NCBI RefSeq assembly: GCF_021496725.1 | Contig: NZ_CP051215.1 | Span: 496,001-560,000, forward strand | DNA: 64,000 bases | Source of the DNA: Spiroplasma platyhelix PALS-1 | GTDB lineage: Bacteria > Bacillota_I > Bacilli_A > Mycoplasmatales > VBWQ01 | Direction: 5' to 3' | Shown here: piece after piece, positions 1-64,000 of the stretch | Numbering within the stretch: the first letter of the stretch is position 1 | Layout: each line of letters starts with the position of its first letter | Translations under genes and position numbers: made by a program | Notes under the pieces: model-generated | The model's input: only the letters and a program-made list of their open reading frames with translations | The model's database searches: none | Told to the model about the DNA's origin: nothing

Positions 1-642
1 GTTGTCTGAACTAACCATCATACTATTTTGCAATTGCTTTTTAATCTCGCTAACATTCCCTTTAAAAAATTGATCAATTTTACTAATTTGCTCTTGATAG
101 TACGATCAAGGAACTTCTTTAAAACATGCTCCTGAACACTGTCCTAAATGATAGTACAAACATGCCTTACCTAAATTTCCAGCACACTTTCTTAATGGAA
201 TAATTCGTTCTAATAGTTTCAAAATTTCTCTTGCTCCAGTACCATCAGGAAAAGGACCATAGTATCTACCTTGATCTCTTGAAGCTTTACGAACATAGCG
301 ATATTGTGGGTCTTTTTCATTGGTAACTTGGATATAAGGATAGCGCTTATCATCTGCTAGTAAGATGTTGTATTTTGGATGATATTGTTTGATTAAAGTC
401 TGCTCTAAAATCAATGCTTCTTTTTCATTTGTAGTAGTGATGAAGTCTAGACTTCTGATATCGTTTACTAACTGCATTGTTTTGTAATTATTAACTTTAT
501 TTACATAACTGTTGACACGTTTTTTTAATGCCTTCGCTTTACCAACATAAATAATCTCATCGTTGCTATTTTTAAAAATGTAACAACCTGGAACGTTTGG
601 TAGATTCTTAATCTCTTGCATCAACACTTGATTTTTTTTCAT
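1..642 (-). CDS. uvrC: UvrABC excinuclease subunit C, N-terminal 214 residues (3' end off window)
   Basis: UvrC makes the two incisions flanking a lesion in nucleotide excision repair, after loading by UvrA and UvrB. The visible part holds the GIY-YIG nuclease domain: GCY at residues 19-21, IYVGKA at 31-36, the following Arg42 and the EALILE segment with the expected catalytic Glu. A Cys-rich segment (CAGNLGKACLYY...CSGAC) follows at about 153-174. The frame reads through a TGA Trp at about 103-105 and leaves the window at base 1, so the UvrB-binding and C-terminal nuclease domains are not visible. The start is ATG at 642 with a weak GGTG Shine-Dalgarno. It is separated from the upstream gene by a strong terminator and has its own promoter. 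Identity is secure; only the length is unknown. Confidence 0.96.
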
Positions 643-657
643 TTATTCACCAATACT

Positions 658-702
658 TATCAATATATTGATATTATATAACTTTATCGCTTACTGATGC
701 AA
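658..702 (-). promoter_or_regulatory. uvrC promoter with palindrome at the start site
   Basis: On the minus strand TTGCAT (697-702) lies 18 bases from TATAAT (673-678). A perfect 16-base palindrome, TATCAATATATTGATA (658-673), abuts the -10 box and would cover the transcription start, as an operator would. The promoter is inferred from consensus only. Confidence 0.5.
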
Positions 703-708
703 AAACTT

Positions 709-734
709 AAAAAAGCAAGCGAACTTGCTTTTTT
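709..734 (-). terminator. Intrinsic terminator of the FtsK-like gene
   Basis: An 11-bp perfect inverted repeat (709-719 and 724-734) with a 4-base loop has a GCAAG/CTTGC core flanked by A and T runs. The stop codon of the upstream minus-strand gene lies at its edge. It insulates uvrC from the pnp-rnj-ftsK-like cluster. Confidence 0.85.
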
Positions 735-1719
735 AAATATCTTCTGAATTTTCTTTATCTTGAACTTTTGTCTTACTTCTAGTAATTTGACCAAAAGGAG
801 AAAGAGTTCCACTTTCTTGTATGACATCTTGTAGAATTTTTTCTTTATTACGTTCCTTTGGCACTGTTGTTTTTACTGGTTTAGGTTTAGGTTGCTGTTG
901 CTGCAAAGTTTCTTTTCTTGGTGCTCTAGGTGTTCGAACTGTTTGCTTAATTATTGTGTCTTCTGTATCTATTTGAGTTTTATGTTGCAATGATTTTTCA
1001 CTAATACGATTAATTCTTCGCTTTTTAATATAGTTAATTAGTGGCATTAAGAAGAAGAAAATAATCATTAATAGTAAATGAGGTTTGCCGACTAAGATTC
1101 ATGAAAGACCAATAAAAAGTAAAATTGAACTAATAGCCAACACATTGATAAAACCACCAAAAGCAGTAATATAAATTAAAAAGTTAGCAACAATCCCTCC
1201 AGTTGCAAAACTAGGAAAGAAACTTTCAACACTATTTCAATCAGTAAAAGAGATTGGTTGAGCAAAAAAGCCATAGTAATTATTAATTATTGTTGTATTT
1301 CATCATTTAAAAAAATAAGCCGATAAATCTTCAAACTGATAAAAATATAAATCTTTTCAGAGAAGCATATTCTTATTATTGATTATGATACTGATATTTT
1401 GAACAAATCAAGAAATAATAAAGAATGTAAAAAGCATTCCAATAATAAATGATGCTTTAATCCGAAAATAAAAATTAAAAAAGATTGGTAGTAAGACCAC
1501 AAATAAGAATCCGTAAACTAAATACTTACTTCAACCAAAAAGAAAAGTAAAAAGAAAATCATCAAATAATTTTCCAACTGCTGATAAGCGAAAAAAACTA
1601 ATAAATAGAAAAGCTAAAAAAACTAAACTAAAAAATAATATTGCTACTTCATCGCCACGAATTCCAATTCTCTTAACCTTAATTCTAGTTCTTTTTTCTA
1701 ACTGCTTTTCTGCCATCAT
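733..1719 (-). CDS. FtsK/SpoIIIE-like N-terminal membrane domain, motor absent
   Basis: This gene encodes 328 residues read continuously through several TGA Trp codons; I checked the 1021-1560 stretch for TAA/TAG and found none. A basic N-terminus is followed by hydrophobic segments at about 25-45 and 60-100. Two more lie at about 155-195, around a GGIVANFLIYITAFGGF-type stretch typical of the FtsK four-TM domain, and another near 215. From about 225 to the end comes a charged, Gln/Pro/Lys-rich linker (QQQQPKPKPVK). FtsK and SpoIIIE continue for about 450 more residues with the RecA-like DNA translocase and gamma domain; here translation stops at a terminator. The position after pnp and RNase J matches the Bacillus pnpA-rnjB-spoIIIE order. 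The family is assigned from topology and synteny, so a lineage-specific membrane protein remains possible. The start may be ATG at 1719 or 1716. Confidence 0.6.
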
Positions 1720-1735
1720 TTACCCCTTTACAATT

Positions 1736-3562
1736 TTAAATTTCATTAATCACTGGTAGAATCATCGGAACTTTTCCAGTTTCTTTTTTTAAAAAATCTT
1801 GTAATTCTAATTTGATACGGTTTTTTATTTCTAAAGTATTAAAGCTATTACTTTGTTGCGCTTTCTCAACAATTTTAATGATGATATTTTGGATGTTTTT
1901 TAACATTGTATCATTATTTGTTAAATAAACAACCCCTCGCATTTGTGCATCAACTAAAGAAACTATTTCTTTTGTTTTACGATCAATGGTTAGTCCTGTA
2001 ATCAAAACACCATCACTCATCAATTTTCTTCTCTCTTCAATCACAATAGCACCAATGTCACCAACACCAATCCCATCAACATAAACATCTCCTGTTGTAA
2101 TTAAATTAGGATTAGTCTTTTGACGTAAATTAGTATTGTAAGAAGCATCACTTAAAGCACCATTATTAAAATTAAGAATTTCGCCGTTGTCTTGAATTAA
2201 AGCATTATTGTGTAGAACTCCTGCTTCAATGGCAGCATTTCTAGCAGCATTAAAATGTTTGTACAATCCTTTAATTGGCACAAAATATTTCGGTTCCAAC
2301 ATATTAGTTAGCAATTTAATATCTTCATATGAAGCATGCAAATCTAATGCTTGCTTTTCAGAAATACTAATCACCTTAACATCTGTTCTGGCTAATTCAT
2401 CTAATGTTGCTGCATGTGCTAACTCATTTCCTGGAATTGGTGGAGTTGCCAAGATAACTGTATCATCAGCTGTTAAAGTTAGTTCATCATCATTGTTTGT
2501 CGCAATTTTAGTCATCTTAGCAAACAATCTTTCACCACTACCAGTAACAATGATCACATTATCTTTACTTTTAGCTGCTTCTTGTAAGGAAATAATCTTA
2601 ATCTTACTTTTTGATTTCTCACCAGGATTAAAAGTAAAATTAAATCCTTTGATATTTAGTTTTTCTTGACTCTTACTATCGCTATTGTTAGCAATCGCAT
2701 GTAAAATTTCACTCAAAGTACGACCATGAATTGCCACTTTTCTTTCTGAACCTGTTTCATACATTGCTTGAAAAATTTCATTAATTCTAAACAAGTCTTG
2801 ATCGTAACAAGCTAAGATAATTCTTCCTGGAGCTTCTTTGATAATTGGCTCAATTAAACTTTGAATTTTATGATGTGGGGCAGTAAAGTCTTTTCTTGCA
2901 GCAGTAATTGCTTCTGAAATCAACAATAAAATTTGATTAGTTTTGTTGACACTACGAATTTTAGCAATACGATTAAGATTCATAGTAAAGTCATTATTTT
3001 CCTTACCATCAAAAATATAATCTGCCAGATAGAAAATTGTTTCATCAGCATAATTTTTTTCATTTTCTCTTAAAGGTTTATTTCTGCTATGAATTGCAAA
3101 ACCTAAACTACCTGGAATTGAACTTGTTGTGTTGAATGTATCAATGAAAACATTAATATCATCAAAATAAATTCTGTCATTTGTCTTAACAATATTAAGT
3201 TTAATATTACTACTATTGATGAAACGAAAATACTTTAGTTTTTGTTCAATCATAAATTTTGTTAGTTCACTACTATAAATATCAATTTTATACTTACCAT
3301 CTTTTGTCAAATCTCTTAAAAGATAAGGTAGAGCACCAAAATTATCATCTGAAGGTTTACTAATAAAAATCCCCTTAATGCGATGTCTATTTTCTTTTAA
3401 ATAAGAGAAGTCAGGAATAATCACATCAATCCCTAACATTTCTCGTTCTGGAAACTTTAAGCCAACATCAAAAACAAAAATATTATTATTAATCTCAATT
3501 AAATATAAATTTTTGCCACGTTCATCTAGTCCGCCTAAAGCTACAAATTTAATTTTTGCCAT
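1736..3562 (-). CDS. rnjB: RNase J-type beta-CASP protein with lost zinc ligands (RNase J2-like)
   Basis: This 608-residue protein has full RNase J length and architecture: metallo-beta-lactamase fold, beta-CASP insert and the C-terminal domain ending PMILPVI. RNase J is a 5'-3' exo/endoribonuclease in mRNA decay and rRNA maturation. The metal site is largely gone. The family motif HGHEDH appears as KPSDDN within FISKPSDDNFGALPYL, the TTHSIPDS histidine is Ser in TTSSIPGS, and PIHGEY is PIKGLY. The Asp of the GDFKFD motif survives as ADYIFD. The protein therefore probably does not cut RNA itself and may act as a partner or scaffold, going further than Bacillus RNase J2, whose motif is only partly altered. 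It lies just downstream of pnp on the same strand, matching rnjB synteny. There are no TGA Trp codons in the gene. Confidence 0.85.
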   Translation of the reverse strand: MAKIKFVALGGLDERGKNLYLIEINNNIFVFDVGLKFPEREMLGIDVIIPDFSYLKENRHRIKGIFISKPSDDNFGALPYLLRDLTKDGKYKIDIYSSELTKFMIEQKLKYFRFINSSNIKLNIVKTNDRIYFDDINVFIDTFNTTSSIPGSLGFAIHSRNKPLRENEKNYADETIFYLADYIFDGKENNDFTMNLNRIAKIRSVNKTNQILLLISEAITAARKDFTAPHHKIQSLIEPIIKEAPGRIILACYDQDLFRINEIFQAMYETGSERKVAIHGRTLSEILHAIANNSDSKSQEKLNIKGFNFTFNPGEKSKSKIKIISLQEAAKSKDNVIIVTGSGERLFAKMTKIATNNDDELTLTADDTVILATPPIPGNELAHAATLDELARTDVKVISISEKQALDLHASYEDIKLLTNMLEPKYFVPIKGLYKHFNAARNAAIEAGVLHNNALIQDNGEILNFNNGALSDASYNTNLRQKTNPNLITTGDVYVDGIGVGDIGAIVIEERRKLMSDGVLITGLTIDRKTKEIVSLVDAQMRGVVYLTNNDTMLKNIQNIIIKIVEKAQQSNSFNTLEIKNRIKLELQDFLKKETGKVPMILPVINEI

Positions 3563-3639
3563 TTCTTTCTCACCTATTCATAATAAAAATTTAATAATTA
3601 AATTATTGTATCATTATTAATTATTTTGAAAATCCACCC

Positions 3640-3663
3640 TACACATACACACCTATATGTGTA
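3640..3663. repeat. Inverted repeat between pnp and the RNase J gene
   Basis: TACACATA (3640-3647) and TATGTGTA (3656-3663) form an 8-bp perfect inverted repeat with an 8-base spacer in the 157-base pnp/RNase J gap. No T tract follows on the minus strand, so it is not a standard terminator. An mRNA processing hairpin or an operator are possible readings. Confidence 0.4.
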
Positions 3664-3719
3664 AAAGTTACTAATAATTAAATTTTATCATTAAATCAAT
3701 CATAAAATTACTTTTTTAT

Positions 3720-5831
3720 TTATTTAATAATTTCTAAATCAATTTTACCTTTATCATTAATTTTTGCTACCTTAACATTAAAGTTATCACTAACCTTAAC
3801 AACATCATTTAAGTTTTCAATCTTCTTTTCAAAAAACTTTGAAAATTGTGAAATATGAATTAAACCATCTGTGTTATTTTTTAAATTTATAAAAGCACCA
3901 AAGTTTAAAATCTTAATCACACTACCAGCAAATTCATCACCAACTTGAATTGGTTTGACATTAATAATTTCATCAATTAATTTTCAAGCTGCTTCAACGG
4001 CTGCTTGATCTTGATGATAAATTAAAATTCGTCCATCTTCTTCAATATCAATCTTAACATTATTTGCTTGACTAATAATTTTATTGATTACTTTACCACC
4101 TGTACCAATAATTTCTCTAATCTTATCAACAGGCACTTGCTTTTGGAGAATCTTTGGCGCATTCGCTGCTAGTTGTGTTCTTGGCTTATCGATTACTTGA
4201 TTCATACTATCCAAAATTGCTAAACGTCCCACTTGTGCTTGTTGCAATGCTTCTGAAAGAATCTTAAAATCAAGTCCAGAAATTTTGATATCCATTTGTA
4301 AGGCACAAATTCCTTTAGTTGTTCCAGCAACTTTAAAATCCATGTCTCCTAAATGATCTTCTAAACCTTGAATATCTGTTAGTACAACATACTGATCTTT
4401 TGCTTTAATTAAGCCCATAGCAATTCCTGCTATTGGTGCTTTAGTTGGTACACCTGCTGCCATTAAAGCTAAACTTGACGCACAAATTGCTGCTTGAGAA
4501 GTTGAACCATTAGATGATAGAACTTCTGAAACAATACGAATTGTGTATGGGAAATCTTGTTCATTAGGAATCATTTGTAATAAAGCTTTTTCTCCTAATG
4601 CTCCATGTCCCACTTCTCTTCTTGATGGTTTACCCATTCTTCCTGTTTCACCCACTGAAAATGGTGGAAAATTGTAATGATGCATAAAACGCTTAGAGTC
4701 ATCTTTTCCTAAGTCATCAATGATCTGATGCTCTGCTAGTGCACCTAAAGTAACAATTGATAGTACTTGAGTTTCACCACGATTAAAAATCGCACTACCA
4801 TGGACAATTGGCAAGATATCTATCTTACTTGATAGTGGTCTAATTTGATTAATCTTACGACCATCAATACGGTGATTAGTTGAAAGAATCATCTCTCTCA
4901 TTGTAACTTTTAATAAGTCTTCTAGACCATTATGAATAAACTTAAGTGTTTCTGCTTCTTTAGCTCCATCAGTTATTCAAGTTGGATTAGCACTGAAAAA
5001 TGCTGTTTTTGCTAATTCAAAAATTGTTTTAAATTTATTGCTTCGGCCTTTTTTATCAGTAATTTTACTAAGTTCATCAACTTGCGGTTGATAGTTCTTT
5101 AAAAAACTAGCAATTTCATCAGGAATTAAAAGTAATGGTAATTCAACTTTTGGATTATTAATTGCTTTGATAACTTCTGTTTGAAAACCAATTAAACTTT
5201 TAATCTTTGTGTGTGCTAATTCAATTGCTTCTAGCAAGTCTGCTTCAGCAATCTCTGCTGCTGATGCTTCAATCATATTAATTGCATCAACTGTTCCTCC
5301 AACAATTAATTCTAATTCTGAATCAATTAATTGTTGTTTAGAAGGATTGATAATTCATTGATTATTAATTCTACCAACAACAACAGTTGCTGTTGGTCCT
5401 TGAAATGGTAACCCACTTAATGCTAATGCCAAACTTGTTGCAAAAGCTGAAACAAAACGAACATCACAATCTTCACTTAAAGCTAAAACATTGTTCACTA
5501 CTTGTACTTCATAATTAAAACCTTCTGGAAACAATGGTCTAATTGAACGATCAATTAATCTGGCACATAAAGTTGCATACTCACCTGGAAACCCTTCACG
5601 CTTTAAAAATCCCCCAGGAATTCTGCCAATTGAATATAGTTTTTCTTGAAAAACTACTGTTAATGGGAAAAAGTCTTGATTGATACTATTATCATTATAA
5701 TTCACAGTTGTCAACACAACAGTGTCACCATATCGCAAAGTAACTGCTTGTGCAGATAAATTAGCCATCTGTCCTAACTCAATTACTAAATCTTGCTCAG
5801 CAAAAGAGAATTTAAAATTTTTTTCTGTCAT
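3720..5831 (-). CDS. pnp: Polyribonucleotide nucleotidyltransferase (PNPase)
   Basis: This 703-residue phosphorolytic 3'-5' exoribonuclease is a central mRNA decay enzyme. Four open segments in one frame are joined by TGA Trp codons. The first RNase PH domain (residues 1-140) carries the FFPLTV...GRIPGGF...[15 protein letters not shown] segment. An alpha-helical linker follows, then the second RNase PH domain with [23 protein letters not shown] and [14 protein letters not shown] domain (IIGTGGKVI) and an S1 domain at the C-terminus ([18 protein letters not shown]) complete the family layout. The start is ATG at 5831; the AAGGAG at 5845-5850 lies about 13 bases upstream, which is long. It leads a minus-strand run with the RNase J-like gene. 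Confidence 0.98.
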
Positions 5832-5876
5832 TAAATTATTTACGCTCCTTAAAAATGTAGAAATCTTCTATAGTGC

Positions 5877-5885
5877 ATTATAACA
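5877..5885 (-). promoter_or_regulatory. Extended -10 promoter of pnp
   Basis: Minus-strand TGTTATAAT is a perfect extended -10 (TGnTATAAT), about 45 bases upstream of the pnp start. No good -35 box lies 17 bases further upstream, as expected for an extended -10 promoter. Confidence 0.55.
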
Positions 5886-5931
5886 TAAATAAAAACTGGT
5901 AAAATTATAAAAAAGCAAAATGGAGGAAAAA

Positions 5932-6246
5932 ATGTTCCAGAAAAAGAAAAAAGATAATTATGAGATCACAAAAAAAGAATTTGAAGAAATTAAAGACCAA
6001 GCTTTACTAATTGATGTTCGAGATCCTGAAGAATTTCAAATACTCAAAAAAATACCTAATTCAATTAATATTCCCTATCGCAAGCTAATCGCTGACCCAA
6101 CTAAATTCATTCCTGATAAAGAAGCAATTGTTGTTACAATTTGTAACGCTGGACATCGATCAACTGCAGCAGCACAATCGCTAAGAGAACAAGGCTATGC
6201 TAATAGCTATGTTCTCATGCTCGGAATCTATGGTTACTACAAATAA
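5932..6246 (+). CDS. Single-domain rhodanese-like protein
   Basis: This 104-residue cytoplasmic protein has the rhodanese fold used for sulfur transfer. The active-site loop CNAGHRS begins at Cys71 and fits the CxxGxR loop, so the persulfide-forming Cys is present. The substrate-side motif LLIDVRDPEEF lies at 25-35. An ATG at 5920 overlaps GGAGG (5922-5926), so that sequence serves as the Shine-Dalgarno and the real start is the ATG at 5932, six bases downstream. The gene is monocistronic, divergent from pnp, and ends at a terminator shared with the convergent EIIB-like gene. The sulfur acceptor cannot be told from the sequence. Confidence 0.9.
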   Translation: MFQKKKKDNYEITKKEFEEIKDQALLIDVRDPEEFQILKKIPNSINIPYRKLIADPTKFIPDKEAIVVTICNAGHRSTAAAQSLREQGYANSYVLMLGIYGYYK

Positions 6247-6272
6247 AAAAGCATCTATAGCGATGCTTTTTT
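6245..6272. terminator. Bidirectional terminator
   Basis: An 11-bp inverted repeat (6245-6255 and 6262-6272) with A and T runs and a GCATC/GATGC core lies between the convergent rhodanese and EIIB-like genes. The TAG of the minus gene (6255-6257) lies inside it. Confidence 0.85.
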
Positions 6273-6671
6273 ATTTTCTGTATTTAAAGTAACTAAATCG
6301 TTAATCATGCCACTAAGATCACTTGCATAACCACCTAAGATAACGCTAACGCTATCACTTTGATCAAAAATTCCACGATTTCTTATTTTTTTTAATTCAT
6401 TAAAGTCAACTTTTTTATGATCAGCAATATAAACTTTAATCTTAGTATTTGAAGCTGATGCACTAACAACGTTATCAATCCCACCAAAAATATCAACAAA
6501 CTTATCTAGTTTAATTGGCATTCTTACTTTCTTGGTCTTTTTAGTTGTCACAAATCCTTGTTGACGCAACTTCTTGGCACGTACAACATTTCACACTCAA
6601 AGAAAAACACTAAATGCTGCAAAAAGCAAAGCTGATGCTAATAAAATAATCTGTCATACTGGCACATTCAT
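6255..6671 (-). CDS. Membrane-anchored PTS EIIB-like protein lacking the phosphoryl cysteine
   Basis: This gene encodes 138 residues. An N-terminal transmembrane helix (about 6-28) is followed by a basic stretch and a domain resembling the EIIB domain of glucose-type PTS permeases. The key pattern is FGGIDNVVSASASNTKIKVYI, then KKIRNRGIFDQSDSVSVILGGYASDL, where active EIIB domains have a G-G-xxNI-xx-xDACxTRLR pattern. The acceptor Cys is replaced by Ser/Ala, so phosphotransfer is not expected. Upstream of the internal Met at 6569 the frame continues through TGA Trp codons to ATG 6671; GTG 6665 is an alternative that spaces better from AGGTGA. It sits just downstream of nadK. A sensory or structural role is possible but unproven. 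Confidence 0.65.
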
Positions 6672-6687
6672 CACCTGATTTTAAAAA

Positions 6688-7503
6688 TTAAAATTGAATA
6701 AAAGAATTATTCAATTTCTTAATTAAAGAAATATTATTAGTTTTAAAAGCAAAAATTTTCAATGTTTGATTAGAAATTTTAACTTTTATCTCACTGACTA
6801 GTTTATCATAAAAATCAAAAGTATCAACTACTAAATGATTATTACTTAATTTTTCTTTTTCTGTTGCTTGTAGTTTTAAAGTCACAACTTGATTGTAATC
6901 AAGAATTAATGGTGCTCTAAGACTACGATGCATATTGTTGTTAACTGGAAATAATTCTTGATACTCCATCAATCTTGCTGATGATAAGATAACTGCTCCA
7001 CCCGCAGTTTTCATCAATCCTGTTGAACCTGTTTTAGTTGAAAAAATCAGACCGCTACCAGAAAAAACTTGTAACAATTCATTATTAAGCAAAACATCAC
7101 ATCTTAATGTTTGACTAAAATTAACTAAGCGAACTTCATTAATTGCATAAAGAATTTTACTATTCATTTCAACTTCTAATAAATCAAGTTCGTTAACAAC
7201 TAATTTATCAGCATCATTTGCTAAAGCTTCAACAACTCTATCAACATCAGTAATGGCAAAATTATGATAGAAACCAATTTTTCCTTGCTTGAAAGTAATA
7301 AATTTAACTCTATCTAAGTGTTGATTGTACTTATTAACGCCCTTTAAAAAAGTACCATCGCCACCAATAATAAAAACAAGATCAGGAGATACATTATTTT
7401 CTTTTGCTTTGATTTTCTTTAATTTTTGCTTTAAAGATAAAGCAACTTTTTTTGAATCTTGATAGTCATTTGTTAAAACTGCAAATTGATAACTAGCACT
7501 CAT
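6688..7503 (-). CDS. nadK: NAD kinase
   Basis: This 271-residue enzyme phosphorylates NAD to NADP. The family GGDGT motif is GGDGTFL starting at residue 47, with Asp49 as the catalytic base candidate. The second conserved segment is the glycine-rich STKTGSTGLMKTAGGAVI, equivalent to the TPTGSTAY region, and is well kept though divergent. Length and order match bacterial NadK. It lies 45 bases downstream of spx on the same strand, and the EIIB-like gene follows after 16 bases, so the three may be cotranscribed. No strong Shine-Dalgarno is seen. Confidence 0.93.
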   Translation of the reverse strand: MSASYQFAVLTNDYQDSKKVALSLKQKLKKIKAKENNVSPDLVFIIGGDGTFLKGVNKYNQHLDRVKFITFKQGKIGFYHNFAITDVDRVVEALANDADKLVVNELDLLEVEMNSKILYAINEVRLVNFSQTLRCDVLLNNELLQVFSGSGLIFSTKTGSTGLMKTAGGAVILSSARLMEYQELFPVNNNMHRSLRAPLILDYNQVVTLKLQATEKEKLSNNHLVVDTFDFYDKLVSEIKVKISNQTLKIFAFKTNNISLIKKLNNSFIQF

Positions 7504-7548
7504 TTTTAATATCCATTCTTTTTCTAATTCTAACTATATTAAATTATA

Positions 7549-7944
7549 TTAAAATATTTTGTAATAGTCATCAAATTCCTTTTCTAAATTGTCTCTTAAA
7601 AATAATTCAATTTCATCTTCGTTGTATCCGATTTGAATTCTCTTTTTATCTTCTTGTAAAATAATTGGTCTCTTTAACACTGTTGGTGAAGTTTTAATCA
7701 ATTCATAAACTTCTTTCATTCTTAAATTTTCAATGTTCACAGCATGCATTTTAATAAATTTAGCTCGACTAGAAACAATATCATGAACACCATTAGGAAC
7801 AAATTGTAACAATACTTTAATTTCACTCTCAGTCAGCGGATTTTGAATAATATTACGTTTTATATAAGGAATTTTATGTTTATCAAAAAACTGAATCACT
7901 TTCTTAGAAGATAAGCAACTAGGAGAAACATAAACTTTTATCAT
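7549..7944 (-). CDS. spx: Spx/ArsC-family RNA polymerase-binding regulator
   Basis: This 131-residue protein belongs to the Spx branch of the ArsC-like thioredoxin fold, which binds the RNA polymerase alpha C-terminal domain and redirects transcription during oxidative stress. The N-terminus MIKVYVSPSC and the RPII motif (about 92-95) are typical. The redox motif of Bacillus Spx is Cys10-x-x-Cys13; here it reads CLSS, so Cys10 is kept but the resolving Cys is Ser13 and no intramolecular disulfide can form there. Related CxxS proteins occur in other Firmicutes and Mollicutes. The adjacent nadK gene suggests a link to redox balance. Confidence 0.88.
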   Translation of the reverse strand: MIKVYVSPSCLSSKKVIQFFDKHKIPYIKRNIIQNPLTESEIKVLLQFVPNGVHDIVSSRAKFIKMHAVNIENLRMKEVYELIKTSPTVLKRPIILQEDKKRIQIGYNEDEIELFLRDNLEKEFDDYYKIF

Positions 7945-8249
7945 TTTCTTTACCCATACCCTTTATCTAAATTTTCCTAAAAGTTTAGTCTTTTTTTAAA
8001 TTTTTAACTTATTATTATTTGTTTAATAAACCCGATTCATTTTAATAATTAATTTTTATCTTACCCCTCCTAAACAATAATTAATTTCTATTATTTAGAT
8101 AAAATTATATAATATTTTCCATTTGATACTTGATTTATGATTAGTGCAACTAAACTTGTCAAATCTTCAAGTTTTAAAGATAATATTAGAATATTTACTA
8201 ATAAATAAGTTAAAATAAAGTATATAAATCATTATAGGAGTGAAAATTA
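7945..8249. other. Intergenic region between divergent spx and trpS
   Basis: This is 305 bases of very AT-rich sequence with divergent promoters. A minus-strand TATAAT at 8104-8109 could serve spx and would give a leader of about 150 bases. AGGAGGGG on the minus strand (8064-8071) looks like a strong Shine-Dalgarno but no ORF starts behind it. An 11-base direct repeat, ATAATTAATTT, occurs near 8045 and 8077. No T-box sequence was seen upstream of trpS. The trpS Shine-Dalgarno is TAGGAG just before 8250. Confidence 0.5.
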
Positions 8250-9260
8250 ATGAAAAAACGTGTCCTTTCTGGCGTGACCAGTACTGGAAAACTAACACTA
8301 GGCAATTATTTAGGTGCAATTAGCAATTTTGTTAAGTTGCAAACAGAAAATGAATTATTCATTTTTATTGCCAACCTTCATGCCATTACAATTCCCATTG
8401 CTAAAAAAGAATTAGCAACAAACACATTAGAAATTGCTGCTTGATACTTTGCTTGCGGAATTGATCCTAACGTTGCTAATGTTTTTGTTCAATCAGATGT
8501 TTTAGAACATACACAATTAAGCTATATCTTATTATGCAACAGCTATTTAGGTGAATTAGAACGCATGACTCAATTTAAAGATAAAATGCAAAAAACAAAA
8601 CAACAAAACAAAACTATCAGTATTCCAACTGGATTATTAGTTTATCCAACCTTAATGGCAGCAGATATCTTATTATACGAACCTGATCTTGTTCCTGTTG
8701 GTAGCGATCAAACTCAACACTTAGAACTAACAAAAACTCTAGCAGAAAGACTCAATGCTAAGTATCAAGCGAATCTATTTAAAATTCCTCAACAATATCA
8801 AGCACAACATTCACACAGAATTATGAGTTTACAAGATCCAACTAAAAAAATGTCAAAGTCTGATGATAATCCAAAAAATGTTATTTTTCTATCTGATGAT
8901 CTAAACACAATAACAGAAAAAATTAAAAAAGCTGTTACTGATTCAGAAAATATTATTAAATACGATATAGAAAAGAAACCAGGAGTTAGTAACTTACTAG
9001 CAATTTATGCTAGCATCACTAATAAGACAATTGCTGAAGCAGAAAGTTATTTTGCTAGCAAAGATTACAGTTTTTTAAAAACTGAAATCATCACAACAAT
9101 TCACAATCTACTAGCACCAATTCAAGAAAAGCAACAAAAATATTTATCTGATCAAGCATCCCTAATAAAATTATTGCAACAAGGTGCAGAAAATGCTAAA
9201 AAAATTGCTGCTAGCAAACTCCAAGAAGTACAAAAAGCAATTGGCATCAACTATCAATAG
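8250..9260 (+). CDS. trpS: Tryptophanyl-tRNA synthetase
   Basis: This 336-residue class I aminoacyl-tRNA synthetase charges tRNA-Trp. In this organism the set should include a UCA-anticodon tRNA that reads TGA. The ATP-binding segment near the N-terminus (SGVTSTGKLTLGNYLGA, residues 7-23) corresponds to the HIGH region, and the second signature is an intact KMSKS in KKMSKSDDNPKN. The indole-recognition region and GSDQTQHLELT are present. The gene itself contains a TGA at 8442-8444, so its own translation needs the TGA-reading tRNA. A terminator-free gap of 30 bases leads to the HAD phosphatase gene. Confidence 0.98.
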
Positions 9261-9290
9261 TTTCTGAACCTATCAGAAAGGACAAAATAA

Positions 9291-10160
9291 ATGACTAAAC
9301 TTTATTTTCAAAACACTAATCAAAAGCGTTTAATCTTAGTTGACTTAGATGGAACAGCCTTAAAAAATAATGGTAAAGAAATCCATCCTGACACAATTAA
9401 CGCCTTAAAGAAAGCAACTGAACAAGGACATATTGTTTGCATTGTTACTGGCCGACCACATCGTGGTTCAATTAAGTTCTACAATCAATTAGGATTGAAA
9501 ACTTTACTATGCAACTTTAATGGTGGCCACATTCATGATCCTGATATTAAGCATTTTAAACGCCTAATCTTCCCAGTTTCAGAAGCGATCATCAAAGCAA
9601 TTCTTCATGAAGACTACATCTTCAACAACATCGACAATGCTATTATTGAATATTACAACAAAGCTGTTTGTTGAAAACAGGATGAATTCTTCGAAACTTA
9701 TTTTCATCTAAACACAATTGCCAACGACACTTTTACAATTAGCAAACTAATTCGTGAATGAAAAGGGAACGCCAATGCGATATTAATCCAGTTCAAAGAA
9801 GAAACCAATTTAGATCAAGTTTGACGTGATTTAGAAAAATATTCTAACTCAATCAAAGTCAACACTTGAAAACCTTATGCTAACAATAAAGAAAAACTAA
9901 TCTTTGAAATCTCAAGTAAGTTCATTGATAAAGGCATGACTGCTCGAATTCTTGCTCAGTACTATAATGTTGACATTAGAGATGTCATCGCTTATGGTGA
10001 TGAGATTAATGATAAAGAAATGCTGATGGCTGTAGGATATGGCGTGGCAATGAAAAATGGTCACACAGTAATTAAAAGTATCGCCAACGACATCACCAAA
10101 TTAACCAATGACGAAGGTGGCGTTGGTCACCATCTAACAGAATTACTAAATTTAAAGTAA
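9291..10160 (+). CDS. Cof-type HAD-superfamily phosphatase
   Basis: This 289-residue cytoplasmic HAD hydrolase is of the IIB (Cof) subfamily, with a cap domain between the core motifs. Motif I is DLDGTAL (nucleophile Asp18, acid/base Asp20), motif II is the VTGR segment near residue 55, and motif IV is GDEINDKEM near 225. These enzymes dephosphorylate sugar phosphates, nucleotides or cofactors; the substrate cannot be read from sequence. Several TGA Trp codons fall in the cap. It starts at ATG 9291 behind AGAAAGGA, directly after trpS, and ends before a strong palindromic terminator. Confidence 0.92.
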
Positions 10161-10164
10161 ACTA

Positions 10165-10198
10165 AAAAAATGAATGAGACTAGTCTCATTCATTTTTT
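10165..10198. terminator. Bidirectional terminator
   Basis: A perfect palindrome of 34 bases is centred on the CTAG at 10180-10183, with A and T tails on both sides. It serves the HAD gene (+) and the CorC-type gene (-). The TAG stop of the latter (10180-10182) is its centre. Confidence 0.9.
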
Positions 10199-11466
10199 AA
10201 TGATACTTTTGTTAGCACTTCAACCTTAAAAATAACTTGTCCTTTTTTCTTAACCTGAGCTACTTCAAAACGATAGTTACGATATTTAAATCCAGGGCTA
10301 GTTTTTTTAATTGCTTTGTTATGATTCTTAGTTTTAAAACGATATCATTCTTCAACACTAATACTACGTTTCAGAATTGGCGATTTAGATTTTAAATAAA
10401 AGCGAAATAGCACATCTAAATTAGTTCTACCATCAACTAAAAATTTATAAGTTCCAACTTCTTGAACCAAACCAATCTTGTCAGTCTCATCATAAATTTC
10501 ACCAACTAATTCTTCTAAAATATCTTCTAAGGTAACAATTCCGCTAAAGTCTTTCTTCTCTTTATTATTGCAAACAATCGCAATATGAGTTCTTTCACTT
10601 TGCAATAATTCTAAAGCTTGATTTAATTTTGTTCGTTTTGAAATATATAATGGTTCAGTGATTAAGTCTTTTAAAAGTGGATTTTTATTTTGCAACATTT
10701 CAGTGATGTAATCTTTAATATTTAAAATTCCAAGTACTTCTTGTGTCTTACTGTCGACAACAGGAATTCTACTATAAGTTTCTTTTAAATAAATTTCTCT
10801 AATTACCTTAGCTGGTGTGTCACTAAAAATATATCTTACTCGTGCTTTAGGTTGCATTGCTCGATGAATTGATTTTTCATCAAAAGTAATCGCTGACTCA
10901 ATCAAGTCACGTTCTCCTTTTTCTAGGACTCCTTCTCTTTCAATAATAGAAACTAACTCAATTAATTCTTGTTCTGAACTAGTTGGACTTTCATTTTTCA
11001 ATTGAAACAATTTAAAAATCATTGTTAGTGGATAGAATAAAAAATTCAGAACATAAAGCGGATAAGCATAAGCTAAAGCAATTTTTTCTGGATACATTTT
11101 TGCAATACTTTTAGGAAAAATTTCTCCTAAAATTAAAACTAAAACTGCTGAAACAATTGTTGAAACTACAGGAGCAATATTTCCTAACTTCAAACTATCA
11201 ACAAATAATATCGTGCTTAAAGTCCCAATCACTAAGTTAACAATTGTGTTGCCAACTAAAATTGTTGTCAAAGTTAAATTATAGTTCTTAACTAAATTAA
11301 AAACTATTCTTGCTCTTGTTCTTTTTTTACCACTTCTTAATTTGGCAATTGATTTAATTCTAATAACATTTAATGATGTTAGCGCAGTTTCTGCCGAAGA
11401 ATAAAAACCACTCAGCATAATTAAAAGCACTATTGCGATTGTATATATGTATCAATTAGATTGCAT
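10180..11466 (-). CDS. CorC/HlyC (CNNM-type) membrane protein with CBS pair
   Basis: This 428-residue inner-membrane protein has an N-terminal CNNM (DUF21) transmembrane domain at about 1-170. A CBS-domain pair follows at about 190-315, including VRYIFSDTPAKVIREIYLKE and SRIPVVDSKTQEVLGILNIKDY. A CorC_HlyC ligand domain completes it, with GTYKFLVDGRTNLDVLFRF and a C-terminus read through a TGA Trp at 10345. Family members are linked to magnesium or cobalt efflux; older annotations call them hemolysins. The start at ATG 11466 adds a Trp-containing first helix. The last codons lie in the shared terminator. Monocistronic. Confidence 0.93.
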
Positions 11467-11504
11467 AAATCTCACTTTTATTTTTTAAAATATTTATTTA
11501 AATA

Positions 11505-11513
11505 ATTATAACA
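11505..11513 (-). promoter_or_regulatory. Extended -10 promoter of the CorC-type gene
   Basis: Minus-strand TGTTATAAT, identical to the pnp extended -10, lies about 40 bases upstream of the start at 11466. No convincing -35 box was found. Confidence 0.55.
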
Positions 11514-11670
11514 TACTCTGCAACAGCAATAATTAATTGCTAAATTTATTAAAAAGAAAAACAACAAAAAAATAGTCAAAAGTAGAAAAAATATTATACA
11601 ATTAATAGTGTTAGTAAATATTTTATTGTAGAAAAAACTAAAATCCTATCCTAATGGAGATGAAAACAGA

Positions 11671-12330
11671 ATGCGTAAATTAGTAAAATTAATGACAATT
11701 ACCACACTAGCAGCAACTACTGCTTTACAAGTAACAGCTTGTAAAGATGATTCACAATTTGAATCATTTATGAATGACGTTAGTAGTAGTGCCAACAATA
11801 ACACTGCCTTCTTTGGTTTTTTAGGTACTGCTGATGATGAAATTGCTTCTGCTTTACAAGCTAGTTTGGATTTATTTAATCAACCTCAACCTGATGGAAA
11901 AAGTCAATGACAAAATTGAGTTGATGAACATGAAAAAATGCTAGCGAATGAAAAATTAAATTTAAATAATATTTATCTTCGTTACTATCAAGGTCCTTAT
12001 CATCAAGATAAACCTAGTGATCCAATTGATTCATTCTGAAATGATAAGAACATTAGTTGACAAAAAAATATTTTCAATTGAGTTTACAACCGTACTACAA
12101 ATAATGATCAATATAAAATTCCGAAAGGTGTTCCTGGAGTTACTGAAATTAATCCAAAAAAAGATGGTAGTGACAACGATATGTTTACAAAACTACCAAT
12201 TGTCTTCATTGTTTCTAAGGGAAAACTAATCACTGCTGGTGAAAATTGACTTCCTGCTACTAGTTCTGTCACTGAACAATTTGATGCCATTGCACAATTT
12301 GTTCTTGATAACTTACTGTTAGTTAATTAA
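11671..12330 (+). CDS. Lipoprotein of unknown function
   Basis: This gene encodes 219 residues. The signal peptide has a basic start (MRKLVKLM), a hydrophobic core and a lipobox LQVTAC with the lipidated Cys at 24, so the mature protein is anchored outside the membrane. The rest is polar, with acidic and Asn-rich stretches, and reads through six TGA Trp codons. No domain is recognised. The Shine-Dalgarno is GGAGATGAAA before ATG 11671. It stands alone between a divergent CorC-type gene and a convergent TauE/SafE gene. Lipoproteins are the main surface proteins of Mollicutes; its ligand is unknown. Confidence 0.85.
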
Positions 12331-12356
12331 AAAAATCGCTTTTTAAAGCGATTTTT
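12331..12356. terminator. Bidirectional terminator
   Basis: A 12-bp inverted repeat with core ATCGC/GCGAT and a 2-base loop is followed by Ts on both strands. The TAA of the convergent minus-strand gene (12343-12345) sits in the loop. Confidence 0.87.
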
Positions 12357-13470
12357 TCTTTAGCTCTTTTTCAACTGACTGACCAACAACATTTTGCGAC
12401 TCTTTTTTAAGGACAAAATAGTTTCTCAACAGCATCATTGATGCATAAAACATCACAGCAATTGCAATTCATTTTATGTAGTAAGTGAAGGTGCTCATCT
12501 CAATTCCTAGACCACCTTGAATGCCAACAAAGATAATAAAAAAGGCGCTCACTGTTCCACAAACTCCACCAATTAAAAGGCCACAAACAACTTTAGGACT
12601 ATAGTTTTGATCTTTATAGAAACTTAACGCAGTTGCTGGCATAGCAAACCCAGAAGCACATGTCATGATGGGAAAGGCAATAATTGTTTCCATTCCTAGC
12701 AATGATACAACTGCTAGCGCAGGCGCATACAACCCAATCCCAAAACTTTGTAACCCACCAATGATGAAGAAAGCAATAATCCCAACTGCTAACTTTCAAT
12801 TATGTAAACCTTTTGTTCCAGAAGTACCAAACAATTCTACTTGTCCTAAAATCATAAAAATCCCAGCAACAAGCAAACAAATTGAAACAAATAAAGCAAC
12901 AAACTTTTTATTCACTTTTCCAACAATTCTTGCTGAACAAAATGCTCCCAGCACAGCTGCAAAAACCAAACTAATTAAAGTTGCTAGTTCAACTTGAATT
13001 GCACTAACAAACAATACACCAGTAACCAAATTAGGTATTGCTAGACCTAAATTTAAAGTTCCAGGTAACTTCTTAACATTTCTTACTGACTTAATAAGAT
13101 TTAGCCCAGCAACGCTAACAGCAAAAGAACCAATCCCGATTGTATCAGTAAACGAACTAACATACCCAACAGTTGAAGCTTTAAATAAATTTTCTTCTGT
13201 TTCTAAAGCAGCTTTTTTGCTAACTTTAAGAACAATAAAAACTAAAAAAACCAAAATCAGCAACACTGCAAAAATCATAAAAATAAATGCTGTTAGGTGG
13301 TTACTATTTTGAAAATTAAAATGTTCTCCATTATTTGCCTTAGCAAAATAAAATAAATAATTTACTAATAAACTAACTAATAATAAAGTAAGTGTTACCC
13401 CTATTGCTAAGAAAGCAATATATTTTGGTGGCAAACTTTTCTTTTGTTTTTCTGTTTTATTTGCGATCAT
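12343..13470 (-). CDS. TauE/SafE-family membrane permease, copy 1
   Basis: This 375-residue polytopic membrane protein has two pairs of hydrophobic helices near the N-terminus. Two related TauE/SafE (DUF81) half-domains follow: the first with GIGSFAVSVAGLN and LPGTLNLGLAIPNLVTG at about 115-160, the second with GIGLYAPALAVVSLLGM at about 235. Family members move sulfite, sulfonates or other small organic anions; the substrate is not known here. Trp codons are TGA. It ends in the terminator loop with a basic tail. A paralog with a long cytoplasmic extension lies at 51062-52534 and shares the TDTIGIGSFA- and LPGTLN-type motifs. Confidence 0.85.
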
Positions 13471-13492
13471 TTAAATCCCTCGTTACATTTTC

Positions 13493-14110
13493 TTAATTTA
13501 TTTGAGTTTCGTTTAAATAAACTAACAATTGCTTTAAAGCCAGACCACGATGAGAAATCTCATTTTTTTCTGCTTTACTGATTTCACTTAAAGTTACTTT
13601 TTTATTAGGTAAATAGAAAAAAGAATCATAACCAAACCCTTGTGTTGCACTAATTGCAGCAGCAATCTTACCATTTAATTGACCAATAAAAGTTTTAGTA
13701 ATCTTATTCTTATTATCTATACAAACAATCGCAGTAACCATTTTTGCCTTACGATTTTTTTTATTTTCCAATTTCTTTAAAATTACTTCCATTGCTTGAT
13801 AGAAACTCATGTCACCTTTTCATCTTTCAGAAAAAATCCCTGGAAAATTTTCTAAAGCTACTATTTCTAATCCTGTATCATCACCAATGACAATCGTATC
13901 ACTATCATTTTTTTGATTAATAAGATAATTTGATAAAGCTTTAGCCTTAATCAAAGCATTTTCTTCATAAGAACTACCATTCTCAATAATATTTAAAGGT
14001 TGATCTAAATCTAATAAACTTTTAATTTTGTAACCATAAGGTTGAAAAAAGTTTTCTAATTCCAGCACCTTGTTTGAGTTACTAGAAGCAAATCAAATAA
14101 TTTTATTCAT
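13493..14110 (-). CDS. rdgB: RdgB/HAM1 non-canonical purine NTP pyrophosphatase
   Basis: This 205-residue enzyme hydrolyses ITP, dITP and XTP to monophosphates and keeps deaminated purines out of DNA and RNA. The N-terminal family motif is SSNSNK (about residues 9-14). The metal-binding region is DTIVIGDDTGLEIVALENFPGI, and the later GQLNGKI, GFGYDSFFYLP and SHRGLAL segments complete the fold. The start is ATG 14110, one base after the stop codon of the upstream CobO-like gene (14112), implying translational coupling. The frame is joined across TGA Trp codons at about 14090 and 13811. Confidence 0.95.
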
Positions 14111-14111
14111 T

Positions 14112-14645
14112 TTAATAGTCAATTCCTTTTCTAGCACTTTGGCCATCTTCAAAGTAGTGTTTTTTGGCACTAACTTCACTAATCAAATCAGCAATCTGTT
14201 CCAATGCAAAAGAAGCATATCTTCCAGAAAGAGCAATTTCAATGTTAGGTTTTTTATTTTTTAAAATACTAATTAATTCTTGTTCTTTAATTAGATTATT
14301 TTGAATACAACCTAAAATTTCATCAACAACAATCAAATCAACATTATCACTTTGACTAAGTTCTTTTAAATATTGTAAACCTTGATTAGTTTCATCTTTT
14401 AAAAGTTCTTTTTCTTGTTCATCCATTTCTCAAAAAAACTTAGTTGAAGAATTATAGAAACTTTTAATTGTAATCTCACCAACTTTATTTAAAAAATCAA
14501 TTTCTCCTGAAGGACGATTTTTTAAAAAACGTAAATAGTAGACACGCAAATTATTCCCTAAAGCACGAATTACCATCCCATTTAAAATTGAGGTCTTACC
14601 TTTACCTTCGCCTTTATAAATATGAATATAACCTTTTTGTAACAT
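14112..14645 (-). CDS. CobO/BtuR-like P-loop protein (corrinoid adenosyltransferase family)
   Basis: This gene encodes 177 residues. The Walker A loop GEGKGKTS (12-19) follows the MLQKGYIHIYKG start seen in CobA/CobO-type ATP:cob(I)alamin adenosyltransferases. A Walker B-like LIVVDEILGCI lies near 103 and the ALSGRYA region near 143 matches the family's ELVLTGR segment. These enzymes adenosylate corrinoids. No other B12 gene is in the window and Mollicutes generally lack corrinoid pathways, so the physiological substrate may differ. It is coupled to rdgB downstream with a 1-base gap. The assignment to the family is firm; the reaction is not. Confidence 0.75.
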
Positions 14646-14725
14646 TAAAATATTCTCCTCTTTAATCTAAACAAATAAATTGTATAATTTTATTAGTTAA
14701 GAAACAAGCAACAGGAGATAAATGA

Positions 14726-15532
14726 ATGAAATTTACTGCAGTAGAACTACCTTATAATTTTCAAAATCTTAAAGACCACGAACTAACAAACGATTTATTT
14801 ATTTTAAATGATACTTTTTTTGTTAAGCGTTCAAAAGAAATCACTAAAGCCTTCCTTAATTTAACTAATCAATTAAATGTCATTCAAATATTAAGGAATC
14901 AACCTTTTAGTTTACCAATTTTAGAAGCACAAATAACAGAAGATAAACTATGAGTTTTAATGCCTTACTATCACAATCTCACTACCCTATCTGATCAGCA
15001 AATCACTAAAGAAATCTTACAAGAACTATCACAATTAGTGCAACAACTGCATGAAGTTGAAATTAAAGCTACTGACAACATCATCAAATGAGAACCAATC
15101 AAACAACTAAATTTATATTGCAATCTAATTGAAACTAACAATACTGCTATCAACGACATCAGAACTGATTTAGAAACGTGAGTTAAATCCTATCAACCAA
15201 AAAAAATTGTTCTCTGTCATAATGATTTAGTACCCAACAATTTTGTTTATCATGAAAACAAATGATATTTAATTGATTGAGATTTCACTACTTTAAATGA
15301 TCCTTTATTTGATGTTGCTTCTTTTGCTTCTGAAACTTTAAAAGCAAAAGCAGATGTTGAGTATTGATACAGTTTATTTAATCTAAGTGAAACAGAACTA
15401 GTAAATGTTCAAACATGAGTTAAATATCAAAATCTAATTTGATATCATTGAGCAATGTTTTTGTATCAAAAAACTAAAAATAAAACTTATGAAACAATTG
15501 CTGATGAGAAACTAAAAATGCTACTTGCTTAA
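14726..15532 (+). CDS. Choline kinase/aminoglycoside phosphotransferase-like kinase
   Basis: This 268-residue cytoplasmic kinase has the APH/choline kinase fold. The Brenner motif is HNDLVPNN (catalytic Asp167, Asn170), followed by the metal-binding Asp186 in IDWDF. The N-terminal lobe is short. In Mollicutes such genes are usually called LicA or choline kinase and feed phosphocholine to lipids, but thiamine or aminoglycoside substrates are not excluded. It reads through at least ten TGA Trp codons. The start ATG 14726 is preceded by GGAG. Its TAA (15530-15532) overlaps the TAA of the convergent ribF by two bases, inside a shared terminator. Confidence 0.85.
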
Positions 15533-15543
15533 GTAGCATTTTT
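15514..15543. terminator. Bidirectional terminator with overlapping stop codons
   Basis: A 13-bp perfect inverted repeat (15514-15526 and 15531-15543), core ATGCTACTT, with a GCTT loop. The loop and first base of the right arm contain the stop codons of both convergent genes. Confidence 0.9.
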
Positions 15544-16443
15544 AAAGTAAGTAATTGTCTGCACTAAATCTTGATTAATTTGTTCAATCAAAGCTTTTTT
15601 ACTATCAAACGCAACACTATCACGTAAGTAAGATAAAAATCTAACTTTAATCACCTTATCATAAATATCTTGATCAAAATTTAATAAATAACTTTCAACT
15701 AACAATTTGCCATCACGCAAAACAACCACTGTCATTGATTGATGTCACTTACCATCAACTTCTGTTTGGCTAATATAAACTGCAACCCCAGGAACAACAT
15801 AATTATCACTCAAAGCTAAATTAGCGGTTGGAAAACCTAATGCTCTACCTTCTTTGATACCATGAACTACTGTTCCAGTAACTGTGTAACCATCCCTATT
15901 CAGTAACTTATTAGCATGAGTGATATTTTTACTAACAATTAGTTCTTTAATGTAACTTGAAGAAACTTTTTTATTGTTCTCATCAAATACATCTTGACTG
16001 ATGAAGACTTTTAATGGTGAATTTTGTAAAGTTGCTAAGTTACCTTGTCCTTTTGCACCAAAATGAATATCTTTCGCGCTGACAACAGCTTGAACATTAT
16101 TTGCTACTAATCAATTAATAAATTCTTCAGCACTGCTACTGGCCAACTCATGACTAAATTTTAACTCACAATAATAGTCAACTTGTTGATTACTTAAAAA
16201 TTGCTGCTTGTCTTGATTACTCAATAAAATTGGTTCATTTTTATTTAACAAAACATTTTGTGGTTTGACATCAAAACTAACCACTAATGTTTGATAGTGC
16301 TGTTGCTTTGCTAAGTCTTGCATTTGCTTAAGTAGCATTTGATGACCTAAGTGTCAACCATCAAAAAAACCTCAAATTGCAATTAAAGGTTTCTTTTCTT
16401 GATTAAAGTTTGTCTTTAAATTATTAATCTTTGTTACTTTCAT
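15529..16443 (-). CDS. ribF: Bifunctional riboflavin kinase/FMN adenylyltransferase
   Basis: This 304-residue enzyme makes FMN and FAD from riboflavin and ATP. The N-terminal nucleotidyltransferase domain has the HxGH motif as His31-Leu-Gly-His34 after WGFFDGW. The C-terminal riboflavin kinase domain begins with GTVVHGIKEGRALGFPTANLAL (near 190), which contains the GRxLGFPTAN signature. The frame joins several TGA Trp codons. The start ATG 16443 overlaps the end of truB (16424) by 20 bases, the usual truB-ribF arrangement, so expression is coupled. With no riboflavin synthesis genes visible, riboflavin is presumably imported. Confidence 0.95.
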
Positions 16444-17326
16444 CTAAGTTAAATCCTCTTTTACTAATGTAAGTAGTACCCTTTTCATTAGCATAAATTG
16501 CTAAAGGTTGCTTTTGGTTGTTAACCAATAAAACTTCTTTTTTAACTTCAATATCTGGTAAACTAATTTGCTTACCATGTTTAATTTTACTAAGAGTATC
16601 TCTATTAGTAATAGTAACAACTTTTAACGAATGTTTCAATCCTTCAACAATCGAAATCATATGCGATTTAACACTTTTTTCATCAGTAATTTCTTCTAAT
16701 GTTAGCGCATCTTGAATACTAAATTCAGATTGTTGGATTCTTCTTAAACTAGTCATAGTAGCCACAGTTTTTAAAGATGCAGCGATATCACCAATTAAAG
16801 CACGAATGTAGGTTCCTTTTGAACAAGTAACTTGAAACTGAATGAAGTTGTTATTATAGGTTAGGAATTTAATTCTTTTGATACTCACCATTCTTTTTGG
16901 TAATTCAACTGGTTGATTCTTATAAGCATACTGATACAATTTTTGTCCTTCTTTTTTCACTGCTGAATAAAGTGGCACAACTTGTTCATATTGAATATTA
17001 TCAAAAGCATTAAAAACTCTTCTTAAACTTTCTTCTGAAATCTTAAAAGCAGAATTATTTTCTACCACATTACCACTAATATCTCCAGTATCAGTTCTAA
17101 TAAATAGTTGCATTGTTGCGATATATGTCTTATCTAAAGCCAAAATAAAATTACTTAATTTAGTTGCTTCATTCACCAAAACAACCATTAAGCCCGTAGC
17201 AATTGGATCTAATGTTCCTGTATGACCAATTTTTTTAACTCTTAGTCTTTGCTTCAAAATTGTTAGACAATCTTGCGATGTCATATAAGCTGGCTTATCA
17301 ATTAATAAAATATAATCCTTCAACAA
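16424..17326 (-). CDS. truB: tRNA pseudouridine-55 synthase
   Basis: This 300-residue enzyme isomerises U55 of the tRNA T-loop. The catalytic Asp40 is in GHTGTLDPIATG, and the KTY, YSAVKKEGQKLYQYA and RALIGDIA segments are conserved. No ATG is available: the frame opens after TAA with tandem TTG codons (17321-17326), so the start is TTG, preceded at 9 bases by AGGTGG that overlaps the topA stop codon (TAGGTGG). This couples truB translation to topA. It overlaps ribF by 20 bases downstream. Confidence 0.96.
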   Translation of the reverse strand: MLKDYILLIDKPAYMTSQDCLTILKQRLRVKKIGHTGTLDPIATGLMVVLVNEATKLSNFILALDKTYIATMQLFIRTDTGDISGNVVENNSAFKISEESLRRVFNAFDNIQYEQVVPLYSAVKKEGQKLYQYAYKNQPVELPKRMVSIKRIKFLTYNNNFIQFQVTCSKGTYIRALIGDIAASLKTVATMTSLRRIQQSEFSIQDALTLEEITDEKSVKSHMISIVEGLKHSLKVVTITNRDTLSKIKHGKQISLPDIEVKKEVLLVNNQKQPLAIYANEKGTTYISKRGFNLDESNKD

Positions 17327-17340
17327 ACTCTGTTACCCAC

Positions 17341-19290
17341 CTATTTTTTATTTTCATCATCCTCATATTTTTCAATATGTTTACAATCAGGATAATTAGT
17401 ACATCCTAAAAACTTTCGATTGCCCTTACCTGACTTAACAACTAAGTTTCCAGTTTTGCAAGTTGGACAAGGTTTGATAATTTTAACTTCTTTTTTAATG
17501 TATCGACATTTAGGAAAGCCTGAACAACCAATGAACTTGCCATAACGACCAACTCTTTCAACTAATTGATGTTCGTGACATAAAGGACAAATTTCATCTA
17601 ATAGTTTTGGTTTGATCTTTTCTTCTTTCATATTTTCAAAAGCATTTTCAACTCTTGGCTCAAATTTCAGTCAGAAATCCTCAACCACTTGATTCATCAC
17701 TAATTGCCCTTGTGCAATACTATCCAATTCTGCTTCAACTTGCGATGTATAGTTCTCGTTAATAATATCATAAAAAAACTCTTGAAGTTTGTCATTAGTT
17801 AACAAACCCTTTTCAGTTGCTTTAAAAGCTTTATTTTCAAGAATCACATAACCACGAACTTTGATTGTGTTCAAAATTGGACTATATGTTGAAGGTCTTC
17901 CAATCCCTAAATCTTCTAAAGTCTTAATTAATCTTGCTTCACTATATCTTGGTTTTGGTTTAGTAAAGTTTTGCTGTAAGTTAACTTTGTCAGTGCTGAT
18001 CACTTCATCTTGCTTCAAGTTAGGTAAATTTAGAACTTCTTCTTTTTCAATACTACTATCATCAATAATTAAAAATCCTTTAAATTCAATTTCTTGACCA
18101 GATAATTTAAATTGATAGTTATTGTTGTCAAATCAAATTGTTGTTGTTAGTAATTTAGCTGGCGCCATTAGTGAAGATAAAGTACGATTGTAAATCAATT
18201 GATAGAGTTTCATTTGATCTTTATTTAAAAATTGACTAGCAATTTTTGGTGTGATTGCTAAATCAGTTGGACGAATTGCTTCATGGGCATCTTGGACATT
18301 CTTTTTATTAGTTTGACTTTTTTCTGCACCAAGATATTCTTGACCATAAGTCTGAACAATTAATTCTTTTGCCGTTTCAATAAAACTGCTATTCAAACGA
18401 ATTGAGTCAGTTCTTGGATAACTAATAAATCCTTGTAACTTACCCTTAATCTCAATTCCTTCATATAATTGCTGAGCAATAAAAGTTGTTTTTAAAGTAG
18501 TGAAATTTAATTGCGTTGCTGCTTGAAGCATTGTACTAGTTGTTAGTGGATTTAAAGAATTTCTTTTACGACTTTGCTTAGTAATGCTAGTTACCTTATA
18601 ACTAGTACTTAATGCTGCCTTAATTGCTAGTGCTTCTTTTTCATTGGTAATCTTAATCGCTTCATTCTGATACTTTTCTAGTGTTAGAATAAAATCTTGA
18701 TAGGCACTAGTAATCGTTCAAAATTCTTCAGGAACAAAATTAGCAATCTCACGTTCTCGCATTGCAATTAATTTTAAAGCAACAGATTGCACTCTTCCTG
18801 CACTTCTTGATCCAATTTTCTTTTGTAACAAATTACTCAAACGAAATCCAATCATACGATCTAACATTTGTCTTGCTTGTTGACTATGCACTAAATTCAT
18901 ATCCAAGTTGTGATCATTTTCCATTGCTGTTAGGATAGCATCTTTAGTGATTTCATTAAAAGTCACTCTTGAAGATTTACCTTTTGTTTCTAGCACACTA
19001 TCTAAATGAAAAGCAATTGCTTCTCCTTCACGGTCATGGTCAGTTGCTAAATAGATGTGATCTGCTTTTTTAGCTGCTGCTTTTAATTCTTTAATTTTTG
19101 GCATTTTAGCTCTTGGTGTTCGATATATTGGAGTATAGTCATCAAAATTAATCCCCAACCCAAAGGGTCCTTTTGCTGCTAAATCTCTGATATGTCCATC
19201 AGAAGATAAAACCACATAATCGCTACCAAGATAACTAGCAACTGTTTTAGATTTTGTTGGTGACTCCATAATTACTAATTTTGAACTCAT
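17341..19290 (-). CDS. topA: DNA topoisomerase I
   Basis: This 649-residue type IA topoisomerase relaxes negative supercoils. The TOPRIM domain starts with LVIMESPTKSKTV (Glu8) and has DHDREGEAIAFH near 105. The central gate domain contains the catalytic tyrosine in the FISYPRTDS segment. The C-terminus has two Cys4 zinc fingers, starting CPLCHE and CPTCK, the second with CTNYPDC. Four open stretches in one frame are joined by TGA Trp codons. The start is ATG 19290. It heads the topA-truB-ribF operon. Confidence 0.98.
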
Positions 19291-19402
19291 TTAATCAACC
19301 TCGTTTTAATTTAATAAATTTTTATATTTAATCATTTATAAAGTATAATACTAAAAATTACAATTGCAAATTAATTTAACTTTTTTGTTTGCGTTCGCTA
19401 AT

Positions 19403-19431
19403 AAAAAAGCATAGCTATGCTATGCTTTTTA
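19403..19431 (-). terminator. Terminator of rnhB
   Basis: Nested inverted repeats around AAAAAGCATA and TATGCTTTTT, with an inner GCATAG/CTATGC palindrome, sit at the rnhB stop codon (19429-19431). Confidence 0.8.
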
Positions 19432-20055
19432 TTTATTGATTAATTTTTTCACTGGTAGATAAGTTTTGCGATGAATAACTGAAATTCCATGTTTTTCTAA
19501 ATTATCTGCATGCAACTTAGTATAGTATCCTTTATGAGTTGCAAACTGATAGTCAGGATAGTCTTGATGGAAACTAATCATGATTCTATCTCTTAAAACC
19601 TTGGCAAGAATTGATGCTGCAGCAATGTTAATTGATTTTTGATCACCTCTAACAAGTGACTCACTAATTCCTTGAAAATCAGTAAAATCTGGCTTTTCAA
19701 AATCAATTAAACAAACATTTGGCATAAAGCTAAGACTTTTAAAAGCAATCTCCATCCCTCTAACAGATGCTGCTTTAGGATTACTATTTTCAATAACTGG
19801 TAAATCAACAATAGTGATGGCGTAATCTACAGCTTGATCAATAATTAATTTATAAGCTTCTTCTCTTTGCTTGAAACTTAATTTTTTTGAATCCTTAATC
19901 AACTCTGATTTAAATCCTACTGGCAAAATTACTGCTCCAACAACAATTGGTCCAGCAATTGCTCCTCGTCCTGCTTCATCAAACCCAGCAATGTATTCAA
20001 TATTTGGATAATTAATCTGTTCATAATCATAGTTATAAACTATTCCTTCACCCAT
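19429..20055 (-). CDS. rnhB: Ribonuclease HII
   Basis: This 208-residue enzyme cleaves RNA in RNA/DNA hybrids and starts removal of misincorporated ribonucleotides. The family motif FDEAGRGAIAGP begins at residue 25, with catalytic Asp26 and Glu27. The later acidic residue is in CLIDFEKPDF. The AAASILAKVLRDRIM segment is also diagnostic. No TGA codons interrupt it. A Shine-Dalgarno AAGGAAGAT precedes ATG 20055. It is flanked by terminators on both sides, so it has its own transcript or depends on read-through from the lipoprotein gene. Confidence 0.97.
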   Translation of the reverse strand: MGEGIVYNYDYEQINYPNIEYIAGFDEAGRGAIAGPIVVGAVILPVGFKSELIKDSKKLSFKQREEAYKLIIDQAVDYAITIVDLPVIENSNPKAASVRGMEIAFKSLSFMPNVCLIDFEKPDFTDFQGISESLVRGDQKSINIAAASILAKVLRDRIMISFHQDYPDYQFATHKGYYTKLHADNLEKHGISVIHRKTYLPVKKLINK

Positions 20056-20072
20056 ATCTTCCTTCTTCTATA

Positions 20073-20105
20073 AAAAAATCATTCTATGTTTAGAATGATT
20101 TTATT
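20073..20105 (-). terminator. Terminator of the upstream lipoprotein gene
   Basis: A 10-bp inverted repeat, AATCATTCTA (20077-20086) and TAGAATGATT (20091-20100), with a TGTT loop and a T-rich downstream run on the minus strand. Confidence 0.75.
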
Positions 20106-20117
20106 TTACTATGATTA

Positions 20118-20873
20118 TTATATAAATTTAACAACAATATTTTTTAAATCTGCTTCACTTACTTGTAAATAACAATCTTTTGGATTTTCTGTACCAGTTT
20201 TAGATTTTAAAAATTTATCAAGTTTTAATTGAAGACTTGCTAATTTAAACTCTTTTACTTCAGAATTATCAATATTTTCTAAAATATCCTTAGCAACTTC
20301 ATTTTCATTAAGAACTGTTAAATGTTTTTCAACTTCTTGATCTTCAAATCTTTCCATCGCAGTTGCATCTTCACTATCAATAAATCCAGTTCAAATTAAT
20401 TTAACTAAACTTATTTCACCATTAAGTATTTTCTCTTTATTTCTTTCAATAAAGATACGATGTTCCTTACCATCTTCATTATATAAATTTAAATCTCAAT
20501 GTGGTCCAAGATGTGCTGTTACAGTTAATGAAAGAGATCCTTTAAAATATTCTGATTTAATTTCTCCATCACTATTTTTAAAATTTGTCTTTAATTCAAT
20601 TAAATAAGTATCTTCTTCAAGAGCTTCAACACTAGAACTTAATCCATATTCTTTCATTGAATCAAATTTTTTATCCATATTTTCTTTAATATATTCTAAA
20701 ATTTGATTTTCAATACCATTAAAATCATCCACAAAAAATTCAGTATTAAAATCTTTGAAAAAATCTTGAATATCAATTAATTGTTTTTCTTGATCTACTC
20801 CACATCCAACAACAGATACTGCTGTTGTTGACCCTAATGTTAGAGCTGTTAGTACACTTAACATTTTTTTCAC
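20118..20873 (-). CDS. Lipoprotein of unknown function
   Basis: This gene encodes 251 residues. The signal peptide starts MKKMLSVLTALTL and ends in the lipobox SVVGC (Cys24), so the protein is surface anchored. The mature part is acidic and lysine-rich, probably mixed alpha/beta, without a recognised domain. An upstream ATG at 20891 would add six residues but has no Shine-Dalgarno; the GTG at 20873 is preceded by GGATGG at 10 bases and gives a normal lipoprotein start, so I use it. The frame continues through TGA Trp at about 20493. It is monocistronic with its own promoter and terminator. Confidence 0.8.
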
Positions 20874-20915
20874 TAATATAGTTCCATCCATTCTATAAAT
20901 TACTTTTATAAGTGT

Positions 20916-20944
20916 ATTATAAAATAAATACTTAATGAACTCAA
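20916..20944 (-). promoter_or_regulatory. Promoter of the lipoprotein gene
   Basis: Minus-strand TTGAGT (20939-20944), a 17-base spacer and TATAAT (20916-20921) place the transcription start about 35 bases upstream of GTG 20873. Confidence 0.6.
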
Positions 20945-20952
20945 TGCTTAAT

Positions 20953-20986
20953 AAAAAATAATCAACTTAAAAGTTGATTATTTTTT
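20953..20986 (-). terminator. Terminator of rbgA
   Basis: A 16-bp perfect inverted repeat, core AATCAACTT, with A and T runs overlaps the rbgA stop codon (20967-20969). Confidence 0.87.
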
Positions 20987-21857
20987 GATTTGGCTTTTCA
21001 AATGAAACTAATCCTAACTTACCAGCTTGCAAATCATGAATTAATAAATTCATTGCTCGATCAACATTATAGTGATTATCTGTCAATTTAAAATGATATT
21101 TTTTTGCTAACTCAGCAAAATAATTTGCTAAACTTTCATTAGAAATATCTTGAGTATCAAATGGAATTTGATAGTAATTCAATAAATTATCTGGATAATT
21201 TGTTATTAAAAATTTTAGAGCAAACTGAGCAATCTCTTCAACAAATAAATGTTTTGCTGGTAATGCTTTAAGTAAAACTAAAATTAATTTTGTTTCATCG
21301 CTATCAAGTTTAGGCGATAAAATTCCTGGAGTATCTAATAAATCAATCATTTGATCTAATTTAAGTCATTGTTGACCACGAGTCACACCAGGACGATCAG
21401 CAGTTTTAGTTACCTTCTTTTGCAGTAAATTATTGATGAAAGTTGACTTACCAACATTAGGCAAACCAAGAATCAAAACTCTAATTTGTGGATTTCGAAT
21501 CCCTTTAGCAAGTTGTTGTTGTAACTTCTCATGATAAATTAATTTAATTTGCTTAATTAATTCAGGTTTAATTTTTTGAGATAAAGATTTTGCTACTAGA
21601 ACATTAATATCTGCATGATGAAAATAGTCACTTCATAGTTTTGTAACTTTGCTATCTGCTAAGTCAGCTTTGTTCAACACAACAATACGCTTCTTATGCT
21701 TAATTAAATTTTCTAAGTCTTCACTATGACTAGCAATTGGTGCTCTAGCATCTAATATCTCAACCACAACATCAATCACTGGTAACTTTGATTCAATTGC
21801 CTTTTTAGCCTTAGCCATATGACCAGGGAATCATTGTAACTGCTTTTCTTGTTCCAT
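20967..21857 (-). CDS. rbgA: Ribosome biogenesis GTPase RbgA (YlqF)
   Basis: This 296-residue circularly permuted GTPase acts in late assembly of the 50S subunit. The permuted order is visible: G4 VLNKADLADS comes first, then the P-loop region near 21430-21480 on the minus strand (GLPNVGKST), then G3 LLDTPG. The N-terminus MEQEKQLQWFPGHMAKAKK is typical of RbgA. Trp residues are TGA. The start ATG 21857 has AAAGGA upstream. It follows rplS after a hairpin, so the link to the rpsP operon may be through partial read-through. Confidence 0.95.
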
Positions 21858-21881
21858 TATTTTGTCCTTTAAAATGCTAAA

Positions 21882-21902
21882 GCCATCATTTTTAATGATG
21901 GC
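21882..21902 (-). terminator. Hairpin between rplS and rbgA
   Basis: GCCATCATT (21882-21890) and AATGATGGC (21894-21902) form a 9-bp stem with a 3-base loop, followed on the minus strand by a short T-rich run. It is probably the terminator, perhaps leaky, of the rpsP operon. Confidence 0.65.
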
Positions 21903-21918
21903 AGAACATTCTTTGTTT

Positions 21919-22290
21919 TTAATTTACTTTAGCATTAATTTTAGCTTTAACTTTTTTCTTTAATGCCTTAGTTCCTAAATTACGTAAATAAAAAGGTTTT
22001 GCCTGTCTAATTTCTCCAGTAGCAACTATTTCAATTTTCTTTATTAATGGTGAATGCAAAGGAAATGTTTTTTCTACTCCCTTACCTTTAACACCCTTAC
22101 GAACAATAATATTTTTATTAATTGATGAACCTTTAATACTGATAAGAATTCCTTGAAAAACTTGTAGTCTTTCTTTTTCTTTTTCGTTACTAATAACTCA
22201 AGTAACTTTTACAGTATCACCCGTAGTGAATGTTGGTAAACTAGGATTTATTTGGCTTTTGTTTACTTTCGCCATAATTTGATTTTCCAT
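21919..22290 (-). CDS. rplS: 50S ribosomal protein L19
   Basis: This 123-residue protein lies at the interface between the 30S and 50S subunits. Diagnostic segments are FTTGDTVKVTWVI, RLQVFQGILISIKG, NIIVRKGVKGKGVEKTFPLHSP and KPFYLRNLGTKALKKK. The start ATG 22290 has AGGAG 8 bases upstream and yields MENQIMAKVN; the inner ATG at 22275 is less well placed. The start lies 50 bases inside the end of trmD, so the two are translationally coupled. TGA at about 22200 encodes Trp. Confidence 0.97.
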
Positions 22291-23068
22291 CTTCTTTGCT
22301 CCTTTCTTGCGTTAAATTTTTATTCTCAAGACTATCTTGATAGTTCTTGATAATTTTTTCTTCTTCTTTTGTTAATTGATGCTTATTGAAAAGATCAATT
22401 CTTTTTTTATAAGTGTTTATTAGTGATTGAGTCTTACGATATAATTCAATTTCTTTATGATTGCCACTAAGCAATACTTCAGGAACTTTCATATCATAAA
22501 TAACTTCTGGTCTTGTATAAGTTGGATAGTCTAATAAGTTATCAGTGTGCGATTCGTTAGCAATAGAATCGCTATTGATCACACCTTCAACTAATCTTGT
22601 AATACTATCAACTAAAATCATTGCTGGAATTTCTCCTCCAGTAACAACATAATCGCCAATTGAAATTTCTTGATCAACAAATTTGATAATTCTTTCATCA
22701 ATACCTTCATAATGACCACAAACCAAAATATAATTTGTGTCTGCTTTTGCAAAACTAAAAGCTTGTTCTTGCGTTCATAACTTTCCTTGAGGACTTAGCA
22801 AAATAACTTTAGCATTGGCATTATCTATCTTAGCATGTTCAATTGCTTTAATCACTGGTAGGGCTTTTAAAACCATCCCAGCTCCACCACCATATGGATA
22901 ATCATCAACTTGCTTGTTCTTATCTTCACAAAAATCTCTGATGTTCACTACTTCAACAGCAATCTTTTGATCTTGAATTGCTCGTTTAATAATTGAAGTG
23001 TTACTAAAGTCATTGAAAGCTTGAGGAAATAAAGTTAAAATTGTAAATTTTTTCTTACTCATAATCAA
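22241..23068 (-). CDS. trmD: tRNA (guanine-37-N1)-methyltransferase
   Basis: This 275-residue SPOUT enzyme methylates G37 next to the anticodon and prevents frameshifting. Conserved segments include YPYGGGAGMVLK, LLSPQGKLW, VCGHYEGIDERI, the knot region ISIGDYVVTGGEIPAM and TRPEVI. The C-terminus carries an extra charged tail of about 45 residues (KKRIDLF onward) that extends over the rplS start. A TGA Trp joins the two segments at about 22770. Start at 23068 or at the MSKK Met six bases further in; it overlaps the end of rimM by 14 bases. Confidence 0.97.
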
Positions 23069-23570
23069 ACATTCCCGGAATTAAATTAAGATAAACTTTT
23101 TTGTTATCCTTATCAACTTTGATAATAAAAAACTGATTATTTGGCACATAAAAGGTTGCACCTTGATCATTTTTTACTTCTCATAAACCACTATGATTAT
23201 TATCAATTAACCCAACAACTTTTCCAAGAATTTTTTCTTCATCACTATCAAGAACTTGATAATCAATTAAATTCTCAAATGAAAAGTTACTATTGTCACT
23301 TTTTTCATCACTGATAACTACTAATGATTTATTTTTCATAAATAGTACCAACTCAATGGTTTGATAATTCTCAAAAGTTACTAAAAGAAAATTCTTATGT
23401 GCTCTAACCTTAGTAATAGTTAAAGGTTGATAGTCATCATCATTTTTCAAGTAGATTACTTGCTTTGGTTTTCAATTCGTAAAATTCTTACCATAATAGT
23501 TACATAAAACCTTAACTTCTCCTAAAAGACCATGAGTATTAATAATTTTAGCAATTTCTAAATATTGCAT
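23055..23570 (-). CDS. rimM: 16S rRNA processing protein RimM
   Basis: This 171-residue protein helps mature the 30S head and binds S19. The N-terminal barrel starts MQYLEIAKIINTHGLLGEVKV, matching the family pattern with G-x-(I/L)-x-N-x-H-G-L-x-G-E. The C-terminal PRC-barrel includes LGKVVGLIDNNHSGLWEVK. The start ATG 23570 is six bases after the khpA stop, and the stop lies 14 bases inside trmD. It reads TGA as Trp at about 23178. Confidence 0.93.
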
Positions 23571-23575
23571 ATCTT

Positions 23576-23821
23576 CTAACTTAATTCGTTAACAGTAACT
23601 TTAACCTTTTGATTATTCATTTCTGCTTTAAGATTTACTAATGTTGATAAAGCTTGAATGATGTTACCATTCTTTCCAATTAGTTTTTTAAAGAATGCTC
23701 TTGGTGCTAAAATTATTACTTCAACTTCATTTTCATTTTTGCTAATTTCGCGAATTTCAACTTGATCAATATCTTCTAACAAAATTGGTTCAATTAGTTG
23801 TTCAATAATTTTAATATACAT
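23576..23821 (-). CDS. khpA: KH-domain RNA-binding protein KhpA
   Basis: This 81-residue single KH-domain protein is of the YlqC/KhpA family; with KhpB it binds RNA and affects cell size in Firmicutes. The GxxG loop is GKNG in FFKKLIGKNGNIIQAL. It lies between rpsP and rimM, the conserved position for this gene. A short gap of 20 bases separates it from rpsP. Confidence 0.93.
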   Translation of the reverse strand: MYIKIIEQLIEPILLEDIDQVEIREISKNENEVEVIILAPRAFFKKLIGKNGNIIQALSTLVNLKAEMNNQKVKVTVNELS

Positions 23822-23841
23822 ATCTCACCTATTAATTTCAC

Positions 23842-24195
23842 TTATTTTTGTTCATTTGTTTCAGATTTTTTTGCTACTTTAGAAGAACTTGGTGAAACTT
23901 TTTTTACCTTTACTTCTTTTACTACTGCTTTTTTTTGCTCAATTTTCATGTTGTGAAACTTTTCCATAATTCCTTGTTTTGATAGCAAGCTACGAACAGT
24001 TTCAGTAGGTTGAGCACCTGTTAATAAAAACTTTAAAGTTAATTCTTCGTTGATCTTTGTAACCTTTTTAATTGGGTCATAAAATCCAAGAATATCAATA
24101 TATCTACCATTTAATTTTGCTCTAGCATCAATTGCTACAACTCTAAAACTTGGTTGTACTGATTTTCCTGTTGGTATCAATCTTAATTTAACCAT
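23842..24195 (-). CDS. rpsP: 30S ribosomal protein S16
   Basis: This 117-residue S16 has the conserved MVKLRLIPTGKS...RVVAIDARAKLNGRYIDILGFYDP start. The last 30 or so residues are a Lys/Ser/Val-rich tail not found in short S16 proteins. The start ATG 24195 has a strong AGGAGG. It is the first gene of the operon rpsP-khpA-rimM-trmD-rplS. Confidence 0.98.
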   Translation of the reverse strand: MVKLRLIPTGKSVQPSFRVVAIDARAKLNGRYIDILGFYDPIKKVTKINEELTLKFLLTGAQPTETVRSLLSKQGIMEKFHNMKIEQKKAVVKEVKVKKVSPSSSKVAKKSETNEQK

Positions 24196-24538
24196 ATAGT
24201 TCCTCCTTATATATTGTAATATTTCATTATTAAAAAATGAATATAATGAATTTTAACTAAATTTTTTGCTATTGTCAAGTTATTTTACTTGACACTATTT
24301 TAATTAAAAATTCTAATCACAACAAGCAAAAATATTTATTAGAACTAGACTTTCTTTAAAAAACATTTATAAAAAGTGATTTTTTACTATAAAATTATTG
24401 TAGGGTTTCTATTTTCATAAAAATAAAGAATTAAAATATATTTTAAATATATTTTATGAATCTAAACATTTATTAAAATATTAATTTTTAAGTTAGGAAA
24501 AAAACTAAAAATTGACACAATAAAGGAAGTAGAAAAAA
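24196..24538. other. Divergent promoter region of rpsP and the orphan gene
   Basis: This is 343 bases of non-coding, AT-rich sequence. It holds the rpsP promoter and an inverted repeat, described separately. On the plus strand TATAAA near 24390 and a TTGACA near 24512 could serve the gene at 24539, but neither is well supported. No RNA gene was recognised. Confidence 0.5.
24250..24294 (-). promoter_or_regulatory. rpsP operon promoter with an inverted repeat over the -35 box
   Basis: Minus-strand TTGACA (24273-24278), 17-base spacer, TAAAAT (24250-24255). The -35 box is one end of the perfect repeat TGTCAAGT (24273-24280), 6 bases, ACTTGACA (24287-24294), which also gives a TTGACA on the plus strand. 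It is either two divergent -35 boxes or an operator. Confidence 0.65.
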
Positions 24539-25510
24539 ATGAACATCAATAAAACTGCTGATGAATGCATTGTTGAAAATGCATCAGTTTTATTAAAATG
24601 TTTTGTTGATCCAAGTCTTTCTTTAACACAAAAGCAAGCACTTACTAAATGACTTACTTGCTTCTTTGACTTTCAAGATGCTGTTAATAATAATCAGAAA
24701 CAAGTTAATGCTTTAGAAGAAAAATTAAATTTTTCTTTTGTACCGCTTTATTACAAAAATGCTTTGCAAGAGTTTAAAACTGCTAATTTTTTTTATAAAA
24801 AAGATTTTTCACTCCAACAACTGCAAACATTTTTTCTTGATTATTCAACAAAACAAACTATTAAAACTATCAATACCTTTAGCAAAAAAATAATTGATAC
24901 TATCAAATTTTACAATATTGAACTTGAAACTAACTTTATTAAGAATTTTCAAACTTTAATTTATGCTGTCCACTATCATTTAGGCTATCTCTTTAAAAGC
25001 AAACTAAAAGAAACTGTTACAACATTTACCAAAATTTGCAAAACAAAAGTGCTATGCAAAAAATCTAATAAAGAAACTTTGCTAATTAATTTAATTTTGA
25101 AAGAAAATGAAAAATTTTTTAACAAAATTAAACAAATTCAGCTAATAAATTTTATCTACAAATTAGACGACATTTTTCAAGAATCATTTGATTTTAAAGA
25201 TGTTGACAAAAAAATCTCAAGTTTAATTTTTATCCAACCTAAAAAAATAAAAATAAGTATGTATAAAATGCTAAAAGACAACAACATTGATTTCTACCAC
25301 GAAATTTGAAAAAATAATCATGTTGACGAAAAAACTAGCAAATTAATTATGCACTTATTTGCCTATGAAACTTATTTTGTTCAAGGATACAACAATCAAC
25401 AAATTTATGAAGATTTAGTGCTAAAAAACATCATTGATGAAGAAAAATACTGAATCGTGCTCCATAAGTACAAACTAATAAATAAAATAGGAAAAAAAAT
25501 AGCAGTCTAA
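24539..25510 (+). CDS. Orphan cytoplasmic protein, 323 residues
   Basis: I do not recognise this protein. The ORF starts at ATG 24539 behind AAAGGAAG and reads through TGA Trp codons to TAA 25508, where a terminator begins. It is rich in Lys, Asn, Phe and Ile, lacks a signal peptide or clear membrane helix, and looks mostly alpha-helical. It is strongly AT-biased. It stands alone, divergent from the rpsP operon and convergent with the dehydrogenase gene. The Shine-Dalgarno and terminator support a real gene. Confidence 0.75.
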
Positions 25511-25524
25511 CAGACTGCTATTTT
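25496..25524. terminator. Bidirectional terminator
   Basis: A 13-bp inverted repeat with core AGCAGTCT/AGACTGCT and an AAC loop contains the TAA of the plus-strand orphan gene and borders the stop of the convergent dehydrogenase. Confidence 0.87.
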
Positions 25525-26521
25525 AAATTGAATTTGCTATTTTTTCAACTGATTGTAGATCGCGAATATTTTCAAATGTTGTTGTGATGATATCTTCTAA
25601 CGCCAAATCAGTATAGTAACCAATATGTGGAGTGAAGATAACTCGTGGATACAAACTATGAAGTTTTTCATATGTTTCAATTGGCAGTGGCTTACCTGCA
25701 AAATCTTTTAAGAAAATTTGGGTTTCATTTTGTACTGAATCTACCGCTGCACCTCTAAGGTGTTGTGATTCAATTGCTTCATATAAATCGTCATAGTTAA
25801 CTAAACTACCTCTTGCAACATTAACAAAGAATGCACCTTTTTTCATTTTTGCAATTGTATCTTTGTTAATCATGTTGTCATTTTCTCCTGGGATATAAGG
25901 AGAATGAATAGTAATTAAATCACTTTGTGCAAGTAATTCATCTAACGAAACATAATCTAAAATTGCTTTATTAGCATCATTAGGATAAATATCATATCCC
26001 AAAACTTTAGCGCCCATTCCTTTAAAAGCCTTAGCAGCTTCCATTCCAATTCTACCAGTTCCAATCACACCGATAACTGAATTTCTAATTTCCTTAGCAA
26101 ACATGAAATCATCAACTTTAAAATTTTTCTTTCTCATGTTTTCTGCCATATAGAAAGTATTTCTTAACAATCCCAGTGACAAACTTACTGCTAACTCACT
26201 TACTGAATTAGCTGAATAAAATGGTACTCGTGCCATTTTAAATCCTAATTGCTTAGCATAGTCAACATCAATATGGTTAACTCCTACTGTTCTTGTAAAT
26301 AGATACTTAACACCTAAAGCCTTTAACTTATCTAAATTTTCTTTTGTAACTTTACAATTGACACTAACAGTTACTACTTCAAAACCTTTTGCTTCAGCAA
26401 CTGTATCTGTATCTAATAATCTTGATTCAAAACTTAAATCATAATTAAAATCTTGATTTAATTTTTCATAATATTGAATTTCAACATGATTAACACCAAA
26501 ATTCATAACTTTTATTTTCAT
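25523..26521 (-). CDS. D-2-hydroxyacid dehydrogenase (D-lactate dehydrogenase-like)
   Basis: This 332-residue NAD-dependent enzyme probably reduces pyruvate to D-lactate. The Rossmann motif is VIGVIGTGRIGMEAAKAF (near 155). Catalytic residues are Arg in NVARGSLVN, an acidic residue in the AAVDSVQNET segment and His in FTPHIGYYT. The overall pattern follows D-LDH/VanH enzymes. It starts 10 bases after pdhC on the same strand with GAAAGGA, so it is probably in the pdh operon, at the place where pdhD often stands. Other 2-hydroxyacids are possible substrates. Confidence 0.9.
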   Translation of the reverse strand: MKIKVMNFGVNHVEIQYYEKLNQDFNYDLSFESRLLDTDTVAEAKGFEVVTVSVNCKVTKENLDKLKALGVKYLFTRTVGVNHIDVDYAKQLGFKMARVPFYSANSVSELAVSLSLGLLRNTFYMAENMRKKNFKVDDFMFAKEIRNSVIGVIGTGRIGMEAAKAFKGMGAKVLGYDIYPNDANKAILDYVSLDELLAQSDLITIHSPYIPGENDNMINKDTIAKMKKGAFFVNVARGSLVNYDDLYEAIESQHLRGAAVDSVQNETQIFLKDFAGKPLPIETYEKLHSLYPRVIFTPHIGYYTDLALEDIITTTFENIRDLQSVEKIANSI

Positions 26522-26531
26522 TTTTTCCTTT

Positions 26532-27791
26532 CTAATCTAGTAATAATAGTGCTGGATTTTCTAATAAATATTTAACTCTTTGCATAAAATGCCCAGCAGG
26601 TGCTCCATCAATAACACGATGATCAATTGAAATTGACAGGGGAAAGAAATTATGGAAAGCAATATTATCATTTACTAAAACTGCTTTTGATTCCAATATT
26701 CCAATACCTAAAATTGCAACTTCAGGATAATTAATAATTGGTGTACCAACTTTTAATCCTGCTGAACCAAAGTTAGTAATTGTAAAAGTACCACCTTGCA
26801 TTTCTGCTGCACTTAACGTTCCTTTACGAGCTTTATCTGCTAATTGATTAACTTCCTTAGCAATATCAAAGATTGCTAATTTATCAGCACTTTTAACTAC
26901 TGGAACTAATAGCCCTTTATCAGTATCAGCTGCCATACCAATATTGTAGTACTTCTTAACTAAAATTTCATTGCCTGGTAAGTTAAATGTTGAATTTAAT
27001 AATTTAAAACTATCTTCTGCTAGTGCCTTAGCTACTGCTTTAATAAAAAAAGGCATAAATGTTAATTTAATCGCACCATTCTCAGCTTTAATTGCTTCTT
27101 GCTTTAAAGTTGCTCTTAAGTTAATTAAATTAGTTGCATCAACATCTAACATTAAAGTAACATGTGGCGCTGTATACATTGAAGTAACCATGGCATTTGC
27201 TACTGATTTTCTAATTGCTGTTAGTGGCATATGTTCGATTGGACCAAAGCTTTCCATCTTAGCAACATTAATTGCTTGAGAACTACTTGTTGGTATTGTA
27301 TGACTAACTTGTTTGCTTTCAGTAGCTACAGTACTGCTACTGCTAGAATTCTCAATATCAGTTTTTAAAACACGACCATTAGGACCTGTACCTTTGATAG
27401 TCACTATATCAATCCCTAACTCACGAGCAATTCTTCTTGCTAGTGGCGTAGCTAAAACTTTGTCATTTGTTTTTGTTTCTTTTGCTGACTCTGATTGAAC
27501 TTTTTGAGTTTCAGATTCTGACTTTAGTTCTTTGTCAATAACATCAGATGCTTGTGCATTGCTACCACCAAATTCAACAATGATATCCCCTGTTTTGATT
27601 GTATCTCCTGACTTAAAATTAATCTTTGATACTTTGCCATCAAATGGTGAATTGATTGAATCTGCAGCTTTATCTGCTTCAACATCAAAAAGTGTGTCAC
27701 CTTTTTTTACTTCTTGACCAACTTTGATATGAATTGAACTAATGGTAACTTCATCAATCCCATCCATGCCCGCAAATTTAAATTCTTGCAT
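26532..27791 (-). CDS. pdhC: Pyruvate dehydrogenase E2, dihydrolipoamide acetyltransferase
   Basis: This 419-residue E2 core of the pyruvate dehydrogenase complex transfers acetyl groups from E1 to CoA. One lipoyl domain (1-80) has the modified Lys41 in FDVEADKAAD. An Ala/Ser/Glu/Lys-rich linker follows, then the E1/E3-binding domain (ATPLARRIARELGID, about 112-150), a second linker and the catalytic domain ending in SISIDHRVIDGAPAG, which contains the HRxxDG active site. No TGA codons occur in it. It lies about 40 bases downstream of pdhB. Confidence 0.97.
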   Translation of the reverse strand: MQEFKFAGMDGIDEVTISSIHIKVGQEVKKGDTLFDVEADKAADSINSPFDGKVSKINFKSGDTIKTGDIIVEFGGSNAQASDVIDKELKSESETQKVQSESAKETKTNDKVLATPLARRIARELGIDIVTIKGTGPNGRVLKTDIENSSSSSTVATESKQVSHTIPTSSSQAINVAKMESFGPIEHMPLTAIRKSVANAMVTSMYTAPHVTLMLDVDATNLINLRATLKQEAIKAENGAIKLTFMPFFIKAVAKALAEDSFKLLNSTFNLPGNEILVKKYYNIGMAADTDKGLLVPVVKSADKLAIFDIAKEVNQLADKARKGTLSAAEMQGGTFTITNFGSAGLKVGTPIINYPEVAILGIGILESKAVLVNDNIAFHNFFPLSISIDHRVIDGAPAGHFMQRVKYLLENPALLLLD

Positions 27792-27829
27792 AATTTGTTT
27801 TCCTTTCTTTTTTATTAGTTTCTGCTTAA

Positions 27830-28867
27830 CTAAACAGGATATTTAATCATTTCTGTTGCTTTTGCAATAATTTTATCTGGAGTAATTAAAAATCATTTTT
27901 CTCCTTTTGAAAGCGGCACTGTGATATCGTAACCAGCAATTCTAGTTGGTGGACATTTTAGATATTCAAAACATTTTTCATTCACAACTGTAACAATTTC
28001 TGAAGCAACTGAGAACGACTTAACGGCTTCTTGAACTACTAAGATACGACCTGTTTTCTTAACAGATTCAATGATTGTAGTTTCATCTCATGGTTGTAAA
28101 GTTTGTAAGTCAATCAACTCAACTTTAAATCCTTGTTCTTCTAGAGATTTTACAGCATACTCACAATCATAAACTTTTGCTCCATAAGTCACAATTGTTA
28201 GATCAGGGTTCTCAGATTCTTGATAGGATTTTAGTACTTTTGCTTTTCCTAATTCTGCTACTTCATAATCATCACTAACTTCTTCTTGAACATTGTAACT
28301 ATATTCATTTTCCTTATAACTATTAAAATAAGTTCCCAAACATTCTAAGAAAATAACTGGATCGTTATCTTCAATTGCTGCTAGTAGTAATTTTTTTGTA
28401 TCATTAGGTTTTGAAGTCATCACAACTTTCAAGCCTGGGATGTGACAGAATAATGCTTCAATCGCTTCAGAGTGATGCTCTAATGCACCATTTGCACCAT
28501 TATTTCAATCATAAGAAGGCATTCTAACAACAATCGGACAATGATATCTTCCTCTTGAACGATTACGCATTCTTGCTGCATGAGCAAACAATTGTTGCAT
28601 TGCTGGAAAAGCAAAGCCAGAAAATTGCATCTCAACAACTGGTCTTAAACCATTAATACTTGCTCCAACAGCAGTTCCTGCAATCACTGCTTCTGCAATA
28701 GGTGCATCAAAACATCTTTCGGCACCAAACTTCTTTTGTAAACCTCTAGTTGCTCGAAAAACTCCTCCTACATTCCCAACATCTTCACCATAAATTACTA
28801 CATTGTCATGCTTTTGCATTGCTAAATCTAAAGCTAAACTAATAGCTTGAACATTATTTCGTTTCAT
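27830..28867 (-). CDS. pdhB: Pyruvate dehydrogenase E1 beta subunit
   Basis: This 345-residue E1 beta subunit forms the thiamine diphosphate-dependent decarboxylase with E1 alpha. Conserved segments are VIYGEDVGNVGGVFRATRGL, the APIAEAVIAGTAVGASING stretch with the glutamate that activates the cofactor, and LIDLQTLQPWD near the C-terminus. TGA Trp codons join three open segments. An insert around residues 175-200 (NEYSYNVQEE) is slightly longer than in Gram-positive homologues. The start ATG 28867 lies two bases after the pdhA stop. Confidence 0.97.
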
Positions 28868-28869
28868 GA

Positions 28870-30093
28870 TTATTTAGCTTCCTCTCTATCACCAAAATAA
28901 CTTTTAGCTTCTATTGTTGGTTTTTGCATTTCTGATATTAGATTGTCACTAGTAGTAAAGTAACTTTTAGCCTCTGCTTTTTGTTCTGCTAGTTTTGGTG
29001 TCAGTTTTTCATAAGTGTAATCAAAAATTTCATCAATTGGAACAGCACTATTCTTTTGCGCTCAAGCAATTGCTTCATTAATTTTCTTAGTGTTAGCACT
29101 AACTAATTCTTTTTCTTTTGCTTCATCTCACAACTTATTTTTTTCTAAATAAGTTTTCATTCTAATAATTGGATCTTTTTTAAATCATTCTTGTTCATTC
29201 TTAAAGTCTTCTTCAGTAAAATAATCTTTTTTAATATCAAACGCTGAATGAGATAGTTGACGATAAGTAACAGCTTCAATTAAAGAAGGTCCTTGATGAT
29301 TTTTTGCTCTTTCAATTGCTGTGTTAGTTACATGGTAAACAGAAAAGAAATCATTACCATCAACTCTAATATTAGGAATTCCAACTGCTGTTCCTTTTTG
29401 GGCAAATGTTGGACTCATAGTTGCTTTGGTTGTCGGTGTATCTAATGATCATTGATTGTTTTCAATAAAGAAAACAATTGGTAGCTTATGAAGTGCAGCA
29501 AAATTCATTGCTTCAAAAAATTCTCCTTCACTTGTACCACCATCACCAATCGTAGTGAAAATAACTCCTTTGCCTTTTTTATATTTCTCTGCTAAAGCAA
29601 TTCCTGCTGCATGAGAATATTGTGTTCCAATTGGAATGTTGACAGGCAAAATATTTATGCCTTTTGGAATTTGACTTCCCATTTCGTTTCCTAATCAATA
29701 TTGAATAATTTTTTCGATGGGATAACCTGCTGTAATTCAAGCAGCGTTGTTACGATATGCTGGAACTAATCAATCGATTCCTTTCCTAATATTAATGGCA
29801 TACCCAACTTCAGTTGCTTCTTGACCACTTGAACCTAAAAAATTAATTACTTTCCCCATTACTTTTGGTTGACCATTAATTAAAATTGGTTGACCTTTGT
29901 CATCTTTTGCATAATTCATTTCTAACTGCATTTTTTCTTGCAATCTTGATAATGTCATTCATTGATAAGCCTGTAATAAAATTTTTGCATCAAATTTCTT
30001 TAAATAATCGGCATAGTCTGGGTTAACTTCTTGCTTTTCATTTAAAATTTGAAAAACTTCTTTTTGTGGATTATCAAATTTCTCAATTCACAT
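28870..30093 (-). CDS. pdhA: Pyruvate dehydrogenase E1 alpha subunit
   Basis: This 407-residue E1 alpha subunit has the thiamine diphosphate motif [31 protein letters not shown], which starts with the GDG and ends with the NN pair, at about 185-215. LGSSGQEA lies near 90, and the phosphorylation-loop region RQLSHSAFD is present. The C-terminus is longer than usual, with a Lys/Glu-rich tail. Many Trp residues are TGA. The start ATG 30093 has AAAGGAGA. First gene of the pdhA-pdhB-pdhC-dehydrogenase operon; a -10 TATAAT on the minus strand lies at 30129-30134. Confidence 0.96.
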
Positions 30094-30128
30094 TTAAACT
30101 CTTTCTCCTTTACTTATTTTTCATATTT

Positions 30129-30134
30129 ATTATA
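30129..30134 (-). promoter_or_regulatory. Candidate -10 box of the pdh operon
   Basis: Minus-strand TATAAT lies 36 bases upstream of the pdhA start, between it and the dnaJ-side terminator. No clear -35 box. Confidence 0.4.
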
Positions 30135-30167
30135 CTGCTTCTTTTTCGATAAAAAAATCTTCTTAAT

Positions 30168-30196
30168 AAAAAAGCAACAATTTTTGTTGCTTTTTT
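30168..30196 (-). terminator. Terminator of the hrcA-grpE-dnaK-dnaJ operon
   Basis: AAAAAAGCAACAA (30168-30180) pairs with TTGTTGCTTTTTT (30184-30196) across a 3-base loop, 22 bases past the dnaJ stop codon. Confidence 0.87.
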
Positions 30197-30217
30197 AAAA
30201 TAAATTTATAGTTTATC

Positions 30218-31378
30218 TTATGAATGTTCTTTATCAAATTTTTTAATAAATTCACTATTAGGCATAAACTTACTTTCATTGTTGATACTTCAGAATTTTT
30301 CACGATCATTCTTATTAACTTTAGTTGGCATTTTAATTTTTATTGTTGCAATTAATCTACCACGATGATTCTTACCATAGAATACTCCTTGTTGAGGAAT
30401 AACGATTTCATCATCATTTTGCATTCCTGGTTTTAATTGTTGCTTTAGCAATAATCCATCAATTGTTGGAATTGTGATTGCATTCCCTAATAAAACATCA
30501 AGATAAGAAACTGGAATATCAATTAATAAATCATGGCCTTTTCTAATAAAGAAAGGATCATCTCTAACAGTCACTCTAATAATTAAATCACCTTGCGGAC
30601 CATTAAATTTACTAATTCCACCTTTAGCTTTAATTCTTAAGCTATCTCCAGTTGAAACTGAAGGAGGAATATTGAATTCTAATTTTTGATTATCTAAATA
30701 GAAGCGGTTACCTTTACATTTTAAACATTTTTGTAAGATAACTTTGCCCATACCCTGACAATTGTTGCAAACAACTTGTTGGCGATAAGATCCACCAAAA
30801 ATTGAACTACCAGTAACAACTTTGCTTCCCTTACCCTGACATTGGTTACAAGTAACATAGTCTTGTGGTGTCTTAGCACCTGTTTGGTTACAAGCATCAC
30901 ATGCTACTTCAATGTTAAGGTTAAGTGTTTGTTTCTTACCAAGAACTGCATCAGCTAAACTAATAACAATATTTTTTAAATAGTTTGGCCCTGGACCATT
31001 ACGATTTGTTCCTTGTGCTTGAGATTGTCCTCTTGATGAACCACCACCAAACAAGTCACCAAACAAGTCACCAAACAAATCATTAATATCAGTAAAGGCT
31101 GATGAATTAAAACCACCAAAGCCACCGCCTTGTTGACTTGCATTAATCCCATCATGACCATAACTATCATAAATTTGTCTTTTTTGTGGATCACTTAAAA
31201 CTTCATAAGCTTCAGAAATCTTTTTAAATTCTTCTGCATCAGCAGCATTTTTAGTAATATCTGGGTGTTTTTGTTTAGCAAGACTACGAAAAGCACGTTT
31301 AATTTCATCTTGACTACTATTTCTACTAACACCCAAAACTTGATAATAATCTTCTTTTTGACTACGTGCTGTTGGCAT
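30218..31378 (-). CDS. dnaJ: Chaperone DnaJ
   Basis: This 386-residue Hsp40 co-chaperone stimulates DnaK ATPase. The J domain (7-72) has HPD at HPDITK. A Gly/Phe-rich linker follows ([10 protein letters not shown]...GGGSS), then the zinc-binding region with four CxxC modules: [24 protein letters not shown] and CLKCKGNR. The last module keeps both Cys but has NR where the family has Gly. The C-terminal peptide-binding domain ends after a TGA Trp at 30290 with about 24 more residues. Shine-Dalgarno AGGAG. Last gene of the heat-shock operon. Confidence 0.98.
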
Positions 31379-31392
31379 AGTTTCTTACTCCT

Positions 31393-33243
<1,851 letters not shown>

Positions 33244-33834
33244 CTAATTTTTTCTGTTTTTGTTTTCAGTTTGAAGTTGATAAATTTTTACTTGCACTGG
33301 GCTAACAACCCTGTCATGTAATTTATAACCACTTAATACTACTTCAGCAATCATACTATCTTTTTGATCTTTTGTTTCTTCTAAGATCTCAATTTTTTCT
33401 GTTACATTGTTTCTACTACTATCAAATGGACTGCCAACTTTTTCAGTTATTTGTTCTAATCCTTCTGACTTTAAATTTGCTTTAAAGTTGTTGAAGATGT
33501 GATTGAACCCAATTAAGAAATTCTTAACATCTTTATTTTCTGTTTTAAAATTTAAAGCTCTTTCAAATTCTAATAGTAGTGGAATAATAGTTTCTTTAAT
33601 AACTTTTTGATTAGCATACTTTTTAAAATCATCATTACGAATTTCTTGTTCTTTTAAGGTGTTCACCTTAGTTGCGAGAATTAATTTGTTTTGCTCATCT
33701 TTTAGTTTGCTAAGAGCAAGCTTTAATTCTTGTACTTCTTCATGCAATGATTTATTTACTTTCACTAAATCAATCTCTTGAACATCTGCTTGATGTTCAC
33801 TTTCTTTAATACTGTCTTCTACTTTTTCTGACAT
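33244..33834 (-). CDS. grpE: Nucleotide exchange factor GrpE
   Basis: This 196-residue protein promotes ADP release from DnaK. The N-terminal half is an acidic coiled coil (about 10-60), then a four-helix region and the C-terminal beta-wing with AEVVLSGYKLHDRVVSPVQVKIY, the family signature. The ATG at 33834 sits 6 bases after GAGGTG; the GTG at 33843 overlaps that Shine-Dalgarno and is rejected as a start. Second gene of the hrcA operon. Confidence 0.96.
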   Translation of the reverse strand: MSEKVEDSIKESEHQADVQEIDLVKVNKSLHEEVQELKLALSKLKDEQNKLILATKVNTLKEQEIRNDDFKKYANQKVIKETIIPLLLEFERALNFKTENKDVKNFLIGFNHIFNNFKANLKSEGLEQITEKVGSPFDSSRNNVTEKIEILEETKDQKDSMIAEVVLSGYKLHDRVVSPVQVKIYQLQTENKNRKN

Positions 33835-33855
33835 TTCTTTCACCTCGTTATTTTT

Positions 33856-34869
33856 CTAACCAAATTTATCTTTGATTGTTTCATTAATCCAATTAAGAAT
33901 CTCAGTCACTTTTTCATACTCTAATCTTTTTGGACCAACTACGGCAATTTGACCTTGATCACTATCATGAATTTTAAATGTTGTTGTGATCATTGCCATA
34001 TTGTTATTTGCTTCGCCTAATTCTTCACCAATCTTCACTTGAACATTTTGTTGTTGATTTAATTTATCAAAATAAGTTCAAGGTGATTGTGATTCAATAA
34101 AGTTTAATAGCGTTTTTACTTTTTTAATATCATTAAACTCAGGATTTTCTAACATATATTGCACACCATGAGTTGAAGACAATGGCTTAGAAAAATTAAT
34201 TAAAGCGTTAATAAAACCTTGTATGATATATTCGGCTTGCTTAACTTGCTTAGAAAGAATTGGTTTCAATAGTGTTACTTTTTCACTCATCTCACTAATT
34301 CTTGTTCCAATCAATCTTTGATTAAAGATATCTGTTGCTAAAGTTAAGTCTTGTAAAGAAGCTTCTTTAATATTGAAAATCTTATTCTCAACATGACCAT
34401 TATCAGTAATAATAATTGCTAGTACACTATCACTATTAAGTGATAGTAATTCAATTCTTTTTAGTGTATCTTCTTTAACACTCGGGCCAACAACAATACT
34501 AATTAATTTTGTCATTTCACTTAGAATGTTACTTGTTTGTTCAATAATTTCATTAACTTCTAAGTCTCTAGTATTAAAAATTTCTTCAATTCTTTTTTTT
34601 AAGATTAAGACATCAGTTTGATCACTTTGTGTCATTAACTTATCAACATAGTAACGATAACCTTTAGTTGCTGGAACTCTGCCACTAGAACTATGAGTTT
34701 TTTCTAATAGACCTTGAGTTTCTAATTCAACACATTCATTACGAACTGTTGCACTAGAACAATTAAGATCGTCAGTTGTTAAAATTGTTTTACTACCAAC
34801 AGGAACGCCAGTTTTAATATATTGTTCAACAATTATTTTTAAAATTTGCTCTTGTCTTTTTGTCAACAT
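33856..34869 (-). CDS. hrcA: Heat-inducible transcription repressor HrcA
   Basis: This 337-residue repressor binds CIRCE operators and is kept active by GroEL in bacteria that have it. The N-terminal winged helix holds MLTKRQEQILKIIVEQYIKTG and SSATVRNECVELE; the GAF-like domain and the C-terminal segment GPKRLEYEKV complete the family pattern. A TGA Trp joins the segments near 34077. Shine-Dalgarno GGAGGTG, 5 bases from ATG 34869. A CIRCE lies just upstream, so the operon is autoregulated. No groEL is in the window. Confidence 0.97.
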
Positions 34870-34908
34870 TTCAACACCTCCGCTCTATTTAAAGGTTTTT
34901 TCAACCTA

Positions 34909-34945
34909 ATTATAACTTTAAGCACTTATTAATATCAAGTGCTAA
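34909..34945 (-). promoter_or_regulatory. CIRCE operator and promoter of the hrcA operon
   Basis: On the minus strand TTAGCACTT (34937-34945), nine bases, AAGTGCTTA (34919-34927) is a CIRCE with 9-base arms. TTGATA (34933-34938) and TATAAT (34909-34914) lie 18 bases apart, so HrcA bound here would cover the -35 box. The clpB stop codon (34942-34944) lies inside the operator. Confidence 0.92.
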
Positions 34946-37092
34946 TTTAATTTTAATTTGCTTGACAAAACAAATTCTTGAGCTTTGGCATCTTCAACAA
35001 TGGCAAATCTTTTGTTAATCGTTAATTGATCTTTTAAGATTGCTTGAGCAATTAGTGTTTCAATATTATGTTGAATGTAACGTTTAATTGGTCGTGCACC
35101 AAATTCTTCATCATAAGCTTCTTTTAAAATTTTCTCAACAATCTCATTATCATAAGTGATTTGATATTCTTTTTCATTATTAACTCTTGCTAATAAATTG
35201 TCTAATTCTTTTTTGATAATTTCTTTAATGACATTTTTATTTAACGGATTAAATGTAACAATCTCGTCAACACGATTAATAAATTCTGGACGGAAACGTT
35301 TCTTTAAAATTGTTAAAGCTTGATCTTGTGAATTTTCTTGTTGCGTTAGTAGTTCTTGTGAACCTAAATTTGAAGTCATAATGATAATTGTATTTTTAAA
35401 ATCAACTAAGTGACCCTGACTATCAGTGATTCTTCCTTCATCAAGAATTTGCAATAAAACATTTAAAACTTCAGGATGAGCTTTTTCAATCTCATCAAAC
35501 AAGACAATACTATAAGGATTTCTTCTAATTTTTTCAGTTAGTTGGCCACCTAATTCAAAGCCAATATATCCTGGTGGTGAACCAATTAACTTGCTAACAG
35601 AACTCTTTTCCATAAATTCTGACATATCCATACGAACCATATGCTTTTCTGAATCAAATAAGGCATCAGCTAAAGTTCGAGCAACTTCAGTTTTTCCAAC
35701 TCCAGTTGGTCCCATAAAGATAAATGAACCAATTGGTCGATTAGGATCTTTGATGCCACTTCGTGAACGCATTAACGCATCACTAACTAGTTTTAAAGCT
35801 AAACTTTGTCCCTTAACTCTTGTACTTAAAATTAATGGTAAATTTAATAGTTTATCTTTTTCGCTTGCTAGCAAGCGATCAACAGGAATCCCCGTTCACT
35901 TTGCTACAACTGTTGCAATATCATCATTCTTAACATCTTCTTTTAATAAGCGTTCACTTTTCTTTATTTTCTCACTATTTTGCAAGTCTTTTTCTAATTT
36001 AGGAAGAGTACTATATTGTAACTTTGATGCTTTATCTCAATCTCCTGCTAGCTGATATTGTTCTAATTGTGCTTTTGCTAGTTCTAAATTTGTTTTTAAT
36101 GTTTGAATGTGATCAATCGCTGCTTTTTCTTTTAATCATTCTTGCTCTAATTCAGCAAGTACTACTTTTTTATCTTTTAATTCTTTTTCAAGTTCTTGCA
36201 AACGAGTAATTGAGGCTTGATCTTTTTCTTTACTTAATGCAGCTTTTTCAATTTCTAATTGCATTACCCTTCTTCTTAATTCATCTAAAGAAGCAGGTAC
36301 TGATGCAATGGCAATTTTAATTCCAGCACAAGCTTCATCAACTAAATCAATTGCTTTATCAGGTAGATATCGATCTGTAATGTACTTATCTGATAGCAAT
36401 GCTGCTGCTCTTAAAGCACTATCATGAATCTTCACACCATGATAAGCTTCAAATCGTTCTTTTAAACCACGCAAGATTGCTAGTGTATCATCAACATTTG
36501 GTTCAGTGATGATCATCTTACGAAATCTTCTTTCTAATGCTGCATCTTTTTCAATATACTCACGATACTCTGCTAGTGTTGTTGCACCTATACAACGCAA
36601 CTCACCACGAGCTAACATTGGTTTCAATAAATTAGAAGCATCCATTGATCCTTGAGTTCTACCTGCACCAACAATTAAATGTAACTCATCAATGAACATA
36701 ATAATCTTTCCGTTAGAATCTCTAACTTTATTGATCACTGCTTTTAAACGTTCTTCAAATTCTCCTTGATACTTCGCTCCAGCAATTAAAGCTCCCATAT
36801 CTAATTCATAAATGATTTTATCTTTTAAATTACTAGGAACATCTCCTCGTACAATACGTTGTGCAAGTCCTTCAATAATTGCTGTCTTACCAACACCAGG
36901 TAGACCAATTAGAACTGGATTATTCTTAGTTTTTCTTGATAGGATTTCTTCAACTTTTCTAATGTCTTCATCTCGACCAATAATTGGGTCGATTTTTCCT
37001 GATTTAGCAGCGGCTACTAAGTTACGACCAAACTTTTCTAATACTTTTGGATCGTTACTATAATTTGGAATTTCTGCAAAATTAAATGCCAT
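34942..37092 (-). CDS. clpB: Disaggregase ClpB, short form without N-domain
   Basis: This 716-residue Hsp100 AAA+ protein rescues aggregates with DnaK/DnaJ/GrpE. The first ATPase domain has Walker A GLPGVGKT (63-70) and DELH. A coiled-coil middle domain follows (about 310-410, [21 protein letters not shown]). The second ATPase domain has GPTGVGKTE (near 460). The N-domain of full-length ClpB (about 150 residues) is absent, as is usual in Mollicutes. The ATG at 37092 is 5 bases from AAGGAGG and is preferred over 37113. Upstream lies a second CIRCE-like operator. Confidence 0.96.
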
Positions 37093-37144
37093 ATTGACCT
37101 CCTTAGCAGTCATGTTATCTAATTGCTAATTTTTATATATCCTA

Positions 37145-37186
37145 ATTATAGCACTAAAATTAGCAGTTGCAAGATATGATTGCTAA
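37145..37186 (-). promoter_or_regulatory. CIRCE-like operator and promoter of clpB
   Basis: Minus-strand TTAGCAATC (37178-37186), nine bases, AACTGCTAA (37160-37168) matches the CIRCE arms TTAGCACTC/GAGTGCTAA at 15 of 18 positions. TTGCAA (37167-37172) and an extended TATAAT (37145-37150, preceded by TGC) are 16 bases apart. The geometry is the same as at hrcA. Confidence 0.8.
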
Positions 37187-37220
37187 ATTTTTAAAAAATA
37201 GAATTTCTTTTATTACTTAG

Positions 37221-37249
37221 TTGTTTTATTTATTTTAAAAGAATAAAAT
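37221..37249 (+). promoter_or_regulatory. Promoter of the AAA ATPase/PIN module
   Basis: TTGTTT (37221-37226), 17-base spacer, TAAAAT (37244-37249), followed by GGAGGG before ATG 37273. The 5' untranslated part is short (about 20 bases). Confidence 0.6.
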
Positions 37250-37272
37250 TAAGTGATAATGGAGGGATTAAT

Positions 37273-38832
37273 ATGCGGTATATGCATTTAAAAAATTATA
37301 GATCAATACAAAATTCTGAATTTCTTTTTAGTAGTATAAATTTTCTAATAGGAGATAATAATACTGGAAAAACTTCTATATTAAAATTTATTGAAAGTCT
37401 TTATAAAAATGAAACTCTTAATTTTAATAAGACATATTTAGCAGACTATTCTATTAATGAATTAAAATTAAATAAAACAAAACCCATTCAAGTTTTATAT
37501 GCAGGTTGACAACAAACAAATAAAGAAAATACTAAGAAAGAACTTATATTTGAATATCTTGAAATAAATAAAATTAATAATTCTAAAGATGATGTTGAAC
37601 CAATAATAACAAAAATTGTGACTCTAAACCCAAAATTAGAAATTTGCGTTTTTAATTTAAAATATAATAAATTTAAAAATTCTAGAAGAAAATTTCTTTC
37701 TGAGATTGAATCATATACTACTAAAAATATTTTTGAAGATATAACTGAGTTTAAAGAAAATTTAAATTTATGTGATAAATTAAATAAGCATATAAATAAT
37801 AAAGTTAATATAATAGAAAAATTTGAAACACTTACTTTCACTGAAGAATATATAACCTCATTATCTGAAAAAATGTTCCAAATTCAAAAAGAATATGCAA
37901 CATTAGCAAAAGATGTTGATCACTCTTCTAATGACAAAGAAAAAGAAATGAAAACAGAAAAAAATCTTGAAAATTTTTGATTAAAAAATGATAAAATATT
38001 ATTAGAATATAACTTTTTTTCAAGATCAGCAAGTTTTTTAGATATTAGTTTACTTTATTCTTATTTTTTAAGATATATATCTAAAGATAAAAATGAAATA
38101 AATAATCATCAATTTTATAGAATGCGTGGTAATACAAGATTTTTTGAGTATCCTTATGAAACAAAATATGTAAATCCTATACGAAAATTATTTAAAAAAT
38201 TTTATTCTGGTAATGAAAAAATTTCAGATGAAAGTTCTTTTGAAATATTTGAAAAAAATACAGCTTTATCTAAAGAAATAAATAATTTTTTCAAAGAATC
38301 TAAAATGCTTGATGAAATTACTATAGAAGATAATGAAATTATTGGTACAAGAATCATTGTTCCTAAATATAAAAAAAATAAAAAAGAAATGAATCTTTAT
38401 ATATCAGGTACTGGAGTTTCTCAAGTTTTACCAATATTAATCAATATTTTTCAAAGAAAAACAGATAAAATTTTTATAGAACAACCTGAAATACATTTGC
38501 ATCCTAGAGCTCAATCTTCTTTAGGAACATTGTTTTTTAAATTTTTTTCTAATGCATTAGAAAAAAATTTAAATGAATCAAGATTTTTAAAACAAGGTTT
38601 TATAGAAACCCATTCTATGTTTTTAATAAATAATTTTAGATATAATATTTTTGCAAATTCAAAAAAAATAAAACAATATGAATCACCTGTAATTTGATTT
38701 TTTGAAAATTTAAATGATAAAACTAAAATTTATAATATTTTAATAAATGAATCTGGAAAATATGTTGGTAAGTCAAATAAAATTAATGATTTCTTTATTG
38801 AAGAATCTATAAAAATTTTAAAGATTAAATAA
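37273..38832 (+). CDS. AAA ATPase of the OLD/DUF3696-like type
   Basis: This 519-residue SMC/ABC-like ATPase resembles those of bacterial defence systems. Walker A GDNNTGKTS (27-35) follows an N-terminus MRYMHLKNYRSIQNSEF that matches this family's LKNFRSI start. A long insert with charged coiled-coil character lies at about 90-240. Then come a signature-like ISGTGVSQVLPILI (about 375), Walker B in FIEQPEIHLHPRAQ (Glu near 403) and an ETHS segment near 445. The EQPEIHLHP...ETHS spacing is typical of DUF3696/AAA_15-type ATPases. Several Trp are TGA. It is more AT-rich than its neighbours. The PIN gene begins 10 bases after the stop, so the two form one unit. The cellular role is inferred. Confidence 0.85.
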
Positions 38833-38842
38833 TAGAATAATA

Positions 38843-39346
38843 ATGAAAAATACTGAAGTAACAAATTTAATATTTGACACAAATATTTTGATACAATATT
38901 TAGAAAAAACAAAAAATCCAGTAATATCACAAAAATTAAATGATTTTTTACAATTTGGAGGTTTACATTATACAATTATTTTTGGTGGTAAAACTATGAT
39001 TAAAGAGCTTACTTGTAATAAACAAAATACAAGTTTACTAGATCTATTGCTTTATTCCACAAGTAATGCTACTTCACCCAAAATAGATATCAAAGATGAT
39101 GAAAAAATGAACTTAGAAATTGATATATTTGCCAAAAAAGAAAAGCTAAATAAACGCGGAACAGATGCAGGAATTATATTTATTTCGTATAAATGTTGTG
39201 TAAAAATTCTATTTACTGACGACAAAAAACTCAAAAATAAAATTGTATCAAATCGTTTTTCTTATTTAAATCAAAACTGACTCCCAATTATTCATAATTC
39301 TAATGACATTTTAAACAAAATTAAAACTAATGACATTCTATTTTAA
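38843..39346 (+). CDS. PIN-domain ribonuclease-like partner of the ATPase
   Basis: This 167-residue protein has a PIN-domain pattern with four acidic positions: Asp12 in IFDTNIL, Glu55 in MIKEL, Asp108 in GTDAG and Asp126/127 in LFTDDKKL. That arrangement is the metal-binding quartet of PIN RNases such as VapC. It is not next to a VapB-like antitoxin; instead it sits 10 bases behind the AAA ATPase, so it is more likely the effector of that ATPase. Read through a TGA Trp near 39281. No Shine-Dalgarno is obvious, so translation may be coupled. RNA cleavage is inferred from the motifs. Confidence 0.75.
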
Positions 39347-39358
39347 AAATGTTATAAT
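39330..39358 (+). promoter_or_regulatory. Strong promoter of the 30-residue ORF
   Basis: ATGACA (39330-39335), 17-base spacer, TATAAT (39353-39358) with an upstream TGT making an extended -10. It lies over the end of the PIN gene and directly before the Shine-Dalgarno AAAGGAG. Confidence 0.7.
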
Positions 39359-39385
39359 TTAAAGAAAGTAAAAGGAGTTTTACTT

Positions 39386-39478
39386 ATGAATTCAAATATT
39401 TATATTATTAATGAAAAAAATGATATTGAAATAATTCCAGAAAAAGAAAAAGATTTTTTACAACTATTAAAATATTAA
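39386..39478 (+). CDS. 30-residue ORF downstream of the PIN gene
   Basis: The peptide starts MNSNIYIINEKND and ends FLQLLKY. It has no membrane segment and is mixed charged. Support comes from context: own promoter with an extended -10, Shine-Dalgarno AAAGGAG 9 bases before ATG, and a terminator 10 bases after TAA. This makes a complete mini transcription unit of about 170 bases. The length is too short for family assignment. It could be a small regulator or antitoxin of the PIN nuclease, or a leader or sRNA with a chance ORF. It follows the ATPase/PIN genes in the same direction. Confidence 0.55.
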   Translation: MNSNIYIINEKNDIEIIPEKEKDFLQLLKY

Positions 39479-39487
39479 TTAAATTAA

Positions 39488-39519
39488 AAAAATGCTTATT
39501 AGACTTAATGAGCATTTTT
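39488..39519 (+). terminator. Terminator of the 30-residue ORF
   Basis: AAAATGCTTA (39489-39498) and TGAGCATTTT (39509-39518) form a stem with one G-U pair, then Ts. Confidence 0.7.
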
Positions 39520-39555
39520 ATTTAGCTATTTTTTCAATCTCAATAAAACTAATAT

Positions 39556-39584
39556 TTGACTTCTCCACTTTATTAATGTAAGAT
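39556..39584 (+). promoter_or_regulatory. Promoter of the DEAD-box helicase with long leader
   Basis: TTGACT (39556-39561), 17-base spacer, TAAGAT (39579-39584). Transcription from here would give a leader of about 220 bases. In it TTTTCTTTAA (39767-39776) pairs with TTAAAGAAAA (39794-39803), ending next to the Shine-Dalgarno AAGGAG (39804-39809). ATTTACAA and TTGTAAAT (near 39603 and 39639) form another stem. Confidence 0.6.
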
Positions 39585-39814
39585 TAGAGAGTTGTTTTTT
39601 AATTTACAATTTTCTTTACTTTGAAAAGAAATGATTAAGTTTGTAAATGAAAAAGTTTTACAAATAAAAATTATTCTACGACCGTTTTAAAGAAAATTGA
39701 TCTTAAATTAAATCCGTTAAGAACTAAAAATTTCAATTAGATAATGATTTTTTTTCATATGCTAAATTTTCTTTAAATTAAAAATTTATTTTATTAAAGA
39801 AAAAAGGAGAACAT

Positions 39815-41212
39815 ATGAATTTTAATGAACTAAACCTAAAAAAAGAACTAAACTTAGCTATTGCTAATTTAGGACACACTACACCAACTCCAATCCAAAA
39901 CCTTTCTATTCCTGTAATTTTACAAAATAGAGATATCTTTGGTAAGAGTCACACAGGAACAGGAAAAACTGCTGCTTTTGTGCTACCAATTTTAAATATG
40001 TTAGATACTAACGTATTTAAAAACCAAACTTTAATTGTTTGTCCAACTAGAGACCTATCAATTCAAATCTATCAAGAAATTAAAAAATATGCGATGTATT
40101 TAAAAAATGTAAGAATCGCTTTATTAGTTGGTGGATCTAGTATGAGTAGACAACTAAGTGATTTAAGAAGTAGCAACATTGTTGTTGGAACACCAGGAAG
40201 AATTGTTGATCACATCAATCGTAGAACTTTAAAACTAGGATTTTTAAAAACTATTGTTTTAGATGAAGCTGATGAAATGCTAAAAATGGGATTCAAAGAA
40301 AAGATTGATGAAATCTTTAGCGCTGCACCAGATAATACCCAAACAGTATTATTCTCTGCAACTATCTCTAAACCTATTTTAAAGATTACTGCTGACTATC
40401 AAACTAATCCTGTAGCAATTAACCTTAATAACGAGTTACAAACTCAAGAGGATAAAAATATCAAACAATTTTATTTTGATACTAAAAATAACCACAAAGA
40501 AAAAGCTTTAATCGCTTTATACAAAGAATTAAACCCAAAATTAAGTATCATCTTTTCAAATACTAAAGCCTACACTAACAAGTTACAAGACTTATTAAAG
40601 CAAAATGGCATTGATTCTGTAACTATCACTGGTGACAAGCGACAAAGAGAACGTGAACTAGCAATGAAACAATTTAAATCTGGTAAGGTTAATGTTTTAA
40701 TTGCTACTGACTTAGTAGCTCGTGGAATCCACGTTGATGGGATTGATTACATTTTCAACTTTGATATTCCAAGAGAAAAAGAATACTATACTCACCGTAT
40801 TGGTAGAACAGCAAGAGCTGGAGCTACTGGTACTGCAATCACTTTGGTTAGAAATAAAAATGATTATTTTGAACTTAAAAATATTGAAAAGTTACAAGAT
40901 CAACCAATCAATAAATTAGAAATTGAATCAAATTTATTAGATTTTAAAGAATACAAAGAAAATAGAGACACTAGAGAACCTAGAGGCAATCGAGAATATA
41001 GAAGCAACAGCGAATATAGAGGCAATAGAGATTCTAGAAGTAACAGCGAATATCGTGGTAACAGAGAACCTAGAAGCAATAGTGAATATAGAGGCAATAG
41101 AGATTCTAGAGACACTAGAAACAATAAAGACTCTAGAGAACCTAGAAAATTTAAAGACTTTAAAAAATTTAAAAACAATAATTCAAGAAACTATAGCAAA
41201 AGATATAATTAA
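39815..41212 (+). CDS. DEAD-box ATP-dependent RNA helicase
   Basis: This 465-residue helicase has all motifs: Q motif TPTPIQ, Walker A HTGTGKT (46-52), PTRDL, TPGR, DEAD (150-153), SAT, then the second domain with ARGIHVDGIDYIFNFD and HRIGRTARAG. The last 85 or so residues are an Arg/Asn/Ser/Asp/Glu-rich tail with a 12-residue repeat of the type NSEYRGNRxxRS, probably for RNA binding. It is most like CshA/CsdA helicases of mRNA decay and ribosome assembly. No TGA in frame. Shine-Dalgarno AAAGGAGA. Confidence 0.96.
   Translation: MNFNELNLKKELNLAIANLGHTTPTPIQNLSIPVILQNRDIFGKSHTGTGKTAAFVLPILNMLDTNVFKNQTLIVCPTRDLSIQIYQEIKKYAMYLKNVRIALLVGGSSMSRQLSDLRSSNIVVGTPGRIVDHINRRTLKLGFLKTIVLDEADEMLKMGFKEKIDEIFSAAPDNTQTVLFSATISKPILKITADYQTNPVAINLNNELQTQEDKNIKQFYFDTKNNHKEKALIALYKELNPKLSIIFSNTKAYTNKLQDLLKQNGIDSVTITGDKRQRERELAMKQFKSGKVNVLIATDLVARGIHVDGIDYIFNFDIPREKEYYTHRIGRTARAGATGTAITLVRNKNDYFELKNIEKLQDQPINKLEIESNLLDFKEYKENRDTREPRGNREYRSNSEYRGNRDSRSNSEYRGNREPRSNSEYRGNRDSRDTRNNKDSREPRKFKDFKKFKNNNSRNYSKRYN
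40995..41115 (+). repeat. Coding tandem repeats in the helicase tail
   Basis: About three imperfect 36-base units encode NSEYRGNRxxRS variants. They vary by single bases, for example CGTGGT against AGAGGC. Such repeats can change number by slippage. Confidence 0.6.
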
Positions 41213-41237
41213 TTAATTAAAAATAATTAATAACATC

Positions 41238-41291
41238 AAAGCACCTTATTTACATAAATATTATGATATATTTATTGATAAGGTGCTTTTT
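41238..41291 (+). terminator. Long hairpin terminator overlapping the next Shine-Dalgarno
   Basis: 12-bp outer arms (41238-41249, 41278-41289), core GCACCTTAT/ATAAGGTGC, and an inner 8-bp stem (ATAAATAT 41254-41261, ATATTTAT 41268-41275). Ts follow. The right arm contains AAGGTG, the only Shine-Dalgarno for the gene starting at 41295. Confidence 0.75.
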
Positions 41292-41294
41292 AAT

Positions 41295-41768
41295 ATGAAC
41301 AATGAAGTGTTACAAAAAATTTTAGCTAAAAAAGAAATAACTATAACTGACAAAATAATTTTTAGAACTATTTTTGATGTTTTAAGTGCACTTTTTACTG
41401 ATGAAAACCATATATCATCATTAAAATCTGGTTACAAAATAAATGATCAACAACAAATTTGATTTCCAAACATTACCCCCGATCATCAAAAAGAATTAAA
41501 TATCAAAAAAGGCTACGCAAATTATATGTCAAAAAATTGAGATTATATTTATCAATTTGATGGTACTAAAGATATTGAAAAAAGAAAAAAATTAGGTAAA
41601 AAGCTTATTGAAGATAAAATTCAATTAATTACTTTTGCAAAACTAAATGAAAAAGCAAAAGGAATAGGCTACCACTTTGTTGGAGTCTTTGCTTTTAATG
41701 GTTATCTAGAAGATGACTGCAAAACTATGATTTATAAAAAAATTAGCGATAGTTTCTATTTGTTCTAA
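41295..41768 (+). CDS. Unknown 157-residue protein
   Basis: I cannot assign this protein firmly. It has no signal or membrane segment, reads two TGA as Trp, and ends with GIGYHFVGVFAFNGYLEDD...YKKISDSF. A YxFxGVFxF pattern followed by a KRISD-like end is seen in PUA/SRA-like or DUF3427-type reader domains attached to restriction proteins; that is recall of a pattern, not a verified match. The start ATG 41295 lies six bases after the helicase terminator, whose stem holds its Shine-Dalgarno, so it may be translated only on read-through transcripts or be regulated by the hairpin. Confidence 0.65.
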
Positions 41769-41784
41769 ACTTTTAATAAAAGAT

Positions 41785-41804
41785 ATAAGAATTAAAATTC
41801 TTAT
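41785..41804. repeat. Inverted repeat upstream of the secreted protein gene
   Basis: ATAAGAATT (41785-41793) and AATTCTTAT (41796-41804), a 9-bp stem with a 2-base loop and no T tract. It is either a weak terminator of the previous gene or an operator for the next. Confidence 0.45.
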
Positions 41805-41846
41805 GATAAGATACTTTGGAATCATAATAAGAGGGGGTTATATATT

Positions 41847-42434
41847 ATGAAATCACTTTTAGTTTCTTTAGCAACAATTACTTTAGGACTTACTTCAGCT
41901 ATACCATTAATGACAATCAATGTTAGTCAAAATAGTAATTCTATAATCAAAGAATCAAATGAACTCACAATGTATTTAAAAAATTATGATAAAGATTCTG
42001 TTAGATCTTTCTATGAACCAGAAAGACCTAACGCATCTTTTCATTATCTTGATATTACTAAAAGAATTACAAATACAAATATTAAAAATGCTAATATATC
42101 TTTAAATAAAATTAATTTTGATAATCGTCAAACTGAAATTCACACAAAATATTTTGATTCTCTAAGCAAAGATAGTGTTGTTTTTGAATCTTCAACTCTA
42201 GCAGATCCAAGTTACTGAGATGATAAAGCATTTTATGAACATACAACTAATCTTTATTCTGATACTCTTTGAGAAGGTGTAACTAGATATACTGGTGAAC
42301 TAGCAGTAGGTCTAACAAAAAATCCTAACACTGGCAAAATCTTTTTTGTCTGAGGTGTTTACGGTCATGTTACTTTAGGAAGTAATCAAGCAGTAGTTAG
42401 TGCAGTAGCTAAATCAGTTGTGATTAAATACTAA
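41847..42434 (+). CDS. Secreted or membrane-tethered protein of unknown function
   Basis: This gene encodes 195 residues. An N-terminal signal-type segment (MKSLLVSLATITLGLTSAIPL, about 1-24) has no lipobox Cys, so it is either cleaved and secreted or remains an uncleaved anchor. The mature part is rich in Asn, Ser and Thr; the C-terminus VVSAVAKSVVIKY looks like a beta-strand. No family is recognised. Shine-Dalgarno GAGGGGG before ATG 41847. Three TGA Trp codons. Confidence 0.75.
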
Positions 42435-42451
42435 ATTATTAATTAAAAATT

Positions 42452-43629
<1,178 letters not shown>

Positions 43630-43665
43630 AAAAAATAAGTTTAAGAATTCTTAAACTTATTTTTT
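43630..43665. terminator. Palindromic terminator, twin 1
   Basis: An 18-bp perfect inverted repeat centred on GAATTC (43645-43650), shared by mnmA (+) and the 71-residue gene (-). A twin with one compensatory base-pair change lies 330 bases away. Confidence 0.9.
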
Positions 43666-43677
43666 AAATTTCCATAA

Positions 43678-43893
43678 TTATATTTTATTTTCTTCATACT
43701 CAGAATCATGATCTTCATATTCATATTCAATATTTTTAAATTTATAATTTAATAATGCTGTTTCAACTTCGTTCTTATCTGACTTAGTGTTAAATCATCT
43801 TACCAGAGCCATAATTAATTGAACAAATCAATATAAAAAATATAAACTTGCTAAAAAAGCAACAATATAACAAATATACAAAAAAACTACCAT
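43678..43893 (-). CDS. Small membrane protein, 71 residues
   Basis: The ORF starts ATG 43893 behind AGGAG (minus strand) and ends at TAA 43678. A transmembrane segment covers about residues 2-32 (VVFLYICYIVAFLASLYFLY and beyond), followed by a polar part and a very acidic, Tyr-rich C-terminus (EYEYEDHDSEYEE). No family is recognised. It lies between twin terminators, with its own short promoter region, convergent with mnmA. One TGA Trp codon and one at the membrane border fit code 4 use. Confidence 0.7.
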
Positions 43894-43959
43894 TTAATTT
43901 TCTCCTTCTATATATTTTGGATTATAATCAATAATTAAAACTTAATCAATGAGTACTAA

Positions 43960-43995
43960 AAAAAATAAGCTTAAGAATTCTTAAGCTTATTTTTT
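43960..43995 (-). terminator. Palindromic terminator, twin 2
   Basis: An 18-bp perfect inverted repeat centred on GAATTC, the same as at 43630 apart from T to C at the left arm and A to G at the matching right-arm base. It terminates the spiralin-like gene. Confidence 0.88.
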
Positions 43996-44010
43996 ATTTA
44001 ATTCTATATT

Positions 44011-44856
44011 TTATCAGTAAAATGATTCTACCAATGTTAGTGTATATGCAGTACTAAATTGTGTGCCACCAAAGTTAACTTTAACTGTTAGACTATCCCC
44101 ATTAGCAAAATTATCACCTTTAACATTTACTGCTGTGATTGTTACTTTTAAATCACCTTGATTTACAAACTTAGCAAGAGATTGAAGTTCTTTAACAACT
44201 GCAGCATCAGCTTTTAAAGTATTTGTAATTTCACCAATTTGAACACTGTCTTTTTTTTCTCCAACTTTAAATTTATCAAGTGGAGCTTTTGTTGTATCAA
44301 AGTCTGCTAATGTCATTTTATCTGCTGCAGGCAGAGCGCTAGCAATAACACCTTTAGTACTATCACCTTTTAAATTAAGAGTATATGCACTACCAAGATT
44401 TGCTACTGAAGCATCTTTTCATTGAACAGCTACAGTTCCTTCTTTAATAGCAAAATCATCTTTAATTTTTTCTAAAGTTGGTTTAATTTCACCAACACTT
44501 AGTTTAATTTTTGCTGCATCTGCTGCAACAAATTTATCATCTTTTGCTTCTAATTTTAAAATTGCTGTTAAAAAAGTTTTTGATTCTTCACTTAATGCTT
44601 TTCCATCAGCAGCTAACAATTTACTTGCATCAATTCCTGCTAATTTAGCAGTATTTCATTCAGCATTTTTGATTGTTGCTTCTATTAAAGAAGCACCTTC
44701 TGCATTATAAAGTCCTAAATCCGCTAAAACTTTAGTATCCATTTTAGCTTCAGGTGTTGGGCTATCATTTGGTCCACAAGCTACTGTACTTACTCCAGCA
44801 ACAGTTACAAAACTTAACGCAGTTAAAGCACTAAGTAATTTTTTCATATTTTTCAT
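44011..44856 (-). CDS. Spiralin-like surface lipoprotein
   Basis: This gene encodes 281 residues. The signal peptide MKNMKKLLSALTALSFVTVAG ends in a lipobox STVAC with Cys27, followed by GPNDSPTPEA. The mature part is Ala, Lys, Asp and Thr-rich, with repeated beta segments (DGKALSEESK, KVTITAVNVKGDNFANGD, SLTVKVNFGG). This composition and layout recall spiralin, the main surface lipoprotein of Spiroplasma, though spiralin lacks Trp and this protein has a few. Start ATG 44856 behind GGAGG. A minus-strand TATAAT at 44899-44904 is a likely -10. It is probably abundant and antigenic; a role in host contact is inferred. Confidence 0.78.
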
Positions 44857-44898
44857 ATAAAATTTCCTCCTAATTTCTAATTTTGTTCACATTAATTT

Positions 44899-44904
44899 AT
44901 TATA
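44899..44904 (-). promoter_or_regulatory. Candidate -10 box of the spiralin-like gene
   Basis: Minus-strand TATAAT, 43 bases upstream of ATG 44856 and before the GGAGG Shine-Dalgarno. The -35 region is weak. Confidence 0.45.
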
Positions 44905-44967
44905 TAGAATTATTAAAAAATTTAAAGTTAGTTTTTCTAATAACTTGCTTAAATTTAAAAAAATAAA

Positions 44968-44993
44968 AAACGTTCCTAAATTTAGGAACGTTT
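44968..44993 (-). terminator. Terminator of the nitroreductase gene
   Basis: A 13-bp perfect inverted repeat (44968-44980 and 44981-44993), core ACGTTCCTAAA, 32 bases past the nitroreductase stop. Confidence 0.85.
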
Positions 44994-45024
44994 GTACAAC
45001 TATTATTGATAGATTTTAATCAAT

Positions 45025-45666
45025 CTAAATATAATCACAAAATTCATCTAATGATATACGAATTTGAGGATAAAGTTTAGCTCTTATTTGTTCATTGCTG
45101 TAACCAACAGCCATTGAAATATGAACTGCTTCTTTTTCTTTATTGATGTAACCTTTTTTATCTAATAAATCATTTAATTTATCAAATGCAAAACCTTGCA
45201 TAATCACAGATTCAATGTCTAATGAAGCTGCTTGTAAACTCATATAAGACATAGCAATATATGCTTGATTACTAGAATAAGTAGCAGCATCAATCGTACT
45301 TAAATAATCAACATAAGCATCAGTTCTATCTGCTAAATCTGCTTCGTTTAGCCCTCATCTTTGTAGTCTAGTGCTAACAAATTCTCTACTTTTAAAAGTA
45401 TCTTCTTTTAGAGAAACAAAAAGTATTAAAGTATCTGCTGTTTTGATTTTATTTCAATTTAATTGATTAAAAGCATCTTCAGTAATTTCTTTTTTAATTT
45501 CATTATCTCTAATAACTAAAACTCTTGTTGGTTCAGATCCAAGTCCACTTGGTGCCAATCTACCAGCATTTAAAATTGTTGTTAAATCTTTAGTGTCTAT
45601 TTTTTTATTTGTATCAAATTCTTGCATTGAACGGCGAAACTTAATCGCATTTTCTACTGTTTTCAT
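45025..45666 (-). CDS. Nitroreductase-family oxidoreductase
   Basis: This 213-residue FMN-dependent NAD(P)H oxidoreductase has the N-terminal IKFRRSMQEFD motif of the family (RRSxRxF-type), LNAGRLAPSGLGSEP near 32-46 and a C-terminal AVGYSNE motif. These enzymes reduce nitro compounds, quinones or flavins; the physiological substrate is unknown. A Shine-Dalgarno AAAGGAGA precedes ATG 45666. Trp residues are TGA. Monocistronic with its own terminator; it follows the APC permease on the same strand. Confidence 0.92.
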
Positions 45667-45730
45667 ATTTATCTCCTTTAGTATCTATTTATCAATAGAT
45701 ACTAATTGTAAATCTTTTGCAAATAAATGT

Positions 45731-47494
45731 CTACTTGTCTTCTTTTTCTTTTCATTCACCTTCAGAAGCAAGAAGTTCTTTCCTTACTTGCCTAGCAAAG
45801 TCATAATTTTTATTATTCTTGTCACCATTAATCAGAACATTACGTTCTAAATAGTTTTCAATCTCACTTTGAAGATTCTTAGCAACAAATGGTCAGTCAT
45901 CTTGTAAGAAAAATTCTTGATCATATTTTGCTTGTGTCTTGTTAACTAAACGCACTCTTAATTTTGGTTGATAGTAGACACGATATCAAACAATAGCAAA
46001 GATAAGAATTCCAACAAGATATAAAATTTGTATAACATTTGAAACAAGAGCAGTAACTCCCGCTGAATTCGTTGCAACATCACTTGAATTGATATTGTCA
46101 ACTGCTGTTATGAAACCGTTTACTAAGTTCACAAATCACATAATTAATTGTCAAACTAGAAACACCAAAGCAACCATTCAAATTAAAAATTCAAATTTAT
46201 TATGACGTAATTTCTTTTCTCATGAAAGTTTTAAAGCAACTGTCATGACACAAATATAAATCACAATCATAATTAGTGACACTTCACCAGTCATCGTACT
46301 AAAATCAATTACTGTGCTTGGTGTAGAAAGACCCTTAGCACCATCAGTAATAGCTTGCACCAAATCTGGAATAATCAATCAGATAAAACTAAAAACTAAT
46401 GAGATAACAAGATTTAATTTTGCTGCACGATAAGGCATCTTATCTTTATTTAATTGCGTAAATTTTGGAGAAATATAACCTTCAATTGCTAAAGGTTCTA
46501 AAATTGCGCCACCATATAAAGCATTTTGAATTTGTGAGTTTGCTTTCAATGAGATAGTACAAATTAGCATAATTAAAGCACCAATAATTCCTAATCATTC
46601 AGCATTCAACTTCAGACCTAAAAGTGTAAAGATTTGTAAATTAGGATTGTCACTAAAGTAAGTTGACATTGCTCCAATCATAAAAACAGTAACTAATACA
46701 TAAAATAAAGTTGCTAAACTCATCACAATCACAATTGATCGACTAATATTTTTTTGCGGATTCTTGACATTCTTACCAATCGTTGAATAAGTTTCAAACC
46801 CTAAGAAAAAGAAAAAGCAAGAAGTAAACGCTTTTGAAAAAGAACTAGCAGTCAAAGTTTGACTATCAATAATTTTTTCATAATTACTTGTCCCTGACAT
46901 AATAAATAAAGCAATTACAGCAATAATTAATAAAAATGTTGTAACTCATTTAATGTAACCTGAAATATTGACAAATCTTTTAAATGCTTTCATTCCTAAA
47001 AATAAAATTCCTGAAATCAAAACATAAGCTACAATTCCAATTAAATCCAACCCAAAATTAGTTCAGACTCCTCAATGAGCTTGTAAGAAATCACCATTGG
47101 TAAAATTAATTCTAATCATTGACACAATTTGTGCTGTGATGATTACTGGTAATGTTGAATATTGAATAAAAGCAATCATTCATCCTCAGAATCGTCCATA
47201 AGTACTTCTAGTATAAATGTAAGCAGCCCCATTACTTCCTGGATGAACTCGTGAGAGTTTAGCAAAAGCTCAGGCACAAGTACCAGCAATTAAACCTTCA
47301 ATTAAAAAGATTCAAATCATATGTGTTCCTAAATTAGCACCAACTTCACTATATAGTAAGGTTGCAAAAACAGCAGTAAAACTAACACCAACTGTATAGT
47401 TAAAACCAAACCATACTAATTCTGGTAAGGACAACTTCTCAGAAGATTTAGTACCTGTTTTTTTAAAAAAATTCCAATTAATTTTTTTAAACAC
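45731..47494 (-). CDS. APC-superfamily amino acid permease
   Basis: This 587-residue secondary transporter has about 12 membrane helices. The first helix motif LVWFGFNYTVGVSFTAVFA and the FETYSTIGKNVKNPQKNISRS loop between helices 6 and 7 are typical of the amino acid-polyamine-organocation family. A hydrophilic C-terminal extension of about 90 residues (from PKLRVRLVNKTQ) ends EGEWKEKKEDK. The start is GTG 47494 behind GGAGAAA. Many Trp are TGA with some TGG. The substrate is probably an amino acid, not definable. Divergent from the YfcC-type carrier. Confidence 0.9.
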
Positions 47495-47695
47495 AAAATT
47501 TCTCCTTTCATAATTTTAATTACTCATAATTCTACATTAAAGAAAAGAAATTATATATCTAATTTTAATAAAAAATATATAATTATTTGGTTTTTTCTTT
47601 AATACAACTTTTATTACTTAAAAACATAGTGTATCATAATTACTTATAAATCTGAATTGATACAGAGAAAATACAATAGAGAAAGGGAAAAAATA

Positions 47696-49183
47696 ATGGG
47701 TTTTCATTCTAAAAAAGGAAAAAAATTTAAATTATTTCCATTTAAGATGCCAACTGCAATCACGATTCTATTCTCAATTATTTTATTAATTATTTTAGTT
47801 TCTTGAATTCCTGGCACAACTGAAAAAATCACTAACCCTGATGGAAGTATTGAAGGTGGGCCTTTAGGTTTATTAGATTTATTTAATGCTCCTATTCAAG
47901 GCTTTGCTGCTAATGCTGAAGTAATCATCTTTGTTCTAGTAATTGGTGGCTATCTTGGGATTGTTATGAAATCAAAAGCTTTAGATGCAGGAATCGGTCG
48001 TTTAGTCAAACGATTAAATGGAAAAGAAATTTGAATTATTCCTAGCATTATGATCATTCTTTCAATTGGAGGAACAGTTGAAGGAATGTGTGAAGAAACA
48101 ATTCCTTATTATTTAGTTATCATTCCAGCACTTTTAGCAGCAGGATTCGATGTTGTTACTGGTGTTTTAGTAATCCTATTAGGAGCAGGAGTTGGAGTTA
48201 TGTTCTCTACTCTAAATCCTTTTGCCATTGGTACAGCAAGTGCTATTAGTGGTGTCAACGCTGGCGATGGCATCATTTGAAGATTAGTTTGCTGATTCCT
48301 TGGAACAGCAGGAACAATTGGCTTTGTGACATGATATGCTTTAAAAGTAAAGCGTAATCCAGAAAAATCAGTTGTCTACCACTTACAAGGTGAACATCAC
48401 GATGAATTCTTAAATACTGAAGAACTACCAGAGTTCACTAAAAAAAGAAAAATTATCCTAGCTTTATTTGGTACAACATTCTTAGTCATGATTCTATGTA
48501 TCATCCCATGAGATAAATTAATTTATGGTGATGAAGGTGGAATCTTTGAACAATTCAATCAATGACTAAGAGTTCACTTCCCTTACATCACTGGTCGAAT
48601 CCCTGCCTTTGGGAATTGATCAATCATTACACTAGCATTCTTTTTCTTCTTTGTTTCTTTCATCACAGCCTTAATTGATTGAAAAGGTGAAGCAAACTAC
48701 ATCAAAGATTTTGTTAGCGGTTCATCAGAACTACTTGGGGTTGCAGTTGTAATCGCAGTTGCATCTGGGATTGGTTGAACTTTAAAAGAATCTCATATGC
48801 AAAATGTTGTTCTGAATGGCTTAAAAGGTGCAATTGAAGGAACTCCAAAAACAGCTTTAATTGTTATTGGCTTCTTTATGTTCTTAATCTTAGCATTCTT
48901 TATCCCCTCAACATCAGGTCTAGCAGCAGCAGCTTTTCCAATTATTTCTAGTTTAGTTGCCGAAGTTGGTCTACAAACAGGAATGATCACAGCATTTGCG
49001 ATGGCAAGTGGCTGAATTAATCTCTTTGCTCCAAGTGCCGGAATTATGATGGCAGGCTTAGCAATTGCTAAAGTCCCACTAACAAGTTTCTATAAAGCAA
49101 TATGGCCTTATGCCATTGCTAGTGCAGTCTTCTGCGTAACAATGTTAGTTGTTGGTTCACTACTACCTGGAAGTATTTTTTAA
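47696..49183 (+). CDS. YfcC-family carrier
   Basis: This 495-residue polytopic protein belongs to the YfcC (C4-dicarboxylate anaerobic carrier-like) family. Diagnostic segments are FKMPTAITILFSIILLI (N-terminus), GGTVEGMCEETIPYYLVIIPALLAAGFD (about 123-150) and FFIPSTSGLAAAAFPIISSLV near 400, the last with the family's PSTSG motif. YfcC-type proteins are often near arginine deiminase genes and may carry basic amino acids or peptides; no arc gene is here. About ten Trp are TGA. Shine-Dalgarno GAAAGGG. Divergent from the APC permease. Confidence 0.88.
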
Positions 49184-49330
49184 ATTACTTACTAAATATC
49201 TGAGTTAAAATAAGTAAATAATTATAATTACTCTATATGTAATAAAAAACTAACAAAAAAATCTTCTCATTAGATATCATTATAATTTTGGGTAAGATAT
49301 AATTATTTATATAGAAGGGAACCGAGCATC
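49184..49330 (+). promoter_or_regulatory. Upstream region of the Panacea pair
   Basis: AT-rich, with two TATAAT boxes at 49281-49286 and 49298-49303. Both are possible -10 elements; neither has a good -35. A Shine-Dalgarno GAAGGGA lies about 11 bases before ATG 49331. Confidence 0.45.
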
Positions 49331-49825
49331 ATGAAAAAAGAAAAAATAGAAACACAAAACAAATTGTTTTCTATAACAAGTTATCTAATTCAAGAACATA
49401 AAATCACTGAGCCAGTTAAACTTCAAAAAATACTATATTTTCTATATTTAGAATATTTAAAAGAAACTAATGAAAAACTTTTTGATGATGAATTTGAAGC
49501 TTGAGTTTATGGTCCTGTATTAAGAAGTGTGTATAATCATTTAAAATATGTAGGATTAAATTTTAATGAATACGAAAGTTTTGATTCTGCAAAAGACAAA
49601 TATACTTTAACTAAAAACACTCCTTTAAAAGATAAAAAAATCTCTGATTTTATCGACAAAAAAATTAAAAAATACAAAAATAAAAATACTTTTGATTTAG
49701 TTGATGAAGCCCACAAAACTCAACCTTGAATTAAGGCTAGAAAGGGCTTAGCAAATAGTCAAATATCAACTGAAATAATAAAATTTAAAGATATAGAAAT
49801 TTTTGTTAAGACATGAAAGCCTTAA
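49331..49825 (+). CDS. Panacea-domain (DUF4065) antitoxin
   Basis: This 164-residue protein carries the Panacea domain: VKLQKILYFLYLEYL (29-43), FDDEFEAWVYGPVLRSVYNHLK (51-72) and later LVDEAHKTQPW. The LQKxLYF and FxAWxYGPVxxxVY patterns are diagnostic of DUF4065, the antitoxin domain of the PanAT toxin-antitoxin systems and of SocA and GepA-like proteins. TGA Trp codons occur. It overlaps the next gene by 13 bases, a common feature of toxin-antitoxin pairs. Recognition is by established family pattern; neutralising activity is inferred. Confidence 0.88.
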
Positions 49826-50313
49826 TTGATTTTAGTTTATTTCAATATAAATGTATAAAATCTAACAAAGGCAGTGAAATTTTTACTTATAAAACTGATG
49901 AAAATTCAGTTAAAAAAATTAATCAAGAACTTTTTGATTTCTTAAAACAAATTAGTGAAACTAATACTATCTTGAAAACTTTATTTAATAAAAAAAATGA
50001 CCATGAAGTTAAGTCATTAGAAAAAAGAAATCTTATCATCGACATATTTAAAGATTTTGGTTATAAAGACGAATTTATTGATCAAAAAATTGGTAATGCT
50101 TCTATCTATCAAACAAAAACTAAAAGCGAAAGAAGATTATTTTTTATTCTTGAAAATAAAGAAATAACCAAGAAAGAAAAAATAATAATTATAAAACCAT
50201 TATTTTTAGATATAAATCATGTAATTTATAATAATCCTCGTTTTCAAAAAATTTTTAATACTTGTTTAATTTGTTGAAAAACTAAATGTACTAATGAAAA
50301 AGTAGCAGACTAA
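49813..50313 (+). CDS. Unrecognised partner of the Panacea antitoxin (candidate toxin)
   Basis: This gene encodes 166 residues and starts at ATG 49813 inside the end of the Panacea gene. It is Lys, Asn, Ile and Phe-rich, with no membrane helix. Segments that might matter are KSERRLFFILENKE and the following IIIKPLFLDINHVIYNN, which has a His/Asp-containing loop between predicted strands. A Cys-containing tail (CLICW, CTNE) ends it. I do not recognise the family. Position and overlap suggest the toxin of a PanAT pair; Panacea toxins are very diverse. The stop overlaps that of the convergent decarboxylase gene by two bases. Confidence 0.7.
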
Positions 50314-50328
50314 TCTGCTACTTTTTTT
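50297..50328. terminator. Bidirectional terminator with overlapping stop codons
   Basis: A 13-bp inverted repeat (50297-50309, 50314-50326), core AGTAGCAGA, with a CTAA loop. The stops of both convergent genes (TAA 50311-50313 plus, TAG 50310-50312 minus) lie in the loop. Confidence 0.88.
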
Positions 50329-51044
50329 CTTTGCGATTCAACTTGTTTGATATCTGCTAGCAAACTACTACTGTCTATTCGATGACTTAAATAACTTTCT
50401 GTTTGCGGTAGATGTAAATCCATATTAGTTAAATAAGAAATCTCAACATTCAGATGCTTAGCTTGAAAATTAAACACATGACCTCCAACTTTACGATCAC
50501 TACTAATAAAATGCGCATGAAACCCATCAACTATGATATTGTTCGCAAACTTTGGTGTTCAAAAAACAACTATATCTCCAGAGATATTTGCTAAAGTTAA
50601 TTCTTTCTGCTCTTTAGCTGCTTCTTTTAATACAACAAATGGTTCTGTTTGTTTAGTTAGCGTTCTAGTACTAATTTCTTTAAAATCACCACTTATTTTA
50701 ATGGCATAAAAAATATTTAGCGAAGGAAACTTTGCTACTAATTCTTTTTCTAATTCTTGAAAAGAAATATCATTAAATTCTAATTTCAAATCGCTAACAA
50801 AATTAGTTAAACTAGCAAATGGTGTAGTCATTTCTTTAGTCACAAGCTTAACTTCTCCAGTTGCTAACATTTGATAAGCTTGACCATCAAGAACAATTAA
50901 TTCGCCATCAGCAGCATGAAAAGTTCCTAAACCAAAATTACCATGTTGCAATAGTTCTGCAAAAGTAATTGAACCATAAAAATCAGCTGCCATTAAAGCA
51001 GAAAATAATGAATGTTGATAGAAACTATGACCATTAATTTTCAT
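50310..51044 (-). CDS. budA: Alpha-acetolactate decarboxylase
   Basis: This 244-residue enzyme converts alpha-acetolactate to acetoin. The zinc-binding region GFHAHFISSDRKVGGHVFNF (near 178-197) has the His residues and the RKxGGHV signature; GTFHAADGELIVLDGQAY lies near 40-57. Read through a TGA Trp at about 50556. The start ATG 51044 has AGAGGTG. No acetolactate synthase is in the window. Fermentation of pyruvate to acetoin could remove acid; here the window also shows pdh and D-LDH routes. Confidence 0.93.
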
Positions 51045-51061
51045 TACGCACCTCTAATATT

Positions 51062-52534
51062 TTATTTTGTCATTTGTTTTGTTAAATTAGCAGATCAATT
51101 GTTTACAAAAACATTAAAATTATTATAGTCAATTGTTGCTATTGTTTGAGAACCAACTTTCTTTTGTGGTTCCTTTTTAAGTTTTTTTGTTGCTTTATAG
51201 TAACTTCATAATAATAGGAATGATGCATAAGCAATAACAGGAACACTAATTCATTGAAATATTGCTTTAATATCATTTGTGCTCACTCCTAATCCTTTGC
51301 CTAAACCAACAAAAATTAAGCTAAATGAAGCAATAACTCCAACTATTCCCCCTAAAGTCATACAGAAACTTGTTTTTGGTAAATAATTATTGTCACGAGA
51401 ATAACGATAACCATTAACATGCATTGTAAGACCCGCACTAACAGTCATAATTGGAAAAACTACTAAAAAGTCAATTCCTAATAAAGAAATAATTGCCATC
51501 GCTGGCGCATATAATCCGACACCAAAACTCATAAAAATTCCTAAAACAACAAAAGCTAAACAACCAATAATAAACTTTCATCAAATATGAAAAACACCTT
51601 TTAATGTTCCCGAAGGTAAAACTGCTATCCCTTTAACTGTCATTAACATAATAACTGCTGTGCATGCTAAAACAATACCCATAATAAGTTGTACTACTCT
51701 AGTGTTTACTTTGTTTACAATCATTGAACCAATAAATGATCCAATAACAGCTGCAACAACAAAAGGAATTAATGTTGTCATTTCTACTTGAACAGCACCA
51801 ATAAACAAACAACCAGTAAATAAATTACTAATTGCCATTCCAGTATTTAAAGTTCCTGGCAAATTTTTATCATCTTTAATAGATTTAGTTACTTTTAATA
51901 AATTTGTATTTGTTGCAAAAGAACCAATTCCTAAAACATCACAAAAATTTGCAATAAAACCAATTGGAAAAATCTTTGCAGCATTATTATAGCGATCTAA
52001 CATCATTTTTTTAGTTGAATTCTTACAAATAAAAAATAAGAAAATTAAATCAACAACAATAATAAACATTGATATTGAAAATCCAATCACTGAATTTCTA
52101 TCTGAAAAATTAACTGGAGCAACTAATAAATAATTTAATAGTAGTCCAATTATCATAAAAGTTGGAATTAAGAGCAAAGCAATAATAGTAAAAGCTTTAG
52201 GAGTGATTTGATAAAACTTCTTTTTTCCTTCTTTTACTGCTTTGTTGTTTAATTCCAAACTTTGATCATACTTAACTTTAAATTTTGCTAAGTCAGTATT
52301 TAAATCATTATTTAAATTATTTAAATCTTGCTTAAATATCTTTTTTGCTTCTTTGCTATATTCAAGATACTGTTCTTTAGTAATTTTTTGATCTTTTTTA
52401 TCTTCATGCAACTTTTTCATAAAATGACTTTTTTCTTTGTTAAATTTCTCAATTATTGAAAAATCATTTTTAACTTGCATCTCAATAGTTTCTAATTCAC
52501 CATCAATTTTTTGAAAGTTATCTTTCATACTCAT
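51062..52534 (-). CDS. TauE/SafE-family membrane permease, copy 2, with N-terminal coiled coil
   Basis: This gene encodes 490 residues. Residues 1-105 form a charged, Lys/Asp/Asn-rich coiled coil (for example KEQYLEYSKEAKKIFKQDLNNLNNDL), absent from copy 1. The membrane part then repeats its layout: two helices, DVLGIGSFATNTNLLK, LPGTLNTGMAISNLFTG, and FGVGLYAPAMAIISLLGID in the second half. A C-terminal tail faces the cytoplasm. Start choice is open between ATG 52534 and 52528, with AGGAG at 52539-52543. It follows the budA gene in the same direction downstream. The substrate is unknown. Confidence 0.85.
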
Positions 52535-52619
52535 CACTCTCCTAACTAGGATATTTATTCGTTATAAGTATACTTTAAAAAAAGAAAAAAATATATGACA
52601 AATTATTTACTATTATAGC

Positions 52620-55151
52620 TTACTTCTGCTCATCATTTTGATACTCTTGAGTTTGATCTAAACTTAAGGTTGCTGAATCAGCTTGATTTTTATTTCTTAA
52701 ATCTCATAAACAAATCTTATCAGCACTAATGATACTTTCTGCTACTGCCTTACCTGCTCCTTCACTTGTTCGTGAAACTGGAATTTTAGTAGCTTCTAGT
52801 AGGTGTCACTTCTCTTTACCAGTTAGCAAGTTAACTCTATCATTATCATTTGCTTTAAAACTAGCAACTAAAGTCACACCTTTTTTCTTTGGTTGTTTTA
52901 AAAGTCTTTGTCCCTTAGTTGTTCTAACAGTTTGTTCTAAACTACTAAAGTTAATTCGTTTAACATGTCCTGCTGATGTGACAACAGCATAAATGTCACT
53001 GCTATTTCCTGTTGCTGCACCAACTACTTTATCTTCAAATCCTAATTTTGAAGATTTAATTCCTTTTGCACCAAGCCCTAAAATATTAACATTACTTTCT
53101 AAATATTTTAAAGTAAAGCCATCTTTAGTACTCAAAACAATTCATTCCTTACCATTAGTAAAACTAGCACTAACTAATTTATCACCAAGAGCTAAAGACA
53201 TACATCTAATTGTCCGATTAAAACGAGTTGTTGCTAACTCTTTTAAACTAACTCTTTTAATTAATCCTAATTGCGTAACTAAAACTACATAAATATCATC
53301 ATGCTCAAAATTATTCACTACTGCACTAGCAATAACTTTTTCTGAAGACTCTAACTTAACTATTGTATTGATATGTGTGCCAACATCTTTTCATTTATTT
53401 TCTTCTAACTTGTGACCAGGAATAATAATGTAATTTCCTTTGCTAGTTAGCAATAATAAATTATCTAAATTGTTGATCATACCTTGACTAACAATAATAT
53501 CTGTTGGCTTTCTACCAAATTCTTTATAATCTTCTGTCCCTTGAGCTAATATCTTACGATTAATTGTTTTAATTCAACCATCATAGCTAACTGTGACAAA
53601 TAATTCTGAATGCTTTAAAGTAGCTTTTTCATCAATCACAATTTCTGCAATCTCACCGCTAATAACTGATTTTCGCTTCGCAGGGTAAATTGCTTTTAAT
53701 TTTGTAAAATGTTCAATTAGATTTTGATTTAAAGTTTTTCTATCATGTAGAATTTTTTTCAATTTAATAATTTCTTTTTTAATTGCTTCTTTTTCACTAA
53801 CTAAAGCATCCACATCAGCAGCACTCAAACGATACAAACGTAAACTAACAATTGCTTCCGACTGACGATTTGTTAAATCAAATTTTGCAACTAAATTAGC
53901 TTGCGCTTCACTTTTATTTTTTGAATGACGAATTAATTTCACGACTTGATCAATATCTTTTAAAGCAATAACTAACCCTTCAATAATTTCTAATCTTTGC
54001 GTTAGTTGCTTTAATTCATATTTACTTTTTCTTGTGATAACTTCAACTTGATGACCAATATAAAAATCTAACAACTTTACTAGTGACAACACTTGTGGCT
54101 TATGGTTAGCAATCGCAACTAAGTTTAAATTGTAATATACTTGTAAGTTAGTATTTTTAAATAAGTAATTTAAAATCTCATCAGCATTGCCATCACTAGT
54201 TAAATCAATGACAATTCTTAAACCTTCACGATCAGTTTCATCTCTTACTTCTTTAATCCCATGAATTTTATTTAAAACACGAACATCATCAATTTTCTTA
54301 ACTAAATCATGCTTTAAAACTTCAAATGGAATCTCATCAATAATAATTCTTTGTTCTTTTTTAGCTTTTTCTTTGATTTCAACTGTTGTTTTAGAACGAA
54401 TTGCAATTCTTCCCTTACCAGTACGATAAGCTGATTTAATGCCTGAAATTCCTTGAATGATTCCTCCAGTTGGAAAATCTGGTCCTTTAAACCCATTTTT
54501 CATAATTTCAGATAGTGTTGACTCAGGATTGTTGATACGAAAAATAATTGCATCTAACACTTCATGTAAGTTATGCGGTGGCATATTAGTTGCCATACCA
54601 ACAGCAATTCCTGTTGCTCCGTTAACTAATAAATTAGGAAAGTATGAAGGCAGAACAACTGGTTCTTTTTCAGATGAATCAAAGTTTGGAATAAAATCAA
54701 CCACATCTTTTTTTAAATCTTGTAACAAAAGATGTGCTGTTGCACTTAATCGCAACTCAGTGTAACGCATCGCTGCTGGACTATCTCCATCAATTGAACC
54801 TTTATTTCCTTGCATGTCTACTAAAGGTAGATAAGACTTTCATGGTTGTGCCATTCTGACAACAGCTCCATAAACTGGGGCATCACCATGAGGATGATAC
54901 TTCCCAATTACCTCTCCAACAACACGAGCAGACTTCTTATACGGCTTATCAAAAGTCAAATCTAAATCATGCATTGCATACAATACTCGTCTTTGAACTG
55001 GCTTCAACCCATCTCGAACATCAGGTAAGGCACGATCTAAAATGATATATTTTGAATAACGACTAAAAAGATTTCCTAGTAAATAAGAAATTGAATAAAC
55101 TAATAATTGTTCATCATCATGATTAGTTAAATCTTTTGTAACATGACTCAT
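52620..55151 (-). CDS. parC: DNA topoisomerase IV subunit A
   Basis: This 843-residue subunit breaks and rejoins DNA to decatenate chromosomes. Catalytic Tyr130 is in [11 protein letters not shown], and the quinolone-resistance region is [16 protein letters not shown] (88-103). The C-terminal domain is beta-pinwheel-like but has no clean GyrA box (the nearest is [13 protein letters not shown]), so ParC is favoured over GyrA. TGA Trp codons occur throughout. The start ATG 55151 is 15 bases after parE with a strong GGAGGAG. Second gene of parE-parC. Confidence 0.95.
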
Positions 55152-55166
55152 TTTATTTCTCCTCCT

Positions 55167-57095
55167 TTAGTTAAGATCTTCTGCTTCAAAAGAAATATTC
55201 TTTTCAATTCAAGCTTTTCTTAATTCTACATTGTCACCCATTAAAATTTTAAATTCTTCTTCTGCAGCTACTGCATCTTCAATTTGAACTTTAATTAATT
55301 TTCTTGTTTCAGGGTTCATTGTTGTTTCTCATAATTGATCAGAATTCATTTCTCCCAATCCTTTATAACGTTGAATATTGTATCTAACTTTTTTTAAGTT
55401 ACTACTTTCTAAACGAATCTTTAAATCATTCTCTGTTCAGAAGTATTCATGTTCACCTTTAGTATTTTCATAAGTAATTTTAAATAAAGGTGGTAGCGCT
55501 AGATATAAATTTCCTGAAGTAATCAAATCACGCATAAAACGATAAAAGAAAGTTAGCAGCAACAATTGAATATGTGCTCCATCGCTATCAGCATCGGTCA
55601 TAATAATCACTTTATGATAATTGATGTCTTCTAAATTAAATTCATTTCCTACTCCTGCACCAACTGCTGCGATAATCATATTAATTTCATCATTGTTAAA
55701 TAAAGACTCAGTGTTACTTTTTAAAGCATTAATAACTTTTCCTTTTAAAGAAAGAATTGCTTGAAACTGACGATTTCTAGCTGTCTTGGCACTACCTCCA
55801 GCTGAATCTCCTTCAACTAAAAATAATTCATTTCTTTGGGGATTATGTTTTTGTGGTGGTGTTAGTTTAGTAATTAAAAATCTTTGCGCTTCTTTTGTTT
55901 TATTACGTAAGTTTTCTTTTGTCTTTCTCAACGCAGCTCTAATATCTCGTGCTTTGATTGCCTTAGCAATAATCTTTTCAGCAACTTCTGCTTGCTCATG
56001 CAATCAAAAAGATAAGCGTTCACTAACAATAGTTTCTACTGCTACTCTTGCTTCTGGTGTTCCTAATTTTGATTTAGTTTGACCTTCATATTGAATTAAA
56101 TTTTCAGGAACTCTTAAAGAAACAATTGCTACTAAACCTTCTCTTAAATCATTTCCTTCAAGATTCTTATCTTTTGGTTTCAATAATTCTTGCTTTCTAG
56201 CATATTCATTAATTGCTTTTGTTAGCCCACTTTTAAATCCAACTAAATGACTTCCACCATCACTTGTCTTGACATTATTAGCAAAGCCAAGAATTGTATC
56301 ATTATAGTCTTCACAATATTGCATCACAATATCAACATCAATTTGATTTTGTTTGCCTTTTAAACTAACAATTGGCGAAATCTTAGTCTTTTTTTCATTT
56401 AAGTATTCAATAAAAGCAGTCAGTCCATTATCATAATGAAATTCTGCTTCTTTATTAGTTCGCTTATCAATTAATTTGATAACTAAATTGTTAATCAAAA
56501 AGGCACTTTCTCTTAAATGTTGTTCAAATGAATGATAGTTTCAATCACATCCATAAAAGATTTTTTCAAAGTCAGGTAAAAAAGTCACAACTGTTCCAGT
56601 TTTTTTTGTTGTTCCTTTTGCTTTTAATGGTTTACTTACTTTCCCACCATTAATAAATTTAATTTCACTAATTTTCTTATCACGATAAATTGTCACATCC
56701 AAATGCTTACTTAAAGCATTCACAACTGAAGCTCCAACACCATGAAGGCCTCCAGAAGTTTTGTAACTATTACCATCAAATTTTCCACCAGCATGCAAAA
56801 CAGTATAAATAACCTCAGGAGTTGATTTTCCTGATTTATGTTTTCCAATTGGTACTCCTCGACCGTTATCTTCAATTGTTACAGAACGATCTTTATTAAT
56901 TGTCACAGTGATTTGAGAACAAAATCCTGCAAGTGCTTCATCAATTGCATTATCAACAATTTCTCAAGCTAAATGATGCATTCCATGATTATCAGTTGAA
57001 CCAATATACATCGCAGGACGTTTTCTAACAGCTTCTAAACCTTCTAAAATTTGAATTGATGCTTCATTATAAATATTAGTATTTTGTTGCGCCAT
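55167..57095 (-). CDS. parE: DNA topoisomerase IV subunit B
   Basis: This 642-residue ATPase subunit has a GHKL domain with the [20 protein letters not shown] loop near 75-95 and [15 protein letters not shown]. The TOPRIM domain has [20 protein letters not shown] and [12 protein letters not shown]. The C-terminus [23 protein letters not shown] is standard. Start ATG 57095. Partner of parC, transcribed first. GyrB is excluded mainly by the pairing and by the ParC-type partner. Confidence 0.95.
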
Positions 57096-57249
57096 AGTAC
57101 CCTTTCATAATGCCAAAATGATTTCTTTTTTCCGTCTTAATCATTTTATCACAAAGTATTATTAAGTACTGTTTTAAAGAATAATTAGCATCGATCAAGA
57201 TTCATTCAAAGCAAAAATTTCAATTAATTAAATCACTTGCTAAAACTTT

Positions 57250-57258
57250 TGCTATAAT
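57250..57258 (+). promoter_or_regulatory. Extended -10 promoter of the 31-residue ORF
   Basis: TGCTATAAT (57250-57258) fits TGnTATAAT, with a leader of about 35 bases to ATG 57301. Confidence 0.55.
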
Positions 57259-57300
57259 AATATATGAAATTAATTTTTTAAAGACAGAAAGGGAAAAAAT

Positions 57301-57396
57301 ATGAATTGAAAATTTTGAAGTAAAAAAGAAGATAAAAAAGAAAAAGTTACTAAAGAAACAATTACAAAAGAATCTGACCCAAAACCTAAAAAGTAA
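57301..57396 (+). CDS. 31-residue small protein
   Basis: The ORF starts ATG 57301 behind AGAAAGGG and encodes a peptide beginning MNWKFWSKKED, followed by a Lys/Glu-rich and Pro-containing tail. Both Trp are TGA codons, so the ORF is invisible with the standard code. The aromatic start and lysines suggest membrane-surface binding. It has its own promoter and terminator. Function unknown. Confidence 0.65.
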
Positions 57397-57402
57397 CATT
57401 TT

Positions 57403-57433
57403 AAGCTCATGTTTAATTAAACATGAGTTTTTT
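57403..57433 (+). terminator. Terminator of the 31-residue ORF
   Basis: CTCATGTTTAA (57406-57416) and TTAAACATGAG (57417-57427) form an 11-bp perfect palindrome, followed by a T run. Confidence 0.85.
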
Positions 57434-57507
57434 AAATCTTGTAATTTGCTAAATTAATGCTAATAAATTATAATTCAAATTAAGAAACAAATAAGGAGGA
57501 TTCAATC

Positions 57508-58245
57508 TTGTCAACACCTGTTCTAGTTGTTGGTTATCTAGCCAGCATCTTTATTCCACTAGCTTTTCTACCACAAACTATTAAAATTATTAAAACTCGT
57601 GAAACTAAAGGGATATCAATTCCAGCCTATACGATTTATTTTATTGGAATCATTACTTTCTTAACTTTTGCAGTCTTTAAAACACCAAAAATGGATATCC
57701 CAATGATTATTTGTCAAACAATCAACGGTTTATTTGCTATAACAATTCTAAGTTTAACAATCTACAATGTTGTTATAATGAAAAAAAATAAATCTAGTGT
57801 TTCAAAAATTGAAACATTAAGTAAGACATTTATCTTACCTATTGCTTTGCTAATATGTTGTGGGCTTTTAATTGGGATTGGTTTTGCACTAAAAAATGGC
57901 ACATTAAAAACTTATAATGATGTTATGGGTTATAGTGGAGCAATCTTAATTTCAGTAGCTTTTCTACCACAAACATATAAACTATTCAAAACAAAAAATA
58001 CTAAGGGATTATCTTTAATCACTACATTGGTTTATCATCTTGGTCTAACATTATTTATTATTTATGCTAGTTTAAGTAATCCAATTAATTATCCATTATT
58101 ATTAGGAAATATTTTTGGTTGGGTTGTTAATTTCTGTTTACTATTTTTAATTTGTTATAATTTGTATCAAAATCGTGATGACAATCACAAGGGAAACAAA
58201 AACAAACAAAAAGTTAAAAATGGAGCAGGAAATGCCGCACATTAA
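57508..58245 (+). CDS. Two-repeat PQ-loop (SWEET-like) membrane protein
   Basis: This 245-residue protein has about seven membrane helices and two PQ-loop motifs: FLPQTIKIIKTRETKG (Pro22-Gln23) and FLPQTYKLFKTKNTKG (Pro154-Gln155). Bacterial SemiSWEETs carry one such repeat and dimerise; this one is a fused pair, as in eukaryotic SWEET/PQ-loop proteins. Sugar or cationic amino acid transport is likely but unproven. The start is TTG 57508 behind AAGGAGG. The only Trp is TGG, so the ORF is also open in the standard code. It overlaps plsY by 14 bases. Confidence 0.87.
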   Translation: MSTPVLVVGYLASIFIPLAFLPQTIKIIKTRETKGISIPAYTIYFIGIITFLTFAVFKTPKMDIPMIICQTINGLFAITILSLTIYNVVIMKKNKSSVSKIETLSKTFILPIALLICCGLLIGIGFALKNGTLKTYNDVMGYSGAILISVAFLPQTYKLFKTKNTKGLSLITTLVYHLGLTLFIIYASLSNPINYPLLLGNIFGWVVNFCLLFLICYNLYQNRDDNHKGNKNKQKVKNGAGNAAH

Positions 58246-58927
58246 TATTTTAGGAACTTTTATTCTTATCGTTATTGGTTACTTAATTGGATCAATTTCA
58301 CCCGCAATTATAATCAGTCGCAAAAGATTCAAAACTGATGTTCGACAGCACTACTCTAAAAATGCTGGTGCTACTAATTCAACTAGAGTTATGGGTAAAA
58401 AATGAGGTGCCGTTGTTGTTGTGATTGATGGTTTTAAACCAATAATTACTGTCTTGATTGCTTGAGGCTTTACTTTTATCACTATTGCTAACCCTGACTA
58501 TCATAATTTATTTTCTGAGTCATACATTTACTTTAGTGGTTTAGCTGCTGTTATTGGTCATTGTTGACCAATATACTTTGGCTTTCGTGGCGGTAAAGGT
58601 GCAGCATCTTCATTAGGCTTGCTACTAATCATCAATCCAATCTACTTTGCAGTTGCCTTGGCTAGTTGATGAATACTACTTTATCTTTGAAGAATGGCTT
58701 CACTATCATCTGTTCTGATGGTTGGGTTTGCCTTTGTCATCTCATGAATTCCTAATATGCCACTAAATGCATATGTCTGACCTCATGATGATCAATACTG
58801 CATCATCAACATCATCATTTTCCTAACTTGATTAATTGTTGTTCTTCGTCACAGTAGCAATCTAATTCGTATTGCTCGAGGTACTGAAAGAAAAGTAACA
58901 ATCTTTGATCGCAAAAAGAAAAAATAG
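58232..58927 (+). CDS. plsY: Glycerol-3-phosphate acyltransferase PlsY
   Basis: This 231-residue integral membrane acyltransferase uses acyl-phosphate to make lysophosphatidate. Motif 1 is SISPAIIISR near 21-30, motif 2 is FRGGKGAASSLG near 112-123, and motif 3 is HSSNLIRIARGTE near the C-terminus. The first ATG (58220) overlaps GGAG; the ATG 58232 is 6 bases after it and is preferred. Twelve or more Trp are TGA. It overlaps the PQ-loop gene by 14 bases, so the two are coupled. Confidence 0.95.
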
Positions 58928-58952
58928 CTTCTTTTAAAAGAAGCTATTTTTT
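58919..58952. terminator. Bidirectional terminator
   Basis: A 15-bp perfect inverted repeat (58921-58935, 58936-58950), core AGCTTCTTTT, contains the stop codons of plsY (TAG 58925) and of yneF (TAG 58944-58946, minus). Confidence 0.9.
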
Positions 58953-59177
58953 CTTTGTCATTCGTTGTTGGCGTTTCATTGCTTGGATTACTGACTTAAT
59001 TTGTGCCTCACTAGGCTTACGACCCATTTGTTGGTACATCGCACGAATCATATTCTCATTAATTGGAGGATTTTTTTCTAATTGTTTTTCAAAAAATCTT
59101 TTTGTGATTAAAAATCCAATTCCTCCACCAACTAATGCTCCAGCAATCGCAATTAAAAGAATTCCTCATCAAGCCAT
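58944..59177 (-). CDS. YneF/UPF0154 small membrane protein
   Basis: This 77-residue protein has one N-terminal helix (WGILLIAIAGALVGGGIGFLI) and the conserved soluble tail NPPINENMIRAMYQQMGRKPSE. This matches the YneF/UPF0154 family of Firmicutes. Its ATG (59175-59177) overlaps the tkt stop codon as TAATG, so it is coupled to tkt; in Bacillus, yneE and yneF also follow tkt. Function unknown. AGGAGG precedes the start. Confidence 0.92.
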
Positions 59178-61198
59178 TATTTGACCTCCTTATTTTTTTG
59201 ATTATTTTTTATGTAATCAAGAACCTTACGATAAATTTTTTCACTTGTGAACCCATACTTATCCAAAATTGCTTGCAAATTTCCTGAAGCTCCATATTTG
59301 TTGACACCAATAATTAATCCTTCAAGACCAACATATTTGTATCATGAATCGCTAACAGCTAATTCAACAGCAACTCTAACTACATCTTTGGGCAGAATTT
59401 CTGCACGATATTTTTCATCTTGTTGATCAAAAAGATAAGTTGAAGGCATAGAAACAACTCTAGCATTAATTTTATCTTTTCGCAACATTTTTTGCACTTC
59501 AATTGCTAAATGAACTTCACTGCCGGTTGCAATTAAAACTAAATCTAACTTTGATTCTGCTGTTTCTTGACTAATAATATAAGCACCTTTGCTGACAGCA
59601 TCAATTGTGCTGGCTGCTAATTGTGGCAGATCTTGTCTTGTCAGAACAATCGCATTAGGATAGTCTTTTGCTGTTAGTGCAACTTTATAAGCACCAATTG
59701 TTTCTTTTAGATCCGCAGGACGAATTAAATTAAAGTTTAGAATTGTTCGCAACATCAATAAATGTTCTACTGGCTCATGAGTTGGTCCATCTTCTCCAAC
59801 AGCAATTGAATCATGAGTGAAAATAAACAATGAAGGGATTTTCATTAAAGCAGCTAGTCTTAAAGCTGGCTTTTGATAGTCACTAAAAACTAAGAAAGTT
59901 GAACCAAACCCAATCACTCCTTGATGTAAAGTAAGACCATTAACCATGGCTGCCATAGCAAATTCTCTTACTCCAAAATGAATATGACGACCACTTGGAT
60001 TATCTTTTGTGTAATCTTGATCAAACACCATTGCTTTGGTTGAACCTGCTAAATCTGCACTTCCTCCAATTAAAGTAGGATACTGATTTGATAGTAGTTT
60101 TAAAACCTTACCAGAAGCAACTCTTGTTGCCATTGCTTCATTGCTGATGATACTTGTTCAATCAATCTTGTTGAAAAGAAAATTATGTCCAAAAGTTTCT
60201 CCTTGTAAAGCAGAAGCAATATCTTGATATAAATTTGGATATTTTGATTGATACTCTTTGACACTAACATTTCATTTTTTTTCTAATTCTTGACCTTCAT
60301 CAATTTTTGGTTTTTGAATATGATTAAGTACTGCTTCAGGAACAAAGAACTCTTCATCAGATTCTCACTCAAGAAACTTTTGTACCGTTGCAATATCATT
60401 CATCAATGGTGCACCATGCACTGCTGGTGTTCCTTGCTTTGTTGCACCATAACCAATTACTGTCTTCACTTCAATTAAAGTTGGCTTGTCACTTTGTTTG
60501 GCCTTAGCAATTGCTTCACTAATTGCTTGATAGTTTGTGCCATCACTCACTTTTAAATAATTTCATTCTACTGCTTTAAATCGACTAGCAATATTTTCTG
60601 AAAAAACTAATTCAGTTTTTGAGTCTAATTGCACATCATTAGAATCATAAAGCACAATTAATTTATTTAATTTGAAATGTCCAGCAAAACTTAATGCTTC
60701 TTGTGCGATACCTTCTTGTAAGTCACCATCACCACATAAAACATAAGTATAGTGATCAATTATTTTTTGATTTTCTTGATTATATTTTGCTGCTAGAAAA
60801 CTTTCTGCTAAAGCCATTCCAACTGCTGTTGCTAGACCTTGTCCTAAAGGACCAGTAGCCATCTCAACCCCTAAATCAAGATCGTATTCAGGATGACCTG
60901 GTGTAACACTATCTAACTGACGAAAATCTTTTAAGTCTTGCATCTTGTAATTGTAGCCCACATGATACAACATTGAATACAACAATGCACTACCATGTCC
61001 TGCTGACAAGACAAAGCGATCACGATTGAATCAACGTGGATTCTTTGGATTAAATTTTAAATGGTCTTTAAATAACGCATAAGCCATTGGTGCAGCACCC
61101 AAGACAATTCCTGGATGACCACTATTCGCTGCGTTAACTGCTTGAATCCCGAGCATTCTAATAGAATTAATTGTTAATTGATCAATATTTTTTGCCAT
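59177..61198 (-). CDS. tkt: Transketolase
   Basis: This 673-residue thiamine diphosphate enzyme of the non-oxidative pentose phosphate pathway starts [30 protein letters not shown]. The cofactor loop [14 protein letters not shown] lies near 150 and the pyrimidine domain has [14 protein letters not shown] and [16 protein letters not shown], the transketolase signature. Four open stretches are joined by TGA Trp. The ATG 61198 has GGAGG 5 bases upstream; the ATG at 61213 is not well spaced. It overlaps yneF by one base. Confidence 0.97.
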
Positions 61199-61255
61199 GT
61201 CTTCCTCCAACATATCTCCCTTAATATCTTAATATTTTTTCTAATTTAAATGAAG

Positions 61256-63013
<1,758 letters not shown>

Positions 63014-63026
63014 TGTTAGTCCTTTC

Positions 63027-64000
63027 TTAACCTAAAAGTTTAACAACTTTTTGTAACAATTCTGCTTCACTTTGATAACTAACTGTAACCTTTTGCTCTT
63101 TAGTTAATTGATATAAAGATGCTTGTCCTTGTTTTTCTAAAATTAAAAGGTTGTTACAATTTTTAAGATTTTTAATTAAATTACTTTTTTGCTTATCGTT
63201 AAACAAATCAAAAATTCCATCAACAAAATATTTTGTTTTTCTCAAATTACTTACTAACACTAAAATCTCTGCTAGTCCTGCTTGATAGATAGAAGCAACA
63301 AATAAATCTAATGGTTGAATTAAATTAAATTCTGGTTGCTTTTCTAAAAGTAACATCAATCTTTCAATCCCAAAAGCAAACCCAATTGCTGGATACTGAT
63401 AAGGTACTCCTAAATCTTGTGATAAGTTATCGTATCTACCACCACCAATTAAAGTGTTCTGACTTTTTCCTAACACAGAGCTATCACTCATAAACTCAAA
63501 AATAACACCATTGTAGTAATCTAGACCACGAACTAAATAAGGATCAACTTTAAAATTAATTTCTAACTTAGTTAAGGCTATGCTAAGCTCTTGAAAATAT
63601 TGCTTTTCTTCTGTGCTATAGAATTGTTCAATTAATGGTAAGTTTAAATCTAATTTTTGACAAGTCTGACAATCCAGTACTCTTAATGGATTTTTTTCAA
63701 TTCTTTTCTGACAATCAGCACATAACTTATTTTTCTCTTTCATTAAGACAGTCAAAAGGGCATCATTAAACTTTTTCTTAGTTACTTCAGAACCAAAGTA
63801 ATTTAAATGTAAATCTGCATCTTTAATTGTTAGTTCTTCAAGCATTGTATTTGCTAATAAAATTACTTCAACATCTAACAAAGGACTCTTTGTTGCTAAA
63901 ACTTCAACTCCAAATTGATGAAATTCACGATTACGACCTTTTTGAGGATTTTCATAACGATACATCGTTCCATAATAAAAATACTTTTGCGTTTGCTTTT
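63027..64000 (-). CDS. hisS: Histidyl-tRNA synthetase, C-terminal part (5' end off window)
   Basis: At least 323 residues are visible. Motif 2 is MYRYENPQKGRNREFHQFGVE, the histidine-binding LVRGLDYYNGVIFEF follows, motif 3 is AIGFAFGIERLMLLL and a C-terminal anticodon-binding domain ends EAELLQKVVKLLG. A CxxC...CxxC pair in KLCADCQKR and VLDCQTCQK may be a zinc site. The gene continues upstream beyond base 64000. It ends 13 bases before aspS. Confidence 0.97.
   Translation of the reverse strand, partial: KQTQKYFYYGTMYRYENPQKGRNREFHQFGVEVLATKSPLLDVEVILLANTMLEELTIKDADLHLNYFGSEVTKKKFNDALLTVLMKEKNKLCADCQKRIEKNPLRVLDCQTCQKLDLNLPLIEQFYSTEEKQYFQELSIALTKLEINFKVDPYLVRGLDYYNGVIFEFMSDSSVLGKSQNTLIGGGRYDNLSQDLGVPYQYPAIGFAFGIERLMLLLEKQPEFNLIQPLDLFVASIYQAGLAEILVLVSNLRKTKYFVDGIFDLFNDKQKSNLIKNLKNCNNLLILEKQGQASLYQLTKEQKVTVSYQSEAELLQKVVKLLG

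Follow-up and report, generated by a model that had tools for sequence, protein, structure and literature searches.

Two adjacent genes of Spiroplasma platyhelix PALS-1, lying at positions 37,273 to 39,346 of the window (the whole stretch of DNA analysed, 64,000 nucleotides of contig NZ_CP051215.1), probably constitute a mobile, HEC-03-related two-gene module directed against invading elements, in which an ATPase would restrain a PIN RNase until an invader is sensed, with an abortive outcome. Support for such a module comes from the recurrent adjacency of the two genes, the invariance of the catalytic residues, a patchy distribution, variable loci, and the defence genes that neighbour the pair in one other Mollicute genome (G032). 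A preliminary description of the region had proposed an ATPase sensor coupled to a PIN effector, and this is the best-supported reading, although we infer both the PIN fold and the defence function. The features of the region, in window coordinates, are as follows:

37160..37186, no strand: CIRCE-like inverted repeat (TTAGCAGTTGCAAGATATGATTGCTAA), read directly, ahead of clpB, which runs divergently; forms the left edge of a variable interval
37273..38832, + strand: ABC/OLD-type ATPase, putative sensor, 519 aa
38843..39346, + strand: PIN-like nuclease, putative effector, 167 aa
39489..39519, + strand: hairpin and T run (53-nt fold), probable transcription terminator closing the operon
39556..39814, + strand: promoter and conserved leader of a deaD-type helicase gene; right border, outside the pair

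When read under genetic code 4, the 519-aa ATPase and its 167-aa partner are both encoded on the + strand with a 10-base gap between them, and the open reading frames, coordinates, gap and lengths are all as first described. The pair is also more AT-rich than its neighbours, as had been claimed: with a GC content of 19.2% the ATPase gene is the lowest of the 51 window genes and the PIN gene, at 22.8%, is the third lowest, against a window mean of 29.3%. Because the upstream clpB gene runs divergently, the pair requires a promoter of its own, and to this extent the earlier proposal of one stands, but the best consensus match upstream of the pair reaches just 9/12, and the region contains 40 promoter-like sites, not many more than the 26.5 +/- 4.6 of shuffled sequence. 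The probable terminator has a 53-nt fold of -13.5 kcal/mol (z -4.5), and is absent from the list returned by the consensus scan. We also note the segment 39330-39475 (+ strand), in which the top promoter-like site of the region (ATGACA-17-TATAAT with TG, 11/12) falls where the PIN gene ends; a Shine-Dalgarno-like sequence and an open reading frame of 30 aa (MNSNIYIINEKNDIEIIPEKEKDFLQLLKY) come after it, ahead of the terminator.

The upstream product has the motifs of an ABC/OLD-type ATPase: a Walker A motif (GDNNTGKTS, residue 27, window 37351-37377), an ABC signature (SGTGVSQ, residue 378, 38404-38424), a Walker B motif (IFIEQPEIHLHP, residue 400, 38470-38505) and a switch histidine (ETHS, residue 445, 38605-38616). 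GDNNTGKTS, an EQPEIHLHP segment and ETHS had been recognized previously, and the signature can now be added to them. Pfam matches are to AAA_15 (E 6e-16) and AAA_21 (E 9e-11), and the protein is placed in the OLD/GajA superfamily. The original label of DUF3696/OLD-like survives in part: the Pfam DUF3696 domain is unmatched in the window ATPase, but its nearest plasmid relatives are so named and its head is of the OLD type. Pfam reveals no Toprim domain in the ATPase, and only 71 residues remain past ETHS. The PADLOC models AriA, NsnB, HEC-03B and PDC-M55A are matched by the ATPase in all four of the intact copies that we have found, which range across all copies from 475 to 561 aa in length. 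For the window ATPase the top PADLOC match is NsnB (E 1.5e-22); it also matches AriA (E 1e-16, and down to 3e-29 among the homologues) and HEC-03B (E 3.6e-14), the last with partial coverage and its best stretch at residues 342-512.

The downstream gene product carries the motifs D12-x-N14 (DTN), E55, D108 and T125-x-D127 (TxD), and the acidic quartet D12, E55, D108 and D127 (codons at 38876, 39005, 39164 and 39221) is invariant in the four intact partner copies; the quartet noted earlier is thus present, with D127 and not D126 as the fourth acid. Searches of the protein against Pfam, PADLOC and PDB give no significant sequence match: PADLOC yields nothing at E values up to 1, and PDB searches with PIN profiles return chance matches only. 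The sole Pfam matches of two family members are nonetheless PIN models, below the cut-off (PIN_3 at E 0.053 across the whole domain, and PIN at E 0.21). Alignment by hhalign to two single PIN domains of other Bacillota scores above 100 of 100 shuffles, with the alignments in register at one end, either DTN or D...TxD, and a single-sequence AlphaFold prediction (pLDDT 33) provides no usable model. From these comparisons we regard the partner as a PIN protein with good but not complete confidence.

The ATPase or a remnant of it occurs patchily, in seven of 298 genomes of the order. Intact adjacent pairs are present in the window genome and in G032, G084 and G087, which represent four genera, and in each of them the ATPase gene comes first with the partner starting within about ten bases. 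Identity to the window proteins among the other intact copies is 32-37% for the ATPase and 26-33% for the partner. In G041 and G176 frameshifts and stops disrupt the two genes, the open pieces of which retain N-terminal DTN/DTC and C-terminal D...TxD-like motifs, and G005 has only an ATPase remnant. The scan of Mollicutes for the adjacent pair that the preliminary description suggested thus recovers it intact in three other genomes and frameshifted in two, at differing loci, and these homologous adjacent pairs in three other genomes confirm that the adjacency exceeds chance. An intact PIN partner is found in three of the 60 genomes of G087's family, and the window's own genus has the pair in one of three sampled genomes; that it might be core and syntenic in all Spiroplasma, the contrary outcome named at the outset, is contradicted by its rarity and its variable loci. 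Genome contigs scanned for the PIN protein and for the ATPase alignment gave no match, with the caveat that TGA may be taken as a stop in the tblastn confirmation. Viral contigs gave weak ATPase matches and no PIN, and searches of plasmids and phages with the PIN proteins found none. In a Bacillota-wide search with the ATPase profile the best match beyond the Mollicute copies has an E value of 1.6e-8; the non-Mollicute loci inspected as candidate pairs were RecF and other ATPases with no adjoining PIN-like gene, and were rejected.

This distribution bears on whether the genes might instead have a housekeeping or other non-defence role, in RNA or DNA maintenance, and occupy a variable site by chance. 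The ferritin-like gene that adjoins the G084 pair would be in keeping with such a role, but we consider it highly improbable: the pair was not found in about 97% of the sampled genomes of the order, it has decayed in three carriers, two sampled congeners are without it, and within the window no gene has a lower GC content than that of the ATPase.

The pair sits within an interval between clpB and deaD that is variable within the genus and has sharp borders: on the left the promoter side of clpB, which includes the CIRCE-like repeat, and on the right the promoter and leader of deaD. Two congeners, G025 and G031, keep these borders and lack the pair; both have a similar CIRCE-like repeat upstream of clpB, and an hrcA-like gene is present in the window at 33856-34869. 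In G025 the interval spans about 11.8 kb and contains the gene of a 1067-aa SF1 helicase along with others of lipoprotein-like and membrane-protein-like type, and in G031 it holds a single DNA-alkylation-repair/HEAT-like gene. The G025 helicase (L051 12752-15955) contains a REase_MTES_1575 domain and matches PADLOC PDC-S37 (E 1.5e-77). The deaD-type leader itself (39590-39814, about 225 nt) is 83-84% identical in the two congeners with long invariant blocks; it has no Rfam match and folds weakly (z -1.3), and is possibly a cold-shock or autoregulatory leader. Two further loci of the window deserve mention. Just downstream of deaD, 41283-41768 (+ strand) encodes a solitary SRA domain protein of 161 aa (PF18491, E 6e-43). 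It matches the PADLOC model mREase_II in its C-terminal part and is probably what remains of a modification-dependent restriction enzyme. At 49331-50313 (+ strand) there is a SocA/Panacea-type antitoxin (PF13274, E 4e-19) overlapping the gene of a 166-aa protein with 20% GC, a candidate Panacea toxin-antitoxin pair.

Elsewhere in the order, the G032 pair follows infB and has directly 3' of it a Schlafen-group-3 helicase gene (PF09848, E 3e-100; PADLOC PDC-S41 and AbiO), with an AbiH gene (Pfam E 2e-8) about 4.5 kb upstream; G032 is alone among the other loci in having clear defence genes beside the pair. Together with the pair, AbiH and the helicase (L018 1195-2313 and 8914-10803) make up a small Mollicute defence cluster. 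Virus-derived genes were suspected near the G041 remnant and conjugative-element genes near the G087 and G176 loci, but Pfam and PHROGs confirmed none of these save for a transposase-like HTH in G176. Identity between the window and G041 ATPases is 43% in the part that matches, compared with 78% for the ClpB proteins of these two genomes, a gap that fast evolution and separate acquisition would both explain.

The preliminary description could match an AAA/PIN pair of this exact form to no named system, but PADLOC's candidate HEC-03, composed of a PIN-like HEC-03A and a DUF3696 ATPase, HEC-03B, already has this architecture. HEC stands for Hma-embedded candidate, a term from a 2024 preprint by Payne et al. 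as cited in PMC11411939, which mentions HEC-05 and HEC-06; several HECs including HEC-06 are active according to PMC12988326, and HEC-03 is merely listed in one survey (PMC13356809). The literature searched holds no experimental work on HEC-03, and the HECs that it names as tested are others (HEC-05 and HEC-06).

A tblastn search of plasmids with the G032 ATPase retrieves mostly DUF3696 ATPases, from Aeromonas, Azotobacter and Pantoea. On plasmids of five genera (Aeromonas, Azotobacter, Acinetobacter, Tistrella and Rhodococcus) the ATPase gene is adjoined or overlapped by one of about 170-177 codons that carries the motifs IDTN...E...D..D. The order is ATPase then PIN, and in four of these five genera, Acinetobacter being the exception, a gene annotated as an RNA ligase comes next (PF09414, E 2e-33, tested for Aeromonas). 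This arrangement of HEC-03-type ATPase and PIN genes with an RNA ligase gene after them was noted at the following plasmid positions:

L084 4386-5624
L085 4386-5617
L087 3977-5193
L088 4001-5181

The small plasmid proteins of Aeromonas and Azotobacter match PADLOC HEC-03A (E 2e-24 and 9e-28, respectively), and the Aeromonas ATPase is HEC-03B (E 7e-134). The Mollicute and HEC-03-type ATPases align by hhalign with an E value of 1.9e-18 over 209 columns and by blastp at 4e-14. The relationship of the small proteins is more distant. The HEC-03A HMM leaves the Mollicute partner unmatched, and a HEC-03A profile run across 324 Bacillota gives one marginal match; an hhalign comparison of the Mollicute PIN with five HEC-03A relatives yields an E value of 0.001 and a score of 28.6, where the highest of 200 column shuffles is 21.4, and this alignment spans the DTN, the glutamate and the subsequent hydrophobic stretch. 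PF09414 RNA ligases are absent from the G000, G032, G084 and G087 genomes, and were matched in control genomes.

The RNA ligase of the plasmid operons hints at RNA as the substrate, and at cleavage accompanied by repair. We have nevertheless considered a DNA-targeting complex, in which the OLD/SMC-like ATPase would load onto the ends of invading DNA and the PIN-like protein would nick it, in the manner of Gabija and OLD, which use Toprim. The superfamily placement of the ATPase and the match of its profile to the OLD-family protein 6p74 (E 3e-9) are consistent with such a complex, and PIN-fold FEN-like nucleases act on DNA, but the missing Toprim domain, the ligase beside the plasmid homologues of four genera, and the fact that small PIN proteins of such a type are usually RNases make it quite unlikely. 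PIN nucleases are also the classic toxins of toxin-antitoxin systems (VapC), a precedent for a stabilizing module in which the ATPase only restrains a PIN toxin and the pair, having no dedicated phage sensor, persists on mobile elements through addiction. The plasmid location of the relatives outside Mollicutes fits this, as do the frameshifted or partial copies in three Mollicutes, from which the pair appears readily lost. Yet ready loss argues against strong addiction, an ABC ATPase of 475-561 aa with all of its ATP-binding motifs kept would be a costly antitoxin for restraint alone, and its closest matches are the defence ATPases AriA and NsnB; we thus regard a purely stabilizing module as unlikely.

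The invader-sensing module that we favour probably works like the well-studied PARIS system, in which AriB, a separate small RNase, is kept sequestered by AriA until AriA senses a phage protein and frees it to cut tRNA (PMC12409363); by analogy, the Mollicute ATPase would hold its PIN partner and release it upon sensing an invader. The ABC-type ATPase would oligomerize and bind the PIN protein, holding it inactive until a product of a phage or another invader is sensed; an ATP-driven rearrangement would then free or activate the PIN protein, which would cut RNA (tRNA or mRNA), stopping translation and aborting the infection. We infer the complex formation, the trigger, the RNA substrate and the abortive outcome. 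More tentatively, and with considerable doubt, HEC-03-type systems might represent an RNA-cutting branch of the AriA-like immune ATPases with a PIN RNase as effector and, in the plasmid versions, the ligase as a built-in enzyme for repair or reset, the Mollicute form being stripped of its repair arm and one of the few complete effector-immunity modules in near-minimal genomes.

The pair extends HEC-03, a catalogued but mechanistically unexplained candidate, to the Mollicutes, where the four diverged natural ATPase/PIN versions can be used to map essential residues, and an RNA target is suggested by the ligase that accompanies the plasmid operons. In addition, the clpB/deaD interval emerges as a place in a reduced genome where accessory genes turn over.

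Among known systems, PARIS likewise joins an ABC ATPase, matched by the AriA model, to a small nuclease, and the hold-and-release logic is likely common to both, but its AriB effector is a Toprim/DUF4435 RNase whereas the Mollicute effector is PIN-like and has no match to AriB by Pfam or PADLOC. Menshen (NsnABC), in which a DUF262 gene accompanies a predicted OLD nuclease (PMC10952713), contributes the best-matching ATPase model in NsnB, but no DUF262 gene is present among the scanned neighbours of the Mollicute pairs. OLD and Gabija GajA share the OLD-type ATPase head and differ in that the Mollicute ATPase is without a C-terminal Toprim domain and has no adjoining UvrD-type GajB. VapBC-type PIN toxins share a PIN-like acidic quartet, but their small DNA-binding antitoxin gene is replaced in the Mollicute pair by an ATPase. 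The resemblance to HEC-03 encompasses the two-gene architecture and order, adjacency on one strand, homologous ATPases, and a partner of similar size with DTN..E..D..D motifs and a profile score above all shuffles. Against this, the Mollicute partner is missed by the HEC-03A HMM, the ATPase matches HEC-03B partly and scores higher to NsnB, and the RNA ligase, a third gene seen in the plasmid operons and not known as a PADLOC requirement, is missing both beside the Mollicute pair and in the genome. Judged on these comparisons, we would call the pair a HEC-03-like module rather than HEC-03: the architecture is already catalogued, and the Mollicute form is most likely a diverged, ligase-less relative of that candidate system.
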